64,000 nt of DNA from Acidicapsa ligni (GTDB lineage: Bacteria; Acidobacteriota; Terriglobia; Terriglobales; Acidobacteriaceae): the NCBI RefSeq assembly GCF_025685655.1, contig NZ_JAGSYG010000002.1, forward strand, positions 1 to 64,000, in the 5' to 3' direction. Below the pieces are notes generated by a model. That model did not search any database, had not been told where the DNA came from, and saw only the letters and a list, made by a program, of their open reading frames with translations. Both the position numbers and the translations under genes were made by a program. Shown here one piece after another: positions 1 to 64,000 of the stretch. Each line of letters begins with the position of its first letter. Within the stretch, counting starts at the first letter, position 1.

Positions 1-2
1 TG

Positions 3-137
3 GTTATGCCAGGCGACAACATCCAGTTGGAGATTGAGCTGCACACTCCAGTTGCGATGGAAAAGGGACTGCGCTTCGCGATTCGCGAAGGCGGCAGGAC
101 AGTCGGCGCGGGCGCCATCAGCGAGATTATCGCTTAA
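3..137 (+). CDS. tuf: Elongation factor Tu, C-terminal end (partial)
   Basis: This is the 3' end of an EF-Tu gene cut by the left edge. The visible 44 residues match the end of EF-Tu domain 3, with MPGDN, the ELHTPVAME stretch and the [10 protein letters not shown] segment before the stop. EF-Tu is the GTPase that delivers aminoacyl-tRNA to the ribosome in the cytoplasm. tuf directly before rpsJ is the usual junction of the str and S10 operons. The 125 bases to rpsJ hold a hairpin with no U-tract, so the junction may be read through. The identity is secure although only a fragment is present. Confidence 0.95.
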
Positions 138-156
138 GAACAGGGAACAAAGATTG

Positions 157-189
157 GGAAACGGGGTTAGGGCACTAACCCTTGTTTCC
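157..189 (+). other. Hairpin between tuf and rpsJ
   Basis: GGAAAC followed by GGGGTTAG pairs with CTAACCC and GTTTCC around a four-base GGCA turn, with one bulged base. No T-run follows, so it is not a classical terminator. It may be an RNA processing or pausing structure at the str/S10 boundary; the function is not known. Confidence 0.5.
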
Positions 190-262
190 TGATTAGTCGG
201 TCAAGTTTGGTTAGTCGCGACGGTGCAGAGGTTCACACTGTACGCGGGAAAGATTGAAGCAC

Positions 263-580
263 ATGGTAGGACAGAGAATTCGAATTCGGCTGAAGGCATA
301 CGACTACCGGGTACTGGATACCTCGACAGGCGAAATCGTCGAGACTGCCAAGCGCACCGGAGCACAGGTCGCGGGCCCGATTCCGCTCCCGACGGTCAAG
401 AACAAGTATTGCGTGCTGCGTTCGCCGCACGTCGACAAGAAGTCTCGCGAAGCTTTTGAGATCCGGACGCACAAGCGCCTGATCGATATTCTCGAACCCA
501 CCCAGCAGACCGTGGACGCGCTGATGAAGCTCGATCTGCCAGCCGGTGTGGATGTTGAGATCAAGGCCTTCGAGAAGTAA
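263..580 (+). CDS. rpsJ: 30S ribosomal protein S10
   Basis: S10 binds 16S rRNA in the head of the small subunit and also works as NusE in transcription antitermination. The product is 105 residues (about 103 is usual), with [16 protein letters not shown] at the N-terminus, the RTHKRLIDI segment, and the GVDVEIKAF end. The ATG at 263 gives the family-standard N-terminus. An in-frame TTG three codons upstream at 254 is the alternative and has a GGGAAAGA close before it. It is the first gene of the S10 operon. Five bases after its stop lies a GCC-N5-GGC motif that recurs in this cluster. Confidence 0.96.
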
Positions 581-725
581 GAATTGCCATCCAGGCACAT
601 CCGCTTTGCGGGTAGGCCGAGGATGAAAGATGAATCCGGCGCTTAATAGGCGCTACTCACTCCGGCAGTGCCGGGTCTGGGCCATCATAGGTAAGGCCAG
701 CCTCGCATGATGAGGAAAGGAAAAT

Positions 726-1454
726 ATGTCAGTCACTGGAATTTTAGGTAAAAAAATCGGCATGACACAGGTCTTCGATGAGAAGGGCGATGTGCACCCG
801 ATTACCGTTCTGCAGGCTGGTCCCTGCGTGATTACGCAGCTCAAGACCGCCGCACGCGATGGCTATGAGGCCGCGCAGATTGGCTTTGTTGAGTTCGTCA
901 AGGCAAACCGCGTCACCAAGCCGTTGGCTGGTCACTTCGCCAAGGCAGATGCGCCACCGGTTCGCGAGATTCGCGAAGTTGGTTTGCTGGCTGTGGGCGA
1001 GGGTGAGGAAGTTGCCAAGGCGGGAGACCGCGTGTTGGTTGATATTTTCTCGGACGACAAGTTTGTGGATGTGATTGGTACTTCCAAGGGCCGTGGTTTT
1101 GCGGGCGTTGTTCGCCGTCACGGTTTCGGCGGCGGTCCCAAGTCGCACGGGCACATGTTCCAGGTGCAGGGCTCCATCGGTGCATCGAGCTTCCCGTCGC
1201 GTGTGTTTCCTGGGCAGCGTATGCCGGGTCACTTCGGCGTGGATCAGGTCACGGTGCGCAACCTGCGCATTCGCGGCATCGATGTCGAAGAGAACCTGAT
1301 CATGGTTGAGGGTGCTGTACCGGGTCCTCGTGATGGATATGTGTTGATTTCGAAGGCCAAGGCTCCGCCGCGCGAGCGTCGTGGTTTCGCTGGAGCCGGC
1401 ACTGTCGATCCGTTGAAGGCTTCCAAGAAGGCAATGGGAAGCAAGAAGAAGTAA
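726..1454 (+). CDS. rplC: 50S ribosomal protein L3
   Basis: L3 is an early assembly protein of the large subunit whose extended loop reaches the peptidyl transferase centre. The 242-residue product begins MSVTGILGKKIGMTQVFDE and carries the conserved GTSKGRGFAG, HRHGFGGGPKSHG-like and MPGHFG segments, which are diagnostic. The C-terminus is a lysine-rich tail (KASKKAMGSKKK), longer than in E. coli. AGGAAAGGAAA before the ATG is a good ribosome binding site. The 145-base spacer from rpsJ contains small hairpins, including CCGGCA-G-TGCCGG. After the stop comes the five-base spacing and GCCGTCCAGGC motif. Confidence 0.97.
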   Translation: MSVTGILGKKIGMTQVFDEKGDVHPITVLQAGPCVITQLKTAARDGYEAAQIGFVEFVKANRVTKPLAGHFAKADAPPVREIREVGLLAVGEGEEVAKAGDRVLVDIFSDDKFVDVIGTSKGRGFAGVVRRHGFGGGPKSHGHMFQVQGSIGASSFPSRVFPGQRMPGHFGVDQVTVRNLRIRGIDVEENLIMVEGAVPGPRDGYVLISKAKAPPRERRGFAGAGTVDPLKASKKAMGSKKK

Positions 1455-1536
1455 GACTAGCCGTCCAGGCAAGTCGAGAAGTTTGAAACGAGATTTGACC
1501 CGGCAGCCAAAGTATTGCTGGGGAAAGAAGAAGACG

Positions 1537-2217
1537 ATGGCAAACGTGGATGTAGTCAATCTGAACGGGGACAAAGTGGGCACCGTGGAGCTGGCCGACG
1601 AGGTATTCGCGGCCGACCAGGTGAACGAAGCTCTCCTGTGGGAAGCGGTCAAGCACTATCGCGCAGCGATACGTCAGGGCACCGCGGCCACCAAGAATCG
1701 CAAGCTGGTTGCAGGTTCGGGCAAGAAGCTTTGGAAGCAGAAGGGAACTGGCCGTGCACGTGTCGGTTCTGTGCGTTCACCTCTCTGGCGCCATGGCGGT
1801 ACGGTTCACGGACCTCAGCCACGCAGCTATGATTACGCGTTCCCGCGCAAGAAGCTGCTGGGTGCTCTGCGCTCGGCTCTGGCTTCAAAGCTGGCGGACG
1901 GCAAGCTGACGATCGTTGATTCCCTGGAGATCAAGGAAGCAAAGACCAAGCTTTACCGTTCGGCCCTCGATAAGCTCGGTGCAAACCGCACCACGCTGAT
2001 CGTCGAGAGCGGCAAGACGCTGACGGAGGCTCTGTTCCTGGGCGTTCGCAACCTGGATCGTGTTGAGCTGATGCTGAACAACGAAGTGCATCCCTATGAT
2101 CTGCTGCGCTACGAGCGGGCGATCTTCTCGAAGGATGCTATTGAGCTGCTGGGCGAGTCGCTGAAGAAGACTGTTTCGAAGCGCAAGCTGGCTGCTGCAC
2201 AGAAGGAGGTCGCATAA
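1537..2217 (+). CDS. rplD: 50S ribosomal protein L4
   Basis: L4 binds 23S rRNA and lines the nascent peptide exit tunnel; in gammaproteobacteria it also represses its own operon. The 226-residue product has the family start MANVDVVNLNG and the tunnel-loop signature KLWKQKGTGRARVGS followed by RSPLWRHGGTVHGP. The open frame continues 18 codons further upstream, but that extension is not family-like. The ATG at 1537 is preceded by GGGAAAGAAGAAG. Its stop codon overlaps the start of rplW (TAATG), so the two are probably translationally coupled. Confidence 0.96.
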   Translation: MANVDVVNLNGDKVGTVELADEVFAADQVNEALLWEAVKHYRAAIRQGTAATKNRKLVAGSGKKLWKQKGTGRARVGSVRSPLWRHGGTVHGPQPRSYDYAFPRKKLLGALRSALASKLADGKLTIVDSLEIKEAKTKLYRSALDKLGANRTTLIVESGKTLTEALFLGVRNLDRVELMLNNEVHPYDLLRYERAIFSKDAIELLGESLKKTVSKRKLAAAQKEVA

Positions 2218-2510
2218 TGCCGACACTCTACGAAGTTATTCGCCGCCCTCTCATTACTGAGAAGGGTCTGCAAGTGAAAGAGACTGAGGGGACGCTGGTA
2301 TTCGACGTCGCTCCTGAGGCCAGCAAGACGGAAGTGAAGCAGGCGGTTGAGGCTCTCTTCAAGGTGAAGGTAGCTGCAGTTCGCACTGCGAACGTGCTCG
2401 GCAAGGAACGTCGCCGCGGCAAGTTCTCCGGATACAAGCCGGACTGGAAGAAGGCGTATGTTCGTCTGAAGTCTGGCGAAAAGATGCCGGAGTACGTGAA
2501 CAACTACTAG
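2217..2510 (+). CDS. rplW: 50S ribosomal protein L23
   Basis: L23 sits at the peptide exit tunnel and is the docking point for trigger factor and the signal recognition particle. The 97-residue product has the typical beginning (TLYEVIRRPLITEKG), the FDVAPEASKTEVKQAVE helix, and the C-terminal GRKWKKAYV-type strand seen here as DWKKAYVRL. The start codon shares one base with the rplD stop, consistent with coupled translation. A clear AAGGAGG lies just upstream inside rplD. Confidence 0.96.
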   Translation: MPTLYEVIRRPLITEKGLQVKETEGTLVFDVAPEASKTEVKQAVEALFKVKVAAVRTANVLGKERRRGKFSGYKPDWKKAYVRLKSGEKMPEYVNNY

Positions 2511-2631
2511 CTTCCAGTTGCTGGGTGTTCAGAAAGAATTATCGGGGATGAGTTCGAGGCCCCGGAGAAACGTAAGCCTTGGGAACGGGATCTGAAAAGA
2601 TCGCGGGCCTGGAAGGCCAGGGAAACAGACG

Positions 2632-3456
2632 ATGGCAATCAAAACATACAGACCGATTACGCCGACGCTTCGCTTCAAGACTACGCTGGTGAACGATGAC
2701 ATCACCACGAATGTGCCGCACAAGGCGCTGGTCGTTACGCGGCCTCGCACTGGTGGACGGCGCAATCAGGGCGACCTGACGATGCGTCATCACGGTGGCG
2801 GACACAAGCGTCAGCTACGTTTGATCGACTTCAAGCGAGACAAGTACGGCATCCCTGGAACCGTTGCGACGATCGAATATGATCCCAACCGTTCTTCGCG
2901 GATTGCGCTGATTCATTACCTGGATGGCGAGAAGCGTTACATCATTCAGCCAGTTGGTTTGAAGGTTGGACAGAAGATCATGAGCGGCCCAGAGGCTGAC
3001 ATTCTGATCGGCAATGCGTTGCCGCTGAAGAATATCCCTTCGGGTACGGTGGTTCACAACATCGAGCTTCGTCCCGGCAAGGGCGCGCAGATGGCTCGTT
3101 CGGCAGGCGCGCAGGCGCAGCTGGTAGCGAAGGAAGGCGATTACGCTCTTCTGAAGCTGCCCTCCGGCGAGACCCGCAAGGTTCTGGTGGAGTGCATGGC
3201 GACGATTGGCCAGGTTGGCAATACGGACCATGAGAATGTTTCGATCGGCAAGGCCGGACGTAACCGCTGGAAGGGCATTCGCCCCAGCAACCGTGGTGTA
3301 TCGATGAACCCTGTGGATCACCCGCATGGTGGTGGTGAGGGCAAGACCTCGGGCGGCCGTCATCCGGTCACTCCGTGGGGCCAGCCGACACGTGGCTACA
3401 AGACGCGTAACAACAAGCGGACCGACGCATTCATCGTCAGCCGCCGGCAGAAATAA
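2632..3456 (+). CDS. rplB: 50S ribosomal protein L2
   Basis: L2 is a primary 23S rRNA-binding protein needed for subunit association and peptidyl transferase assembly. The 274-residue product has the usual N-terminus ([15 protein letters not shown]), the RNA-binding core including GGGHKRQ, and the highly conserved C-terminal block with [11 protein letters not shown], which contains the conserved histidine. Length matches the family. It is preceded by a 121-base spacer without a recognisable gene, with GCCAGGG just before the start. Confidence 0.97.
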
Positions 3457-3476
3457 GGCTAAGGGAGCTACGATTT

Positions 3477-3764
3477 ATGGCACGTTCGACGAAAAAAGGT
3501 CCCTTTGTGGACGAGCATTTGATCAAGAAGGTGGAAGTTCTGAATGCCGCCAACGACAAAAAGGTCATCAAGACCTGGTCGCGCCGCTCTACGATCTTCC
3601 CCGAATTCATCGGTCACACCGTTGCCGTGCATAACGGTCGCAAGTTCATCCCGGTCTATGTGACGGAGAACATGGTGGGACACAAGTTTGGCGAATTTTC
3701 TCCGACCCGTACCTTCAAGGGGCACACCCAGAAGTCGTCTGAGTCGGGCGCCAAGGCCCGGTAG
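3477..3764 (+). CDS. rpsS: 30S ribosomal protein S19
   Basis: S19 lies in the head of the small subunit with S13 and contacts tRNA. The 95-residue product has the family start [15 protein letters not shown], the KTWSRRSTI segment, the [11 protein letters not shown] strand and the [16 protein letters not shown] block. An AAGGGAGCTACGATTT leader precedes the ATG, 20 bases after the rplB stop. Nothing is unusual in its length or sequence. Confidence 0.96.
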
Positions 3765-3855
3765 TTCAGGGACCAGGCATCAGGAAATAGGGATTAGCAA
3801 AGGCGGGCAGGTCGCTTAAGAGCGCCGGGTTCGCCGGAGACTGAAAGGCAGAGCA

Positions 3856-4356
3856 ATGGCAGTCCAGACAAAAGCAGTCGAGACAAAAGAATTCCGGGCC
3901 GAGGCAAGGTTCCAGCGCGTATCGCCGCAGAAGGCGCGGTTGGTGCTGAATCTGGTCAAGGGACTGGGAGTTCAGAGGGCGCTGGAAACACTCGCCTTTA
4001 CCAAGAAGCGGATCGCTCCGGTGATTCACAAGGTGCTGACCTCGGCACTGGACAATGCGAAGTATCTGTCCGATGAGCGTGGTCTGGATCTGGATGTTGA
4101 CAACCTGTACGTCAAGCTGGCGATAGCGAACGAGGGACCGCGCATGAAGCGCATCCGTCCTGCGCCTATGGGCCGTGCGTTCCGGTATCAACGTCGCCTG
4201 ACGCACATCATTGTTTCGGTTGCCGAGCGTGTTGAAGAAGGCGCGGAAGTGACCAAGGTTGATGTAACGCCGGCGAAGGCCAAAAAGGCCGCCAGCAAGA
4301 CGGCAGCCAAGAAGGCGTCAACCAAGACAGGCAGCAAGACCAAGTCGGCCGCGTAG
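3856..4356 (+). CDS. rplV: 50S ribosomal protein L22 with basic C-terminal tail
   Basis: L22 binds several 23S rRNA domains and its beta-hairpin lines the exit tunnel. The core, about residues 12-120, has [16 protein letters not shown], the [14 protein letters not shown] segment and the [25 protein letters not shown] hairpin region in pieces. Beyond the core is a roughly 40-residue alanine/lysine tail ([17 protein letters not shown]), making the protein 166 residues against about 110 in E. coli. The tail is a lineage-type extension, likely disordered and RNA-binding. It sits between rpsS and rpsC as usual. Confidence 0.96.
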
Positions 4357-4381
4357 GCCGGAAGGATTTAAGAGGCAAAGT

Positions 4382-5056
4382 ATGGGACAGAAAGTTCATC
4401 CTTATGGATTCCGGCTCGGAGTCAACAAGCCATGGCGCTCGCGCTGGTTTGCCACGCGCGATTACGCGAAGTTGCTGGTCGAAGATGTCAAGCTCAAGGC
4501 TGAGTTGAAGGACAAGCTGAAGGCTGCCGGCGTCAGCTCGGTAGAGATTGAGCGTCCAGGCAACAAGCTACGGTTTATCATCCGCACTGCGCGTCCGGGT
4601 ATTGTTATCGGCCGCAAGGGTTCGGAGATTGAGAAGCTCAAGGGCGAGTTGGCGAAGCGCACCAATCGGGATGTCTTCATCGACATTCTCGAGGTGAACA
4701 AGCCGGAGCTGGATGCCCAGTTGGTTTCCGAGAATATCGCGTTGCAGCTTGAGAAGCGCGTTGGCTTCCGCCGCGCGATGCGCAAGAGCGTTGATTCGGC
4801 GCTGCGTTTCGGTTGCAAGGGAATCAAGGTTCGCGTTTCGGGCCGTTTGAACGGGAACGAAATCGCGCGTTCCGAGTGGTATTTGCAGGGACGTCTGCCG
4901 CTGCACACGTTGCGCGCGGACATCGATTACGGCTTCTCCGAGGCGCACACGACCTATGGAATCATTGGCGTGAAGACCTGGATTTACCGTGGCGATATCT
5001 ACGAGCAGAAGCGTCGCCAGCCGGTTGTTGCGGGTGCGGGTGCTTTTCAGCTGTAG
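4382..5056 (+). CDS. rpsC: 30S ribosomal protein S3
   Basis: S3 forms part of the mRNA entry channel on the small subunit. The 224-residue product has the family start [14 protein letters not shown], the KH-type RNA-binding segment with [15 protein letters not shown], and the C-terminal half with [17 protein letters not shown], ending in the GDIYEQKRR region. An AAGAGGCAAAGT leader serves as ribosome binding site. The 112 bases after it carry two hairpins before rplP. Confidence 0.97.
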
Positions 5057-5072
5057 CCTGCCAACTTCTGGT

Positions 5073-5091
5073 CTCCAGCTACTAGTTGGAG
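5073..5091 (+). other. Short hairpin after rpsC
   Basis: CTCCAGCT pairs with AGTTGGAG around a three-base ACT loop, with one G-T wobble. It has no U-tract. It is the first of two hairpins in the rpsC-rplP spacer and shares the sequence AGCTACTAG with the second. Confidence 0.5.
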
Positions 5092-5124
5092 GAACGGAAG
5101 TGAGACGGAAGAGTAAGAGCTAGA

Positions 5125-5149
5125 AGCTACTAGCTAAGGGCTAGTAGCT
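5125..5149 (+). other. Perfect 10-bp hairpin before rplP
   Basis: AGCTACTAGC and GCTAGTAGCT form a perfect ten-base-pair stem with a TAAGG loop, ending about 20 bases before the rplP start. No T-run follows. The neighbouring sequence is built from repeats of AGCTA/CTAGC, so slipped alternative pairings with the first hairpin are possible. Function unknown. Confidence 0.55.
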
Positions 5150-5168
5150 GTTTAACGAGGATTTCGCT

Positions 5169-5630
5169 ATGTTGATGCCAAAGAAGGTCAAGTTTCGCAA
5201 GCAGCAGAAGGGCAAGATGCGCGGCAAGGCATGGCGCGGTTCGACCCTCTCGTTTGGCGAGTATGGGCTGAAGGTCATGGAATGCGGTTACATTACCGAC
5301 CGTCAGATCGAAGCCAGCCGTATCGCAATGACGCGCTTTATCAAGCGTGGCGGCAAGGTCTGGCTGCGTCTGTTCCCGGACAAGCCGATCACCAAGAAGC
5401 CGGCCGAAGTTCGAATGGGTTCCGGTAAGGGTGCGTTGGATCACTGGGCGGCAGTTGTTCGTCCGGGCAAGATCCTCTTCGAGATGGAGGGAGTTACTCC
5501 TGAAATCGCGATGGAAGCGATGCGCCTGGCAGCCAACAAGCTGCCGTTGAAGACCCGCTTCGTGCAGCGTCCTGCGGTGATCAAGAACGCCCCGGCGGAA
5601 GTCGAGACGGGTACGGAAGCTGCGCAGTAA
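5169..5630 (+). CDS. rplP: 50S ribosomal protein L16
   Basis: L16 binds 23S rRNA near the A-site and central protuberance. The 153-residue product has the family start [15 protein letters not shown], the [17 protein letters not shown] segment, and the [20 protein letters not shown] block containing the arginine hydroxylated in some bacteria. The core ends near residue 137; a short extension rich in Ala and Glu follows. TTAACGAGGATTTCGCT precedes the ATG. Confidence 0.96.
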
Positions 5631-5689
5631 GAGTTTTGAGATTGAGGCGATCGGGGCTCGGATAGGGCTGGGACGCTGGAGAGAAGACG

Positions 5690-5971
5690 ATGGAATTAGC
5701 AAAGATTCGTAACCTGAGCGACGAGGAATTGAAGACGACGGGAGTGCAGACTTCCGAGCAACTCTTCCGCATCCGCTTTCAGGCCAAGCTGGGGCAGAAC
5801 GAAGGCATTCGCAAGCTGCGTGAGCTGCGCAAGGATGTCGCCCGCATCAAGACGATCGCCAAGGAACGCGAGCTTGGGATTCAGCGGGAAGTACCTGAGG
5901 CCAAGGCCAAGAAGGCTGCCGCTCCGGTGAAGGCCAAGAAGACAACGAAGTCGAAGAAGGAGGCCAAGTAA
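5690..5971 (+). CDS. rpmC: 50S ribosomal protein L29 with lysine-rich tail
   Basis: L29 is a small helical protein beside L23 at the tunnel exit. The first 65 residues match the family: KIRNLSDEELKT, the LFRIRFQAKLGQNE helix and the RELRKDVARIKTIAKEREL helix. A further 28 residues of Ala/Lys repeats follow, giving 93 residues against 63 in E. coli. It ends three bases before the rpsQ start, and GAAGGAGGCC inside its last codons is the rpsQ ribosome binding site. Confidence 0.95.
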   Translation: MELAKIRNLSDEELKTTGVQTSEQLFRIRFQAKLGQNEGIRKLRELRKDVARIKTIAKERELGIQREVPEAKAKKAAAPVKAKKTTKSKKEAK

Positions 5972-5974
5972 GTT

Positions 5975-6337
5975 ATGGCGGCCACTAAAGAAGTTTCGCA
6001 GACAGTAGCATCGAGCACGCCGACGGCCACTCCCGCGGTTCCAGCTGAAGTTGGAGCACGCCGCAACGAGAAGGTTGGCAATGTGGTTTCGACCAAGATG
6101 CAGAAGACCATTGTGGTCGAGGTCGAGATGCGCAAGGCGCACCCGAAGTACAAGCGTATTGTGAAGAGCAACAAGAAGTTCTATGCCCATGACGAGCAGA
6201 ATTCGGCGCGTGTCGGCGATGTTGTTCGCATTCGCGAAAGCCGTCCGCTGAGCAAGCTGAAGCGCTGGTCACTGGAAGAGATTGTTCGTCGCTCTTCGCT
6301 GGGTCAGTTGGAAGACGCAGCTCCGAAGGCTAGCTAA
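5975..6337 (+). CDS. rpsQ: 30S ribosomal protein S17 with N-terminal extension
   Basis: S17 is an OB-fold primary 16S rRNA-binding protein. The conserved part starts near residue 28 with the [17 protein letters not shown] block, followed by [19 protein letters not shown] and [18 protein letters not shown], all diagnostic. About 27 residues rich in Ala, Thr and Pro precede it, so the protein is 120 residues against about 84. The ATG at 5975 directly follows the rpmC stop and has a very good ribosome binding site. An internal start nearer the core is possible but has no visible site. Confidence 0.95.
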
Positions 6338-6407
6338 GTCTGAACAGGATTGAGCCCGATCGGTTTGTCTGAGGGACAAGTCTGAATCGGGGGAAGGAGT
6401 TGAGCAA

Positions 6408-6779
6408 ATGGCAGTACAAATGAGAACGATGCTTGCGGTTGCCGATAATTCAGGCGCGCGCAAGTTGCAGGTAATCCTTCCCCTGGGTGGTTCTTCCGGC
6501 AAGAAGGCTGGTCTGGGCGATGTAGTTACGGCTGCGGTGAAGGAATCTTCCCCGGACGGAACAGTCAAGAAGGGTAAGGTCGTCAAGGCGGTAATTGTGC
6601 GTACGCGCAAGGAGTATCGCCGCCGGGATGGAACGTATATCCGCTTCGATGAGAATGCAGCAGTGCTGATCAACGAGTCGGGCGAGCCGGTTGGTACGCG
6701 TGTTTTCGGGCCGGTTGCCCGTGAGTTGCGCGAGAAGAAGTTTCTGAAGATTGTTTCGCTGGCTCCTGAAGTTATCTAA
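6408..6779 (+). CDS. rplN: 50S ribosomal protein L14
   Basis: L14 lies at the subunit interface near bridge B8. The 123-residue product is of standard length and shows [17 protein letters not shown], the [10 protein letters not shown] strand, the [14 protein letters not shown] segment with [17 protein letters not shown], and [14 protein letters not shown] at the end. GGGGGAAGGAG precedes the ATG by ten bases. The spacer before it contains an imperfect inverted repeat (CCCGAT ... ATCGGG). Confidence 0.97.
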
Positions 6780-6812
6780 CTTCTGCTGACTGGCAAGACG
6801 GGTGAGAGAGAA

Positions 6813-7145
6813 ATGGCTGGATTGAATATTCATCGTAACGACAAGGTTCAGGTGCTTACCGGCGCCGATGCTGGCAAGCAGGGTCGCGTCCTTCGGGTAT
6901 TCCCGGACAAGGACAAGGTTCTTGTTGAGCATGTGCGCATTGTCAAGAAGACTGTCAGTTCGAAGTCGGGCAAGAACACCAAGGGCGGCATTGCTGAGCA
7001 GGAATCCCCGCTTCACGTTTCGAACGTGGCGCTGGTATGCGTGAGCTGCGGCAAGACGACCCGTGTGGCCTTCAAGGTTGAAGGCGGCGTCAAGGTTCGC
7101 GTTTGCAAGAAGTGCGGCGCTGAGCAGCCTACCAAGTCGAAGTAG
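6813..7145 (+). CDS. rplX: 50S ribosomal protein L24
   Basis: L24 is a KOW-domain assembly initiator of the large subunit. The 110-residue product has the KOW motif with NDKVQVLTGADAGKQGRVLRV, then VEHVRIVKK and KGGIAEQESPLHVSNV. The C-terminal part carries two Cys pairs (CVSCGK and CKKCGA), a zinc-ribbon-like pattern seen in L24 of many bacteria. The start has GAGAGAGAA before it. Its spacing to rplE is 124 bases, though the rplE frame is open further upstream. Confidence 0.96.
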   Translation: MAGLNIHRNDKVQVLTGADAGKQGRVLRVFPDKDKVLVEHVRIVKKTVSSKSGKNTKGGIAEQESPLHVSNVALVCVSCGKTTRVAFKVEGGVKVRVCKKCGAEQPTKSK

Positions 7146-7269
7146 TTTTTGTAGTTGATCCCGGCCAGGGATGTTGCAAAGTCCGCTGGCCAATCACTTC
7201 CGTAACGGTATACGGCGAGTCGGAGACGATGAGCTACTCCGCAGACCGGAAGAAAGAGAGCAGAAGGAA

Positions 7270-7830
7270 ATGGCAGAACGTACACCGGCAAGATTGAAAG
7301 AGAAGTACAACAAAGAGATTCGTGTTGCGCTCCAGAAGGAGCTTGGCCTGGACAACATCATGGCCGTGCCGAAGATCGAAAAGATTGTAATCAACATGGG
7401 TCTGGGCGAAGCTACCCAGAACACCAAGCTGCTTGACCCTCTGGTCGCCGATCTGGGAATGATCGCTGGACAGAAGCCGGTCACGACGAAGTCGAAGAAG
7501 TCGATCGCCGCATTCAAGGTGCGCGCGGGCATGTCGATTGGCGCCATGGTTACACTGCGCCAGGATGCCATGTACGAATTTCTGGACCGCCTGATCTCGA
7601 CGGCTCTGCCGCGAGTACGCGATTTTCGCGGCGTGTCCACCAAGAGTTTTGATGGCCGTGGTAACTACACGCTCGGCCTGCGCGATCAGTTGATCTTCCC
7701 GGAGATTGATTACTCCAAGGTAGAGAAGCTGAAGGGCATGAACATCACCATCGTGACCACCGCCCACGATGACAACTCGGCACGCGCGCTGCTTCGGCAG
7801 TTCGGAATGCCTTTCCGTCAGGGCGCGTAA
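7270..7830 (+). CDS. rplE: 50S ribosomal protein L5
   Basis: L5 binds 5S rRNA in the central protuberance and contacts P-site tRNA. The 186-residue product has [19 protein letters not shown], the [18 protein letters not shown] block, the [13 protein letters not shown] segment, and the [17 protein letters not shown] block. The frame is open from 7171, but the ATG at 7270 gives the family N-terminus and is preceded by AGAAGGAA. It is followed 28 bases later by rpsN, the usual neighbour. Confidence 0.96.
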
Positions 7831-7858
7831 GAGCGAACCGGAAGAAACAAGGGGAACT

Positions 7859-8044
7859 ATGGCAACCACTGCAAAACGAGTGAAAGATGCGCGCAAGCCC
7901 AAGTTTGCCTGCCGCCAACATAACCGCTGCCAGCTCTGCGGACGTCCTCGGGCGTTCCTACGCAAGTTTGGCATCTGCCGTCTATGCTTCCGCGGCCTGG
8001 CGCACAGGGGAGAGATTCCTGGCGTTGTGAAGTCGAGCTGGTAG
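7859..8044 (+). CDS. rpsN: 30S ribosomal protein S14, zinc-binding type
   Basis: The 61-residue product is the short S14 form of the small-subunit head. It carries [20 protein letters not shown], two CxxC pairs with the 12-residue spacing of the zinc-binding type, followed by [13 protein letters not shown]. The ATG at 7859 has CAAGGGGAACT upstream; the open frame extends 30 codons further into rplE, but that part is not S14. The ending KSSW is standard for short S14. The stop is followed after five bases by GCCGCACGGGC. Confidence 0.96.
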
Positions 8045-8199
8045 TACTGGCCGCACGGGCGAATCCTTTGGATGGCCCAGCGGCGGTATCTGCCAAAGCA
8101 TGTTTTTGAACGAAGAGAGTTTCTAGCCCGCGAGCTAGTGAACATTCCTGCTGGTTCTCTACTGGATAAGTGGAGCGAACGGGGAATGAAGGAGAAGGA

Positions 8200-8598
8200 A
8201 TGAGTCTGACTGACCCAGTTGCAGATTTTCTGGCGCGCATCCGGAATGCTATCCGCGCACGCCACCAGAAGCTGGATGTTCCAGCTTCGAAGTTGAAGGC
8301 TGAGATTGCCCGCATCCTCAAAGAAGAGGGCTATATCTCGAACTACAAGACCCAGGAAGAAGAAGGCAAGCAGGTTCTGCGCGTGTACTTGAAGTATGGC
8401 GCGGGTTCTGAAGCTGCTATCCGCGATCTGGCTCGCATTTCGCGTCCCGGCTGCCGCGTTTATATCGGCCGCGATGAGATCAAGCGCGTCCAGGGTGGAT
8501 TGGGCATCTCCATCATGACGACCCCTAAGGGTGTCATGACCGGTCGCCAGGCACGCCGTGAAGGCGTTGGCGGCGAGATCCTCTGCGAAGTCTGGTAG
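8200..8598 (+). CDS. rpsH: 30S ribosomal protein S8
   Basis: S8 is a central organiser of the 16S platform; in E. coli it represses the spc operon. The 132-residue product starts MSLTDPVADFLARIRNAI and has the KLKAEIARILKEEGYI helix, the SRPGCRVYIGRDEI segment, and the conserved GLGISIMTTPKGVMT and GGEILCEVW end. GGAGAAGGA directly upstream fixes the ATG at 8200 over an open GTG at 8170. The 155-base spacer from rpsN has no gene. Confidence 0.97.
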   Translation: MSLTDPVADFLARIRNAIRARHQKLDVPASKLKAEIARILKEEGYISNYKTQEEEGKQVLRVYLKYGAGSEAAIRDLARISRPGCRVYIGRDEIKRVQGGLGISIMTTPKGVMTGRQARREGVGGEILCEVW

Positions 8599-8603
8599 CA
8601 CCT

Positions 8604-8614
8604 GCCGTGCGGGC
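8604..8614. repeat. Post-stop motif GCCGTGCGGGC (one of five)
   Basis: This 11-base inverted motif lies exactly five bases after the rpsH stop. Equivalent motifs at the same spacing follow rpsJ (586-596), rplC (1460-1470), rpsN (8050-8060) and rplF (9286-9296). The shared pattern is GCC[A/G]NNC[A/G]GGC. It is not seen after most other genes of the cluster. No function can be assigned from the sequence. Confidence 0.6.
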
Positions 8615-8659
8615 CTCAGCCTTTGGCGGGGTCCAAATGGAATTTGTTTGATTTGTAAG

Positions 8660-8677
8660 TGAGAGCGGATGCTCTCA
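8660..8677 (+). other. Small hairpin in rpsH-rplF spacer
   Basis: TGAGAGC and GCTCTCA form a perfect seven-base-pair stem with a GGAT loop in the 142-base spacer. No U-tract follows. It is probably a structural element of the polycistronic mRNA. Confidence 0.4.
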
Positions 8678-8740
8678 GGCTGCAGTGGAACTTCCTGGCG
8701 AATAGCTTTGAAGGGACTCGCAAGCCGTTAAGGATAAGTA

Positions 8741-9280
8741 ATGTCGCGTATTGGCAAGAAACCGATTCCGTTGCCTGCTGGTGTGAAGTACACCATCAGT
8801 GGCAACACTGTGCTGGTTGAAGGACCGAAGGGCAAAGTTTCCGCTTTGATCGCTCCTGGCATTCAACTGGAGACCGTTGATGGCGTATTGAATGTGACGC
8901 GTGAGAGCGATAAGGCTGCTGCGTTTCACGGCCTGACCCGCGCCTTGGTTTTCAACGCGGTTCATGGTGTGACTGCTGGCTGGACGAAGGATCTGGACAT
9001 CGTCGGCATTGGTTACCGTGCTGAGTTGAAGAGCAAGGCGATGGTAGTATTCACGCTTGGCTATTCGCACCCGATCGAGTTCCCACTGCCCACGGGCATT
9101 GAAGTAACGATCGATCCGAAGCAGACGCACTTGACGATCTCGGGCATTGACCGGCAGAAGGTTGGCCAGGTTGCAGCCGATATGCGTTCGCTGCGCAAGC
9201 CGGATCCGTACAAGAACAAGGGCGTTCGCTATACCGGCGAGAAGCTGAAGAAGAAGGCCGGCAAGTCAGGTTCCAAGTAG
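8741..9280 (+). CDS. rplF: 50S ribosomal protein L6
   Basis: L6 lies near the sarcin-ricin loop and the L7/L12 stalk base. The 179-residue product has two L6 folds: the first starts [15 protein letters not shown] with VEGPKGKVS, and the second contains [18 protein letters not shown]-type sequence and [31 protein letters not shown]. Length is standard. A TTAAGGATAAGTA leader precedes the start. The post-stop GCCGGACGGGC motif merges into the large hairpin that follows. Confidence 0.97.
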
Positions 9281-9293
9281 TCTTAGCCGGACG

Positions 9294-9325
9294 GGCTTCT
9301 GGGTTCCTAACGGAACCCAGAAGCC
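9294..9325 (+). other. Perfect 14-bp hairpin between rplF and rplR
   Basis: GGCTTCTGGGTTCC pairs perfectly with GGAACCCAGAAGCC around a TAAC tetraloop, 14 bases after the rplF stop. The stem is as strong as a terminator, but the sequence after it (AGAACAAATT) has no U-run. It could stabilise mRNA ends, direct processing between rplF and rplR, or pause RNA polymerase. Confidence 0.7.
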
Positions 9326-9381
9326 AGAACAAATTACCGAACGGATCTGCATGGCGGCTCCGCTGATAGGAAGAAACGACA

Positions 9382-9738
9382 ATGATTGCAAAGACAGAAC
9401 GAAATCAGGTACGCGGACGGGTTCACTTCCGCATTCGGCAGAAGATCTCCGGTACGGCGCAGCGGCCACGTCTGAACGTATATCGCTCGCTGAACCACAT
9501 CTATGCGCAGGTAATCGACGACGCAACCGGCACCACACTGGCTTCGGCTTCCACATTGGCTGGCAAGATCAATGCAGGCGGCAACATTGCCGCAGCCAAG
9601 GAAGTGGGCAAGCTGGTCGCGGAGCAGGCGATCGAAAAGGGCGTCAAGAAGGTTGTGTTTGACCGTGGCGGCTACCTGTACCACGGACGCATCAAGGCGC
9701 TGGCCGATGCCGCGCGTGAAGCAGGTCTGGACTTCTAA
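9382..9738 (+). CDS. rplR: 50S ribosomal protein L18
   Basis: L18 binds 5S rRNA with L5. The 118-residue product has the typical [18 protein letters not shown] segment, TTLASAST, the [26 protein letters not shown] block in pieces, and the end [19 protein letters not shown], which is diagnostic. The ATG at 9382 is preceded by TAGGAAGAAACGACA. Length is normal. Confidence 0.97.
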
Positions 9739-9798
9739 GCATTTAGGTCAAAAGGGCCGGAAGGCCGTCTCACGGATTCGGAAGGAAACGGAAGAACA

Positions 9799-10305
9799 AT
9801 GGCATTTACAAAGAAACTCGACGCCAACCATTTCAAGCTGACCGATCAGGTTGTGGCGATCAACCGCGTAACGAAGGTAGTCAAGGGCGGCAAAAACATG
9901 TCGTTCGCGGCTCTCGTTGTGGTGGGCGACGCGACTGCCGGAGTGGTGGGCTATGGTTCGGGCAAGGCCAAGGAAGTTCCCCAGGCGATTCGCAAGGGAA
10001 TTGAGTCGGCCAAGAAGAATCTGGTCAAGATCAACCTGACCGAGACGACGATTCCGCACCAGGTTCTGGGCCGTTTTGGCTCTGGACATGTGCTGCTGAA
10101 GCCGGCTCCTGAAGGTACGGGCGTGATTGCCGGTGGCGCAGTGCGCGCGGTAATGACCTCGGCAGGCGTGCAGAACGTGCTGACGAAGTCGCTCGGCACG
10201 GCGAATCCGCACAACGTGATCAAGGCCACCTTTGATGCACTGACCCAGCTCCGTGACAAGGCTGAAGTTGCCTTGATGCGCGGCAAGACGGTTGAGGAGC
10301 TTTAA
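9799..10305 (+). CDS. rpsE: 30S ribosomal protein S5
   Basis: S5 is a fidelity protein near the mRNA entry site. The 168-residue product has [19 protein letters not shown], the [17 protein letters not shown] segment, the double-stranded RNA-binding half, and the second half with [28 protein letters not shown] in pieces. Length fits the family. A GGAAGGAAACGGAAGAACA leader precedes the ATG. rpmD begins two bases after its stop. Confidence 0.97.
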
Positions 10306-10307
10306 TC

Positions 10308-10496
10308 ATGGCAGACGTTAAGAAGATTCGTATTGAGTATTACCGGTCGGCGATTTCGACCCCGTTCAAGCACAAGCGGGTCATCACTGGCCTGGGCTTT
10401 ACGCGGCTCAATCAGATTGTTGAGCGCGTTGATAATGAGTCGGTTCGCGGCATGGTGAAGACTGTTCCGCATCTGGTTCGCATTCTCGAAGACTAA
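10308..10496 (+). CDS. rpmD: 50S ribosomal protein L30
   Basis: L30 is a small large-subunit protein. The 62-residue product has the family pattern: KIRIEYYRSAISTPFKHKR, then VITGLGFTRLNQIVERVDN and RGMVKTVPHLVRILE. GAGGAGC inside the end of rpsE is the ribosome binding site, and the close spacing suggests coupling to rpsE. The spacer downstream holds a G/C-rich hairpin. Confidence 0.95.
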   Translation: MADVKKIRIEYYRSAISTPFKHKRVITGLGFTRLNQIVERVDNESVRGMVKTVPHLVRILED

Positions 10497-10516
10497 TTCG
10501 AGTAGACTAAACATAC

Positions 10517-10537
10517 GCCCCGGCCAATGGTCGGGGC
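10517..10537 (+). other. G/C-rich hairpin between rpmD and rplO
   Basis: GCCCCGGCC pairs with GGTCGGGGC around an AAT loop, with one G-T wobble. No U-run follows (TATTACG). It sits 20 bases after the rpmD stop and may be an mRNA structural or processing element. Confidence 0.55.
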
Positions 10538-10589
10538 TATTACGCGAGTCGGCAGCAACTTTCAGTGCCGGCGCATGAGCGAGGAAATC

Positions 10590-11072
10590 ATGGCAAAGAA
10601 TCTTTCAAATCTCCGCGCGCCCAAGAAGGCAAACACTGGGCGCAAGCGTGTCGGTCGCGGTATGGGATCCGGCATGGGTAAGACTTCAACCCGCGGCCAC
10701 AAGGGCCAGGGTTCGCGTTCGGGCTCCAGCCTGATGCGTGGCTTTGAGGGCGGCCAGATGCCGTTGCATCGCCGTCTTCCCAAGCGTGGATTTACCAACA
10801 TCTTCCGCGTTGAATACACCGTCATCAACCTGACCCGCATTGCCGATCTGGCTGCCGAGCGTGGCATCTCCGAGATCGCGCTTGAGGATTACAAGAAGCT
10901 TGGTCTGGCCGGTAACAAGAAGGCTTTGATCAAGATTCTGGGTACGGGCGAATTGACCACGGCTATCTCGATTACGGCGCACCGGTTCTCGAAGACTGCG
11001 GCTGAGAAGATTGAAAAGGCTGGCGGCAAGGCGATCGTGGCTGGTGGAGTTACTGTTACGGCGGCGGAGTAA
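10590..11072 (+). CDS. rplO: 50S ribosomal protein L15
   Basis: L15 is a late-assembly protein of the large subunit. The 160-residue product starts MAKNLSNLRAPKKANTG and shows the glycine/arginine-rich stretch with RVGRGMGSGMGKTSTRGHKGQ, then GFEGGQMPLHRRLPKRGF and the C-terminal fold. GAGGAAATC directly upstream selects the ATG at 10590 over the open frame beginning at 10527. secY follows after a spacer containing a CGCGC/GCGCG mini-hairpin. Confidence 0.97.
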   Translation: MAKNLSNLRAPKKANTGRKRVGRGMGSGMGKTSTRGHKGQGSRSGSSLMRGFEGGQMPLHRRLPKRGFTNIFRVEYTVINLTRIADLAAERGISEIALEDYKKLGLAGNKKALIKILGTGELTTAISITAHRFSKTAAEKIEKAGGKAIVAGGVTVTAAE

Positions 11073-11190
11073 TTCCGCCCCGCGCTTTTGCGCGTTTAAG
11101 GACAGGCAGGGCCTCCGGGGAATAGGATGGTTCTGCCAGCAAATTTGGGGCAAGACGGGCAGTTCGGCCTGCGGAGTGGATCCTTAAGCT

Positions 11191-12576
11191 ATGTTTGAAA
11201 AGTTCCTCAATATCTTCCGGGTTCCCGATCTGCGTAAGCGGATTGGTTTCACACTGGGCCTGCTGGCAATTTACCGCCTGGGCGCGTTTTTGCCGACTCC
11301 AGGTGTGAACAGCAAGTTGCTGGAGCAGTTCTTCCACACGCAGGGCGGATCGGCCCTCGGCCTGCTGGATATGTTCTCAGGCGGTAACCTTCGCCGGTTT
11401 ACGATCTTCGCGCTGGGCATCATGCCGTATATCACGGCGTCGATCATCTTCCAGTTGTTGACGGTGGTTTATGAGCCGTTGGCTCGCCTTCAAAAAGAAG
11501 GCGAACTGGGACGTCGCAAGATCACCCAGTGGACGCGTTATCTCACGGTTATCCTCGCGGCTTTCCAGTCGATTGCAATTGCTTTCGGATTGACCAGCCA
11601 GGGCATGGTGATCATCTCCGGACCGGCGTTTATCTTGCTGACGGTTCTGACCTTGACGACAGGTACGGCCTTCATCATGTGGCTGGGTGAGCAGATCACC
11701 GATCGCGGTATCGGCAACGGCATGAGCCTGTTGATCTTTACGGGTATCGTGGTTGGTCTGCCGCGTGGCATTGCGGACATTGTCGACAAGGTAAAGACCA
11801 ATGCCTGGGGCACGTTTACGGGCGTTGCGGTTCTGCTGCTGCTGGCGGCGATGGTGGCCCTGGTGGCTTTCATCGTATTCGTCGAGCGGTCGGAGCGTCG
11901 GATACCGGTGCAGTCGGCTCGCCGTATTGTCGGCCGCAAGATGATGGGTGGACTTAGTTCGCACCTGCCGCTGAAGGTGAATTCAGGCGGTGTAATGCCG
12001 GTCATCTTTGCCAGTTCGATTCTGTCGGCTCCGCTGTTGTTCAGCCAGGTGGGTTTTGTTCAGTCGAACAAAGTGCTGTCGAACATCATGGCCGGTCTGC
12101 AGCCTGGCGAGCCGTGGTACGAGTTCCTGTACATGGCGGCGATCATCTTCTTCGCCTACTTCTACATCTCGATCGTTTTCCGTCCCGATGACATTGCGGA
12201 CAACATGCGCAAGAGCGGTTCATTTATTCCGGGTATTCGTCCTGGACGCCGCACTTCGGACTACATCAACGACATTCTGACCCGCATTACGTTGGTCGGC
12301 GCTGTTTACCTGATCCTGATCTCGCTGGTGCCGACGTTCCTTCTTTCCGGCTTCCATCTGAATCATCTCTGGCTGGTGGGCGGTATCTTTGAGCATCTGC
12401 CGGCGTGGGTCACCAACGGTCTGCACATGAACTTCTACTTCGGTGGAACCTCACTGCTGATCGTGGTTGGCGTGGCGATGGATACAGCTAACCAGATTGA
12501 GTCGCAGTTGATTATGCGGCACTATGACGGATTCTCACCGCGTTCGGGTCGTGTTCGCGGAAGGAAGACCTGGTAA
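11191..12576 (+). CDS. secY: Preprotein translocase subunit SecY
   Basis: SecY is the channel of the Sec translocon in the cytoplasmic membrane. The 461-residue product has the N-terminal IFRVPDLRKRIGFTLG segment, about ten membrane-spanning stretches, GIMPYITASIIFQLL after the plug region, and conserved cytoplasmic loops such as ERSERRIPVQSARR and SGSFIPGIRPGRRTSDYI. Its end RHYDGFSPRSGRVRGRK is typical. Its last base is the first base of the adk start codon (TAATG), so the two genes are coupled. Confidence 0.97.
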   Translation: MFEKFLNIFRVPDLRKRIGFTLGLLAIYRLGAFLPTPGVNSKLLEQFFHTQGGSALGLLDMFSGGNLRRFTIFALGIMPYITASIIFQLLTVVYEPLARLQKEGELGRRKITQWTRYLTVILAAFQSIAIAFGLTSQGMVIISGPAFILLTVLTLTTGTAFIMWLGEQITDRGIGNGMSLLIFTGIVVGLPRGIADIVDKVKTNAWGTFTGVAVLLLLAAMVALVAFIVFVERSERRIPVQSARRIVGRKMMGGLSSHLPLKVNSGGVMPVIFASSILSAPLLFSQVGFVQSNKVLSNIMAGLQPGEPWYEFLYMAAIIFFAYFYISIVFRPDDIADNMRKSGSFIPGIRPGRRTSDYINDILTRITLVGAVYLILISLVPTFLLSGFHLNHLWLVGGIFEHLPAWVTNGLHMNFYFGGTSLLIVVGVAMDTANQIESQLIMRHYDGFSPRSGRVRGRKTW

Positions 12577-13304
12577 TGGGTACGGCAGTTTCTTCAGCCG
12601 CAGGGGATAGCGGGGAAGTGGTGCATCCTGGCCACCCGGTTGTCCCTGGCCCGATCCTGCTGCTGGGTGCTCCTGGAGTTGGCAAGGGAACGCAAGCCAA
12701 GGAGCTGGTGAAGCTCTGGGGAATTCCCCAGATTTCCACTGGCGACCTGCTTCGATCGCATCGCGACCGTGGCACGGAACTAGGCAAGCTGGCGAATGAA
12801 CTGATGCTTCAGGGCAAGCTGGTTCCGGACACGCTGGTCAACGACATGGTGGCGGCACGATTGGTGGAGCCGGATACCAGGAATGGATTCATCCTGGACG
12901 GGTTTCCACGGACGATTCCACAGGCGCAGTGGCTGGACAATTGGTTGGCGGAACACTGTAATGCCCTGCCGGTAGTTGCAGTTAGCATTCAGGTGGACTA
13001 TACTCGATTACTGCGTCGTATTACTGGACGCCGCAACTGCCCCGTCTGCCAGACGATCTATAACATCTACCTGCAACCCCCTCGTATTGAAGGAGTTTGC
13101 GACGTAGAAGGCGCGACTCTGGTACAGCGAAGCGACGATACGGAAATGTGCTTCGATGGGCGTATGCGTACCTATGACACCCTGACTGCCCCGGTGATCG
13201 AGCATTATCGCGGATTGAGCAGGTTTGCCGAGGTCAATGGAGATCAGCCGGTAGCCGATGTGGCCGCTGGCATTGTGTCTTCTGTCGAGCGATTGCGGGC
13301 TTAA
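12576..13304 (+). CDS. adk: Adenylate kinase, zinc-type lid
   Basis: This enzyme interconverts ATP + AMP and 2 ADP in the cytoplasm. The P-loop GAPGVGKGTQAKEL begins near residue 32, followed by QISTGDLLRSH, the FPRTIPQA segment with GFILDGFPRT and the lid. The lid has CPVC, sixteen residues, then CDVE: three Cys ligands as in zinc-type adenylate kinases, with Glu (or the adjacent Asp) at the fourth site. About 25 extra residues precede the usual N-terminus, giving 242. The ATG at 12576 overlaps the secY stop; a later GTG could give a shorter protein. Confidence 0.95.
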   Translation: MGTAVSSAAGDSGEVVHPGHPVVPGPILLLGAPGVGKGTQAKELVKLWGIPQISTGDLLRSHRDRGTELGKLANELMLQGKLVPDTLVNDMVAARLVEPDTRNGFILDGFPRTIPQAQWLDNWLAEHCNALPVVAVSIQVDYTRLLRRITGRRNCPVCQTIYNIYLQPPRIEGVCDVEGATLVQRSDDTEMCFDGRMRTYDTLTAPVIEHYRGLSRFAEVNGDQPVADVAAGIVSSVERLRA

Positions 13305-13389
13305 CCTTTCAGGTTAAAACCCGGATTGTGTCGGCAGTTTGTGTGTTTTAAGAAGTTTTGTTGATTTGTGCAGTCGGGGAAGTGGGATT

Positions 13390-14142
13390 GTGGCCGTAAT
13401 TCTGAAGTCAGCACGGGAAGTAGAGCACATGCGTCGCGCAGGCAAGGTCGTTCGCCTCGTGCTGGATCATGTGCGTGATCATGTGAAGCCCGGAGCTACG
13501 ACTCAGGACCTGGAAAACGCAGCCGAAGCCAAGATGAACGAGCTCGGCGCGAAGGCTGCTTTCAAGGGTTATCACGGGTTTCCGGCGATCCTGTGCACCT
13601 CGATCAACAGTGAAGTGGTGCATGGAATTCCCTCCAAGAAGCGCGTACTGAAGGAAGGCGATATCGTCTCCATCGACTGCGGCGCGATTGTGGACGGGTT
13701 CTATGGCGATTCGGCGATCACGGTTCCGGTAGGTGAAAAGATCGACGAGAAGACGCTTCGCCTGCTGAGCGCGACCCAGGCTTCTTTGCGGGCGGCAATC
13801 GAGACGGTCAAGCCGGGTGCAACGCTGGGCGATATCGGCGCGGCGGTGCAGGAAGTTGTCGAGGCTGAAGGATTTTCGGTTGTTCGGGATTTTGTCGGAC
13901 ACGGGATTGGAACTCGGATGCACGAAGATCCGCAGGTTCCCAACTATGGCCAGCGCGGACGTGGTATGAAGCTGCGCGAGGGCATGGTGATTGCGATTGA
14001 GCCGATGGTGAACGCGGGCAAGCCGGGCGTTGAAGTATTGAAAGATGGCTGGACTGCTGTGACGGAAGACGGCAGTATGAGCGCTCATTTTGAGCATACG
14101 GTGGCTGTGACGGCTACCGGGGCGATGATCTTAACCGAGTAG
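13390..14142 (+). CDS. map: Methionine aminopeptidase type I
   Basis: The enzyme removes the initiator Met from nascent proteins using two metal ions. The 250-residue product has the pita-bread fold motifs: VVHGIPS with the first His, DIVSIDCGAIVDGFYGDSA with the metal Asp residues, GHGIGTRMHEDPQVPNYG with the metal His, and IEPMV and EHTVAVT with the metal Glu residues. The start is GTG at 13390, preceded by CGGGGAAG; this gives the family N-terminus AVILKSAREVEHMR. The position between adk and infA is canonical. Confidence 0.95.
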   Translation: MAVILKSAREVEHMRRAGKVVRLVLDHVRDHVKPGATTQDLENAAEAKMNELGAKAAFKGYHGFPAILCTSINSEVVHGIPSKKRVLKEGDIVSIDCGAIVDGFYGDSAITVPVGEKIDEKTLRLLSATQASLRAAIETVKPGATLGDIGAAVQEVVEAEGFSVVRDFVGHGIGTRMHEDPQVPNYGQRGRGMKLREGMVIAIEPMVNAGKPGVEVLKDGWTAVTEDGSMSAHFEHTVAVTATGAMILTE

Positions 14143-14217
14143 CTGGCCGGTAATCGGCAAGCGATTTGGTACAACAGGCGGGACTGAACTGAGGTCCGGC
14201 GGAAGCGGAAACAGGGT

Positions 14218-14436
14218 TTGTCGAAGGAAGACGCGATTGAGGTAATGGCAGTAGTTGTTGAGACGCTGCCCAATGCCATGTTCAAGGTCAAGCTGGAGAA
14301 TGACCACCAGGTGCTGGCTCACGTTTCAGGCCGGATGCGCAAGAACTTCATCCGCATTCTGCCCGGTGACCGCGTGGCGGTTGAACTGAGTCCGTATGAC
14401 TTGAACCGCGGACGAATTGTGTACCGCTATAAATGA
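14218..14436 (+). CDS. infA: Translation initiation factor IF-1 (TTG start)
   Basis: IF-1 binds the ribosomal A-site during initiation. The 72-residue OB-fold product matches the family along its length: [41 protein letters not shown] and [15 protein letters not shown]. The only start giving the standard N-terminus is TTG at 14218, with CAGGG just before it. A TTG start on an initiation factor gene may lower its translation, in the spirit of the ATT start of infC. It sits between map and rpmJ. Confidence 0.95.
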
Positions 14437-14493
14437 GTTTTTCGTGCTTTGGTCCGATACTGGCCCGGGCGCGAGGAAGAGGGAAGTAAAGCA

Positions 14494-14607
14494 ATGAAGG
14501 TTCGTGCGTCAGTCAAGAAGATTTGTGACAAGTGCAAGGTCATCCACCGGCATGGCAAGGTGCGCGTGATCTGCGAAGTCGCAAAGCATAAGCAGCGTCA
14601 GGGATAG
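14494..14607 (+). CDS. rpmJ: 50S ribosomal protein L36, zinc-binding type
   Basis: This is a 37-residue protein reading [20 protein letters not shown] and then [17 protein letters not shown]. It has the CxxC pair, a third Cys and a His that bind zinc in the C+ form of L36. The ATG at 14494 follows GAGGAAGAGGGAAGTAAAGCA. It lies in its usual place between infA and rpsM. L36 binds 23S rRNA in the large subunit. Confidence 0.96.
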
Positions 14608-14794
14608 TTTGTCCTGATCAAGCGGAAACCTCCAACGGGTAGAAGTATTCAGGCCCAGGGGCGAGTTAGCCGAGTTGCAAGACTCATGAAGGCTTGCGAT
14701 GAACCCCGGAGAGATTTTCGAGTAATCCAGTGCAGACCGGATAGATGCCGGAGCACACAACACATTTCCTGCAAGGGAAATACGAAGGAAGCAC

Positions 14795-15175
14795 ATGGCA
14801 CGTATTGCTGGCGTCGATCTGCCCCGCAACAAGCAGGCACGAATCGCGCTCACGTACATTTTCGGGATCGGTAATCCCCGTGCAGCCAGGATCCTTGTCA
14901 AGGCCAACGTTGATGGCTTTAAGAAGGTTCAGGATCTGGGCGAGGACGAGGTTAACCGCATTCGTCAGGTAATTGAAGATGAAGGCAATATCGAAGGCGA
15001 CCTGCGCAAGGACGTCTCGATGCACATCAAGCGCCTGATGGACATCCAAAGCTATCGCGGAACGCGCCACAAGCGTTCGCTGCCGGTTCATGGCCAGCGT
15101 ACCCGCACCAACGCTCGCACCCGTAAAGGTCCTCGCAAGGGCACCGTTGCCGGCAAGAAGAAGGTGACGAAGTAA
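14795..15175 (+). CDS. rpsM: 30S ribosomal protein S13
   Basis: S13 in the subunit head contacts the P-site tRNA and forms bridges to the large subunit. The 126-residue product begins [21 protein letters not shown] (in part) and has [13 protein letters not shown], the RRLMDI-type helix and the basic tail [25 protein letters not shown] in segments. A 187-base spacer separates it from rpmJ, with ACGAAGGAAGCAC before the ATG. Its stop overlaps the rpsK start (TAATG). Confidence 0.96.
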
Positions 15176-15594
15176 TGGCAAAGCAACAGGCTAGCGCCGC
15201 TGGAAAAGCGAGCAAGAACAAGAAGTTTAAAAAGCGTGAGCGAAAGAATGTTCCATTTGGTCTTGTGTACATTCAAGCCACGTTCAACAACACCATCGTC
15301 ACGATCACCGATCCAGTCGGCAACACGCTGAGCTGGAAGAGCTCGGGATCGCTGGGCTTCCGCGGTTCGCGTAAGGGCACTCCCTTCGCGGCTCAGCAGG
15401 CTGCTCAGAACGCTGCGAATGCGGCTCGCGATCATGGTTTGCGTGCAGTGGACGTTCGCGTCTCTGGTCCGGGTTCGGGCCGTGAGTCGGCGATTCGCGC
15501 ACTGGCTGCGGCTGGTATCGATGTCCGCTCGATCAGGGACGTTACGCCGGTGCCGCATAACGGCTGCCGTCCGCCGAAGCGCCGTCGCGTCTAA
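15175..15594 (+). CDS. rpsK: 30S ribosomal protein S11
   Basis: S11 is on the platform of the small subunit near the Shine-Dalgarno helix. The 139-residue product has a lysine-rich N-terminus, then [20 protein letters not shown], the [22 protein letters not shown] segment in parts, [17 protein letters not shown], and the canonical end [10 protein letters not shown]. Its start shares a base with the rpsM stop, so coupling is likely. Confidence 0.97.
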
Positions 15595-15609
15595 GGTAAG
15601 AATCAGGTT

Positions 15610-15655
15610 TCAGGGATCGGGGTTCAGTCAGATATTTCTGAGCCCTGATCTCTGA
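15610..15655 (+). other. 18-bp hairpin between rpsK and rpsD
   Basis: TCAGGGATCGGGGTTCAG pairs with CTGAGCCCTGATCTCTGA over eighteen positions with three G-U wobbles, around a ten-base loop. The downstream sequence CACCTCTAAC has no U-run. It begins 16 bases after the rpsK stop. A terminator is unlikely; an RNA-processing or RNA-binding-protein site is possible, but that is inference. Confidence 0.65.
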
Positions 15656-15728
15656 CACCTCTAACAATGGATCGCGACGAAGCGCAGCCAGCGTGTAAAG
15701 CGATCGACATCTGAAGCAGGAGAGATTC

Positions 15729-16358
15729 ATGGCACGTTACACCGGCCCCGTATGCCGCCTTTGCCGTCGCGAAGGCACCAAGCTTTTTCTGAAAGGCACC
15801 AAGTGCCTCAGCGACAAGTGCCCCATCGAGAAGCGCAACTTTGCTCCTGGCCAGCACGGTCAGAGCCGCAAGGCCAAGATTGTTGGTTACGGCCTGCAAT
15901 TGCGTGAGAAGCAGAAGGCCAAGCGCATCTACTTCACGCTCGAGAGCCAGTTCCGGGCTTATTATGAGAAGGCGAGCAAGCATACCGGCGTTACCGGTGA
16001 GTTTCTCATTCAGCAGCTCGAGCGTCGCCTCGACAACGTTGCGTTCCGTCTCGGGTTTGCGATTTCGCGTCGCCAGGCTCGCCAGATTGTTCGTCACGGA
16101 CATGTGGAAGTCAACGGCCGCAAGGTGAACATCCCTTCGTTCCAAGTGGGCGTTGGGGACACGATTGCGATTCGCGAGAATGCGAAGAAGCTGGTGGTTG
16201 TGGAAGCGGCCCGTGATTACGCGGCGCAGAACCACACGCCGACATGGTTGCAGATTGATTTCGAGAATCTGACGGGCAAGGTTGTTTCATTGCCGAAGCG
16301 CGAAGAGGTTTCGCTGCCGGTCAACGAACAGCTCATCGTCGAACTGTACTCGAAGTAG
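15729..16358 (+). CDS. rpsD: 30S ribosomal protein S4, zinc-type
   Basis: S4 initiates 16S assembly and in many bacteria represses the alpha operon. The 209-residue product has an N-terminal four-Cys cluster (Cys9, Cys12, Cys26, Cys31), the zinc-binding C+ form, then NFAPGQHG and KAKRIYF. The S4 RNA-binding domain contains [22 protein letters not shown] (in parts), [10 protein letters not shown] and the [12 protein letters not shown] end. AGCAGGAGAGATTC precedes the ATG. A large hairpin follows before rpoA. Confidence 0.97.
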
Positions 16359-16364
16359 CTTTGT

Positions 16365-16409
16365 GGTATCCCATCCTTTGTGCAAAATGCGCACGAAGGA
16401 TGGGGTACC
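16365..16409 (+). promoter_or_regulatory. 19-bp hairpin in the rpsD-rpoA spacer
   Basis: GGTATCCCATCCTTTGTGC pairs with GCACGAAGGATGGGGTACC with only two G-U wobbles around a seven-base AAAATGC loop. It begins seven bases after the rpsD stop. T-rich tracts appear only 7-30 bases later (TTTGTTTTG, TTTTTTT), so it could be an inefficient terminator or attenuator setting the rpoA/rplQ level. The remaining spacer up to the rpoA start has AT-rich stretches but no certain promoter. Confidence 0.6.
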
Positions 16410-16574
16410 GAAGATTTGTTTTGTTACCAGTTTTTTTAAACGTAGTACAGGTTTTTCAAAACGCAGTAAAGGTAGCTGGCTCTGCCAATTACTTCAAATC
16501 AAACCGCAGGAGAACTTGCGCGGCCGTTGCAAAATGCATCGCGACGATTGCCACGCGGGAAGAGTGAATACGCT

Positions 16575-17669
16575 ATGTTGTGGAGAGGATTTCAAAAGCC
16601 GAAGCGCCTGGCAGTCGATGCTGAAACGCTTACCGAGAAGTTTGGAAAGTTCAGTGCACAGCCCTTTGAGCGTGGTTTTGGTACCACGATCGGCAATGCG
16701 CTGCGCCGTACATTGCTGAGCTCGATTGAGGGAGCTGCCGTGACCGCCGTCCGTATCGAGGACGTGCTGCACGAGTTCCAATCGATTGGCGGAGTGGTGG
16801 AAGACGCAACCGACATCATCCTGAACTTGAAGCAGATTCCTTTCAAGTTGAATGGTGATGGGCCGAAGGCTCTGTATCTGCGCGCGGATCAGCCAGGTGT
16901 TGTTACCTCGGGCATGATCGAAGCAGACGGAGATGTCGAGATTCTGGATAAGAATGTCTACATCGCTACTGTTTCCGAAGGTGGCCGTCTGGATATGGAG
17001 ATGCGTCTGAAGCGTGGACGCGGCTACATCTCTGCCGACAAGAACTTTGACGCGGATCTCGGTATTGGTTTTATCCCGGTCGATTCGGTCCACTCGCCTG
17101 TTCGCCGCGTGAACTATCTCGTGGAAGCTGCGCGTCTGGGACAGATTACCGACTACGACAAGCTCACTCTCGAAGTGTGGACGAACGGCGCGGTTCTGCC
17201 GGCGGACGCACTCGGCCTGGCTGCGAAGCTGCTCAAGGATCACATGAGCATCTTCATCAACTTTGAAGAAGAGATTGATGCAGAAGCTCACGGCGAAGCA
17301 GGCGGCATGCTGCTCCGCAATGACAATCTGAATCGTTCGGTTGAAGAACTTGAGCTTTCTGTGCGCAGCTACAACTGCCTGAAGAACGCCAACATTCAGA
17401 CCATCGGCGAACTGGTACAGAAGACCGAAGCCGAGATGCTCAAGACCAAGAACTTTGGCCGCAAGAGCTTGAACGAGATCAAGGAAATCCTGGCGCAGAT
17501 GGGTCTTTCGCTGGGGATGAAGATCGACGAGAACGGCAATGCTGTTCCCGGACCGACCAGCATTCTTCCTGCTGCTGCCCTGGCTGCTGGTTTCAGCCGC
17601 TTTGACGACGAGGATGAGTTGTTGGATTCCGTGGATATGCAACTGCCTACGGAAACAGAGAACTTCTAA
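16575..17669 (+). CDS. rpoA: DNA-directed RNA polymerase subunit alpha
   Basis: The alpha dimer nucleates RNA polymerase assembly and contacts activators and UP elements. The 364-residue product begins [12 protein letters not shown], a start form seen in several non-proteobacterial phyla. It has the dimerisation block [20 protein letters not shown], the domain-2 insert and, after about residue 255, the C-terminal domain with [20 protein letters not shown] and [14 protein letters not shown] roughly 45-residue acidic tail follows. The frame is open 16 codons further upstream, but the ATG at 16575 fits the family and follows GGGAAGAG. Confidence 0.96.
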
Positions 17670-17815
17670 ACGAGGATGGCGGGCATTGGCTCTCGAGCCG
17701 ATTCCCGCCGTTTGAGTTTGCAATACGGGTTTGTTTTTACGGGTTTAGCCGCGGCAGGCTTTGACGTTACGAGATGCGCGGCGATATTGAAATTTTGGAA
17801 AGAGAGTAACACGTC

Positions 17816-18292
17816 ATGCGCCATCGCAATGCAGGATTTAAACTCGGACGCAACACCAGCCACCGCCGTGCGCTTCTGCGCAACCTGGTCACGTCCGTCA
17901 TTATCGAAGATCGCGTCGAGACGACCATTGCGAAGGCGAAGGCTGTTCGCCCGCTGGTCGAGAAGATGATTACCCTGGGCAAGAAGGGCGATCTGCACTC
18001 GCGCCGCCAGGCACTGGCTTTCCTGATGACGGATGTCTCGGTCAAGCGGCTTTTCGACACCGTGGCTCCTCGCTACGGCGATCGTCAGGGCGGCTATCTG
18101 CGCATCGTCAAGACTGGCTTCCAAAAGGGCGATGGAGCCGAGAAGGCTTTCATCGAACTGCTGGGTGCTGAGAAGCAGCTGGACGAGAAGCGGCAGAAGC
18201 GTGCCGACCTCAAAGCCAAGAAGCGCGCCGAGCTTGAAGAAGCCATGGAAAAGCAGAAGAATGAAGCTGGCGCGGACGACGCAGCCGCTTAA
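17816..18292 (+). CDS. rplQ: 50S ribosomal protein L17
   Basis: L17 lies near the tunnel exit. The first 118 residues match the family: [42 protein letters not shown] and [24 protein letters not shown] (quoted in parts of the block). A roughly 40-residue charged, probably helical tail of Lys, Glu and Ala follows. It is the last gene of the ribosomal super-cluster and is followed by a strong terminator. Confidence 0.96.
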
Positions 18293-18333
18293 GGTACTGC
18301 ATAGCCTTTAGCTGATTTTGAGTTAGAAACTGG

Positions 18334-18378
18334 GACGGGCAAGATCATCTCTTGGAAGATGATCTCGCCCGTCTTTTT
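18334..18378 (+). terminator. Intrinsic terminator after rplQ
   Basis: GACGGGC and AGATCATC pair with GATGATCT and CGCCCGTC, forming a 16-position stem with one A-C mismatch and an eight-base loop. TTTTT follows directly. It ends the S10-spc-alpha transcription unit before the convergent exporter gene. Confidence 0.9.
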
Positions 18379-18441
18379 ATGTTTGGGTTCAATGAAATTG
18401 ACCAGCCGTACTGGCCGTAACTCAGTGCATTGCACCCTAAC

Positions 18442-20109
18442 TCAATGCATGGCTCCGCCGCCTGCACCTGCGCCGGGCCTGTTTTTGTTTAGCAGGAAGG
18501 CGAAGAAGATCATGCCGATGGACATCCAGAAGAGCATCTTGTAGACGTCCTGATAGCCCAGCATGGCTGCCTGCTGCTGTAGCTGCCCGTAGATGCTGCC
18601 GGTGGCCATTGGGCTGCTGTTAGCCTTGCCGAAGCTCTGTGCCAGTGCCGCGCCCAGGTCTGCGGTGTGTTGTGCATACGGAATATTGAGGTTGCTCATG
18701 TGGTTTTGCAGCAGGGCCTCGTGGTGCAGGGAGCGGTTGGTGACGATGGCTCCGGTGACGGCGATGAAGATACTGCCGCCGATGTTACGCACGAAGTTGA
18801 TAAGGCCGGCAACCTGGTTGCTCTGCTCTTTTGGGATGCCGACGTAAGCGGCGGTCGTAATCGGAATAAAGCAGAACGGGATCGGTGCGAGTTGAATGAC
18901 ACGCAGCAGGCTCGCATTGCCGAAGCTCATGTCGAGGCTTAGCTGGGTGGTGGTGAACCAGAAGGAAAATGCGAAGAAGCAGAAGCCGATTGCCGCGATG
19001 TTCCGTGCGGCAAATTTGCCTGTGGCCCAGCCGGCAAAGGGCATGACGACTACGAGGGAGAATCCGCCAGCGGTGAGTGCCTTGCCTGCATTGGTTGCGG
19101 TGTAGCCGAGCAACTGCTGAAGAAATTGCGGTTGCAGCACGGTGCTGGCGTTGAGTACTCCGCCGACCAGCATCATTAGAAAACAACAGATCGCGAAGTT
19201 CTTGTACTTGAAGATGCGGAGGTTGATGAGCGGGTCTTTTTTGCGCAGCTCCCAGACGATCAATCCGACAATGCCAACGACAAACAGAACGAGGAATGTG
19301 CGGATGAAGTTGGAGGCGAACCAGTCGTTTTCTTCGCCCTTATCCAACATGACCTGCAGGCCGCCCATGGCGAGAGTGAGGAAGGCCAGGCCCATGTAGT
19401 CCATGTTGTAGAGGTGCTTTTTGTCGGGCTTGATCCACGGTGGATCGTCGACGAGGCGGGTGACGAGAAAATAGGCGAGGATGCCGACGGGGATGTTGAT
19501 ATAGAAGATCCAGCGCCAGGAATAGCTGTCGGTGATCCAGCCGCCGAGGGACGGGCCGATCGATGGCGCGAGAACGGCAACGAGGCCGTAGAGAGCGAAG
19601 GCCTGGCCGCGTTTGTGCTCTTCGAAAGAGTCGGCCATGATGGCCTGTGCCATCGGTTGCAATCCGCCGCCGCCTGCGCCCTGCAATACGCGACACAAGA
19701 GCAGAATGGGCAGGGATGGAGCGATGCCGCAGAGGAAGCTGGCGATGGTGAAGATGGTGATGCAGAGCAGGAAGAAGTTCTTCCTGCCCATGAGATTCGA
19801 GGCCCATCCGCCGAGTGGAAGCACGATGGCGTTGGCTACCAGGTAGCTGGTGAGAACCCATGTGCCTTCATTGAAGCTGGCGCCGAGATTGCCCGCGATG
19901 TGGGGCAGGGCAACGTTGGCGATTGAGGTATCGAGCACTTCCATGAAGGCCGCAAGGGCGACGGTCATGGCAATCAGCCAGGGATTGGCACGAGGCTTCC
20001 ACCGGGCGGGATTCGAGGCGGATGCGGAAGGGTTGTTGACTGTTTTGGTCTGAGCTGGCGAGTTGGGGATTGAATCCCCGGGACTCAGTGCTCCGGCGGA
20101 ACTACCCAT
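18442..20109 (-). CDS. DHA2-family MFS drug exporter (EmrB/QacA type)
   Basis: This is a proton-driven multidrug efflux transporter of the cytoplasmic membrane. The 555-residue product has about 14 hydrophobic segments after a 40-residue polar N-terminus. It carries ALAAFMEVLDTSIANVALPHIAGNLGAS (in parts), the hallmark of the DHA2 family with the essential Asp of motif D1. LGGWASNLMGRKNFF is motif A, GPSLGGWI is motif C. The C-terminus is glycine-rich. GGGGAG precedes the ATG by five bases. No EmrA-like partner is adjacent. Substrates cannot be read from sequence. Confidence 0.92.
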   Translation of the reverse strand: MGSSAGALSPGDSIPNSPAQTKTVNNPSASASNPARWKPRANPWLIAMTVALAAFMEVLDTSIANVALPHIAGNLGASFNEGTWVLTSYLVANAIVLPLGGWASNLMGRKNFFLLCITIFTIASFLCGIAPSLPILLLCRVLQGAGGGGLQPMAQAIMADSFEEHKRGQAFALYGLVAVLAPSIGPSLGGWITDSYSWRWIFYINIPVGILAYFLVTRLVDDPPWIKPDKKHLYNMDYMGLAFLTLAMGGLQVMLDKGEENDWFASNFIRTFLVLFVVGIVGLIVWELRKKDPLINLRIFKYKNFAICCFLMMLVGGVLNASTVLQPQFLQQLLGYTATNAGKALTAGGFSLVVVMPFAGWATGKFAARNIAAIGFCFFAFSFWFTTTQLSLDMSFGNASLLRVIQLAPIPFCFIPITTAAYVGIPKEQSNQVAGLINFVRNIGGSIFIAVTGAIVTNRSLHHEALLQNHMSNLNIPYAQHTADLGAALAQSFGKANSSPMATGSIYGQLQQQAAMLGYQDVYKMLFWMSIGMIFFAFLLNKNRPGAGAGGGAMH

Positions 20110-20295
20110 GCATCTCCCCTTTTAAGGTTGAACTTTGCAGAATTACCCCAGAATTGGGCGGGTGAAAGCTGGCGCATCAGGTTCTTGTATGCAGATGGTG
20201 GAAAGGGCCGCAGGGATGCATTAATCCTGCAATCAATACTGTGCAAACCCAGTGCTGTTCAAACCAGTGCGAACCAGATCCATGTGATCGGACGT

Positions 20296-22423
<2,128 letters not shown>

Positions 22424-22464
22424 TTATTGTAGCGGAGTGGTCAAGCGGGGTGGTTGAGGTTCGG

Positions 22465-22860
22465 TTAAGTGGTTGTGGAAAGAACGGTGATTCGTGCGGC
22501 GATGTGCTCGCGGAGTACGCGAATTGCATTCGTGACGATCATTCGGTCGGGAGTTGCTGAAAGGGGCGGGAACTCATAGCGGTAAACCACGCCGAAACGT
22601 GTCAGCTTTCGCAACGGTATGCCTAAATCTGGAATTGGTCCGTCAATCAGCTCCACCGCTTTCGCGAGTTTTGTCAGATTATGCGTCAGTTCGAACTCTA
22701 CCCCGAGTTGAGCGAGGAGTGCCTTCAAAAGTTTCTCTGCGGCCTGTTGTGCATGAAAGCCAAAGACCGCATCTGGAGCAAGGGGCCAGTTAAAGACAAG
22801 TTCATCCTCGGCTGCCTTATGCAGCAGCGTTTGCGCTTTGTCCGCGATTCGATTGCTCAT
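22465..22860 (-). CDS. HEPN-domain protein, probable toxin
   Basis: The 131-residue helical product has the HEPN pattern: FGFHAQQAAEKLLKALL in the N-terminal half, and an RxxxxH element (RVLREH) near the C-terminus, which matches the RX4-6H catalytic motif of HEPN ribonucleases. HEPN proteins paired with MNT nucleotidyltransferases act as toxin-antitoxin modules. Its start lies 44 bases inside the upstream MNT gene, so translation is coupled. The Tyr that is AMPylated in HepT proteins (RX4HXY) is absent. Toxicity is inferred. Confidence 0.8.
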   Translation of the reverse strand: MSNRIADKAQTLLHKAAEDELVFNWPLAPDAVFGFHAQQAAEKLLKALLAQLGVEFELTHNLTKLAKAVELIDGPIPDLGIPLRKLTRFGVVYRYEFPPLSATPDRMIVTNAIRVLREHIAARITVLSTTT

Positions 22861-23215
22861 ACACCAGCTTTCCCTCCCGCAGAATCAGAGAGAAGATGCT
22901 GTTGATGGAGTCGCGGAAATCGCTGACAGTGCTTTCGGTAGCCATGACAAGATCGATGGACAGGGGTATCTCGTCGAGAGCTTCGAGCAGTTTCTCCTCT
23001 GTTTCGCCCGCTGTCTGGGAGGAACTGTCGGGAAGAAAAACCGCGATGTCCAGGTCGCTGTCGATAGAGGCTTTGCCGCTCGGCCAGGAACCGAAAAGAA
23101 AGATTCGTGACGGCCTGGCGATCTCGATGGCCAGGCGAATCGCTTTGTCGACTTTTTCCTGGGTCGGACGCCAGCTTTCCTGGAAGGCATCGTATTGCTG
23201 TTGGGCGGCGATCAT
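22817..23215 (-). CDS. MNT-type minimal nucleotidyltransferase, probable antitoxin
   Basis: The product has the nucleotidyltransferase signature GSWPSGKASIDSDLDIAVF, a GS-X10-DxD metal-binding motif, plus a further Asp in LSIDLVM. MNT antitoxins neutralise the partner HEPN toxin by complex formation or by transferring AMP. The ATG at 23215 has GTGGAG at a good distance and gives 132 residues. An upstream TTG at 23293 would add 26 residues but has no ribosome binding site. It overlaps the HEPN gene by 44 bases in the antitoxin-first order. Confidence 0.82.
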   Translation of the reverse strand: MIAAQQQYDAFQESWRPTQEKVDKAIRLAIEIARPSRIFLFGSWPSGKASIDSDLDIAVFLPDSSSQTAGETEEKLLEALDEIPLSIDLVMATESTVSDFRDSINSIFSLILREGKLVYEQSNRGQSANAAA

Positions 23216-23338
23216 CGCAATCTCCACTGATAGCGTAGCTGAATCGTACTGCGGCAGCCAATTAAATTGGGGCGCGGGTGATTGAGTTCCCAATTTGGTC
23301 TTTGACTTCGAGGGGATTCACCCTGCCTAAGTTGGGAT

Positions 23339-23363
23339 AAGAGTGCGAAATTGCTCTCTTTTT
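23339..23363 (+). terminator. Weak terminator-like hairpin
   Basis: AAGAGTGC pairs with GCTCTCTT around GAAATT with one T-T mismatch, followed by TTT. No + strand gene lies upstream to be terminated, so it may stop antisense or stray transcription, or be fortuitous. Confidence 0.35.
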
Positions 23364-23427
23364 ATAGGTTATCCGCCAAGGATGGATAGATGGTCTTGCT
23401 CAGATAGCTTGAAAGGCAGACAGTGCG

Positions 23428-23456
23428 TTGAATTTCCGGGAGTTTGGACGTATTCT
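23428..23456 (+). promoter_or_regulatory. Candidate sigma-70 promoter of the rimP-nusA-infB operon
   Basis: TTGAAT and TATTCT are separated by exactly 17 bases and each matches the consensus at four of six positions. Transcription would start near 23463, about 205 bases before the RimP start and about 55 bases before the terminator hairpin at 23518. Confidence 0.5.
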
Positions 23457-23517
23457 ATGAGAGCAGACGAATTTGTCCGTCCTTGTTGCTGTGGGTATGC
23501 CGGCTGGCGGAGAGATG

Positions 23518-23544
23518 AGTGGGCTTACAGCCCACTTTTTCTTT
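23518..23544 (+). terminator. Strong intrinsic terminator inside the rimP leader
   Basis: AGTGGGCT and AGCCCACT form a perfect eight-base-pair stem with a TAC loop, followed by TTTTCTTT. It lies about 125 bases upstream of rimP and downstream of the candidate promoter, so it either ends a small RNA of about 80 nt or attenuates the operon. Confidence 0.75.
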
Positions 23545-23668
23545 GGGGCAAACTTTCTGGGCGGGTGGTACCGAGTGGCCCGCGTGAGTTTTCCTTTATC
23601 GGTTTGAATGCAGGCGAAGTGAATGTCTAGGGTGCCGGTAAGCAGGCGCTTGAGCATAAGAAGTGGCG

Positions 23669-24268
23669 ATGGCATTGAAGTTGGACGAAATTCGGAAGGT
23701 TGCCGACCGCGTGGCTGGGTCGCTGGGACTGGACGTGGTGGACGTAGAGCTCACCGGTTCAGCGAAAAGCTGTGTTCTCTGCGTCTATCTGGAGAAGAAT
23801 GCCGCAGGGCGAGCAGAGATGGTTGCCCAGGTTGTGGCGGGTTCTATCGAAGCGGAAGCGGTGCCGGAGCGGTTTGCCAAGGGCGAGCTGGATTTGAATC
23901 AGCTATCGTGGCTTACGCATGAAGATTGCGCCAGTTTCAGCCGGGATTTTGGAACGCTGCTGGATGTTGAAGATCTGGGGCCGGATGGAGAGTACACGCT
24001 TGAGGCGAGTTCTCCGGGATTGGATCGGAAACTGACGGCACGCGTGGATTTTGAACGGTTCAAGGGGTCCCTGGTAAAGATCCAGACTTTTGAGCCGATT
24101 GCCAACAACCGTCACTGGCAGGGCCGCCTGACGGCTTGCGGGCAGGACGCTTTGACGCTTGATCTGACGGCGGCAAAACAGAACAGCAAGGCGCGAAAGA
24201 CCGGCGTGAGTACGGTCGAGATAGGCCTAAGCAATATCGAAAAGGCCCAACTGGTTCCGGAGTTTTAA
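23669..24268 (+). CDS. rimP: Ribosome maturation factor RimP
   Basis: RimP is needed for 30S subunit maturation. The 199-residue product has the N-terminal domain with VVDVELTGSAKSCVLCVYLEK (in parts), GRAEMV where the family has a DCE/SR-type segment, and the conserved DCASFSRDFGTLLDVED and YTLEASSPGLDRKL. It is longer than E. coli RimP (about 150) owing to an insert at about residues 58-75. The ATG at 23669 or the GTG two codons earlier could start it; the ribosome binding site is weak (ATAAGAAG). It heads the rimP-nusA-infB operon. Confidence 0.93.
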   Translation: MALKLDEIRKVADRVAGSLGLDVVDVELTGSAKSCVLCVYLEKNAAGRAEMVAQVVAGSIEAEAVPERFAKGELDLNQLSWLTHEDCASFSRDFGTLLDVEDLGPDGEYTLEASSPGLDRKLTARVDFERFKGSLVKIQTFEPIANNRHWQGRLTACGQDALTLDLTAAKQNSKARKTGVSTVEIGLSNIEKAQLVPEF

Positions 24269-24399
24269 GAGGAGCCGTTCCAAAGTTTGCTTTCGGCAAT
24301 TTTTAGTTCCGAGAGCTTATCCCAAACCAGCCGCAGGCCGCAGATATTACTCGCGGACCGAGGTCGGCAAACAGAAGCCAAGGCAGGAAAGTACAAGCT

Positions 24400-26133
24400 A
24401 TGTCGAGCGCGTTGTATCAAAGCATTGAAGCTCTGAGCCGTGAGAAGAGCATTGATCCCGGAATCGTTGTGTCAGCCGTTGAGGAAGCTATTGCCCTCGC
24501 TACCCGCAAGTACTACAAGACGCAGGAAAACATGCGCGGGGAACTGAACAAAGAGACTGGCGAGATCAATGTTTATGCCTACAAAACGGTGATGGGCGCG
24601 GAAGACGAGATTGAAGATCCCGTCAACCAGATCACGCTGGAAGAGGCGCAGGCGATGGCGCAGGGCGCAGAGCTTGAGCCGGGCAGCGAGATTCGGTTGT
24701 ACAAGGACACGCGTCCGTTGGGACGTATTGCCGCGCAGTTGGCGAAGCAGGTCATCTTTCAGAAGGTGCGCGAAGCGGAGCGCGACACTGTGTTCAACGA
24801 GTACGCGCATCGCGAAAAGGAAGTGCTTTCCGCAGCCGTGAAGCGGATTGAGGGCCAGGACATCATCATCGACCTGGGCAAGGCTGAAGCACGTATGCCG
24901 AAGCGCGAGCAGTCGCGTCTGGAGTCCTTTTCAGTGGGCGAGCGGATTCGCGTCGTTCTGCTGAAGGTGGACCGTGCGGCCAAGGGGCCCCAGGTTGTGG
25001 TTTCGCGGGCCGCTCCAGAGCTGGTTTCAAACTTGTTCCAGTCGGAAGTGCCGGAGATTTACGACAACACGGTTGTCATTCGTGCCATTGCGCGCGAGGC
25101 TGGTGAGCGCACCAAGATTGCCGTCATGAGCCGCGATAAGGACGTCGATCCTGTCGGCGCCTGCGTGGGCATGAAGGGTATGCGCGTGCAGTCGATCATC
25201 CGCGAGCTGCGCGGCGAGAAGATCGACATCATCGAATACAACGAGGAGATTACGACTTTTGCGGAAAAGGCTTTGCAGCCGGCCAAGGTCAGCCGTGTTT
25301 CGATTGTGGATCTGGCGGACAAGCAACTGGAAGTGATCGTGGATGACACGCAGCTTTCGCTGGCGATCGGCAAAAAGGGGCAGAATGTGCGCCTTGCTGC
25401 CAAGCTGCTGGGCTGGAAGATCGACATCAAGAGCGAGGAAGAGAAGCGTCAGGAAGTAGAGCAGCAGATGACGGGCTTCTCCGGCGGCCCTTCGACGCCG
25501 ATTGAAGCAGTTACGGAGCTGGGCGAGACGATTATCCAGAAGCTGGTGGCGGCGGGTATTACGACTGTCGAGAGCCTGGCGGATATGACTCCTGAGCAGT
25601 TGGAAGAGATTCCGGGCATTGGCGAAAAGACGCTGGAGCGCATCAGCGTGGCTGTTCGGCATTACTTTGGCCAGTACGAGGATGGGGAAGCGAATCCGAA
25701 TGGAGCCGATAGCGCGGCATCCGCAGCCTCGCCTGCCGATGAAGAATCTTCTTCTGCCGGAGCAAAAGCTGTGGAAGTGGATGAGCCGGGAACTCCGGAT
25801 GAGCCTGTTGAGGAAGCGACAGCAGAACTGGATTCCGATTCGAAGGAAACGGATGCCGATTCCGAGACGCGGGAAGTTGAGAATGCGGCGGATGCAGAAC
25901 GGACGCATCCTGTTGAGGCGGAAGATGTTGAGCCTATCTCGACTGCAGATCTGACGGGGTTGTCTTCGGAAGCAGAGACGGAAGCCGCCTCTGAAGTTAC
26001 CGATGAATCCAGCGCTGAAGAGCCTGCCCCGGCAGCGAAACCAAAGAAGGCTGCGAAGAAGAAAGCGGCCAAAGCAGTAGAAGAATCGGGCGAAGAGTCC
26101 GCAGAAACGCCAGAAATTGAGACAGCAGAGTAG
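24400..26133 (+). CDS. nusA: Transcription termination/antitermination factor NusA
   Basis: NusA binds RNA polymerase and nascent RNA, enhancing pausing and intrinsic termination and taking part in antitermination. The 577-residue product has the N-terminal polymerase-binding domain, an S1 domain (about 135-200), and two KH domains with GACVGMKGMRVQSIIREL and VVDDTQLSLAIGKKGQNVRLAAKL (in parts). A helix-hairpin-helix region with EEIPGIGEKTLERI follows at about residues 400-425. The last 140 residues are an acidic Glu/Ala/Ser-rich tail, probably disordered, ending in a lysine-alanine patch. Confidence 0.96.
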   Translation: MSSALYQSIEALSREKSIDPGIVVSAVEEAIALATRKYYKTQENMRGELNKETGEINVYAYKTVMGAEDEIEDPVNQITLEEAQAMAQGAELEPGSEIRLYKDTRPLGRIAAQLAKQVIFQKVREAERDTVFNEYAHREKEVLSAAVKRIEGQDIIIDLGKAEARMPKREQSRLESFSVGERIRVVLLKVDRAAKGPQVVVSRAAPELVSNLFQSEVPEIYDNTVVIRAIAREAGERTKIAVMSRDKDVDPVGACVGMKGMRVQSIIRELRGEKIDIIEYNEEITTFAEKALQPAKVSRVSIVDLADKQLEVIVDDTQLSLAIGKKGQNVRLAAKLLGWKIDIKSEEEKRQEVEQQMTGFSGGPSTPIEAVTELGETIIQKLVAAGITTVESLADMTPEQLEEIPGIGEKTLERISVAVRHYFGQYEDGEANPNGADSAASAASPADEESSSAGAKAVEVDEPGTPDEPVEEATAELDSDSKETDADSETREVENAADAERTHPVEAEDVEPISTADLTGLSSEAETEAASEVTDESSAEEPAPAAKPKKAAKKKAAKAVEESGEESAETPEIETAE

Positions 26134-26250
26134 TATGAGGCGCTCTGTACAGATGGAATCAGAGGATAATAGCAATAGGCATTGTCGTAATTGCCACGAG
26201 GTTGCTATGACCAGTTAACCGGCAGTGGGTAAGACAACGAAAAGAGGCGG

Positions 26251-29200
26251 ATGAGTAAGGTTCGAATTAACGATCTGGCGCGGGAACTGGAAGTAAAGAG
26301 CAAGCAGATTCTCGATGCTCTCGCGGCTATGAATTTGGCGGATGGCAAGACTCACTCCAGCTCCATCGAGGCGGGTGAGGCAGAGCGCGTTCGCGGATAT
26401 TTTGAGCGTGGATCGCGATCGGGTGGTTCCGGCGCGTCTTCGAGCTCGCGGAACGACGAGAACAAGCCCAAAATCGATCTTTCCAATATCTCCAAGCCTG
26501 GGGATGTGTTGAAGGCGATTCTGGCGCGGAAGCAGGAAGCGGAGCACCAGGCGCAGTATGGCCATCGGCCTCCTCCGGCTGCGGTAGTGGTGAAGCCACC
26601 CGCGACTTCTACTGCGTCTCCTTCTGCTACGCCTCCGGCAGCGACCGTGGTCCCTGCGCCTCGTGTTGTGACTCCGGCGTCGGTTGCAGCGGCACGACCA
26701 GAGCCGCGCAGGATTGTGCCTCAGCCACGCCAGGCGCCTCCGATTATCCAACCGCCGGTTGTTGTAACTCCAGCGATTTCGACGCGTCCGCCATCGGGCC
26801 CGGTGATTGCTCGTCCTGCGACAAGCGCGCAGGCTGGAACGACGGTAGTACGTCCGGCAGTTGCTGTTGCGCCTCCTCCGGCAGCGGTGGTGGTCAAAGC
26901 TCCGGTTGCGCCTGCTTCGACGCCAGCACCGGTGGCTACGGCTGCTACAGCTACGGTTGTGGTTGCTCCTCCGCCTGCGAAGGTGATCACGCCGGAGCCT
27001 GAGGTGAAGACTGCGCCTGTGGTTGCAGAGCCTGCGCAGCCTGTAGTTGCGGCTTCCGCTACTCCATCTACTCCCGTTGTGCCCTCTCCTGCGGTCACTG
27101 CGTCGACGGCTGAGCCGGTGGCGGCATCCACACCTGTTGCTGCGGCATCTGTTACTGCGGCACCGGTTGTTGCCGAGTCTGCTGCTCCTGTAGTCGTTGC
27201 TCCGACGCCTGAGCCGGTTGCGGAAGTTGCTGTTGTCACACCTCCCGCGCCTCCTGCACCTCCCGCGGCGCCTGCAGTCCCTGTTCGCAAAGTGGTTATG
27301 CCGCAGACCGGACCTCGTCCGGTGTACAAGGCTCCGCCACCGCCGCCACCTTCGGCTGCACCAGCCGCTGGCGCTGCCGGTGCGAACGCTGCTGGAATTC
27401 AGCGTGGCAGACCAATCTTCGATCGTCGGCCTCAGAGTGGACCGAGCAGTGGCCCGGGTGGATATCAGCAGCGTCCACAGGGCGGCGGTTTTGCTCCTGG
27501 CGGCTTCCAGAATCAAGGGGCTCCGGGACAGTTCCCGGGTGGTCCTCGCCCCAAGCATCCAACGCGTCCTGGCTTTGCCGGTTCGGCTGGTCCTGGCGGT
27601 CCGGGTGCACGTCCTGGATTTGGTGCGCGCCCTGGATTTGGCGCTCCCCGTCCGGGTGGATTTGGCGGCGCTCCTGGCTCTGCACCACCTCCGGGTGAGG
27701 CACCACGCGCTCCGCGTCCTTCGGGACCGCCGCGTGGCCGTGGGCGTCAGCAATATCCGAAGACTAAAGAAGGCCCGATGAAGGGCTTTACGCCGCCGCC
27801 TCGTTTTGGTGGCGCGTACATGGGCAACGAGCCGCCACCGATCACGCGTGAAATCACCGTGACCGAGGGAATCAGCGTAAAGGATCTGGCTGAGAAGCTG
27901 GAGATTCGCGCCAAGGATCTCGTCGGCACGTTGCTGATGCGTGGTGTATTCGTTACGGTCAACCAGTCGCTCGATGCGGAGATGGTGAAGGATGTTGCGG
28001 CACGCTTTGGCGCTGGCGCAACCGTCATCAGCTACGAAGATGAAATTGCGAATCAGGCTATCGAAGAGATCCTGGAAAGCGACAACATCGATGAGCTGGA
28101 GGTTTCGCGTTCGCCTGTGGTTACCGTCATGGGCCATGTCGATCACGGTAAGACTTCATTGCTCGACGCGATTCGCGAGACGGATGTAGCTTCCGGTGAG
28201 GCTGGCGGCATTACGCAGCACATCGGTGCGTACAAGGTTAAGTTCACCAAGGAAGGCTCTCCGGCTTCTGGCCGAGAGATCGTCTTCCTCGATACTCCGG
28301 GTCACGAGGCGTTTACACGCATGCGTGCTCGCGGAGCCAAGGTGACGGATCTCGTCGTAATCGTGGTTGCTGCGGATGACGGTCCGATGCCTCAGACCAT
28401 CGAAGCTATCGATCACGCCAAGGCTGCCGGTGTACCGATTATCGTGGCGATCAACAAGATTGACCGTCCTGAAGCCGATGCGGAAAAAGTACAGAAGCAG
28501 CTTGCCGATCGTGGACTTGTTCCGGAAGAGTGGGGCGGCGATACGGTGTATGTGAAGGTCTCGGCCAAGAAGAAGATTGGTTTGGATCAGCTTCTCGAAA
28601 TGATCTGCCTGGTCTCCGACGTGCAGAGTCTCAAGTCCACGCCTGGCCGCAAGGCTGTGGGTACGGTGCTTGAGGCCAAGCTGGATCGTGGCCGTGGTGC
28701 CGTGGCGACTGTGCTTGTTCAGAACGGTACTCTGCGGGTCAATGAAAGCTTCATCGTCGGCAACACGTTTGGTAAGGTTCGCGCGATGTTTGACGATCGC
28801 GGACGGGCTATTACCGAGGCTGGTCCTTCGACTCCGATCGAGGTACTGGGCCTGGAAGGTATGCCGGATTCCGGCGATACGTTCCTGGTGGTTGCGGATC
28901 GCGACAAGGCCAAGGGCATTGCGCAGTACCGCAAGATGAAGGAGCGGGAATCGCAGCTTGCGAAGAGCAGCCGCGTTTCTCTGGAAGGCCTGGCCGAACA
29001 GATTCGTACGGCTGGCGTCAAGGATCTTCCGCTCATCATCAAGGGCGACGTTACGGGCTCGGTCGAGGTCATTGCCGACTCGCTGGTTCGCATGTCGACA
29101 GAGAAGGTTCGCATCAAGGTTATCCACTCCGGTGTGGGTGCGATTACCGAGAGCGATATCCTGCTGGCGTCGGCGTCGAATGCAATCATCATTGGCTTCA

Positions 29201-29721
29201 ACGTGCGGCCTGAGCGTAAATCGGCTGAGCTGGCGACACAGGAGAATGTTGAAATTCGCCTGCACTCGATCATCTACGAATTGCAGGACGAGATTCGCAA
29301 GGCCATGCTTGGCTTGCTCGATCCGACCTTCAAGGAGAACTTCCTGGGACGCGCGGAAATCATCAATGTCATGCGCATTCCCAAAGTGGGCACGATTGCT
29401 GGTTGCCGCGTAACGGATGGTGTTCTTCGCCGGGATGCGGAAGTCAAGATCATGCGTGGTGGCGAGCAGATTCACAAGGGCAAGATTGGCTCGCTTCGCC
29501 GCTTCAAGGACGATGTGAAGGAAGTTACGAACGGCATGGAGTGCGGTGTCGGCATAGCGAACTTCAGCGACCTGAAAGAAGGCGATGTGATCGAGGCCTT
29601 TACCACCGAGCGGATGGCCAACGACTTGGGAGCACTGGCAACGACCGTTGCCGCTGCCGCCAAGGAAGCGAAGGAAGCCGCAGCCGCCAATGCAGCCAAG
29701 GAGCAGTTGGCAGCCAAGTAA
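26251..29721 (+). CDS. infB: Translation initiation factor IF-2
   Basis: IF-2 is the GTPase that brings fMet-tRNA to the 30S subunit. The product is very long at 1156 residues. An N-terminal IF2 domain ([17 protein letters not shown]) is followed by a 450-residue linker of Ala/Pro/Val repeats, then Gly/Arg/Pro-rich repeats. A second IF2-N domain is near residue 540. The G domain has [14 protein letters not shown] (G1), GGITQHIG (G2), DTPGHEAF (G3) and NKID (G4), and the C-terminal domains end in KEQLAAK. The start at 26251 follows AAAGAGGCGG. A strong terminator follows. Confidence 0.96.
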
Positions 29722-29740
29722 ACCTGATCCAGACAAACAG

Positions 29741-29794
29741 AACGGCCCGCTTCTCATTCACTCCTGAATTGAGAAGCGGGCCGTTTCACTTTTG
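29741..29794 (+). terminator. Intrinsic terminator after infB
   Basis: AACGGCCCGCTTCTCA pairs perfectly with TGAGAAGCGGGCCGTT (16 base pairs) around a 13-base loop, followed by TCACTTTTG. It closes the rimP-nusA-infB operon. Read on the - strand, it follows the convergent membrane protein gene and may serve both. Confidence 0.85.
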
Positions 29795-29804
29795 AGGGCA
29801 GGCG

Positions 29805-30422
29805 TCAGCTTTTTGACGCGTTGGGTGACCTGGGAAAGAAGCTGGTGATGGAACTGATGATGCTGTGAATGCCGTCTGCCCCGCCGGCGAGCAGGGTCGT
29901 CGTGATAACTACGTCAAAGTTGCGGAAGAATGCCTGCTGGCCCGGATCGACTACCTTGCCAAGGACGTCGCGAAGCGTATCCGGGTGGGCAACGAACGGC
30001 CACAGCGCGCGGACCCCGGCGATGCTGGCGCAGAGGCTCAGGAACAGGCCAATGGCGAAAGCATATTGCTGTGTCTTGCCGCGGTATTCGTCCAATGCCT
30101 CGGTAGCAGCTTGCAGGTCGGTGGCGTTGATGGCGTTTTGTAGCGGAGTGGTCGGATCGTTGGGGCGGCCTTTGATGGCGGTGACGATGCGATCCAGCTT
30201 ATTGGCCTCAGTGTCGCGCCATGGACTGATGAGAATCTCAACAGCTCGCTCTATGAAGGTTGCCGCGAGAATGAGCGGGGACATGCGCGTGAGCAGTTGG
30301 TCGGGCGCGAGGGCAAGCTCGATGCCATTCCATTTCTGGAACCAGGCAAAAACGGCAAATCCCAGTGCTGAGATTATGAAGCCTAGAAGAAGTGGGCGAG
30401 CGCCTAACCTGGAAAAATTCAT
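29805..30422 (-). CDS. Hypothetical membrane protein
   Basis: The family is not recognised. The 205-residue product has hydrophobic segments at about residues 12-32, 45-62, 130-155 and 180-200, separated by a polar helical middle with DLQAATEALDEYRGKTQQ. The C-terminal FDVVITTTLLAGGADGIHSI segment is glycine-containing and amphipathic. The ATG at 30422 is preceded by ACGAGG at ten bases; the frame is open 25 codons further upstream without such a site. It stands alone between the infB terminator and the receptor gene. Confidence 0.7.
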   Translation of the reverse strand: MNFSRLGARPLLLGFIISALGFAVFAWFQKWNGIELALAPDQLLTRMSPLILAATFIERAVEILISPWRDTEANKLDRIVTAIKGRPNDPTTPLQNAINATDLQAATEALDEYRGKTQQYAFAIGLFLSLCASIAGVRALWPFVAHPDTLRDVLGKVVDPGQQAFFRNFDVVITTTLLAGGADGIHSIISSITSFFPRSPNASKS

Positions 30423-30543
30423 TGTGTCGATCCTCGTGCTGATTCCGGTGCCAATCCCTGCGTCGAGCCTAGCCGGAACGATACCTTGGAAGACCATGCA
30501 AGTCCAGAGTTTTCAGAGCTTCAGGAAATAAAAACAGCCGGCA

Positions 30544-30577
30544 AATAAAAATGGCGTGGACCCGAAGGTCCACGCCA
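30544..30577 (-). terminator. Intrinsic terminator of the large TonB receptor gene
   Basis: On the - strand TGGCGTGGACC pairs with GGTCCACGCCA (11 base pairs) closed by a TTCG tetraloop, followed by TTTTTATTT. It lies 22 bases past the receptor stop codon. The UUCG loop makes it an exceptionally stable hairpin. Confidence 0.9.
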
Positions 30578-30598
30578 GTGAGGTTGAGTTGATGCGTC

Positions 30599-33500
30599 TT
30601 AGAACTCGATGCGCATTGAGACCTGGCCGGTACGAGCGGTTCCAGAGGTGATCTGGCCAAAGCTCGTCGTGCTGAGATCCATGCTGGCGGGTTCGTTGAG
30701 CAGGGTGTGGTTGAGGACGTCGGTGAAGGTTCCTTCCGCCTTGAGGCGCAGGCCGTAGGGCAGAACGAAGCTCTTGCTGAGACCGGCGTTCAAATTGACC
30801 ACACCAGGGCCCTCGACATTGCCAACGCCGGCATTGCCGAAGCGGCCGATAGGCAGGGGAACTGGACCATTGGCCTGCAGTGCGCCGTTGGCTCCGGTTG
30901 GGCTATATCCTGCGCCAGTGGTGCAGGGTGTACCAGGAGTCCAGGTAGGATCGCCTGGGCAGGTGTATGCAGCCGGATTGATCCAGTGAGCGCGATTCTG
31001 TCCGGATGTAGCGCTGACGCCGACGACCTTGTCTGGATTCTGGTTGCGATGGCCGCCGTCGAAGCCGCTTGTTGTGCCGTTGAGTCCCGAACCGGTACCG
31101 GAAGGATCTCCCTGGCCGGAGGGGAAATAGGGTGAGAGATACGCGCCGGTCTGGATCAGCAGGATGCTGCTGAGTCTCCATCCGCCTACGATTTCGTCGG
31201 CGATACGCGGCATGTTGGCACCGACCATCTTGCCACGACCAATGGGCAGGTCGTAGATGGCGGTGGTGTTGAAGAGGTGACGACGTGTGCCTTCGACATT
31301 ACCGAAGTCAGCAGCGCGGCTTAGCACTGAGCTGGAGCGCGATCCGCCGCTCTCTCCGGCGAAGCTGCCGTTGTTGCCTGGTCCCTGGTTGTCGGCGAGC
31401 GCCTTGGCGTAGGTCCACGAGGTATCAAACGTGAATCCATGCTGGAAGCGGTGTTTTGCTTCAAGCTGGAGCGAGTGATAGCTTTCGTTGGCGCCGGTAG
31501 CGCGGGTGTTGATACGACCCCAGTTCGGGAAGAGGCGGTTGCTGAGAGGCTGGTTATTGGCCGAGGTTGTCGAAGAGAACGGCAGGGTGTTTTCGTCCGG
31601 AGCCCACACGAGGTCATGTGTCTCAGAGCCGATATAGGAGGCGCGAGCCGCGTAACCACCACCAAAGTCGTGATCCACGCTGAGCGACCATTGCTCGGTG
31701 TAGGGATCTTTCCAGTCGGTGCTGTTGGCTGTGCCGAAGTAATCCTGACCGTAGTTGGTGGTGCCGCCCGAGCTGCCGGCGCCCGCGTAAATGACAGGCC
31801 ACTGGTAGCCGATGCGGGACTGTGGTGTTGCACCGTTCGGGTTGTACGAGTTGGTGTACTGCGTGGTTGCTGCCTGCAGGGTGCCGGTGAGCGAATAGAA
31901 GTTCGAACCCAGCAGCGTGATGTTGTACATGCCGAAGCCGCCGCGGATGGCCGTCTTGTCATTGTTGAAAGGGCGATAGGCGAAGCCGAAGCGAGGCATG
32001 AAGCGCAGGTGCGGAACCTTCTTCAAACCAGAAGGGAATCCTGCCGCGCTGTTGCCCTGGACAGGCATACAAGGCGAGCCGTTGATGACTGCGTCGTTGG
32101 TGTTGTGAACGCCATCCGGATCGCAGGCATTGGCGCTGGCGAGGAAGTTCTGTGCCAGCAGGCTCTGCTTGCCGTCAGGATAGATGGCGCGGCCCGAGAG
32201 AGCAACGCTGGGGTCGAAGTTGCCGATGTCGCCGTGTGGGTCGGAGTATCCAGGGTGCAGTTCATAGCGGACACCGTAGGTCAGTGTCAGGTTCTGAGTT
32301 GCTTTCCACTGGTCCTGAACGAAGGCATGATAATGCTTGGTTTTGCCGTCGTTGTCCTGCGCGACTACGTCGTAGAACGTCTGATAGGGAGTTCCGAGCA
32401 GGAAGTCGGCAAAGTCGACTCCGGTGAAGAGGCCGCTGCTGCCGCTGTTGTTGAACTGAAAGGTGCCGTAGTTGTCAGCGCCATTGAAGCCGAGCGGGGT
32501 AAGCGCTTCGATGCTGCGGATGTCGACGCCGAACTTGATGTTGTGGTTCTTGTGAGTCCAGCTCAGTGCGTCGGTGTAGACGTACGTGTTGGACGTGGTG
32601 ATGGAGGAGAGACGATCTGCCGTCAGACCCTGGAGGTTATGGAAGTCAACTTCGGGAAGGCCGTTGTAGAAGAGGTTCTGCAGGCCCTGGTAGCCGAGGC
32701 TGTTGGTGTAGGCGGTACCGTTGAAGGAGTTCGCCGCACCGGAGTTGTACAGAGTAAAGCCAAAATGCGCTTCGTCGGTGATGTTGGACTTGATTGTCCA
32801 TGTGGCGTTGGTGCTGAGCACCTTGGACTTGTTGGTGTTCTGGGAGGAGGGAACGAGCAGCGGTTCAGGGCTGTTGGCGGGGAAGTTCTTCCACGTGAAC
32901 CGGCCCCAGAGCAGGACTTTTTGATTGGCTCCGAGGTACTGGTCGCCACGTACGTCGAACTGGTCGCTGTGCTTGCTCTGATCTTTATTCGTAACGTAGT
33001 TGTACGACTGACCATCCGTGTAGGAGCTGGTGTTGCCGAAGTTCGGATCGGGATAGAAGCTCGCGAGCAGCTTGGCTGCGATGGGGCTGATGGCGGTGCC
33101 GGGTATCTGCGTGCCATAAAGGCCACCCTGGATGGGGTTGCGGAGCGAGCCGAAGGGAACTACGGTTCCATTGGGACCGGGAACAAAGTAGCTGCTGAAG
33201 TCGCCCATCTTCATGGCTGCTGTCGGAACGACCGCCTGATAGAGGGTGGTTTGCGGGAAGCGGTAGCCTTCGTAGTCGCCGAAGAAGAAGGTCTTGTCGT
33301 GTCCGTTGTAAAGGTGAGGAATTGCAACTGGACCGGCTACCTGGCCGCCGAAGGTGTTGCCGACCTTGTGGGGCTTGGCGGTGTCGCCGAAGGGGATGGC
33401 GTCAAAAGCTGCGTTCTGGTGATACCAGAATGCTGAACCGTGGATCTTGTTGGTTCCGCCCTTGGTGATGATGGTGACTTCGCCGGGCTGGCCGAATTCC

Positions 33501-34216
33501 GCGTTGTTGCCGACACCGTCCGTACGTACTTCGGAGATGGCTTCGGTGGACGGGAATGCGTCTGCGATGGGGCCGCCGCCGGTGGTGTTCTGAATGGTGA
33601 TGCCGTCGACCGATACTTCGGTCTGGAAGGGAAGTCCGCCCTGGAGTGAGTAGGATCCGTTTTCGGTCTGAACGCCGGGCAGGGTGGAGATGATGCTCAG
33701 GGCGCTGGTACCGGAGTTGCCGGCGCGGCTGTTGATCGGAAGATTTTCGGCGTCATCCTTGGTGTAGACGGCGCTGATGGAGTTGGATTCAGTCTCGATG
33801 GAGCTTACGGTGTCGCCGCTTACGGTGACTTCCTGCTGCACGCTGCCGATGGAGAGAACGGCGTCGAGACGGAGTTCCTGACGAGAGGCCAGATCTACGT
33901 TGGTTACCGAGAAGCTCTCAAAGCCCGGGGCGGAGACGACTATAGAGTAGTGTCCAGCCTTGGTGTTGAGGAACTGGTAGTTGCCGCTGGCGTTGCTGGA
34001 GGTAGTGCGTACGACGCCTTCGTCGGTGCTGGTGAGCGTTACCTTTGCGCTGGGAACGAGGGCTCCGTTGGAGTCCTTGACCGCGCCGAGGATGGCGCCC
34101 TGTGTCGACTGTGCCCAGCCGTTGACGCCACATAGCGCGAACGCCAGCATCAAGGCCAGGGCCGTCATTGCCCACCGCAATCGCGGTCGGTAACACGGAT
34201 GGATAGCTTTTTGCAT
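30599..34216 (-). CDS. TonB-dependent receptor, Oar-like, with carboxypeptidase-regulatory-like domain
   Basis: This is an outer-membrane active-transport receptor energised by TonB/ExbBD. The 1205-residue product has a signal peptide ending near GVNGWAQ, then a carboxypeptidase-regulatory-like beta domain at about residues 38-125 (GAILGAVKDSNGALVPSAKV). A plug domain follows with SVDGITIQNTTGG and GGTNKIHGSAFWY, and a very large beta-barrel ends in the aromatic RIEF typical of outer-membrane proteins. AGGAGG precedes the ATG. Such Oar-like receptors are expanded in Acidobacteriota; carbohydrate substrates are often proposed, but none can be read here. Confidence 0.93.
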   Translation of the reverse strand: MQKAIHPCYRPRLRWAMTALALMLAFALCGVNGWAQSTQGAILGAVKDSNGALVPSAKVTLTSTDEGVVRTTSSNASGNYQFLNTKAGHYSIVVSAPGFESFSVTNVDLASRQELRLDAVLSIGSVQQEVTVSGDTVSSIETESNSISAVYTKDDAENLPINSRAGNSGTSALSIISTLPGVQTENGSYSLQGGLPFQTEVSVDGITIQNTTGGGPIADAFPSTEAISEVRTDGVGNNAEFGQPGEVTIITKGGTNKIHGSAFWYHQNAAFDAIPFGDTAKPHKVGNTFGGQVAGPVAIPHLYNGHDKTFFFGDYEGYRFPQTTLYQAVVPTAAMKMGDFSSYFVPGPNGTVVPFGSLRNPIQGGLYGTQIPGTAISPIAAKLLASFYPDPNFGNTSSYTDGQSYNYVTNKDQSKHSDQFDVRGDQYLGANQKVLLWGRFTWKNFPANSPEPLLVPSSQNTNKSKVLSTNATWTIKSNITDEAHFGFTLYNSGAANSFNGTAYTNSLGYQGLQNLFYNGLPEVDFHNLQGLTADRLSSITTSNTYVYTDALSWTHKNHNIKFGVDIRSIEALTPLGFNGADNYGTFQFNNSGSSGLFTGVDFADFLLGTPYQTFYDVVAQDNDGKTKHYHAFVQDQWKATQNLTLTYGVRYELHPGYSDPHGDIGNFDPSVALSGRAIYPDGKQSLLAQNFLASANACDPDGVHNTNDAVINGSPCMPVQGNSAAGFPSGLKKVPHLRFMPRFGFAYRPFNNDKTAIRGGFGMYNITLLGSNFYSLTGTLQAATTQYTNSYNPNGATPQSRIGYQWPVIYAGAGSSGGTTNYGQDYFGTANSTDWKDPYTEQWSLSVDHDFGGGYAARASYIGSETHDLVWAPDENTLPFSSTTSANNQPLSNRLFPNWGRINTRATGANESYHSLQLEAKHRFQHGFTFDTSWTYAKALADNQGPGNNGSFAGESGGSRSSSVLSRAADFGNVEGTRRHLFNTTAIYDLPIGRGKMVGANMPRIADEIVGGWRLSSILLIQTGAYLSPYFPSGQGDPSGTGSGLNGTTSGFDGGHRNQNPDKVVGVSATSGQNRAHWINPAAYTCPGDPTWTPGTPCTTGAGYSPTGANGALQANGPVPLPIGRFGNAGVGNVEGPGVVNLNAGLSKSFVLPYGLRLKAEGTFTDVLNHTLLNEPASMDLSTTSFGQITSGTARTGQVSMRIEF

Positions 34217-34579
34217 AATTACTGCCTCCTGAGATGAAACATAAGTACGGTGCGTGAAAATTACATCTCTGTGGTGGTATCGATGGTTGAAGTCTACGTC
34301 ATGAATGGATCGCCGCTATGGAATTTCCCGGCGTAACCCTCCTGAACTAAAGCTTGGTCCTATATAAGATCAGTTCAACTTGAAAAGACAGGTTTTTAAC
34401 GGTTCAGTGTCCGATGAATTTACTGATTTAAAATGACTTAGTAGAAATAAATTTGCACGGTGTTCATCCCTGTTTTAACTTTCCGTTAGTAAGATTCACG
34501 GTATTCAATGCGTTTTCACAGAACTTCGCTATGCTGAATACAAGTTTTATATAGGTCGAGTAGCAAAAGGAGATCTGCA
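34217..34579. other. AT-rich divergent promoter region
   Basis: This 363-base region separates the receptor (-) from the regulator-like gene (+). It is more AT-rich than its surroundings and has no gene. A TATATA element at 34548-34553 with a weak TTCGCT 17 bases upstream is a possible + promoter. TATATAAG near 34361 may serve either strand. No clear operator repeat was found. Confidence 0.5.
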
Positions 34580-35662
34580 ATGGCTACCGCACCATCCTTG
34601 CCAAAGAGCTTCGAGGATGCAGCGCGCCGCCATCTTATCGTGGAGGAGGAACTGGAGCGTCTTTGCGCCAGTAGCCACTTCCGCACAAGCAAGCGCTCCT
34701 GCGAGTTCCTGCAATATATAGTTCGCGTCACGCTGAATGGCCGCACGGACTCGTTGAAAGAGCGCTCCATCGGCATCGATCTTTTTGGCCGGGACACTTC
34801 TTACGAGCCCAGTTCCGATGCGACGGTACGTGTGCGGGCGAACGAGGTGCGCAAGCGGCTTACTTCGTATTACGCGTCGTCGGTCGTGGCGGCGGAGATT
34901 CGGATCGACCTGCCTACGGGCAGCTATGTGCCCCATTTTCTGCCCGGCATTCCGGCGGACAGTGTTTCTGCGGCAGCTCCAGAACTGGAGACACAGGGTT
35001 TTTTGCGGGAGGCTTCTTTACAGAGCTTTCCGCAGATAAAGACGCTCACCCTGATGCGCCCTGCGTTGTTTGCTCTGCTGATCTGCACCCTGCTGCTTCG
35101 TCACCAGTTGGAGGATCGCGAGGAGTACCTGCGATTCTGGGACAGGCTGCTCGCCGGACGAAGTGCATTGCTTCTCTCGGTTACTCCACCAGACCGGGAT
35201 GCGCTCGCATCGAGCCTTTATCCGCTGGTCTGGGTTGCGGGCCGGTATGGAGTGGCTACGGCGATCGATGGGGATTCGCTCACGGGTACGAGTCAGGGGG
35301 CTCTGGCCACTGTCCAGGTAAGCTATGAAACGCCTGCGCCACTTGCCACGGACGGACGCATACGATGGGCTCTGTCTGGTTCACAACCACATTTAATTGA
35401 TCGCGATTCTTCTTCGGCGGGTTCGTTGGCTGCCGGGCCCTCTGTCGCAGTGCTCACGATTCTTCCGGAGGAGTCCGCAACTCTGCACGTGCAGGGAACC
35501 GATGGGGATGCGATTCGGCAGCTTCTGCAGGAACTGATTTCAGAGAAAGAATTTCCCGGCAAGATTTCAGAAGAGCTTGAAAATCGTCACACTTTCCAGA
35601 TGCTGCTCTTTCACGACGCAGCAGGACAATGGCAGCGCAGGATCTTCAAGGGGAGAGCTTAA
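34580..35662 (+). CDS. Membrane-anchored protein with acidobacterial regulator-like N-terminal module
   Basis: The 360-residue product has an N-terminal module at about residues 20-120 with SSHFRTSKRSCEFLQYIV, SLKERSIGIDLFGRD, SSDATVRVRANEVRKRL and DLPTGSYVPHF. This module is common in Acidobacteriota in front of TPR or other signalling domains and is taken as regulator-like; its biochemical role is not known to me. One hydrophobic segment lies near residues 160-175 (PALFALLICTLLL). The C-terminal half is unrecognised. AAAGGAGATCTGCA precedes the ATG. It ends two bases before the transporter gene, so they form an operon. Confidence 0.72.
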   Translation: MATAPSLPKSFEDAARRHLIVEEELERLCASSHFRTSKRSCEFLQYIVRVTLNGRTDSLKERSIGIDLFGRDTSYEPSSDATVRVRANEVRKRLTSYYASSVVAAEIRIDLPTGSYVPHFLPGIPADSVSAAAPELETQGFLREASLQSFPQIKTLTLMRPALFALLICTLLLRHQLEDREEYLRFWDRLLAGRSALLLSVTPPDRDALASSLYPLVWVAGRYGVATAIDGDSLTGTSQGALATVQVSYETPAPLATDGRIRWALSGSQPHLIDRDSSSAGSLAAGPSVAVLTILPEESATLHVQGTDGDAIRQLLQELISEKEFPGKISEELENRHTFQMLLFHDAAGQWQRRIFKGRA

Positions 35663-35664
35663 AG

Positions 35665-36960
35665 ATGGACGCGTCTCCGCTGGAAAATTCAAAGAGCTAC
35701 AACCGCTGGCGCTCAGCGGCCTTTAGCTCCAGTTGGCTGCTATACGCCGGGTATTATTTGTGCCGGGAAAATCTGCGAAGCGTGCGTTCGCTTCCCGGTT
35801 CTCTCTCCGCACAGGGCGACCTGCCCGGGCTGCTTTTCAACTTTGCACTGGCATATGTCGTTGGCCACCTGGTTGCCGGAACGGTCGCGGACCGGTACGG
35901 AGCGCGTCGGGTGGCGCTGGTCGGCGGCCTGATCTCCGCTGCCTCCACTGCGGCCATGATTTTCGTTCACGGGCCGCATGGAATGTTGATGCTGCAACTC
36001 CTGAACGGCTTTGCGCAGGGGCTGGGGTTTCCCGCTCTGGCACGCATGCTGGCTGTCTGGTTTACACGCGAGGAGCGGCCCGGAGTGTTGGCCTGGTGGA
36101 GCGCCAGTTATTCGCTGGGCGGGGTGCTGGCAGCGAGCCTTACGTTATGGTGTGCGACCACGCTGTGGATTCTGCCCAGTTGGGGCTGGCAGAGATGCTT
36201 CATGCTGCCGCCGCTGTTGCTGGCATGTATCTCCGCTTATTTTTATTGGACGACGCGCGACGATCCGCAGGCGGTTGGCCTTTTGCCGCTTAGCGAGCAG
36301 GAGCCGGAAGAGGAGCGGGCCGCAGCAGGGATTCTTTCCGGTTGGTGGATGGTGCTTTCAAATGGGCATATTCGCACCATCTCTGCGATGTACTTCTTCC
36401 TCAAAATGACGAGGTATGCGCTGTTGTTCTGGCTGCCTCTTTATCTTGTGCAGACGACGCATCTCTCGGCGAATCGCGCGGCCTCAACGGCTGCGTTGTT
36501 TGAGTTCTTCGGATTCGCGGGCGCGTTGCTGGCGGTGCATCTCTCGATTCGCTACTTCAATTCGCGCCGATATCCGGTCGCCGCGATTTTGTTGTTTTCG
36601 CTGGGATTTCTGGCGTTGGTGCAGCCGCTGATTTCGACGCTTGGCTGGTGGGCCTCGGCGGTGAGCATTGCAGCGATGGGTCTGCTCGTTTATGCGGTGG
36701 ATGCGCTGATGGTCTCGGTCGCTGTTCTGGAAAAAGTGCCGCTGGGCTGCTCCGCTCGCGCCATTGCGGCAGTAAATGGAGCAGGGTCGGTTGGGCAGAT
36801 GCTTTCGCCTTTATTGGTGACCTGGTTCGCGCGCCACTATGGCTGGGATAACCTGTTCAATCTCTTCCTGATTACGTCTCTCATTGCTGCTGCGATCGTT
36901 GCGCCGCGCTGGAATGACGGCGTTAGTGAACTACCAATATCAATCGTCGGCGAAGCATGA
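35665..36960 (+). CDS. MFS transporter, organophosphate:phosphate antiporter-like
   Basis: The 431-residue product has twelve hydrophobic segments. The first carries YAGYYLCRENL, resembling the N-terminal signature of the GlpT/UhpT (OPA) family. The loop between segments 2 and 3 reads GTVADRYGARRVALVGG, the MFS motif A. The middle loop is charged (EQEPEEERAAAG). It is likely to exchange a phosphorylated or anionic organic compound across the cytoplasmic membrane; the substrate is unknown. The ATG at 35665 follows GGGGAG; an in-frame start at 35629 would overlap the upstream gene. Confidence 0.82.
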   Translation: MDASPLENSKSYNRWRSAAFSSSWLLYAGYYLCRENLRSVRSLPGSLSAQGDLPGLLFNFALAYVVGHLVAGTVADRYGARRVALVGGLISAASTAAMIFVHGPHGMLMLQLLNGFAQGLGFPALARMLAVWFTREERPGVLAWWSASYSLGGVLAASLTLWCATTLWILPSWGWQRCFMLPPLLLACISAYFYWTTRDDPQAVGLLPLSEQEPEEERAAAGILSGWWMVLSNGHIRTISAMYFFLKMTRYALLFWLPLYLVQTTHLSANRAASTAALFEFFGFAGALLAVHLSIRYFNSRRYPVAAILLFSLGFLALVQPLISTLGWWASAVSIAAMGLLVYAVDALMVSVAVLEKVPLGCSARAIAAVNGAGSVGQMLSPLLVTWFARHYGWDNLFNLFLITSLIAAAIVAPRWNDGVSELPISIVGEA

Positions 36961-37058
36961 GGCCAACTCGCAATTTATACATTTGTGCAGAGCTTAGAAA
37001 ATCGATATACTTCGGCTGCTTTTACTGACGCTGCGTAAAAGGCCCCAAGGAGAATTCC

Positions 37059-38456
37059 TTGCCCACTCTTCGCTCGCTTGCACGTCCAGCTGACTTTATT
37101 CGCATAACGTTTGTCCTCTTCGCAATTGCGTTGCAGCCTGCACATCATGCAACGGCCCAGGCTCCCGATCCAGTGCAGCAAGCCGCTACGGAGAAGGATC
37201 ATCAGCAGATGATGGACCAGTTGCATATCACCGCGATTCGTCACGGTGCGGATAGCGATCCCAAGTCGCAATACGCGGCTAACTATGATGAGTCAAAGGC
37301 CAATCCATTTCCCAAACTGCCCGATCCGCTGGTGCTGAACAACGGGAAGAAAGTGATCACGGCGCGGCAGTGGTGGGAGCAGCGAAGGCCGCAGATTGTG
37401 GAGGATTTCGACCGCGAAATCTATGGCCGCGTACCTGCACATACTCCGAAAGTTCGTTGGGAAGTTACAAACACGACGAATGAAAAAGTAGGCGAGATAC
37501 CGGTCATAACCAAGAAGCTTATCGGTCACGTCGATAACTCATCTTATCCGCAGGTCAAGGTAGAGATTGATCTCACGCTCACCGTTCCGGCGCAGGCCAA
37601 AGGCCCGGTTCCGGTGATGATGGAGTTCAGTTTTGATCCTGCGTTCATGGCTGCGTTGCGCAAGCGTAATCCGAATTTTGCGCCTCCGCCGGAGACTGGT
37701 CCCACGTGGCAACAGCAGGTGCTTGCCAGGGGATGGGGTTACGCGATTCTTATTCCTACAAGTGTTCAAGCAGACAATGGAGCGGGTTTGAGTGAGGGCA
37801 TCATCGGCCTTATGGATAAAGGCCAGCCGCGCAAGCCAGATGCCTGGGGAGCGCTGCGTGCATGGGCCTGGGGAGCCAGTCGCGCACTCGATTATTTTGA
37901 GACGGATACATCCGTAGATGCAAAGCAGGTCGGCATCGAAGGCCACTCGCGTTACGGGAAAGCTGCCTTGGTGACGATGGCTTATGACTCGCGTTTCGCG
38001 ATTGCATATATCAGTTCTTCTGGCGAGGGCGGCGCAAAACTCAATCGTCGTAACTGGGGCGAGATTGTCGAGAACGTGGCTGGTGCAGGCGAGTATCACT
38101 GGATGGCAGGAAATTTTATTAAGTACGCTGGCCCGCTGCACTGGAATGATCTTCCTGTCGATGCTCATGAACTGATCGCGTTGTGTGCTCCTCGCCCTGT
38201 CTTCATTGGCGGCGGCGCAGTAAGCGGCGATGGGTGGACCGATGCAAAGGGCATGTTCCTGGCGGCCGCAGCGGCTGGCCCAGTCTACAAAATGCTGGGC
38301 AAGAAAGACCTTGGCACGAATGAATTTCCGCCGATTGAAACGCCGTTGATCGACGGAGAGATTGCCTTCCGCCAGCACAGCGGCGGCCACACTCCTGCGC
38401 CCAATTGGCCTACATTTCTAACCTTTGCAAGTCGCTACATACATGGTCCGCAATGA
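37059..38456 (+). CDS. Secreted CE15-type glucuronoyl esterase
   Basis: CE15 enzymes cleave ester bonds between glucuronoxylan 4-O-methylglucuronate and lignin alcohols. The 465-residue product has a signal peptide (RITFVLFAIALQPAHHATAQA), the nucleophile motif GIEGHSRYGKAAL with Ser297, the SSSGEGGAKLNRR segment with a conserved Glu, and the catalytic His in QHSGGHTPAPNW (His444). These correspond to the GCSRXG, Glu and His triad elements of the family. The start is TTG at 37059 with AAGGAG seven bases upstream. It suggests plant-polymer breakdown outside the cytoplasm. Confidence 0.87.
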   Translation: MPTLRSLARPADFIRITFVLFAIALQPAHHATAQAPDPVQQAATEKDHQQMMDQLHITAIRHGADSDPKSQYAANYDESKANPFPKLPDPLVLNNGKKVITARQWWEQRRPQIVEDFDREIYGRVPAHTPKVRWEVTNTTNEKVGEIPVITKKLIGHVDNSSYPQVKVEIDLTLTVPAQAKGPVPVMMEFSFDPAFMAALRKRNPNFAPPPETGPTWQQQVLARGWGYAILIPTSVQADNGAGLSEGIIGLMDKGQPRKPDAWGALRAWAWGASRALDYFETDTSVDAKQVGIEGHSRYGKAALVTMAYDSRFAIAYISSSGEGGAKLNRRNWGEIVENVAGAGEYHWMAGNFIKYAGPLHWNDLPVDAHELIALCAPRPVFIGGGAVSGDGWTDAKGMFLAAAAAGPVYKMLGKKDLGTNEFPPIETPLIDGEIAFRQHSGGHTPAPNWPTFLTFASRYIHGPQ

Positions 38457-38475
38457 GGAATGCACGTGCCTAGCT

Positions 38476-39810
38476 CTAGCTTTGTTGCAGCGATTCTTCA
38501 GCGCGCAATGCAAGCCCGCGAGCTACGGAAGTAAACTCATTGCCGCTGCGGACGCGGTCCGCACCGAAGCGGCGCTCGAAGATACGCCGCACGGCAGGTA
38601 CGAATGAAGTGCCACCGGTGAGAAAGACGCGGTCGACATTTTTATAGTTCACGCCTGTTGTTTGAAACAGCGAGTCGATGCAGTTTTCGAGCGATAGAAG
38701 ATCGTCGGCGATCCATTCTTCAAACTCGGCGCGTGTTACCAGCTTGCGTAGATCGAGCGTTCCATCGATAAAGCGAAACTCGGCTGTCTCCGATTGCGAT
38801 AGCTGATATTTCAGACGCTGCACGGCCTGATGTAACTGAAAGCCCAGGTCCTCATCGACCAGTGCAATTAAGGCTTCAATCTTGTCCGGTTCCATCGCTC
38901 GTGCCCGTGCGCTCTTGAGTATCTCGGTCACGTTGCGCGTGCGGAGAAAGGACAGATAATGCCAGCGTTCAAGATTGGCGTAGATCCACGCCGGCACCGC
39001 AGGCAGCATCTTGCTCGCGGGGTGAAGCAACGTGCCCGCGCCCAGTTCAGGAGAAACAAGCTTACGGACGATGCGTGCGTCGAATGTATCTCCTGCAAGA
39101 CCAAGGCCGCTGTTACCCAGCAGATCCTCAGGCTTGCGGCCGCGGCGACGAATCCCCGGCCCTACATGCAGCAATGAGAAGTCGCTGGTGCCGCCGCCGA
39201 AGTCTCCGATGAGGATCAGTTCGTCGTGATCCAGCCCGGATTCATAGGCATAGGCTGCCGCGATTGGCTCCATCTCAAAGTCGATCTTGTCGTAGCCTGC
39301 AAGCGTAAAGGCGCGGCGCAAACGTTCAAGCGCGAATGCCTCATCCTGCTCTGTCTCCGCGCCAACGAAGCGCACGGGCCTGCCCACCATCGCATAACGC
39401 ACAGGCGCCCCGAACTGGTGCTCGGCATTGGTGCGCAGATCGGTGAGGATACGCGAGATGAGATTTTCAAAGGCGTAGTGGCGGCCCAGAATTTCCGTTC
39501 CAGTAAGTGCGCTGCTGCTCAGGTAGCTTTTGAGCGACTGGATGAGACGGCCCTTTTTATCCGCGTCGAGATAATGCTCGATTGCGGCAGGCCCAGTCCA
39601 TGAACCGATGCGCATGTGGCCATCCTGGCGCACGCGTTCCATGTAGAGGACGGACCGGAAGGACTCCGTCTCGCCATCGCGGCGAGGAAAGCGCACCAGC
39701 TCTACCTGTGCATCTCCACTGGCCGGTGCATTGACGATGCGGGCGATCGAGCTGTTGGTGGTGCCGAAGTCGATGCCGATCGCGGGGGCGTGATTTGGCG
39801 TTTGCCGCAT
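38476..39810 (-). CDS. yegD: Hsp70-family protein, YegD-like
   Basis: The 444-residue product has the actin-like ATPase fold of Hsp70: GIDFGTTNSSIA (phosphate 1), PIAAAYAYE (connect 1), LIGDFGGGTSDFSL (phosphate 2) and VFLTGGTSFVPAVRRIF (adenosine motif). It lacks the peptide-binding and lid domains of DnaK, like E. coli YegD, whose role is not well defined. It lies convergent with the esterase gene, 19 bases apart, and divergent from ald. No DnaJ or GrpE gene is near. Confidence 0.88.
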   Translation of the reverse strand: MRQTPNHAPAIGIDFGTTNSSIARIVNAPASGDAQVELVRFPRRDGETESFRSVLYMERVRQDGHMRIGSWTGPAAIEHYLDADKKGRLIQSLKSYLSSSALTGTEILGRHYAFENLISRILTDLRTNAEHQFGAPVRYAMVGRPVRFVGAETEQDEAFALERLRRAFTLAGYDKIDFEMEPIAAAYAYESGLDHDELILIGDFGGGTSDFSLLHVGPGIRRRGRKPEDLLGNSGLGLAGDTFDARIVRKLVSPELGAGTLLHPASKMLPAVPAWIYANLERWHYLSFLRTRNVTEILKSARARAMEPDKIEALIALVDEDLGFQLHQAVQRLKYQLSQSETAEFRFIDGTLDLRKLVTRAEFEEWIADDLLSLENCIDSLFQTTGVNYKNVDRVFLTGGTSFVPAVRRIFERRFGADRVRSGNEFTSVARGLALRAEESLQQS

Positions 39811-39982
39811 CTACCCATTATTTCGCATTTGGGGCTATTCCCCCAACCTGTCCTTGTGGATGTGCTTTTCCTGCGATTATCTTCTCTCGCAGATCATAGT
39901 CCGCATCGCAATCCGAAACGGATCCGAGCGTCGGCATCTACAATGGAGTCCAGAGAATAAGTCCGCAAAGCGGGTTTCGGAA

Positions 39983-40001
39983 ATGCATTTTTAAAATGCA
40001 T
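39983..40001. promoter_or_regulatory. Paired ATGCAT palindromes before ald
   Basis: Two ATGCAT palindromes lie 13 bases apart (start to start) within AAATGCATTT and AAAATGCATATT, 18 bases before the ald start and overlapping its leader. The AT-rich pair could be a regulator site for ald, for example of an Lrp/AsnC-type protein, but that is inference. Confidence 0.45.
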
Positions 40002-40018
40002 ATTTAGGAGAGATCACA

Positions 40019-41134
40019 ATGATCATCGGAGTACCCAGAGAAATCAAGGATCACGAAGCACGCGTCGGAGTAACTCCGGCAGGCGCAAAGGCATTGATCG
40101 AGGCAGGACATACCGTACTTGTGGAAACCAATGCAGGGGCACAGTCCGGTTTTCCTGATCATGAATACCAGGATGCAGGAGCTGAAATCGTCGGCGAAGC
40201 CGGTCATGTCTGGGGTACTGCGGAGACGGTTGTCAAGGTAAAGGAGCCTGTCGAGAAGGAGTATGTTTACTTCCGCGAAGGTCTCGTTCTCTTCACCTAT
40301 CTCCACCTTGCGCCACTGCCGACGCTGACCGACGCGCTGCTCAAGTCCAAGGTGATTGGCATCGCTTATGAGACAGTGCGCGACCGCGCGAACACGCTGC
40401 CGCTGCTCACTCCGATGAGCGAAGTCGCAGGCCGCATGAGTGTTCAGGTCGGGGCAACCTATCTGGAAAAAGAACGTGGCGGGCGCGGCATTCTGCTGGG
40501 CGGAGTTCCGGGCGTTCCTCCGGCAAATGTATGCATCATCGGTGGCGGAATTGTTGGCACCAATGCGGCCAAGATCGCTGTTGGCATGGGTGCGCATGTC
40601 ACTCTTGTCGACATGAATCTCAATCGTCTGCGCGAGCTCGATGACATCTTCGGCGGACGAGTGCACACGCTCGCGTCCAACAGCTACAACGTAGGCCACG
40701 CAACACGCGAGGCCGATCTGGTGATTGGCGGAGTGCTGATTCCAGGTGCGACTGCGCCCAAGATCGTGACTCGCTCCATGGTGAGCAGAATGAAGAAGGG
40801 CTCGGTCATTGTGGATGTGGCAATCGATCAGGGCGGTTGTGTTGAGACTGCCCGGCCTACTTCACATTCCGATCCCTCGTATGTTGTCGATGGCGTGGTT
40901 CACTATTGCGTTACGAACATGCCGGGTGCGGTGCCGCATACGTCCACGCTGGGGCTTACGAACGCGACGTTCCCATACCTGATGCGCCTGGCAAATCTTG
41001 GCGCAGAGGCGGCTCTGAAGCAGGATGCCGGATTGGCTGAAGGGCTGAATGTGTTCAAAGGAACGCTGACGCATCAGGGCGTTGCTGAGTCGCAGGGGCG
41101 TGAGTGGACTGCGCCAGTTAGCGTATTAGCCTAG
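40019..41134 (+). CDS. ald: Alanine dehydrogenase
   Basis: The enzyme reversibly deaminates L-alanine to pyruvate with NAD+. The 371-residue product matches the family throughout: [29 protein letters not shown] with the catalytic Lys region, [13 protein letters not shown] with the catalytic His, the NAD-binding [24 protein letters not shown] (in parts) and [22 protein letters not shown]. The start has TTTAGGAGAGATCACA upstream. The length is the standard 371. Confidence 0.96.
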
Positions 41135-41140
41135 TTATGG

Positions 41141-41175
41141 AGTTATCTCCGCAGGCATCCCCTGCGGAGATAACT
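41141..41175. other. Perfect 15-bp hairpin after ald without U-tract
   Basis: AGTTATCTCCGCAGG pairs perfectly with CCTGCGGAGATAACT around CATCC, six bases after the ald stop. Neither side has a T-run (TGCTGGCC follows). It may stabilise the ald mRNA end or act with a factor; a classical terminator is not supported. Confidence 0.65.
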
Positions 41176-41248
41176 TGCTGGCCGTCGTTGCGTACCTGTT
41201 CCGTATTTATATCCGCTACCTGAACCGGCTATCCAAAACCGGTTATCC

Positions 41249-41278
41249 GCCACAGGATAACGCCTCTAGGCCTATAAT
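41249..41278 (+). promoter_or_regulatory. Promoter giving an apparently leaderless kinase mRNA
   Basis: A perfect TATAAT lies at 41273-41278, only six bases before the ATG of the kinase gene. A weak -35 (GCCACA) is 18 bases upstream. Transcription starting at the usual distance would begin at or beside the A of the ATG. No Shine-Dalgarno sequence precedes the start. Confidence 0.6.
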
Positions 41279-41284
41279 TCCCGC

Positions 41285-43711
41285 ATGCCCCTCTTTGGGA
41301 GTTCGAGGCGTCGCACCATTGCATTGCTGGCCGCTGGCGCGTTTGTTATCGCCGCTGCGTTGACGGCGTTACAGGCCTTCGATACCAGCCGTGTCCCGTT
41401 TCTGACGCCGCGAACGACATGGGACATTCTGCTCTTTTCCGGCATATCGGTTGTGGCCTTCCTGCTGCTGCTGCTACTGCTGATCCTGCTGATCCGGAAC
41501 ATTTTAAAGCTGTTTGTCGATCAGCGAAGCCGGGCGCTGGGGTCGCGGTTGCGTACGCGTCTCGTGATTGGGGCGGCACTGATTGCGCTCGCTCCTGCTG
41601 CGTTCATGTTTCTTTTCAGTCTTGGACTGATGAATCGCTCCGTCGATCGCTGGTTTTCACAGCCGACCGCGGAGCTGCGCGAGAACTCAACGCGGGTAGT
41701 TCTCGAACTGGCGCACTACGCTACTTCAAACGCGAGGCTTGAGGCGGAAGCGATTGCGGCTTCCGGCGCGCTCGACACCAATGCCACGACCGCAAATGCG
41801 GAGCTGCGTTCGCGGCGGATTACGCTGGAGGGCGGCTTCGTCGCGGTGTATGGGCCGGACAAGCAGGGAATTCTGGGGTATCAATTACCTGCTGAAGCAA
41901 GTCATCGCAGCCTGTTGCCGTGGCTCGATGATGGTAAAGCCGAGACAGTCGTCCTGCACGGTCCGGTCTTTGCCGATTTGCTCATGATTGCGCAGAGAAG
42001 CGATGAGCCAATTCTGATTGTCGATGGCGGCGATGAGAAGCGTGAGTATGCAACGAGCATTGCCGCTACGCCTGCAGGCCGATTGATTGTAGTGGGCCTG
42101 CCAATGCCGCAGGGGCTGAGCGAGACGGCAAGCCAGATCCGCATCGGCGCCAGTGAATACTGGACGTTGTTCCGGTCCCGCAACAGTATTCGAACGACCT
42201 TCTTCTTCGTGCTTTTGCTGATCACTGCGCTGGTGTTTTTCTCCAGCATGTGGCTGGCGCTTTTCCTGTCAAAACAAATCACGCGGCCCGTCGAGGCGTT
42301 GGCGGATGCCATGGATGAAATCGCTGACGGCCGCCTGGATAAACGTGTCGCTGTTGAATCAAGTGGCGAGATGGCTGAACTGGTAAGAGCTTTTAACCAC
42401 ATGGCGCAGGATCTTGAGACCAGTCGCCACATGGCCGAGAGTTCTCGCGAGCAGCTTTCTGCTGCCAACCAGGCTCTTGAAGAGCGTCGCCGCGAGTTGG
42501 AGACGATTCTTGAAACCATCCCCAGTGGCGTGGTTACGCTCGATAAAAATGGCGCGATTCTGCTGGCGAATCGCGCGTTCGCCGCGCTCATGGGACTTGA
42601 TGGTGGACGTGGCGAAGAGAGTCATCTGAGCGGCCGGAAGATCGATACATTATTCCCTGCCGATTGCAGCGACGATCTTGCGCGTGTTATCCGCCGCAGT
42701 TATCGTATGGGCGCAGCGTCCACCGAGGTTGAGACAACAGCTCTCGGGCGAGCCGTGCACCTGGCTGTTACAAGCGCACGCCTGGAGCTTGGGCCTGGCA
42801 AGCAAGGCGCAGTGCTCGTGGTTGAAGACACCACGGAGCTGCTGCGTGCGCAACGCCAGTTGGCATGGAAGGAAGTTGCCCAGCGTGTCGCGCATGAGAT
42901 CAAGAATCCACTTACGCCCATTGCGCTTTCAGCCGAACGGATTCGCAAACATCTCGATCGCGCAACGGATGATTCTCCCAGCGTGATTCGCAAGTGCAGC
43001 GAAGTTATTCTTGGCTGCGTCGGCACACTCCGTACGCTGGTTGACCAATTCGCAGCGCTGGCACAGTTCCCCGCACCACAGCCTCGTCCATGCGATATGA
43101 ATCAGATACTCGAGGACGCCATGTTGCTGTTCTCCGGGCGCATGGAGGGGATTACGATTCGACAGACACTGGAGCCGGGTCTTCCGCCGGTTATGGCTGA
43201 TCCCGATGCTGTAAAGCGTGCGCTGGCGAACCTGATCGACAACGCAGCAGAGGCCATGCAGACGAGCCTTCTGCGCGTGCTCACCGTCACCACGGCGCTT
43301 AGCGAGGATGGAAGTTCAGTCGAAGTTGCCGTATCTGACACCGGTCATGGACTGACGGATGAGATTCGCGAACGCCTGTTCCTGCCCTTCTATTCGACCA
43401 AGCAGCGTGGCACCGGCCTTGGCCTTTCGATTGCGGCCAAGATTGCGCAGGAACATCACGGCTCAATCCGCGCAGAGACGAATGCGCCCAAGGGAGCGCG
43501 CTTCCTGTTATGCCTGCCGGTGATGGAGGGTTCGGTGATGAATGGCCGCACTGTCCTGACCATGCAGGCTAACCGCGAGATCAGACAAGAGAACAAACTG
43601 GATCAGAACAAACCGGCTCAGAGCAAACTGGCTCAGAACGAGCAGGGCCAGAGCGAGCCGAATCAGGACGAGCCGGAAACGATAGTAGCTGCATCCAACA
43701 CACTACGATGA
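41285..43711 (+). CDS. NtrY-like sensor histidine kinase
   Basis: This membrane kinase phosphorylates the downstream regulator. The 808-residue product has N-terminal membrane segments (about 10-30, 45-70, 95-115), a periplasmic region and another membrane segment near residue 310. A HAMP domain follows (SKQITRPVEALADAMDEI), then a PAS domain near 395-510, the H-box HEIKNPLTPIALSAERI, the N-box NLIDNAAEAM, and DTGHGL and GTGLGLSIAAKI. The topology is that of NtrY. Six degenerate five-residue repeats form the last part. The gene overlaps the regulator start by four bases (ATGA). Confidence 0.9.
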   Translation: MPLFGSSRRRTIALLAAGAFVIAAALTALQAFDTSRVPFLTPRTTWDILLFSGISVVAFLLLLLLLILLIRNILKLFVDQRSRALGSRLRTRLVIGAALIALAPAAFMFLFSLGLMNRSVDRWFSQPTAELRENSTRVVLELAHYATSNARLEAEAIAASGALDTNATTANAELRSRRITLEGGFVAVYGPDKQGILGYQLPAEASHRSLLPWLDDGKAETVVLHGPVFADLLMIAQRSDEPILIVDGGDEKREYATSIAATPAGRLIVVGLPMPQGLSETASQIRIGASEYWTLFRSRNSIRTTFFFVLLLITALVFFSSMWLALFLSKQITRPVEALADAMDEIADGRLDKRVAVESSGEMAELVRAFNHMAQDLETSRHMAESSREQLSAANQALEERRRELETILETIPSGVVTLDKNGAILLANRAFAALMGLDGGRGEESHLSGRKIDTLFPADCSDDLARVIRRSYRMGAASTEVETTALGRAVHLAVTSARLELGPGKQGAVLVVEDTTELLRAQRQLAWKEVAQRVAHEIKNPLTPIALSAERIRKHLDRATDDSPSVIRKCSEVILGCVGTLRTLVDQFAALAQFPAPQPRPCDMNQILEDAMLLFSGRMEGITIRQTLEPGLPPVMADPDAVKRALANLIDNAAEAMQTSLLRVLTVTTALSEDGSSVEVAVSDTGHGLTDEIRERLFLPFYSTKQRGTGLGLSIAAKIAQEHHGSIRAETNAPKGARFLLCLPVMEGSVMNGRTVLTMQANREIRQENKLDQNKPAQSKLAQNEQGQSEPNQDEPETIVAASNTLR
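43589..43678 (+). repeat. Six tandem 15-bp units at the 3' end of the kinase gene
   Basis: Six degenerate 15-base units in frame encode ENKLD, QNKPA, QSKLA, QNEQG, QSEPN and QDEPE. They are polar, Gln/Asn/Glu/Pro-rich and lie after the ATPase domain, close to the regulator start. They look like a young in-frame minisatellite that could vary between strains. Confidence 0.75.
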
Positions 43712-45075
43712 ATCACATTCTGATAGTTGACGACGAGGCCGAGATTCGCGCTTCACTCGAAGAGATTCTGCGTGAAGAGGGATACGGCGTAGCATCCACA
43801 GGAAGTGCGGCCGAGGCCATCACTTTACTCCAGGATGCGCCATACGATGTTGTGCTGCTCGATATCTGGCTTCCCGATCGAGACGGCCTCGATGTGCTTG
43901 GGGATGTGCATGCGCTGGCTGCTGAAAGCAGACCCGAGGTGGTGATCATCTCTGGCCATGGAACCATCGAGACAGCGGTGAAAGCGACTAAGCTGGGAGC
44001 ATACGATTTTCTCGAAAAGCCGCTCTCTCTGGATCGCACACTGATCGTTCTCAAGAACGCTGTCGAAGCGCGGCGGATGCGTCGAGACAATCTTGAATTC
44101 AAAAGGCAGTTCTCTGCGCAGAGTATTCTCACCGGTGAAAGTATTTCTGCCAAGGCGCTTCGCCAGCAGATTCGGCTCATGGCTCCGACGAATGGGCGCG
44201 TGTTGATCTACGGAGAATCAGGCACGGGCAAGGAGCTGATCGCGCGAGCTATTCATGCGGAAAGCTTGCGTCGTGACAGTGTTTTTGTTGAGTTGAACTG
44301 CGCCGCTATTCCCGAGGCGCATATTGAAGCGGAGCTGTTCGGCTATCGTCATGGCTCGCATCCGACTGGGCTGGCCGGCACGCCATCTGAAAAGCGCGGA
44401 ACACTGGAACGCGCCGATGGCGGAACCTTGTTTCTCGACGAAGTCGGCGACATGAGCCTCAAGACCCAGGCCAAAGTGCTCTCGGCGATTGATGACCAGT
44501 TGTTTACGCCTGTCGGAGGAACGCAACCGATTCGCGTCGATGTGCGCGTGATTGCAGCGACGAACAAGAATCTGGAAGAGGAAATTCTCAAGGGCAACTT
44601 CCGTGAGGATCTCTTCTATCGTCTGAATGTCGTGCCGTTTTCCGTGCCTCCGCTGCGGGAGCGCAAGCAGGATATTCCTCCGCTGGTGCGTGAGTTTTTA
44701 CGTGAATTTGGCCGCCAGTACGGACGGCCGCGCATGGAGGTGAGCGAAGAGGCATTGGATGCTCTTGCGCATCATTCGTGGCCGGGAAACGTGCGCGAAC
44801 TCAAGAATCTCGTCGAGCGAATACTGATTCTCAATCCGCGAGCGCTGCGTATCGAACGCAAGCATCTGCCGCCACTGACGCAACGCTCCAATGCTCGCAG
44901 CGCAGATGATTTTTCAACACTGCAGCAGGCCCGCGACGCTTACGAGCGCGACTACATTCAAAAGAAATTGGAAGAGGCGAAGGCAAATGTCAGCCGTGCG
45001 GCTGAACTGCTGGGCCTGGAGCGGAGCCATCTTTATCGCAAGATGAAGGCGCTGGGAATCAGCGTCAGGGAATAG
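43708..45075 (+). CDS. NtrC-family response regulator, NtrX-like
   Basis: The 455-residue product has a receiver domain with phospho-acceptor Asp52 (VVLLDIWLPD), an AAA+ domain and a Fis-type helix-turn-helix at the C-terminus (VSRAAELLGLERSHLYRKM). The Walker A GESGTGKELIARAIH and Walker B GTLFLDEVGDM are intact. Where sigma-54 activators have the GAFTGA loop, this one reads HGSHPTGLAGTPSEKRG, so contact with sigma-54 is doubtful, as is known for some NtrX proteins. It is coupled to the kinase by an ATGA overlap. Confidence 0.9.
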   Translation: MNHILIVDDEAEIRASLEEILREEGYGVASTGSAAEAITLLQDAPYDVVLLDIWLPDRDGLDVLGDVHALAAESRPEVVIISGHGTIETAVKATKLGAYDFLEKPLSLDRTLIVLKNAVEARRMRRDNLEFKRQFSAQSILTGESISAKALRQQIRLMAPTNGRVLIYGESGTGKELIARAIHAESLRRDSVFVELNCAAIPEAHIEAELFGYRHGSHPTGLAGTPSEKRGTLERADGGTLFLDEVGDMSLKTQAKVLSAIDDQLFTPVGGTQPIRVDVRVIAATNKNLEEEILKGNFREDLFYRLNVVPFSVPPLRERKQDIPPLVREFLREFGRQYGRPRMEVSEEALDALAHHSWPGNVRELKNLVERILILNPRALRIERKHLPPLTQRSNARSADDFSTLQQARDAYERDYIQKKLEEAKANVSRAAELLGLERSHLYRKMKALGISVRE

Positions 45076-45099
45076 CCACGCCGATCAATTTGGCGCGAT

Positions 45100-46191
45100 C
45101 TACCTGGCGTCCAGTGGCACGATCGCGGATTCGTTCACGCCCGCTCGCGGGTTCACTTGAAAATCCCAGACAGTTGCGTTCATGTCTTTTGCGGAGAGAA
45201 TTTCTACCAGCGCATATTCTCCTATGGTCAGCGGCTCTTTTGGCTTGAGCTTCAGCCAGTGTTTGCCGGGCATAACCTCGACCGTCGCCGGAATCACATT
45301 CTCGTCCTGCGTGATATCGCCGTTCACGCTTACGTGTACCGTCCCGACGATGCGAACAGCCTTGCGCTCGCTCACACGAACAATCGCGAAACCGGAAGTT
45401 GCCGAAGTGGCGCCGCGTTTCGGATGGGGAACTGCGCTTGCGCCTTTCGTATCCACGGTGATGGCGTGGGAAACGATCTCATCCGCATCATCGCGCGTGT
45501 CGAGGGAGAGATAAATCGTCGGCTCATTGACGTGCAAGTGGATCTTTGCGGATGTTCCTTCGAGTTCGACGCGTGCTGTCTGCCCCTGCAGAGGCAATAT
45601 CGATCGGACGCCATGCTGGCGAGCCATTTGCAGGTCTCCGGTGGAGGGAACAATCTCTACCAGTTGGGGCGTGCCAAGGTACTCGTCGAGGATGAAGACG
45701 CCATCCTGATCGGGCAGGTTCAACCCAGGGGAAACCTCGGGCCTTCGGTCCTTTTGTGCCCTGCGCAGGTCGGCCTCTTCTTTATCCAGCTCAGCCGCCT
45801 CTTTCATCGCGGGGGAGGGTTCATTCACAAGCTGATCCTGATTTTGCTCCCATTTTTTCGTGGCGGCCCAATCGACCAGGTCGTACGGCAGCTCTTCCCA
45901 ATCGCCGCCGCGTTCGACCGAGATATAGCGCACGCGGTTGCCGACAACCTCATATTTGCGCACAATCTGGTAGTTGCCGTCTTTCAGGATCAGGCGATGG
46001 TTGATCTGAACTCCCGGAGTCTCCGGTTTGAGTGGCAGAGGAGTCTTCTTAGGCGGGTCCGAATCCTGCACCCAGCCGTTTAGCGCCCGGCAGGGCTGGG
46101 AAACCGATAGCAAGGCCAGCAGCACCGTTCCGGCGATCAGCAGCGTCGCCGCGCCCCGGATCTTCCCCCGTGATTTGGGCGGCCAATACAT
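45100..46191 (-). CDS. Secreted or membrane-anchored protein of unknown function
   Basis: The family is not recognised. The 363-residue product has an N-terminal hydrophobic segment (AATLLIAGTVLLALLSVSQPC), possibly a signal peptide or anchor. The region GNYQIVRKYEVVGNRVRYISVERG resembles acidobacterial proteins in which a short SH3-like strand repeat precedes a coiled, charged stretch (EELDKEEADLRRAQKDRR type). The C-terminal half appears beta-rich. The gene is convergent with the regulator gene, 24 bases apart. Confidence 0.72.
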   Translation of the reverse strand: MYWPPKSRGKIRGAATLLIAGTVLLALLSVSQPCRALNGWVQDSDPPKKTPLPLKPETPGVQINHRLILKDGNYQIVRKYEVVGNRVRYISVERGGDWEELPYDLVDWAATKKWEQNQDQLVNEPSPAMKEAAELDKEEADLRRAQKDRRPEVSPGLNLPDQDGVFILDEYLGTPQLVEIVPSTGDLQMARQHGVRSILPLQGQTARVELEGTSAKIHLHVNEPTIYLSLDTRDDADEIVSHAITVDTKGASAVPHPKRGATSATSGFAIVRVSERKAVRIVGTVHVSVNGDITQDENVIPATVEVMPGKHWLKLKPKEPLTIGEYALVEILSAKDMNATVWDFQVNPRAGVNESAIVPLDAR

Positions 46192-46326
46192 CGAACGCCA
46201 GTTTAGACCATGTGCGGCGTTCTTTGTTATGGGATCAATTTTAGATGTCTGTTCTTTAGTTTCTCTGCCAAGTCAGTTACCCCGTCCGGTGAAACCTGTG
46301 TATTCTTTAAACAGAACTGTAATCTT

Positions 46327-46638
46327 ATGCCAACCATCCGACAGCCGCGAAGAGCAGGGGAGCGCAAGCCATGGGCTGTGCGTTCTACCACGCTTGTCTG
46401 TTTGCTGCTGCTGGCACTCCTTACGTTCATCCAGGTCGCCCACGTTCATACCGTAGCGGCCGACGCGGACCACTGCCCCATCTGCGTGGTAATGCATGCG
46501 GCGACACCTGTTGCTGCTGCGGCTCCGGCGATTGTTTTTGTGGTTACGCTCGGCTCGGTGCCGGTGCCGGTGGTGCATTCCGTATCGCGCCCGTGGCACT
46601 ACACCTTGTTTAATAGACCCCCTCCAGCACAATCCTGA
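46327..46638 (+). CDS. Small membrane protein with His/Cys cluster
   Basis: The 103-residue product has one hydrophobic segment (TTLVCLLLLALLTFIQVAHV) followed by HVHTVAADADHCPICVVMH, a histidine and CxxC cluster on the likely periplasmic side, then a Val/Ala/Pro-rich hydrophobic stretch. The layout resembles DUF2946-type small proteins found near TonB-dependent metal receptors, but family membership is not certain. It lies 81 bases before the second receptor gene, same strand. A metal-related role is inference. Confidence 0.6.
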   Translation: MPTIRQPRRAGERKPWAVRSTTLVCLLLLALLTFIQVAHVHTVAADADHCPICVVMHAATPVAAAAPAIVFVVTLGSVPVPVVHSVSRPWHYTLFNRPPPAQS

Positions 46639-46719
46639 AAGATGCTCCGATTGACCGCAAGCTCGTCTTCAATTGCGGTTTAGCCCTTGCATATCTGACT
46701 TTTTTGGGGAGGTTGTTCT

Positions 46720-49476
46720 ATGCCGTTTACTCGCGGCCTTATATCTCGTTTCTTTGCTCTTTTAGTATTCGTCCTTACTGCTTCGTCGCTGTTTGCCCAG
46801 TCTGGTGGCAACTCAGGCATCGTTTTCGGTACTGTGACGGATGGATCCGGCGCAGTTGTCGTAGGCGCCAAGGTAGTGATTCAAAACCCTGTCAGCGGTT
46901 ATTTGCGGACGGTCGCTACCGACAGCACAGGCAAGTATGTTTTTTCTAACCTGCCCTTCAATCCTTATCATCTGACCATTTCCGCCTCTGGCTTTAGCCC
47001 CTACACGCGCGACGTGGATGTACGCTCAACCGTTGGTGTCACCCTAACCGACAACCTCTCGGCAGGCGGTGGAGCAACGACGATCAAGGTCGAAGCGAAC
47101 GATCTTTTGGAGAATGACTCGACTTTCCACACCGATGTGGATCGCGGCCTGTTCCAAAAGCTCCCGCTGGAGAGCCAATCGTCTTCACTCAGCTCGTTGG
47201 TGACGATGTCGTCTCCTGGCGTGGCAGCGGACTCCAATGGACTCTTTCACGGGCTTGGCGATCATGCCTCGAACTCGTTTTCAGTCGATGGGCAGCCGAT
47301 CACCGATCAGCAAAGCAAGGTATTTTCCAACCAGATTCCGTCGAATTCCGTGCAGTCGATTGAAGTGATCTCGGGTGCGCCTCCGGCAGAGTTCGGTGGT
47401 AAAACCAGCCTCGTCATCCAGGTGACAACGCGTTCCGGCCAGGGTGTTTCGACGCCGACGGGCAGTGTTACCAGCTCCTACGGTACATTTGGATCGGCAA
47501 CCGGTGCGATCGACCTGAGCTACGGTGGCAAAAACTGGGGCAACTTCATCGAGATTGACGGCTTGAATACCGGTCGCTTCCTCGATCCGCCGGAGTTCAA
47601 GGTCTTCCACGACAAGGGCAACGAAGAGAATGTCTTTGACCGCGTAGATCGCAACTTTACGGACAAGGATGCGGTTCACGTAAATTTCAATTACAGCCGT
47701 TCCTGGTTTCAGACACCGAACGCGTTTGACAATTTGAATGTATCGAACGTGGTGAGTGGTGGAACAACGGCGAACCCCGTCCTGGGCAACGTTGGCGATG
47801 CAGATCAACGGTCTCAGATCGGCACCTTTGACATCGCGCCAACCTACACGCGCGTTCTCAATAATTACGCGGTATTCAACTTTGGCCCCTATGTACGCCG
47901 GGATGCCTATAACTACTATCCTAGCGGCAACCCATTAGCCGATCTCGGACCGGCCAATCTGCAGACCTCGTCCATCAGCCAGTTCCGGACGCTGACCAAT
48001 GCCGGCGTTCACACGGACGTCTCTTACTCGCGCGGAATCAACGTCATCAAGATAGGCGCGAATTACTCGCAGACTTTCCTGCGGGAGAACGACAGCCTGG
48101 GCATCGTAGATCCTACGTACGAGTTCAGCGCACCCTGCGTCGATGCGAATGGCAACCCTGTGGCCGGTTTCTCGACCCCCGGAATCTGCGGAGCCAACAG
48201 CGCTAATCCGAATTATCTTTCTGTCCTAGCGCCCTATGATTTGACGCGTGGCGGCAGCAACTACAACTACGCCGGCCGTACCGATGTGAAGGAGATTGCG
48301 CTTTACGCGCAGGATCAAATCACGGCGGGTAACTGGCTCTTCAACCTCGGTATTCGCGGTGATCTCTATAACGGATTGACGATTGCTCGTCAGGCCGAGC
48401 CGCGTGTGGGTGTTTCTTACAAGATCAAGCAATCCAGCACGGTACTGCGCGTCTCGTATGCCCGCACTCTTGAAACCCCGTTCAACGAGAACCTGGTGCT
48501 TTCGAGCCAGGGATGTTCGAATGCCGTACTGAACCCGCTGCTGCTTTGCAGCCCTGGTGCGACTGGAACATTGGAGCCCGGCTTCCGCAATGAGTTCCAT
48601 GCGGGCTTGCAACAGGCTTTCGGCAAGAACCTGGTCATCAGCGGCGACTATATCTGGAAGTACACGCACAATGCTTTCGATTTCAGCGTACTCGGCAATA
48701 CGCCGATTACCTTCCCGATCGATTGGCACAACTCCAAGATCCCTGGATACGCGATTCGTGCGGATGTCCCGAGCTTCCACAACATTTCAGCCTTCGTGGT
48801 CATGTCATCCGTCGCGGCACGCTTCTTCCCGCCACAGACGGCTGGTGCAGGAGCTGCACCTGGCAATAGCAACTTGCCCTTCCGCATCGACCACGACGAA
48901 AAGTTCAACGAGACGACCCACGTGCAGTACCAGGTTCCTGAGAAGCTGGGCAAGGTTAACGCACCGTGGATCGGCTTTAACTGGCGCTTTGACAGCGGTC
49001 TGACGGCTGGCTCTGTGCCTTGCTACAACAACACCGGCGATCCGAACAGCCCTTGCGGTGCCTCGGCATTGCCCAATGGCACTCCGGCTATTGATCTCAG
49101 CGGTCTAACGGCAGATGAGCAGTTCCAGGCAGGGTTGACCTGCAATGGTATGCGCGCTACGCCGACCCAGGCGATTGAGTATCAGGGCACGAGCCTGTGC
49201 CCGGCCAATCTGCTCACCTCGAAGCTGGTTCAGATTCCCGCTCCGAACACGGAGAACGACGACAAGAACCCTCCACGCATTGCACCGCGTAACGTGTTTG
49301 ACGCCTCCATTGGCGAGGACAACCTCTTCAATGGCGATAAGAACCGGTGGAGCCTGCGCCTTTCCGCCGTCAACCTCTCCAACAAATACGCTCTTTACAA
49401 CTTTCTCTCCACCTTCAGCGGCACGCACTATCTAACACCGCGTGCGATGACGGCGGAGCTTGGGTTCCACTTCTAA
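46720..49476 (+). CDS. TonB-dependent receptor, Oar-like
   Basis: The 918-residue outer-membrane receptor has a signal peptide (FFALLVFVLTASSLFAQ), a carboxypeptidase-regulatory-like domain at about residues 30-110 (GTVTDGSGAVVVGAKVVIQN and YVFSNLPFNPYHLTISASG), a plug with SVDGQPITDQQ and AEFGGKTSLVIQVTTRSGQG, and a barrel ending in TAELGFHF with C-terminal Phe. GGGGAGG lies upstream of the ATG. Together with the small CxxC protein it may form a transport locus, possibly for a metal complex. The substrate is not readable. Confidence 0.92.
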   Translation: MPFTRGLISRFFALLVFVLTASSLFAQSGGNSGIVFGTVTDGSGAVVVGAKVVIQNPVSGYLRTVATDSTGKYVFSNLPFNPYHLTISASGFSPYTRDVDVRSTVGVTLTDNLSAGGGATTIKVEANDLLENDSTFHTDVDRGLFQKLPLESQSSSLSSLVTMSSPGVAADSNGLFHGLGDHASNSFSVDGQPITDQQSKVFSNQIPSNSVQSIEVISGAPPAEFGGKTSLVIQVTTRSGQGVSTPTGSVTSSYGTFGSATGAIDLSYGGKNWGNFIEIDGLNTGRFLDPPEFKVFHDKGNEENVFDRVDRNFTDKDAVHVNFNYSRSWFQTPNAFDNLNVSNVVSGGTTANPVLGNVGDADQRSQIGTFDIAPTYTRVLNNYAVFNFGPYVRRDAYNYYPSGNPLADLGPANLQTSSISQFRTLTNAGVHTDVSYSRGINVIKIGANYSQTFLRENDSLGIVDPTYEFSAPCVDANGNPVAGFSTPGICGANSANPNYLSVLAPYDLTRGGSNYNYAGRTDVKEIALYAQDQITAGNWLFNLGIRGDLYNGLTIARQAEPRVGVSYKIKQSSTVLRVSYARTLETPFNENLVLSSQGCSNAVLNPLLLCSPGATGTLEPGFRNEFHAGLQQAFGKNLVISGDYIWKYTHNAFDFSVLGNTPITFPIDWHNSKIPGYAIRADVPSFHNISAFVVMSSVAARFFPPQTAGAGAAPGNSNLPFRIDHDEKFNETTHVQYQVPEKLGKVNAPWIGFNWRFDSGLTAGSVPCYNNTGDPNSPCGASALPNGTPAIDLSGLTADEQFQAGLTCNGMRATPTQAIEYQGTSLCPANLLTSKLVQIPAPNTENDDKNPPRIAPRNVFDASIGEDNLFNGDKNRWSLRLSAVNLSNKYALYNFLSTFSGTHYLTPRAMTAELGFHF

Positions 49477-51291
<1,815 letters not shown>

Positions 51292-51303
51292 GCAGAGATT
51301 ACG

Positions 51304-52116
51304 ATGAAACATACCTTTGAAATTGGTCCAGTGCTGGTAGGTGCGGGCGAGCTTTTTCTGATCGCCGGACCTTGTGTGATCGAGTCTGAGGCGCATGTGC
51401 GCAAGATGGCCGACGCGATTCAGAAGATCACCTCGGACCTCGGCGTTCCGTACATCTTCAAAGCCAGCTACGACAAGGCAAATCGCACTTCGGTGAAGAG
51501 CTTTCGCGGCCCCGGCATTGTCGAGGGCACGCGGATTCTCCGTGCCGTAGCCGAAGCGACCGGCCTGCCCGTTTTGACCGATGTGCATGAAGCAGGGCAC
51601 TGCGAAATCGCCGCCGAAGCTGTCGATGTTTTGCAGATTCCGGCGTTTCTCTGCCGCCAGACGGACCTGCTCGTAGCGGCTGGCAAAACCGGCCGTGCAG
51701 TCAACATCAAAAAAGGCCAGTTCGTTGCGCCCTGGGATATGCAATATCCAGTCGAAAAGACCAGATCGACGGGCAATGAACGTGTTTTTCTCACCGAGCG
51801 CGGAGCCAGCTTCGGCTACAACAACCTGGTGGTCGATTTCCGCTCTTTCCCGGTCATGAGAGAGTTCGGGCCCATTGTCTTCGACGGCACTCATTCGGTC
51901 CAGCAGCCCTCGGCAGCGAACGGCGTCAGCGGCGGTCAGCCGGAGTTCATTCCTCTGCTGGCTCGCGCGGCGGTGGCAGCCGGAGTTGACGGCCTCTTTC
52001 TCGAAGTTCACGATGACCCGGCGAATGCCAAATCCGACGGCGCAAATGCACTCGACCTGAAGAATCTCAAGCCGCTCCTGGAGAAGTTGTTGGCCATTCA
52101 CGCCGCGGCAAAGTAG
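51304..52116 (+). CDS. kdsA: 2-dehydro-3-deoxyphosphooctonate aldolase (KDO-8-P synthase)
   Basis: The enzyme condenses arabinose-5-phosphate and phosphoenolpyruvate in KDO synthesis for lipopolysaccharide. The 270-residue product has LIAGPCVIESE, FKASYDKANRTS, the GLPVLTDVHE segment, IPAFLCRQTDLL, GASFGYNNLVVDFR and FDGTHSVQ. Cys in AGPC and a downstream His and Glu fit the metal-dependent class. A KDO gene agrees with a Gram-negative outer membrane. It is probably in an operon with pyrG. Confidence 0.95.
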   Translation: MKHTFEIGPVLVGAGELFLIAGPCVIESEAHVRKMADAIQKITSDLGVPYIFKASYDKANRTSVKSFRGPGIVEGTRILRAVAEATGLPVLTDVHEAGHCEIAAEAVDVLQIPAFLCRQTDLLVAAGKTGRAVNIKKGQFVAPWDMQYPVEKTRSTGNERVFLTERGASFGYNNLVVDFRSFPVMREFGPIVFDGTHSVQQPSAANGVSGGQPEFIPLLARAAVAAGVDGLFLEVHDDPANAKSDGANALDLKNLKPLLEKLLAIHAAAK

Positions 52117-52194
52117 ACCGGCCCGAGGTGATTCAGTCATAGGTTGCGTACCCACAATTTAATCCAGACAGCCCGTGCTGGTAGGATTTCGGGT

Positions 52195-54333
52195 ATGTCG
52201 GCACCTATAAATCGCGCGTTTGTACGGCTTGGATCGTATTCTGCCGTTGCTGTCTTTAGCTCTATTACTTTCCTTCTCTGTTCGCCTATGTGCTCGCCTC
52301 TATCAGCGCAGGAGAAGCCTGCCAAAGAGCGCGTTGAAGAGGTGCTTAAGGGCATGAGGCGCGGTCATGGCGTGGGGCCGGTGGCCGTCTCACCCGATGG
52401 CTCCCTGCTGGCCTTCGTGCGCCCCAGCAAAGATGGCTCGCAGATTGAGCTGGCTCCCTTTGCCGATCCCTCGAAAACTACGCGCATCACTGCCGCCAAA
52501 AAGGACGATGCGAAGTGTGGAGAGAGCATGGTCGCCTGGTCTCCTGATTCGCGCCATCTGGCTTTCGTCGGCGACTGCCTGAGCAGTGAAGGTCAAAGCA
52601 ATCCGGATGATGTTTTTATAGCCACCATCAACGGCGATTTGGCCAAAGGCAAGATCAAAGCTGATGTCCAGCGGCTCACCGAGGCAAGGGGCGAAGTCGG
52701 CTTCCCGACCTTTTCTCCCGATGGATCTCACATCGCTTTCCTCTATGTAGAAGGCGCAACCCGCGCCGCCGGAGCCCTGGCCGCGATGAAGCCCTGGGCA
52801 GGCGTCATTGGTGAAGATGGCGTTGAAATCCAGCGCGTTGCTGTCATCGACGCCACGGCACACAAAGCCAGCACGCCGCAGCAGGCAACTCCTGCAAACC
52901 TGCATGTGTATGAATTTGACTGGTCGCCGGATTCGAAATCACTCGCTTATGTTGCAGCGAATCCGCCGGGAGAAAACAACTGGTGGGTTGCCAAGCTATA
53001 CACGCAGGCTCTCGGTGCGGAGCCGAAGGCAATTCTCGCTCCGTCTGAAGTCGCAGGCGCGCTGCATGGATTGCAGATCGCGGTGCCCCGTTGGTCTCCG
53101 AACGGCGAAAAGATCGCGTTCATCGGCGGCCTGATGAGCGACCAGGGATCGACCGGCGGCGACGTCTGGACCATCCAGTCCGACGGTAGCAATCTGACGA
53201 ATGTAACTCCAGAACGAAAAGCCAGTCCCGCATGGATCACCTGGGCCTCCGACTCAAAGCTGTTCCTCAGCGAGCTGGCTGGCGGCAACGCCCAGTTGGT
53301 GAGCCTAGACCTGGGCGCGGGCGGTGGCACTTTTTCGGCGCCGGTTTATAGTTTCCCCGGTTCCGCTGGCGATGGCCGCCTGGAGCTGAGCCTCTCTACC
53401 ACCAAAGATCATTCGGTCTTCGTATTCAATGCGAGTTCGTTCGAACACGCCGTAGAAACCTATGCCGCCAGGCCTGGCGCGGCGACGATCACCAGTGTCG
53501 CCGGTTTGCAGCAACTGTCGCATCTCAACGACGGCATCGAGCCCGCCTGGGGAAAAGTGCAATCCCTCCGTTGGCAGAATGAAGGCTTCGATGTGCAGGG
53601 TTGGCTGCATTTTCCAGTGGGCTATGATCCGGCAAAGAAGTATGCCCTCATCGTGCTGGTACACGGTGGGCCAGCCGCAGCCGCAACTGCGCGCTGGGGT
53701 GGTGGCAGTCTGAGTGCTGCTGCGTTTTCAGCGCTTGGATACTTCGTTCTCGAACCGAACCCGCGCGGCAGCTTTGGCCAGGGAGAGGCGTTCACGGCAG
53801 CCAATCGCAAGGACTTCGGTTATGGCGATCTGCGTGACATTCTCGCCGGAGTGGATACAGTCGTTGCCAAATACCCCGTGGACTCGGCGCGTGTCGGGCT
53901 CACCGGTTGGAGCTACGGCGGATTCATGACCATGTTCGCTGTGACCCAGACCAATCGTTTCAAGGCCGCCGTTGCAGGCGCAGGTATCTCGGACTGGGAG
54001 AGCTATTACGGGGAAAACTCAATCGACCAGTGGATGACTCCCTACTTTGGCACGTCGGTCTACAAAGACCCAGCGGTCTACGCGAAAAGCTCGGCGATTA
54101 ATTTCATCGAAAAGGTGAAGACGCCGACGCTGGCCGTAGTTGGCGATCGCGATGGGGAATGCCCCGCTCCGCAATCCTTCGAGTTCTGGCATGCCCTGCG
54201 CGATCAGCATGTGCCTACGCAACTGGTGGTCTATCCAAACGAGGGTCACGGGTTTGTCGATCCCGAGCATCGTACGGATGTGATGGTGCGAGCAATCGAC
54301 TGGTTTGCAAAATACATGCCCGCCAGCGAATAA
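52195..54333 (+). CDS. Secreted S9-family serine peptidase
   Basis: The 712-residue product has a signal peptide (residues 1 to about 38, ending in CSPLSAQ), an N-terminal beta-propeller with WD-like blades (DGSLLAFV, SPDSRHLAFVGD, SPDGSHIAFLYV) and a C-terminal alpha/beta-hydrolase domain. The nucleophile motif GWSYGGFMT places Ser573, the acid is Asp653 (or 651) in GDRDGECP, and the His is His685 in NEGHGF. It resembles dipeptidyl or acylaminoacyl peptidases acting on peptides in the periplasm. The ATG at 52195 has TAGGA ten bases upstream. Confidence 0.92.
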   Translation: MSAPINRAFVRLGSYSAVAVFSSITFLLCSPMCSPLSAQEKPAKERVEEVLKGMRRGHGVGPVAVSPDGSLLAFVRPSKDGSQIELAPFADPSKTTRITAAKKDDAKCGESMVAWSPDSRHLAFVGDCLSSEGQSNPDDVFIATINGDLAKGKIKADVQRLTEARGEVGFPTFSPDGSHIAFLYVEGATRAAGALAAMKPWAGVIGEDGVEIQRVAVIDATAHKASTPQQATPANLHVYEFDWSPDSKSLAYVAANPPGENNWWVAKLYTQALGAEPKAILAPSEVAGALHGLQIAVPRWSPNGEKIAFIGGLMSDQGSTGGDVWTIQSDGSNLTNVTPERKASPAWITWASDSKLFLSELAGGNAQLVSLDLGAGGGTFSAPVYSFPGSAGDGRLELSLSTTKDHSVFVFNASSFEHAVETYAARPGAATITSVAGLQQLSHLNDGIEPAWGKVQSLRWQNEGFDVQGWLHFPVGYDPAKKYALIVLVHGGPAAAATARWGGGSLSAAAFSALGYFVLEPNPRGSFGQGEAFTAANRKDFGYGDLRDILAGVDTVVAKYPVDSARVGLTGWSYGGFMTMFAVTQTNRFKAAVAGAGISDWESYYGENSIDQWMTPYFGTSVYKDPAVYAKSSAINFIEKVKTPTLAVVGDRDGECPAPQSFEFWHALRDQHVPTQLVVYPNEGHGFVDPEHRTDVMVRAIDWFAKYMPASE

Positions 54334-54368
54334 GAAATTCGCCGCAGGTTGGCGCTCAGCTTTTGTGA

Positions 54369-55082
54369 TTATGGAGTCCGGACAGCGATGGGAAGTTTTT
54401 CGCTCTCCGGACTTTCCGTTTTTTCAACGACAACATTTCCTTCTACATCGCGACGTTGTAGCTTGCGAAACGAGACCAGTCCATCTGCCGCGCAAACCAT
54501 CTGCCACAGTTCGCCGGTAGATTGATTGAGTAGAAATGTATGGACCTGCAATCCGTGGTTCGTCTTGTGGGCCGCGGAGTAGACAATCTCATAGTGCATG
54601 GCAGGAGCCGCAGGCCTGGCATCGTTCCCCGCAGGAGGCTTGGCTCCTGCAGCGTCTTGAAACGGCCTGCACGTAGCGAAGAGCGCCATCGAAAGTACCG
54701 CCAGGGCCAGGAAGATATAAGAAAAATTGGCAGCAGCCTTGATCTTCCAGATTCGCTTCGGGCGGCTGTCCCACTCCTCTTGTGTCGCTGTCTCCAGGTT
54801 TTTGACGGTGACGTTTGGGTCGGGGAGACCTTTGTCGGCAACGCAAAGATAACGATCCAGCATGGCGGGCACAGCAAGAGCGCAGAGAGCGGACAAGGCC
54901 AGAAGTCCAACCGTTACGATGACGATGCAAGTTGCAAAGAACGACAGATGCGCTTCGAGCAGCTTGGATGAGGCTGCTCCGATAAAGGCAAGCAGTGCGG
55001 CGCAAACTGCGACAACTGTTTTGGAGTAGTCATTGATGACCATCCATCGGTTCGGCGGCTCCCCGGGATGCTTTTCCGGCAT
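54369..55082 (-). CDS. Hypothetical membrane protein
   Basis: The family is not recognised. The 237-residue product has membrane segments at about residues 23-40, 48-72 and 118-136, then a C-terminal soluble region with HYEIVYSAAHKTNHGLQVHTFLLNQSTGELWQM, quoted in part from about residue 164. This resembles the short beta-hairpin seen in proteins that bind or display a repeated element. AAGGAG precedes the ATG. It lies 15 bases after the upstream small gene, so the two form an operon. Confidence 0.7.
   Translation of the reverse strand: MPEKHPGEPPNRWMVINDYSKTVVAVCAALLAFIGAASSKLLEAHLSFFATCIVIVTVGLLALSALCALAVPAMLDRYLCVADKGLPDPNVTVKNLETATQEEWDSRPKRIWKIKAAANFSYIFLALAVLSMALFATCRPFQDAAGAKPPAGNDARPAAPAMHYEIVYSAAHKTNHGLQVHTFLLNQSTGELWQMVCAADGLVSFRKLQRRDVEGNVVVEKTESPESEKLPIAVRTP
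54375..54426 (+). terminator. Terminator of the S9 peptidase gene, inside the convergent gene end
   Basis: AGTCCGGA pairs with TCCGGACT, with an inner AGCGA/TCGCT stem across a C-C mismatch and an 11-base loop, followed by TTCCGTTTTTTC. It overlaps the last codons of the convergent membrane protein gene. Confidence 0.7.
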
Positions 55083-55097
55083 ACGCTTACTCCTTGC

Positions 55098-55472
55098 CTA
55101 CTCTTTGTTGAAAAGGAAACCCAGGATCTGACTTTCCGCGAGCAATTCGGGCCATCGGGGATTCATCCAGTGAATGATGTCGATCGAGGTGATAGCTTCC
55201 TCTCGGGGGCGGTTTTCCAACTCTCTGGATCGGTTCAGAAGCTGCGTCAAAACGACCGGCAGTTCCTGGGCCACGAAATAGGCCGCGCGTCCTTGACGGT
55301 CACCGGGAGCCCTGTCTCGACCTTCATAGTTTCGACCCTCATAGTCGCGGCCCTCATAAATCCACGCGTTGAGCAGCGTGGCCAGTAACGTAGACGCCAG
55401 AGGTGATAGCTGCAGTTCGGGGGGATATGGATTCGCTCTCAGCCCATTTTGAATATCGTCGGCAGTTAACAA
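55098..55472 (-). CDS. Hypothetical protein with YEGRx pentapeptide repeats (TTG start)
   Basis: The family is not recognised. The 124-residue product has a helical N-terminal half and three tandem pentads YEGRD-YEGRN-YEGRD near residues 39-53, encoded by three 15-base units at about 55315-55359. A helical stretch, AAYFVAQELPVVLTQLLNRS, follows (20 residues), then charged sequence. The start is TTG at 55472 with a strong GGAGGAG six bases upstream, which supports a real gene. It is coupled to the downstream membrane protein gene. Confidence 0.65.
   Translation of the reverse strand: MLTADDIQNGLRANPYPPELQLSPLASTLLATLLNAWIYEGRDYEGRNYEGRDRAPGDRQGRAAYFVAQELPVVLTQLLNRSRELENRPREEAITSIDIIHWMNPRWPELLAESQILGFLFNKE
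55315..55359 (-). repeat. Three 15-bp tandem repeats (YEGRx codons)
   Basis: Three near-identical 15-base units (TCTCGACCTTCATAG, TTTCGACCCTCATAG, TCGCGGCCCTCATAA on the + strand) lie in frame inside the small gene. A related YxGRx repeat occurs near 63577-63628. Confidence 0.75.
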
Positions 55473-55888
55473 AGTTCTCCTCCTTCATCAGGGGTAGTCG
55501 TGGGGGTGCGCGAATCATAACTCAACTTCATTGCCGCCGGACATCGTTTTTTGCGATTTTTCATGGTCTTGTATGAGGAGTTTTGAGAGACACTCGTCCG
55601 TGAGCAAAGGATTCGCCCGGATTGAGAAACCTTGCCCTGGCCCACTCCGCAAGCGCGGCCATATCGTGGAAAATAGGGCGAGATGGCAGGAATCGTTCTC
55701 TCCTTAGAGATATGGCTTTCGTTTCGATGGGACTTTCGTCCATGCAGTATGCAATCTCAGGCCGTACTTCTCTCTGCTGTGAGCGAATGGTAGCTACGTC
55801 CTGATACACTTTTCTTTCGGACTCCATCCGGATTCCAGATGTTTTGGTTGACCGTTCTGCCGTTTCGAAGGCGGGGCGGGGAGGTTTC
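55473..55888. other. Intergenic region with one doubtful small ORF
   Basis: This 416-base stretch lies between divergently transcribed genes. It contains the doubtful - strand ORF at 55561-55827 and the leader of the lipoprotein gene, with GGGGAGG just before its start. No clear terminator, repeat or RNA gene was seen. Confidence 0.5.
55561..55827 (-). CDS. Doubtful small hypothetical ORF
   Basis: An 88-codon frame starts ATGGAGTCC with CTGGAAT upstream and encodes a charged protein with MESERKVYQDVATIRSQQ at the start and FHDMAALAEWARARFLNPG near the end. The family is not recognised. It is the only open frame of notable size in the interval and lies divergent from the lipoprotein gene. It may be real, but codon evidence is weak. 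Confidence 0.3.
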   Translation of the reverse strand: MESERKVYQDVATIRSQQREVRPEIAYCMDESPIETKAISLRRERFLPSRPIFHDMAALAEWARARFLNPGESFAHGRVSLKTPHTRP

Positions 55889-58258
55889 ATGCAGCGGTTG
55901 CTGACGCTTGTCTTTGTGCTGTGCCTGGCTATACCTGCCGGCATCTCGTTTACCGGTTGTACGCGTAACCCCGCCGGAAATTATTGCAACGGTGAGGGAA
56001 ATGGACTGAAGCTGACGGATGTCGCTTCCATTGACCTGGAACCGCGCACCACGGGCGTGTCGCTGGCCTTTGGGCAGACGCAGCAACTCGCCACTCCAAC
56101 GGCCAAGACCTGCAAAGGCAATGCCGCCAGCGTTACCAGCTACACCTGGGGTACGACAAACAACCAGCTCGTGGATATTTCCCCCACAGGGAACATGTGC
56201 GCGGGAACATGGAATCGGCGCAGCGGTGGTGGTATTCCCGACTTCACCATCTGCAACAAGCCATCGCCGGTGCCGTCAACCGGAGGGCTGCCTTACCAGA
56301 GCGCCTTTGTCACGGCGACGGCATCCGCAGTCACTTCAAACCAGTTGACGATTTACATTCATGCCCAGGTGACTGCTGTCTCCCTTGTGCTGGAAAGTCT
56401 CGGCACGACGAATGCCTTTACCGGATGCGTCTCACAGACCCAGACCGCTCAATTGGACTCCCAGGCGTTCTACAGCAACCCAGCCGGTCAGCAGGCGCTT
56501 TTGTGCGGACCCCAGCCTACGCCTGGTCAGCCTGCGCTGCCCAGTTGCTCTACCGCAATTGGCAACCTGGCCTACACATCGCAGAACACCACAATCGCCA
56601 CGATCGATCAGTTCGGTGTGATTACGGCGCAACTGCCTGGAACCACCGCGATCACCGCGTCGGTAGCGGGTTCAGGTTCGTCGGCTGGATATTTCTCCAC
56701 CTGCCCGCCCAAGTCGATCAGCGTCACCCTGAATAGCTGCGATCCGAACGCCGTCGGCGGTTGCACGGGCAGCGTCACCCAGGGCGTCACACAGAACCTG
56801 GTCACGACCGTTGTGGATACGAACAACAATCCCATCACCGGTCTCACGCTGGACTATCAATCGACCAACCCGTTGGATATCAGCGCAAGCTCGACAGGTG
56901 CGGTCACAGCCAACTTTGCGGGCGAGGCGGCAATTTACGCAGTCTGCCAGCCGACCACCTGCAACCCGGCTCCAATCAACAAGGTTGGCGTGAATCAGAC
57001 GGGAACTCCGATCACCAGCAACTCGGTGACCATCACGACCCCGGGACAGGCCAGCTCGTTTGTCTGGTTTGCCAATCCTGATTCGCAATCCTTTACCCCG
57101 ATCGAACTCATCAGCGGTACCGTGGGCTCGCCGGTGAGAATGCCGTACTTCCCGAACTCGATGGTTCTGGATAGAACGGCAACCAGCCTCTACTTTGGTT
57201 CCAGTCACGAACTGATGATTTACAGCGCGACTTCCAATTCGTTGACCAAGGAAGACCCCAACGTTCCCGGTACAGTTCTGGCCGTTTCTCCGGATAACCA
57301 GACCGTTCTGATCAACGATCCTATCCGCCAGCTTTTCTACATCTACACCGCAGCTTCCGGTGTGTTCACGACACAAAGCGGTCTCGGTACTGCGGCGCAG
57401 TGGACTCCCGATGCGAAGACGTTATACGTCGTGGGTACAACTCCTGCAGGTGCTCCAACCTTGTTCGTCAATAACGTGAACACGGGCTGGACCACGTATC
57501 CGCTGAGCACAGAGCAGGCCGCCACTGCCGCGAAGAACCTGGCAATCACCGTTCCCGGAGTGGGAGCCTTCCTGAGCGGAAGTCCGACAGTCGCTCATGC
57601 ATGGTGCCCCAATGTTTCCTCCAGCGGAACCATCATCCAGGCATATCCCAAGGCAGCCTCCGTTGCAGCCAAGACGGATGCCCTGGCAGCGACGACAGAC
57701 GGTGAGCATATTCTTGGCGTTGGCCTTGACGGGACGACAGCCACGTTGACCGACGTGAATGTGAATCTCTTCGCCAGCCTCGATGGTGGCGCATGCCCGG
57801 CCGCAAACACCGGCATAACCGTGAACACACCGTTCACGCAGACGCCGTTGACCAACGTGCAGGCAACTTCGATCAACCAGATCGTGGCATCGCCGGCTTC
57901 AAACCTGGCGTTTGTGACCTATACAGGCAGCGGCACAACGGCTGCCAGCCTGCCGTATTACGTGCCTGCAGCTTCGGGTGCAAAGGGTACCGTTAATTAC
58001 GTGCCTTTGACGGCCACGGGTACGAGCGTTCCCACGGCTCCTGTCGTAGGTGCCTTCAGCCTCGACGACACACAGTTCTTCGTATCCACTTCGGGAGATA
58101 ACCTGGTTCATTACATCAATGTCACCGGGGCAACACCGACGGATACGCAGCAAATCAACCCAGGACTTACCTGCGCTGCCGGTAATCCAGATTCCTGCCC
58201 GGTCGGACAAGCGCTTCCTGCTACGTTTATCGCCGTCAAGCCGCGCTCGACCACCTAA
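55889..58258 (+). CDS. Large lipoprotein with Ig-like and repeat domains
   Basis: The 789-residue product has a lipoprotein signal (MQRLLTLVFVLCLAIPAG, then ISFTGC with the lipid Cys near residue 24). The N-terminal half has bacterial Ig-like (BIG2-type) features such as GVSLAFGQTQQLATPTAKT and the NNQLVDISPTG and FGVITAQLPGTTAITASV segments. The C-terminal half (about 390-780) has beta-propeller-like repeats with YFPNSMVLDRTATSLYFGS and LAVSPDNQTVLINDP. It is probably exposed at the cell surface or in the periplasm. The frame is open 15 codons upstream, but GGGAGG fixes the ATG at 55889. Function unknown. Confidence 0.8.
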   Translation: MQRLLTLVFVLCLAIPAGISFTGCTRNPAGNYCNGEGNGLKLTDVASIDLEPRTTGVSLAFGQTQQLATPTAKTCKGNAASVTSYTWGTTNNQLVDISPTGNMCAGTWNRRSGGGIPDFTICNKPSPVPSTGGLPYQSAFVTATASAVTSNQLTIYIHAQVTAVSLVLESLGTTNAFTGCVSQTQTAQLDSQAFYSNPAGQQALLCGPQPTPGQPALPSCSTAIGNLAYTSQNTTIATIDQFGVITAQLPGTTAITASVAGSGSSAGYFSTCPPKSISVTLNSCDPNAVGGCTGSVTQGVTQNLVTTVVDTNNNPITGLTLDYQSTNPLDISASSTGAVTANFAGEAAIYAVCQPTTCNPAPINKVGVNQTGTPITSNSVTITTPGQASSFVWFANPDSQSFTPIELISGTVGSPVRMPYFPNSMVLDRTATSLYFGSSHELMIYSATSNSLTKEDPNVPGTVLAVSPDNQTVLINDPIRQLFYIYTAASGVFTTQSGLGTAAQWTPDAKTLYVVGTTPAGAPTLFVNNVNTGWTTYPLSTEQAATAAKNLAITVPGVGAFLSGSPTVAHAWCPNVSSSGTIIQAYPKAASVAAKTDALAATTDGEHILGVGLDGTTATLTDVNVNLFASLDGGACPAANTGITVNTPFTQTPLTNVQATSINQIVASPASNLAFVTYTGSGTTAASLPYYVPAASGAKGTVNYVPLTATGTSVPTAPVVGAFSLDDTQFFVSTSGDNLVHYINVTGATPTDTQQINPGLTCAAGNPDSCPVGQALPATFIAVKPRSTT

Positions 58259-58280
58259 CCAGAACAGAACGAAAGCATTT

Positions 58281-58324
58281 GCAACAGGCCCGCGCAGGCT
58301 CGCATCGCGCGGGCCTGTTGCTTT
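58281..58324 (+). terminator. Intrinsic terminator after the lipoprotein gene
   Basis: GCAACAGGCCCGCGC pairs perfectly with GCGCGGGCCTGTTGC (15 base pairs) around an 11-base loop, followed by TTTGTGTG. The U-tract is short but the stem is very strong. It lies 22 bases after the lipoprotein stop. Confidence 0.8.
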
Positions 58325-58381
58325 GTGTGAACAACAAACCGTCGCAGCCTCAACGGCAATTCGGCGAGATAGAATTTAACT

Positions 58382-59290
58382 ATGATCAAGGGCATCTCTT
58401 TTCTGCGCCCGGCAAAGACCGCGGCTGATTATGGCAAACTGGCAAACTTTTTCTCAGCACTCGGCTTCACCGCAGGCCATGGCTGGGACGAACCCGCAAG
58501 CCGTGGTGCTTCTTTCCTGGCGCCACTGGCCAATCTTGAGTTCGTAGATGGTGCTATGCCTTCAACTGCGGACATCCTGGTGGAAGTGCTTCATCTCGAT
58601 GCCGTTCGCGAGACAGCTCTGACGTGGCTGCGCAGCCAGGTTGAAGGCGAGGCTGACGCACGCATTACCGCCATCGCGGATACGGATTGGAAGTCGCGAA
58701 CTTTCACCGTCACGCCGATTGATGGGCATTCGTTCACCTTCTGGGAATGGGCCGATCCGCTCAAGGGCAAGCCTGTGGCTGTTGAAGGCGATCTCTCTGC
58801 GGCCGGCATGCGCTTCGCTATCGTCGCCGCACGCTGGAACGCTGTTATTACCGAGCGTCTGCTGGATGGAGCGCTCGATGCGTTGTTGCGCAGCGGTGCC
58901 GCTCGCCGCCATATCGAGATCGTGCGTGTGCCCGGTGCGTGGGAAGTTGCAGCGGCGGCGCGTACGATTGCCGATCGAGTTACTCCCAGCCGCGGCCCTG
59001 TCGATGCAATCATCACGCTGGGCTGCCTTATTCGCGGCGAAACTGCGCATTACGAGGCCATCTACAACGAAGTCGCGCGCGGAATCGGCCAGTCGCAGCA
59101 GGAGACCGGAATTCCTCATTCCTTTGGCGTACTCACCTGCGAGACGTTGGAGCAGGCGTTGAACCGCGCGGGCATCAAGGCGGGCAACAAGGGCTTCGAG
59201 GCTGGTGTTGCAGCCATTGAGATGGTTTCGCTGCGTCGCAAGCTTCTTGAGTCCAATTCAATGGATTCAAACGATCGCGAGGACGCATGA
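58382..59290 (+). CDS. ribH: VOC-like domain fused to 6,7-dimethyl-8-ribityllumazine synthase
   Basis: Lumazine synthase makes the direct precursor of riboflavin. The C-terminal half, from Met143, is a complete RibH: MRFAIVAARWNAVITERLL, VPGAWEVAAAAR, DAIITLGCLIRGETAHYEAI with the catalytic His, PHSFGVLTCETLEQALNRAG (20 residues) and GNKGFEAGVAAIEM. The first 140 residues are absent from normal RibH (about 155 residues). They resemble a glyoxalase/VOC fold (KGISFLRPAKTAADYGKLAN and FTFWEWADPL). There is one continuous frame and no ribosome binding site at Met143. It overlaps nusB by four bases. Confidence 0.9.
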   Translation: MIKGISFLRPAKTAADYGKLANFFSALGFTAGHGWDEPASRGASFLAPLANLEFVDGAMPSTADILVEVLHLDAVRETALTWLRSQVEGEADARITAIADTDWKSRTFTVTPIDGHSFTFWEWADPLKGKPVAVEGDLSAAGMRFAIVAARWNAVITERLLDGALDALLRSGAARRHIEIVRVPGAWEVAAAARTIADRVTPSRGPVDAIITLGCLIRGETAHYEAIYNEVARGIGQSQQETGIPHSFGVLTCETLEQALNRAGIKAGNKGFEAGVAAIEMVSLRRKLLESNSMDSNDREDA

Positions 59291-59718
59291 GTACCGCGGG
59301 TTCCGGAACGCGCCGCAAGTCGCGCGAACTGGCAATGCAGATGCTCTTCCAGGGCGATATAGGCAAGCAGACCCCAGAACAGGTCGGCAAGACTTTCTGG
59401 GTCGCCCGGGAGGAGTCCGATGCAGACGTGCGCGGCTTTGCCGAGGATCTTTATCGTGCCGCGACCGTTCGTTCCGACGAGATTGACGAGCTGATCGTGG
59501 CACATCTCGTCAACTGGCGGCTGGAGCGGATGCCTGGCGTCGATCGCAACGTTTTGCGGCTTGCCGTGGCTGAAATGCTCGGATTCAAAGGCACGCCTTT
59601 TCCAATCATCATCAATGAGGCTCTGGAGATTGCGCGTCGCTACTCCGCTCCGGAGTCGGTCAGTTTTCTGAATGGGGTTCTTGACGCGCTGGCCAAGGAT
59701 CTGATCAAGCGCATTTAA
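59287..59718 (+). CDS. nusB: Transcription antitermination factor NusB
   Basis: NusB binds S10/NusE and boxA RNA in rRNA antitermination. The 143-residue product has the family features RRKSRELAMQMLFQ, the DEIDELIVAHLVNWRLERMPGVDRNVLRLAVAEML block (quoted from longer sequence in parts) and FPIIINEALEIARRYS with NGVLDALAKD at the end. Its ATG overlaps the ribH stop (ATGA). ribH-nusB is a common bacterial pair. RpsJ, its partner, is also in this window. Confidence 0.95.
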   Translation: MSTAGSGTRRKSRELAMQMLFQGDIGKQTPEQVGKTFWVAREESDADVRGFAEDLYRAATVRSDEIDELIVAHLVNWRLERMPGVDRNVLRLAVAEMLGFKGTPFPIIINEALEIARRYSAPESVSFLNGVLDALAKDLIKRI

Positions 59719-59752
59719 TACAAGCGCATTTGCAAACAGGTAGGAGCTCGCC

Positions 59753-60535
59753 GTGGCATTCGAACATATTCTTCTCGAAAAGCGAGCGCCCATCGCGGTT
59801 GTAACGATCAATCGCCCCAGGGTTTTGAACGCGCTCAACGCCGCCACGCTTTCCGAATTGTCAGAAGCCTTTGAAGATCTGGCCGCAGATACCGCAATCG
59901 GTGTCATCCTGCTCACCGGAGCGGGCTCGAAGGCCTTTGTTGCGGGTGCGGACATTCATGAATTAGCTGTGCTGGACGAGGCTTCTGGCCGGGCCTTTGC
60001 TGCTCGCGGCCAGGCAATCTTTCGCCGTATCGAGACTCTTGGAAAGCCGGTGATCGCCGTTATTCCTGGCTTTGCATTGGGCGGTGGCTGTGAGCTGGCG
60101 ATGGCATGCACGCTTCGCCTTGCAAGCGATGCCGCCAGATTCGGGCAGCCTGAGGTAAAGCTTGGCATCATCGCCGGTTTTGGTGGAACGCAGCGGTTGC
60201 CTCGGCTGGTTGGCCGAGGGGCTGCACTGAAATTATTGTTGAGCGGCGCCATTATTTCTGCTGAAGAAGCTTTGCGCATCGGGCTCGTGGACGAGGTTGT
60301 AGAAGCGGAGCAGTTGATGGCTCGCGCCGAGGTGCTGGCATTGGAGATCGCAGCCAATGCGCCGCTTGCCCTGGCGAAGACACTGGAAGCGGTGGATCGG
60401 GGATTAGATCTCTCCCTTGAGAAAGGGTTGGCGCTTGAAGCGGAACTTTTCGGCAATTGCTGCAGCACTGCGGATAAAGCTGAAGGCACAGGTTCCTTTC
60501 TCGCGAAACGGCCTGCATCGTGGACTGGAAAATAG
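59753..60535 (+). CDS. Enoyl-CoA hydratase/isomerase family protein (GTG start)
   Basis: Crotonases hydrate 2-enoyl-CoA esters in fatty-acid or aromatic degradation. The 260-residue product has VVTINRPRVLNALNA, the KAFVAGADIHEL loop, IPGFALGGGCELAMACTLRLAS with the oxyanion Gly and first catalytic Glu, and FGQPEVKLGIIAGFGGTQRLPRLVG with the second Glu position (quoted in parts). Both Glu residues are present, as in a true hydratase. The start is GTG with TAGGAGCTCGCC upstream. Substrate unknown. Confidence 0.9.
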   Translation: MAFEHILLEKRAPIAVVTINRPRVLNALNAATLSELSEAFEDLAADTAIGVILLTGAGSKAFVAGADIHELAVLDEASGRAFAARGQAIFRRIETLGKPVIAVIPGFALGGGCELAMACTLRLASDAARFGQPEVKLGIIAGFGGTQRLPRLVGRGAALKLLLSGAIISAEEALRIGLVDEVVEAEQLMARAEVLALEIAANAPLALAKTLEAVDRGLDLSLEKGLALEAELFGNCCSTADKAEGTGSFLAKRPASWTGK

Positions 60536-60573
60536 CCTGCCGGCGGCGTTATCAGGGAGCGGTTAGGGCTGAT

Positions 60574-61140
60574 ATGCTCAGTTTTGTGAGTTCCTACAAG
60601 AGATTTGCGATAGGTTGTTTGTGCCTGCTGGTGTCAGCGTCCGTTGGCTGCCATAAGGAAGAACAGGCGGTAACGCAGGTGGCAGCGAATGCGGCTACGG
60701 CTGAGCATCGCGCGCAGGCTATTTCCGATCAACGGGATCAACAGAGGGCAGAGCTTGCGCGAGTGGCGCTGCCGACCAAGAGTCGCTATGTCGATGTGCA
60801 CGAGCCGGGTGCGTGGCTCAATCCTTTTGTGAGTGTGGATAGCAAGATGGTGAATCTGCGTATCACTCTCGCAGATGCGAATCCAAGCACGCTTGGCGAA
60901 GGTGGAATGCTGCGTCCAAATGCTGCGCGCAGGCAGGAGATTCAGATTGATCCTGCAAAGCTTACGGAAGCTTTGATTGCGTTGCCCAATAGTGCATGGC
61001 CTTATGGCCGAGTGGTGGCTATCGAAGAATCTCCGCTGGCAGATAAGAAGCAGCGGCCTGCGATTCGACGACAGATTGAGGCGGCCATCCAGCAACTCAA
61101 CGATCTTGGAGTCGTTGTGGATGAGTTTCCCACGCGATAG
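60574..61140 (+). CDS. Small lipoprotein of unknown function
   Basis: The 188-residue product begins MLSFVSSYKRFAIGCLCLLV and has a lipobox SVGC with the lipid Cys near residue 27, followed by a helical Ala/Gln/Glu stretch and a compact domain with HEPGAWLNPFVSVDSKMVNL and LPNSAWPYGRVVAIEES. The family is not recognised, although the layout is like small biopolymer-transport-related periplasmic proteins. The ATG at 60574 has TTAGGGCTG upstream. It overlaps the convergent small gene by 44 bases. Confidence 0.72.
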   Translation: MLSFVSSYKRFAIGCLCLLVSASVGCHKEEQAVTQVAANAATAEHRAQAISDQRDQQRAELARVALPTKSRYVDVHEPGAWLNPFVSVDSKMVNLRITLADANPSTLGEGGMLRPNAARRQEIQIDPAKLTEALIALPNSAWPYGRVVAIEESPLADKKQRPAIRRQIEAAIQQLNDLGVVVDEFPTR

Positions 61141-61264
61141 GCTCTCTCTTTTCCTTGAGCAGAGCCACCTCGGCGCGTAGTTGCTGGTTGGTCACCAATA
61201 ACTCTCCGACCAGTGCCTGGAGGTTCTTATACCGAGCCTCCAGCATCCCTAATTCTTCCTGCAT
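61097..61264 (-). CDS. Small coiled-coil protein
   Basis: The 55-residue product reads MQEELGMLEARYKNLQALVG and onward with heptad-like Leu/Val spacing through LLVTNQQLRAEVALLKEK, then a short basic tail. It looks like a small parallel coiled coil of ZapB/SlyX type, but no family can be named. The ATG at 61264 has GGAG at seven bases; an open frame 29 codons longer lacks such a site. Its end overlaps the lipoprotein gene on the other strand, and it lies 76 bases downstream of the PadR gene. Confidence 0.55.
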   Translation of the reverse strand: MQEELGMLEARYKNLQALVGELLVTNQQLRAEVALLKEKREPIAWETHPQRLQDR

Positions 61265-61340
61265 TGTCTTCTCCAAACAGGCTGATCCTGCGGGGATAGC
61301 CGTTGTGTGCTGTGGGGATGGGTAAGGCTTGAGGATGGCC

Positions 61341-61997
61341 TCAAACCTCACCGATCACCCTGGCTGCCGCGTCGATCGCTTCAGCGATCCTGCGTGTTTG
61401 CTCGGGCGATAGAGTGCCCTGGCTTGCGCGGATCTTGAGTGCGAATTTCAAGTTCATGATGGCACGCATGATTTGCGGCGATCTGCCTCGTCCAAAGGCC
61501 TGGCCTGCCTGCTCCATGCGTCCGAAGATGGCTTTGAGCGTGGCCTGGTTTGTTTTCAGGTACTCGGTGCCTGATTCGGTAATGGTGAAGAGCTTTTTGG
61601 TGCCTTCCATGGAAGAGATGGCGTAGCCTTCTTCTTCGAGGAGGGTGAGGGTGGGGTATACGACGCCGGGGCTGGGTGCGTAGCCGCCGGAGAGGCGTTC
61701 TTCAATGGCTTTGATGATTTCGTAGCCGTAGCTGGGCTTTTCGGCGACGAGTTGCAGGATGACGAGGCGTAGTTCTCCCGAGTCGAAGAGGCGCTCGCGG
61801 TCCGATCCGAAACCACCGCCAAAGCCGCGTTCCCGGCCTCGCCCCAGAAAGCCTTCGAAGCCAGCGCCGAAACCGCCGTGGCGTCCGTGATGGCGCTCTT
61901 CGTGATGGCCGTGGCGACCTTCTCCTCTGCCTTCGTGGCTGTGGGCCTCGGTAAATCGTGCTTCTGCAAATTCTCTCAATCTTTCTTTTCCAAACAT
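61341..61997 (-). CDS. PadR-family transcriptional regulator with His/Gly-rich N-terminus
   Basis: The 218-residue product has an N-terminal extension of about 70 residues with eight His in 25 (AHSHEGRGEGRHGHHEERHH and on) and Gly/Arg/Phe repeats. The PadR winged helix follows: SGELRLVILQLVAEKPSYGYEIIKAIEERL (in parts) and PSPGVVYPTLTLLEEEGYAI, then KKLFTITESG. The C-terminal region is helical. PadR proteins repress genes in response to small molecules. AAGGAG fixes the ATG at 61997. An operator-like palindrome covers its own promoter, so autorepression is likely. Confidence 0.88.
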   Translation of the reverse strand: MFGKERLREFAEARFTEAHSHEGRGEGRHGHHEERHHGRHGGFGAGFEGFLGRGRERGFGGGFGSDRERLFDSGELRLVILQLVAEKPSYGYEIIKAIEERLSGGYAPSPGVVYPTLTLLEEEGYAISSMEGTKKLFTITESGTEYLKTNQATLKAIFGRMEQAGQAFGRGRSPQIMRAIMNLKFALKIRASQGTLSPEQTRRIAEAIDAAARVIGEV

Positions 61998-62040
61998 ATG
62001 GATTCTCCTTGTGTTGTAATTCTGATCTTGCGATACATCT

Positions 62041-62095
62041 CGTGATTGATTCACGATATATCTTAAGATATATCTAAGATTGTCTAACTGATCAA
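62041..62095 (-). promoter_or_regulatory. PadR gene promoter with overlapping operator palindromes
   Basis: On the - strand TTGATC (62090-62095) and TATATC (62067-62072) are 17 bases apart. The perfect 20-base palindrome GATATATCTTAAGATATATC (62055-62074) covers the -10 and probable transcription start. A second inverted repeat, CGTGA-N5-TCACG (62041-62055), abuts it. This is the arrangement of a repressor site; PadR autorepression is inferred. Confidence 0.7.
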
Positions 62096-62159
62096 GAAGA
62101 TTCATGGAAATGTTGGAATTTGTTGCATAATCCGGCGGGAAACTTTATTCCCCATTCGG

Positions 62160-62378
62160 ATGTGGGGTGAAATTGCCGGCTGCAAGCGGGATTTTGGGAA
62201 AAGCGAATGGATGACGAATTTTACCGGGGGTGGGGGCTATGTAGATTTTTCTACAGGCCTGCGCGTCGAACTGGATTCTTTGATTGTGCGCGTGGGGAAG
62301 GTAATTTTCGGCAAGGTGGGTGAGGCTGCCGGAGGGTATTTTGTAAACCTGAAGACTGTATTTGTAAGCCTGAAGTAG
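62160..62378 (+). CDS. Doubtful small ORF before the esterase gene
   Basis: A 72-codon frame with a Gly-rich start (TNFTGGGGYVDF) and alternating hydrophobic residues, ending 11 bases before the esterase start. An internal ATG at 62211 would give 55 residues. No family and no clear ribosome binding site. It may be a short leader peptide or chance. Confidence 0.2.
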   Translation: MWGEIAGCKRDFGKSEWMTNFTGGGGYVDFSTGLRVELDSLIVRVGKVIFGKVGEAAGGYFVNLKTVFVSLK

Positions 62379-62389
62379 GATGATCGGTA

Positions 62390-63331
62390 ATGCATTCTAT
62401 TGCCAGGCTACGATCGCTCATTTCGCTTATTCTTGTCGCGATATTCAGTCACATCCTGCTTGCTGAACGTATTCCATCCGAGAGCGGAATCATCTACGGC
62501 GTTGCAGCTCGACAGCGGCTCACGATGGACTACTATGCCGGGCAGGGTGCGGGGCCGCATCCGGCGGTGATACTTGTGCATAGCGGCGGCTTTGTCGCTG
62601 GCGATAGCAGAAGCAGTAGCGAAATCTACTGTGCTGATTTTCTTGTACCGGCTGGTTATGCGGTCTTCTCTATCAACTATCGCCTGGCTCCTGAATTTTT
62701 CTATCCGGCTCCCATTCAAGATGTGGAGAGGGCGATCCGTTTTGTGCGCGCTAACGCTGGGCGCTGGGATGTCGATCCGGCGCGCCTTGCGCTGGTTGGC
62801 GGATCGGCTGGCGGCTACATTGGAGCGATGGCTGGACTTGAGCAGGAGCTGGGAAATGAAGCAGCTTCTGACCCGGTGGAGCGCGCAAGTGCGAGGGTTC
62901 AGGCTGTGGTTTCGTTGTATGGGCTAACTGGTTTTGAGGACGGCAAACTGAGTAAGAACGAACATCTTTTATTGGACCATCTCATCCGGCAGAAGGGGAA
63001 AGCGGCGGCTCTGCGCGAAGCTTCGCCTGCTCATCTTGTCTCGAAAACTTCTCCTCCTTTTCTGCAGATCATCGGAGATAAAGATGAGTATTTTGGATTG
63101 AGCAGTGTAACTGGATTCGACGAGAAGTTACGCGCTGCGGGAGTGTCCAGTACTGTCATTGTGATTCCTGGCGGAAGTCATGGAACCTATGATTGGCATC
63201 GTCTTCCGAATGTGCCTGACTGGGAGCGAAGGATGACGGAGTGGTTGAATGCGGAGCTCTCCCACTCAGGCCCGATAGGCGAAGGGATACGGAGACGGGA
63301 GCCTGTTGCAGAGGCTTCATCTTCGAGATAG
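62390..63331 (+). CDS. Secreted alpha/beta-hydrolase (esterase, HSL/BD-FAE-like)
   Basis: The 313-residue product has a signal peptide (LISLILVAIFSHILLAE). The hydrolase fold follows, with an oxyanion HSGGF (HGG-like) element, FSINYRLAPE, and the nucleophile motif LVGGSAGGYIGAM with its Ser. The acid lies in QIIGDKDEYFG and the His in PGGSHGTYDWH. Such enzymes hydrolyse carboxylic esters, often of sugars or aromatic acids, outside the cytoplasm. TAGGATG lies upstream of the ATG. With the CE15 esterase it agrees with a plant-polymer diet. Confidence 0.87.
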   Translation: MHSIARLRSLISLILVAIFSHILLAERIPSESGIIYGVAARQRLTMDYYAGQGAGPHPAVILVHSGGFVAGDSRSSSEIYCADFLVPAGYAVFSINYRLAPEFFYPAPIQDVERAIRFVRANAGRWDVDPARLALVGGSAGGYIGAMAGLEQELGNEAASDPVERASARVQAVVSLYGLTGFEDGKLSKNEHLLLDHLIRQKGKAAALREASPAHLVSKTSPPFLQIIGDKDEYFGLSSVTGFDEKLRAAGVSSTVIVIPGGSHGTYDWHRLPNVPDWERRMTEWLNAELSHSGPIGEGIRRREPVAEASSSR

Positions 63332-63643
63332 GCTCTCTGGGATTGTTGGGCTGAACTGGTTGTTTTTAAATGTCCATCGTTGATGCTGTATTGGGGCTAA
63401 TTTCTAATCTGAAATCAGCTTATTGGTAGTGCGTTCTCAGTGGCGATATGAGCACAGCGCAACCGGCGCAGTGTATGCGGTGAAACGGCCACTGCATTCA
63501 CAACATGCTGGGGCTATCAATAGTCGGTAGCACATCCTCAACTCATCGGGCAATTTCTCAGCCAGTTCATCGCCGCGGCCTTTGTATTCTCGGCCTCTGT
63601 ATCCGGCTTCTATATCTGCGGCTTCTATCAGCAACACCATCTT
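63332..63643. other. Intergenic region with a doubtful repeat-bearing ORF
   Basis: This 312-base stretch between the esterase gene and the end of the diguanylate cyclase gene contains only the doubtful - strand ORF at 63437-63640 with short tandem repeats. No terminator or promoter was recognised. Confidence 0.5.
63437..63640 (-). CDS. Doubtful small ORF with YxGRx repeats
   Basis: The 67-codon frame starts three bases after the diguanylate cyclase stop. It encodes MVLLIEAADIEAG, the pentads YRGRE and YKGRG, then GDELAEKLPDELRMCYRLL and a Cys-rich end. The repeats (about 63577-63628) resemble the YEGRx repeats of the 55098-55472 gene and both are followed by an ELP-containing helix. No family, weak ribosome binding site. 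It may be a real small protein or a decayed remnant. Confidence 0.3.
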   Translation of the reverse strand: MVLLIEAADIEAGYRGREYKGRGDELAEKLPDELRMCYRLLIAPACCECSGRFTAYTAPVALCSYRH

Positions 63644-64000
63644 TCATAAGTATGGATCGGACGTGCGCCAACAATCGCGTCCTGCGCTTTTTGCACTGTA
63701 AAGTGCTTTATCGGCGGCGCTGATCAAATCCTTTACAGTCTGGTGATGAAATTCAGTGCAACTCCCCACCCCCACGCTCACGCTGATTTTGCGTACGGTA
63801 GGCCCAGGAATTTCGATGCCAAGTATGTGAACCGCTTCCCAAAGCCTTTGCGCCACCACTTCGGCATCTTTCAAATTTGTGCTCGGCAGCACGGCCGCGA
63901 ACTCGTCTCCTCCATAGCGGCCCAGTATGTCTGTTTTGCGCAGCAAGACTGCCCGCAACGCCTGGGCAACTGACACAAGGCAGCCATCGCCTTCCTGATG
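63644..64000 (-). CDS. Diguanylate cyclase (GGDEF domain), C-terminal part (partial)
   Basis: The frame is open to the right edge, so the N-terminal part lies outside. The visible 118 residues have the GGDEF active site in ILGRYGGDEFAAVLPST, preceded five residues earlier by RKTD, which matches the RxxD inhibitory I-site. VSVGVGSC and ADKALYSAKSAGRD are the usual C-terminal segments. The enzyme makes cyclic di-GMP from GTP. Sensor domains cannot be judged. Confidence 0.92.
   Translation of the reverse strand, partial: HQEGDGCLVSVAQALRAVLLRKTDILGRYGGDEFAAVLPSTNLKDAEVVAQRLWEAVHILGIEIPGPTVRKISVSVGVGSCTEFHHQTVKDLISAADKALYSAKSAGRDCWRTSDPYL

Follow-up and report, generated by a model that had tools for sequence, protein, structure and literature searches.

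A candidate rimP-leader-type attenuator with a covarying upstream domain precedes rimP-nusA-infB in Acidicapsa ligni

Introduction

NusA is a general transcription factor, and to our knowledge few bacteria have been examined for how its level is controlled. As far as we know, attenuation in the nusA leader of Bacillus subtilis needs no antiterminator.

The closest described system is the rimP-leader of Naville and Gautheret (2010), a GGGc..gCCC hairpin followed by a U run, which precedes rimP-nusA-infB at a distance of 4–130 nt from rimP and is reported to be specific to this operon (PMC2965389). In other bacteria, this hairpin has been interpreted as an attenuator, with NusA proposed as the regulator; the same report describes NusA feedback on the rimP-nusA-infB operon of Escherichia coli and an interaction of RimP with rRNA (PMC2965389). 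In B. subtilis, NusA is reported to control termination in its own leader (PMC12288461). RNA-seq of the rimP-nusA leader of Streptococcus agalactiae found a single start giving rise to both a short terminated RNA and a long mRNA, and NusA feedback was proposed (PMC4448216). Here we describe a leader of this kind in Acidicapsa ligni and compare it with these systems.

The leader of rimP-nusA-infB in the window

The window, that is, the whole stretch of 64,000 nt analyzed here, is part of a 5.68-Mb genome. Pfam profiles identified rimP, nusA, and infB as consecutive genes on the + strand, with two genes running in the opposite direction upstream:

22465–23293, − strand: adjoining nucleotidyltransferase and HEPN genes, divergent from the rimP operon
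23669–24268, + strand: rimP (PF17384, E 2.2e-12; PF02576, E 2.1e-11); GTG at 23663 is an alternative start
24400–26133, + strand: nusA (PF08529, E 5.2e-32; KH and S1 domains)
26251–29721, + strand: infB (PF11987, E 2.7e-40; IF2_N)

The arrangement of the HEPN gene and the MNT-like nucleotidyltransferase gene is presumably that of a HEPN/MNT toxin-antitoxin pair. Since these upstream neighbours are on the − strand, the hairpin in front of rimP (P3) cannot be the terminator of a co-directional upstream gene.

The preliminary description of this DNA had placed a promoter with a 17-base spacer at 23428 and a perfect 8-bp hairpin with a U-rich tail between the promoter and rimP. Both were found as described, and the distances that it gave from the start to the hairpin and from the hairpin to rimP agree with ours. 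The −35 element (TTGAAT, 23428–23433) and the −10 element (TATTCT, 23451–23456) match 8 of 12 consensus positions, and transcription is expected to start at about 23463. The arms of P3 (23518–23525 and 23529–23536) form 8 perfect pairs around a UAC loop; together with the tail, which ends at 23544, the hairpin spans 23518–23544, and the likely rimP ATG at 23669 follows after 124 nt. Relatives were compared by means of alignment A1, which comprises 20 of the 21 leaders of the genus and near genera (L009, with a run of N, was omitted), and of model R1 built from it. The elements of the leader are as follows:

23428–23456, + strand: sigma-70-type promoter TTGAAT-17-TATTCT, from the sequence; a similar promoter at a similar distance is found in most of 77 related leaders
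23463–23546, + strand: conserved leader RNA unit from the inferred start to the end of the U tract (R1 match, E 6.9e-21)
23463–23470, + strand: 5′ end of the leader, GCAGACGA; GCA is invariant in 20/20 A1 rows, and GCAGACGA opens 42 of 75 distinct leaders
23518–23536, + strand: P3, putative attenuator hairpin AGUGGGCU-UAC-AGCCCACU (sequence, conservation, and covariation alignment)
23536–23544, + strand: interrupted U tract UUUUUCUUU (sequence and conservation across loci)

The statistics of the window's own sequence are modest. A consensus scan of the surrounding 1.6-kb region (at least 9/12) did not list the promoter, and one terminator-like site was observed in this region versus 2.0 expected from shuffles; such a single sequence proves little. 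The 84-nt leader RNA folds with −30.8 kcal/mol (z −2.16), and 5 of 200 shuffles were equally good. We judged the promoter-terminator unit to be real because of the comparison with relatives and not because of single-sequence statistics. In the window's genome, 23463–23546 is the sole R1 match at E up to 0.01. R1 matched 95 of 200 genomes of the family, once each and in 36 of 79 genera, although the weakest of these matches may be due to chance. A set of 77 leaders consists of 73 of the 95 family matches, G273 and the 21 weakest being excluded, and four additional leaders from the genus. When the best promoter match was taken in each leader with spacers of 16–18 nt, the spacer was 17 nt in 70 of the 77, and in 60 the model match begins 6–7 nt after the end of the −10 element.

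The distance is different in more remote relatives. In 20 of the 22 loci at the order or class level (L049 and L054 were left out as repeats of L048), the best promoter-like match ends 11–42 nt before the hairpin in 14, and lies 53–61 nt from it in three and 109–129 nt from it in three. The closeness of the match in those 14 loci suggests that the terminated RNA would often be short there, about 30–60 nt.

Conservation of the hairpin upstream of rimP

The loci in which the hairpin was examined had been selected through the rimP protein, independently of the hairpin, from relatives ranging from genus to class. rimP was present in 57 of 61 genomes, among them that of the window, and 58 loci were examined, since one genome (G032) has two. 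GTGGGC..GCCCA(C/T) followed by a T-rich tail was found upstream of rimP in 58/58 loci, a set that includes near-identical loci (L048, L049, and L054), and the 3′ arm is GCCCAC in 57 of them. The loop between GTGGGC and the 3′ arm consists of 4 nt in 38 loci and 5 nt in 20.

The pattern AGTGGGCN{3,8}GCCCACTTTT has one copy in the window's genome, while its reversed control has none. P3 is also the only GUGGGC-type stem among 14 terminator rows collected from 464 kb of this genome, some sites being counted twice (once per strand or once per stem length). These 14 rows were the only perfect-hairpin terminators with U-rich tails in the 464 kb, and all of their U tracts are interrupted; strong intrinsic terminators may be of little importance in this genome. 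The interruption of the U tract was considered as a hallmark of NusA and was dropped, because none of the 14 rows has at least 7 uninterrupted U.

A letter scan of bacterial contigs with GTGGGCN{3,6}GCCCACTTTTT gave at least 119 stretches, corresponding to at least 80 loci. Since the scan selects on letters, it tells which gene follows the hairpin but not how well the letters persist; at least two of the loci listed come from genomes already in the rimP-chosen set. Among the 80 pattern loci listed, rimP lies directly downstream in 58 and nusA in two (the nusA and infB profiles used for these calls were single-sequence profiles). Four loci, with 54–119 nt of sequence, were too short to tell, and 16 had neither gene, four of the 16 offering only 198–502 nt. 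Inspected by eye, three of these 16 come from one MAG with a repeated hairpin, and the remainder resemble ordinary terminators or coding coincidences. The MAG, from Oscillospiraceae (L068, L114, and L133), contains at least three copies of GTGGGCGTTGCCCAC followed by a T run; neither rimP nor nusA was seen in their vicinity, and the copies are perhaps a dispersed repeat.

The letters of the hairpin are not universal among rimP loci. Among five rimP loci fetched by RimP_N, that of Marinimicrobia, also a pattern match, has GTGGGC and that of a cyanobacterium has GTGGGT..GCCCAC, and no such hairpin was found at one Aquificota-type locus. In two Bacteroidota loci (L182 and L183), rimP is preceded by a hairpin and a U run, but the stem consists of other letters. 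The sequence before rimP in E. coli K-12 is TGGGC-TTTA-GGCCC followed by a T run, which shares GGGC/GCCC with the element described here but differs in the outer letters.

The hairpin upstream of nusA in Chloroflexota

The two pattern loci with nusA downstream (L112 and L134) are from Dehalococcoidia and Chloroflexi, and neither genome gave a RimP_N match. Among 61 Chloroflexota genomes, 53 contain NusA_N and 6 contain RimP_N; draft genomes can miss genes, so that absence of RimP_N counts per assembly. The best 30 of the 53 nusA loci by NusA_N score, all from genomes without a RimP_N match, were examined; L210 and L134 are one and the same site, and L184/L185 and L196/L197 are near-identical pairs. 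At all 30, a hairpin with a T-rich tail lies upstream of nusA, no more than about 280 nt away. Its letters are GUGGG..CCCAC in 29 loci and the compensated GCGGG..CCCGC in one (L195), and in L196, L197, and L213 the pair next to the GUGGG core has changed from A-U to C-G with the core unchanged. The strict form AAGTGGG..CCCACTT occurs at 31 places in 26 of these 30 genomes, 26 of the places being at nusA; its reversed control was found in three genomes, at one place each. In 5 of the 6 Chloroflexota genomes with RimP_N, no such hairpin with a U run was found in the 300 nt before the match, and the remaining one has a GGGGCC..GGCCC hairpin with a U run.

The retention of the hairpin before nusA in genomes without a RimP_N match favours NusA, rather than RimP, as the presumed feedback protein. 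Such genomes make the choice between the two proteins testable.

An additional upstream domain in the acidobacterial leaders

The consensus obtained with the 77 leaders and model R2 comprises P1 (UUU/AGA), P2a, and P3, with an apical hairpin P2b in some of the leaders. The upstream helices lie in the window at the following positions:

23472–23515, + strand: P1, UUU (23472–23474) with AGA (23513–23515); consensus pairs, pair probability 0.44–0.45 when the RNA ends at P3
23476–23511, + strand: P2a, UCCGUC (23476–23481) with GGCGGA (23506–23511); compensatory changes, pair probability 0.29–0.46 in the window
23488–23504, + strand: P2b, GCUG (23488–23491), a 9-nt loop, and CGGC (23501–23504); compensatory changes, pair probability 0.16–0.20 in the window

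In alignment A6 of the 75 distinct leaders, pairing holds in 97.2% of the cells, and both sides have changed in 134 cells compared to 35.3 in shuffles (0/500 reach 134). These counts are generous, since the alignment had been fitted to the structure and changes are inherited among related rows. When the partners were slid, the both-side changes fell to 12–29. Compensatory changes occur at 8 of the 10 pairs of the P1+P2a helix and at 4/4 pairs of P2b, where 29–35 of the 75 rows are gapped. In P3, 4 of 7 pairs never vary, and the four changing cells are all compensated. The unfitted alignment A5 (10 of the 77 leaders, picked for a well-aligned P2b, with the structure written from one of its rows) has 9 cells changed on both sides compared to 2.6 in shuffles (0/500). 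As for the other alignments, A2 holds 8 of 9 rows (L024 omitted, and the group-B loci L032–L038 outside the alignment), and 7 weak rows in A3 beyond the 77 were set aside afterwards. These comparisons indicate that a larger covarying domain, predicted between the start and the terminator, is shared by the 77 leaders of the genus and part of the family.

In the window's own RNA, the P1/P2 fold has −24.0 kcal/mol versus −30.8 kcal/mol for the best fold, in which a purine linker is paired with the U tract. P1/P2 and P3 do not overlap, which argues against a classical antiterminator, but the linker is able to pair with the U tract; P1/P2 would more likely keep the linker off the U tract or give a factor a binding surface. 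The domain is a defined target for binding assays. A UGANNGCAC loop was found in 14 of the 75 leaders. Within the window's genome, P2b, the 5′ end, and the GGCGAA box are absent from the 16S rRNA region (±1.5 kb), where GTGGGC alone occurred, once.

Other members of the family (group B) are arranged differently upstream; 14 of 15 have a GGCG(A/C) box ahead of P3. The longer UGGCG(A/C) box, about 12–16 nt before P3, was found in 12 of the 15 leaders of group B (L022–L030, L032–L035, L037, and L038) and in 5 of 20 distinct order- or class-level leaders, compared to 3.2% of random 30-mers. Single folds of five group-B leaders (L022, L023, L025, L029, and L030) show the basal CAGU of P3 paired with a 5′ ACUG, a possible competing structure.

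Proposed mechanism and alternatives

We consider it probable that the element is a rimP-leader-type transcription attenuator, at which NusA-stimulated premature termination limits the production of NusA itself. What the analysis shows is the conservation, the single copy of the pattern in the genome, the covariation, and the linkage to nusA; termination, its response to NusA, and the role of P1/P2 are inferred. RNA polymerase would start near 23463 and transcribe about 75 nt, whereupon some of the transcripts would be terminated at the GUGGGC hairpin and the U tract, yielding a short RNA of about 80 nt; the others would read through into rimP-nusA-infB. NusA encoded by the operon would stimulate termination at P3, so that more NusA would result in less operon mRNA, and P1/P2 may modulate the termination.

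The preliminary description had read the leader as an attenuator or a small RNA, called feedback through NusA plausible, and proposed checking whether the promoter-terminator pair is conserved in relatives. The attenuation reading gains support from the comparative evidence and from the published reading (PMC2965389), the feedback from the 30/30 Chloroflexota loci, and the conservation is borne out by the stem at 58/58 rimP loci and the recurrence of the promoter and its distance in the 77 leaders.

A further-reaching possibility, to which we give less credence, is that GUGGG..CCCAC is a sequence-specific terminator read by NusA, its letters being kept in several phyla for that reason, and that part of one acidobacterial family has gained a second RNA domain (P1/P2a/P2b) which tunes the termination by binding a factor, perhaps NusA, IF2, or RimP. 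The same stem core letters in Acidobacteria and Chloroflexota suggest that the sequence is read and not only the shape. If this were true, the GUGGG hairpin and P1/P2 would constitute a two-part leader sensor, for which we found no description.

Alternatively, the hairpin may fix operon expression at one level, with NusA exerting no specific feedback. Intrinsic termination requires no extra factor, and the sensor is a proposed one, but a fixed stop would need no identical core letters in two phyla at loci chosen by gene, and NusA feedback has been reported in E. coli (PMC2965389) and B. subtilis (PMC12288461); we therefore regard a constant setting as unlikely. It is more doubtful still that the terminated RNA of about 80 nt also works in trans as a small RNA. 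P1/P2 covaries, and the discussion of a ProQ study lists an sRNA derived from the rimP leader (PMC5391140), whereas the promoter-like match of 14/20 order- and class-level relatives lies so close to the hairpin that the RNA would be about 30–60 nt. Feedback by RimP instead of NusA seems very improbable: RimP is said to interact with rRNA (PMC2965389) and rimP directly follows the hairpin in 58 of the 80 pattern loci listed, but Chloroflexota without a RimP_N match retain the hairpin before nusA and 5 of the 6 with RimP_N lack it before rimP, a poor fit. We attach hardly any weight to a DNA operator at which a repressor binds the palindrome; GTGGGC..GCCCAC is palindromic as DNA and remains so through the compensatory changes in the stem, but the spacing of 4 or 5 nt (38/58 and 20/58 loci) and the T-rich run after the stem fit an RNA terminator better. 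Leader-peptide attenuation by a short ORF that precedes the hairpin or runs through it, equally improbable, was rejected because no short ORF is conserved among 20 leaders: a TTG at +10 is present in 19/20 but opens frames of 3 to 263 codons, and an ATG just before P3, which in the window (23515) opens a 30-codon frame, is present in 8/20 with frames of 11 to 204 codons.

Comparison with known systems

Compared with Rfam RF01770 (rimP), the element is alike in its operon position and presumed role. However, RF01770 gave no match above the gathering score in the window or in any of 11 genomes tested, and matched E. coli alone among 14 control genomes. Rfam showed nothing relevant in the window, and only two weak unrelated matches in eight related leaders at E up to 1. 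Since RF01770 is blind to the element here, the element may be under-annotated. No description of the larger element or of the Chloroflexota case was found in the titles and abstract starts of the open-licence papers searched.

Judged by its sequence, the element in the window is the published rimP-leader attenuator. It has the GGGc..gCCC stem followed by a U run, lies 124 nt before rimP (within the published 4–130 nt; PMC2965389) in an operon with nusA and infB, and has a stem motif that is not common to other terminators, with one exact copy in the window's genome. It differs in the covarying P1/P2 that precedes the hairpin, whereas that report describes no larger conserved element (PMC2965389). 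The hairpin before nusA in Chloroflexota without RimP_N is a second difference and an addition to the published rimP-leader.

In S. agalactiae, termination takes place 31 nt after the start (PMC4448216), in contrast to the 75–80 nt or so expected here; the short promoter-hairpin distance of the order- and class-level relatives resembles the S. agalactiae case. The nusA leader of B. subtilis is similar in that intrinsic termination in the 5′ leader governs transcription into the gene and is stimulated by NusA (PMC12288461). The response to NusA was shown in B. subtilis and is predicted here, and an upstream domain is unmentioned in the portion of that report available (PMC12288461). As for autoregulation by NusA, a terminator lies within the leader of the nusA operon, and the element stays with nusA without rimP in 30/30 Chloroflexota loci (the best 30 of 53).
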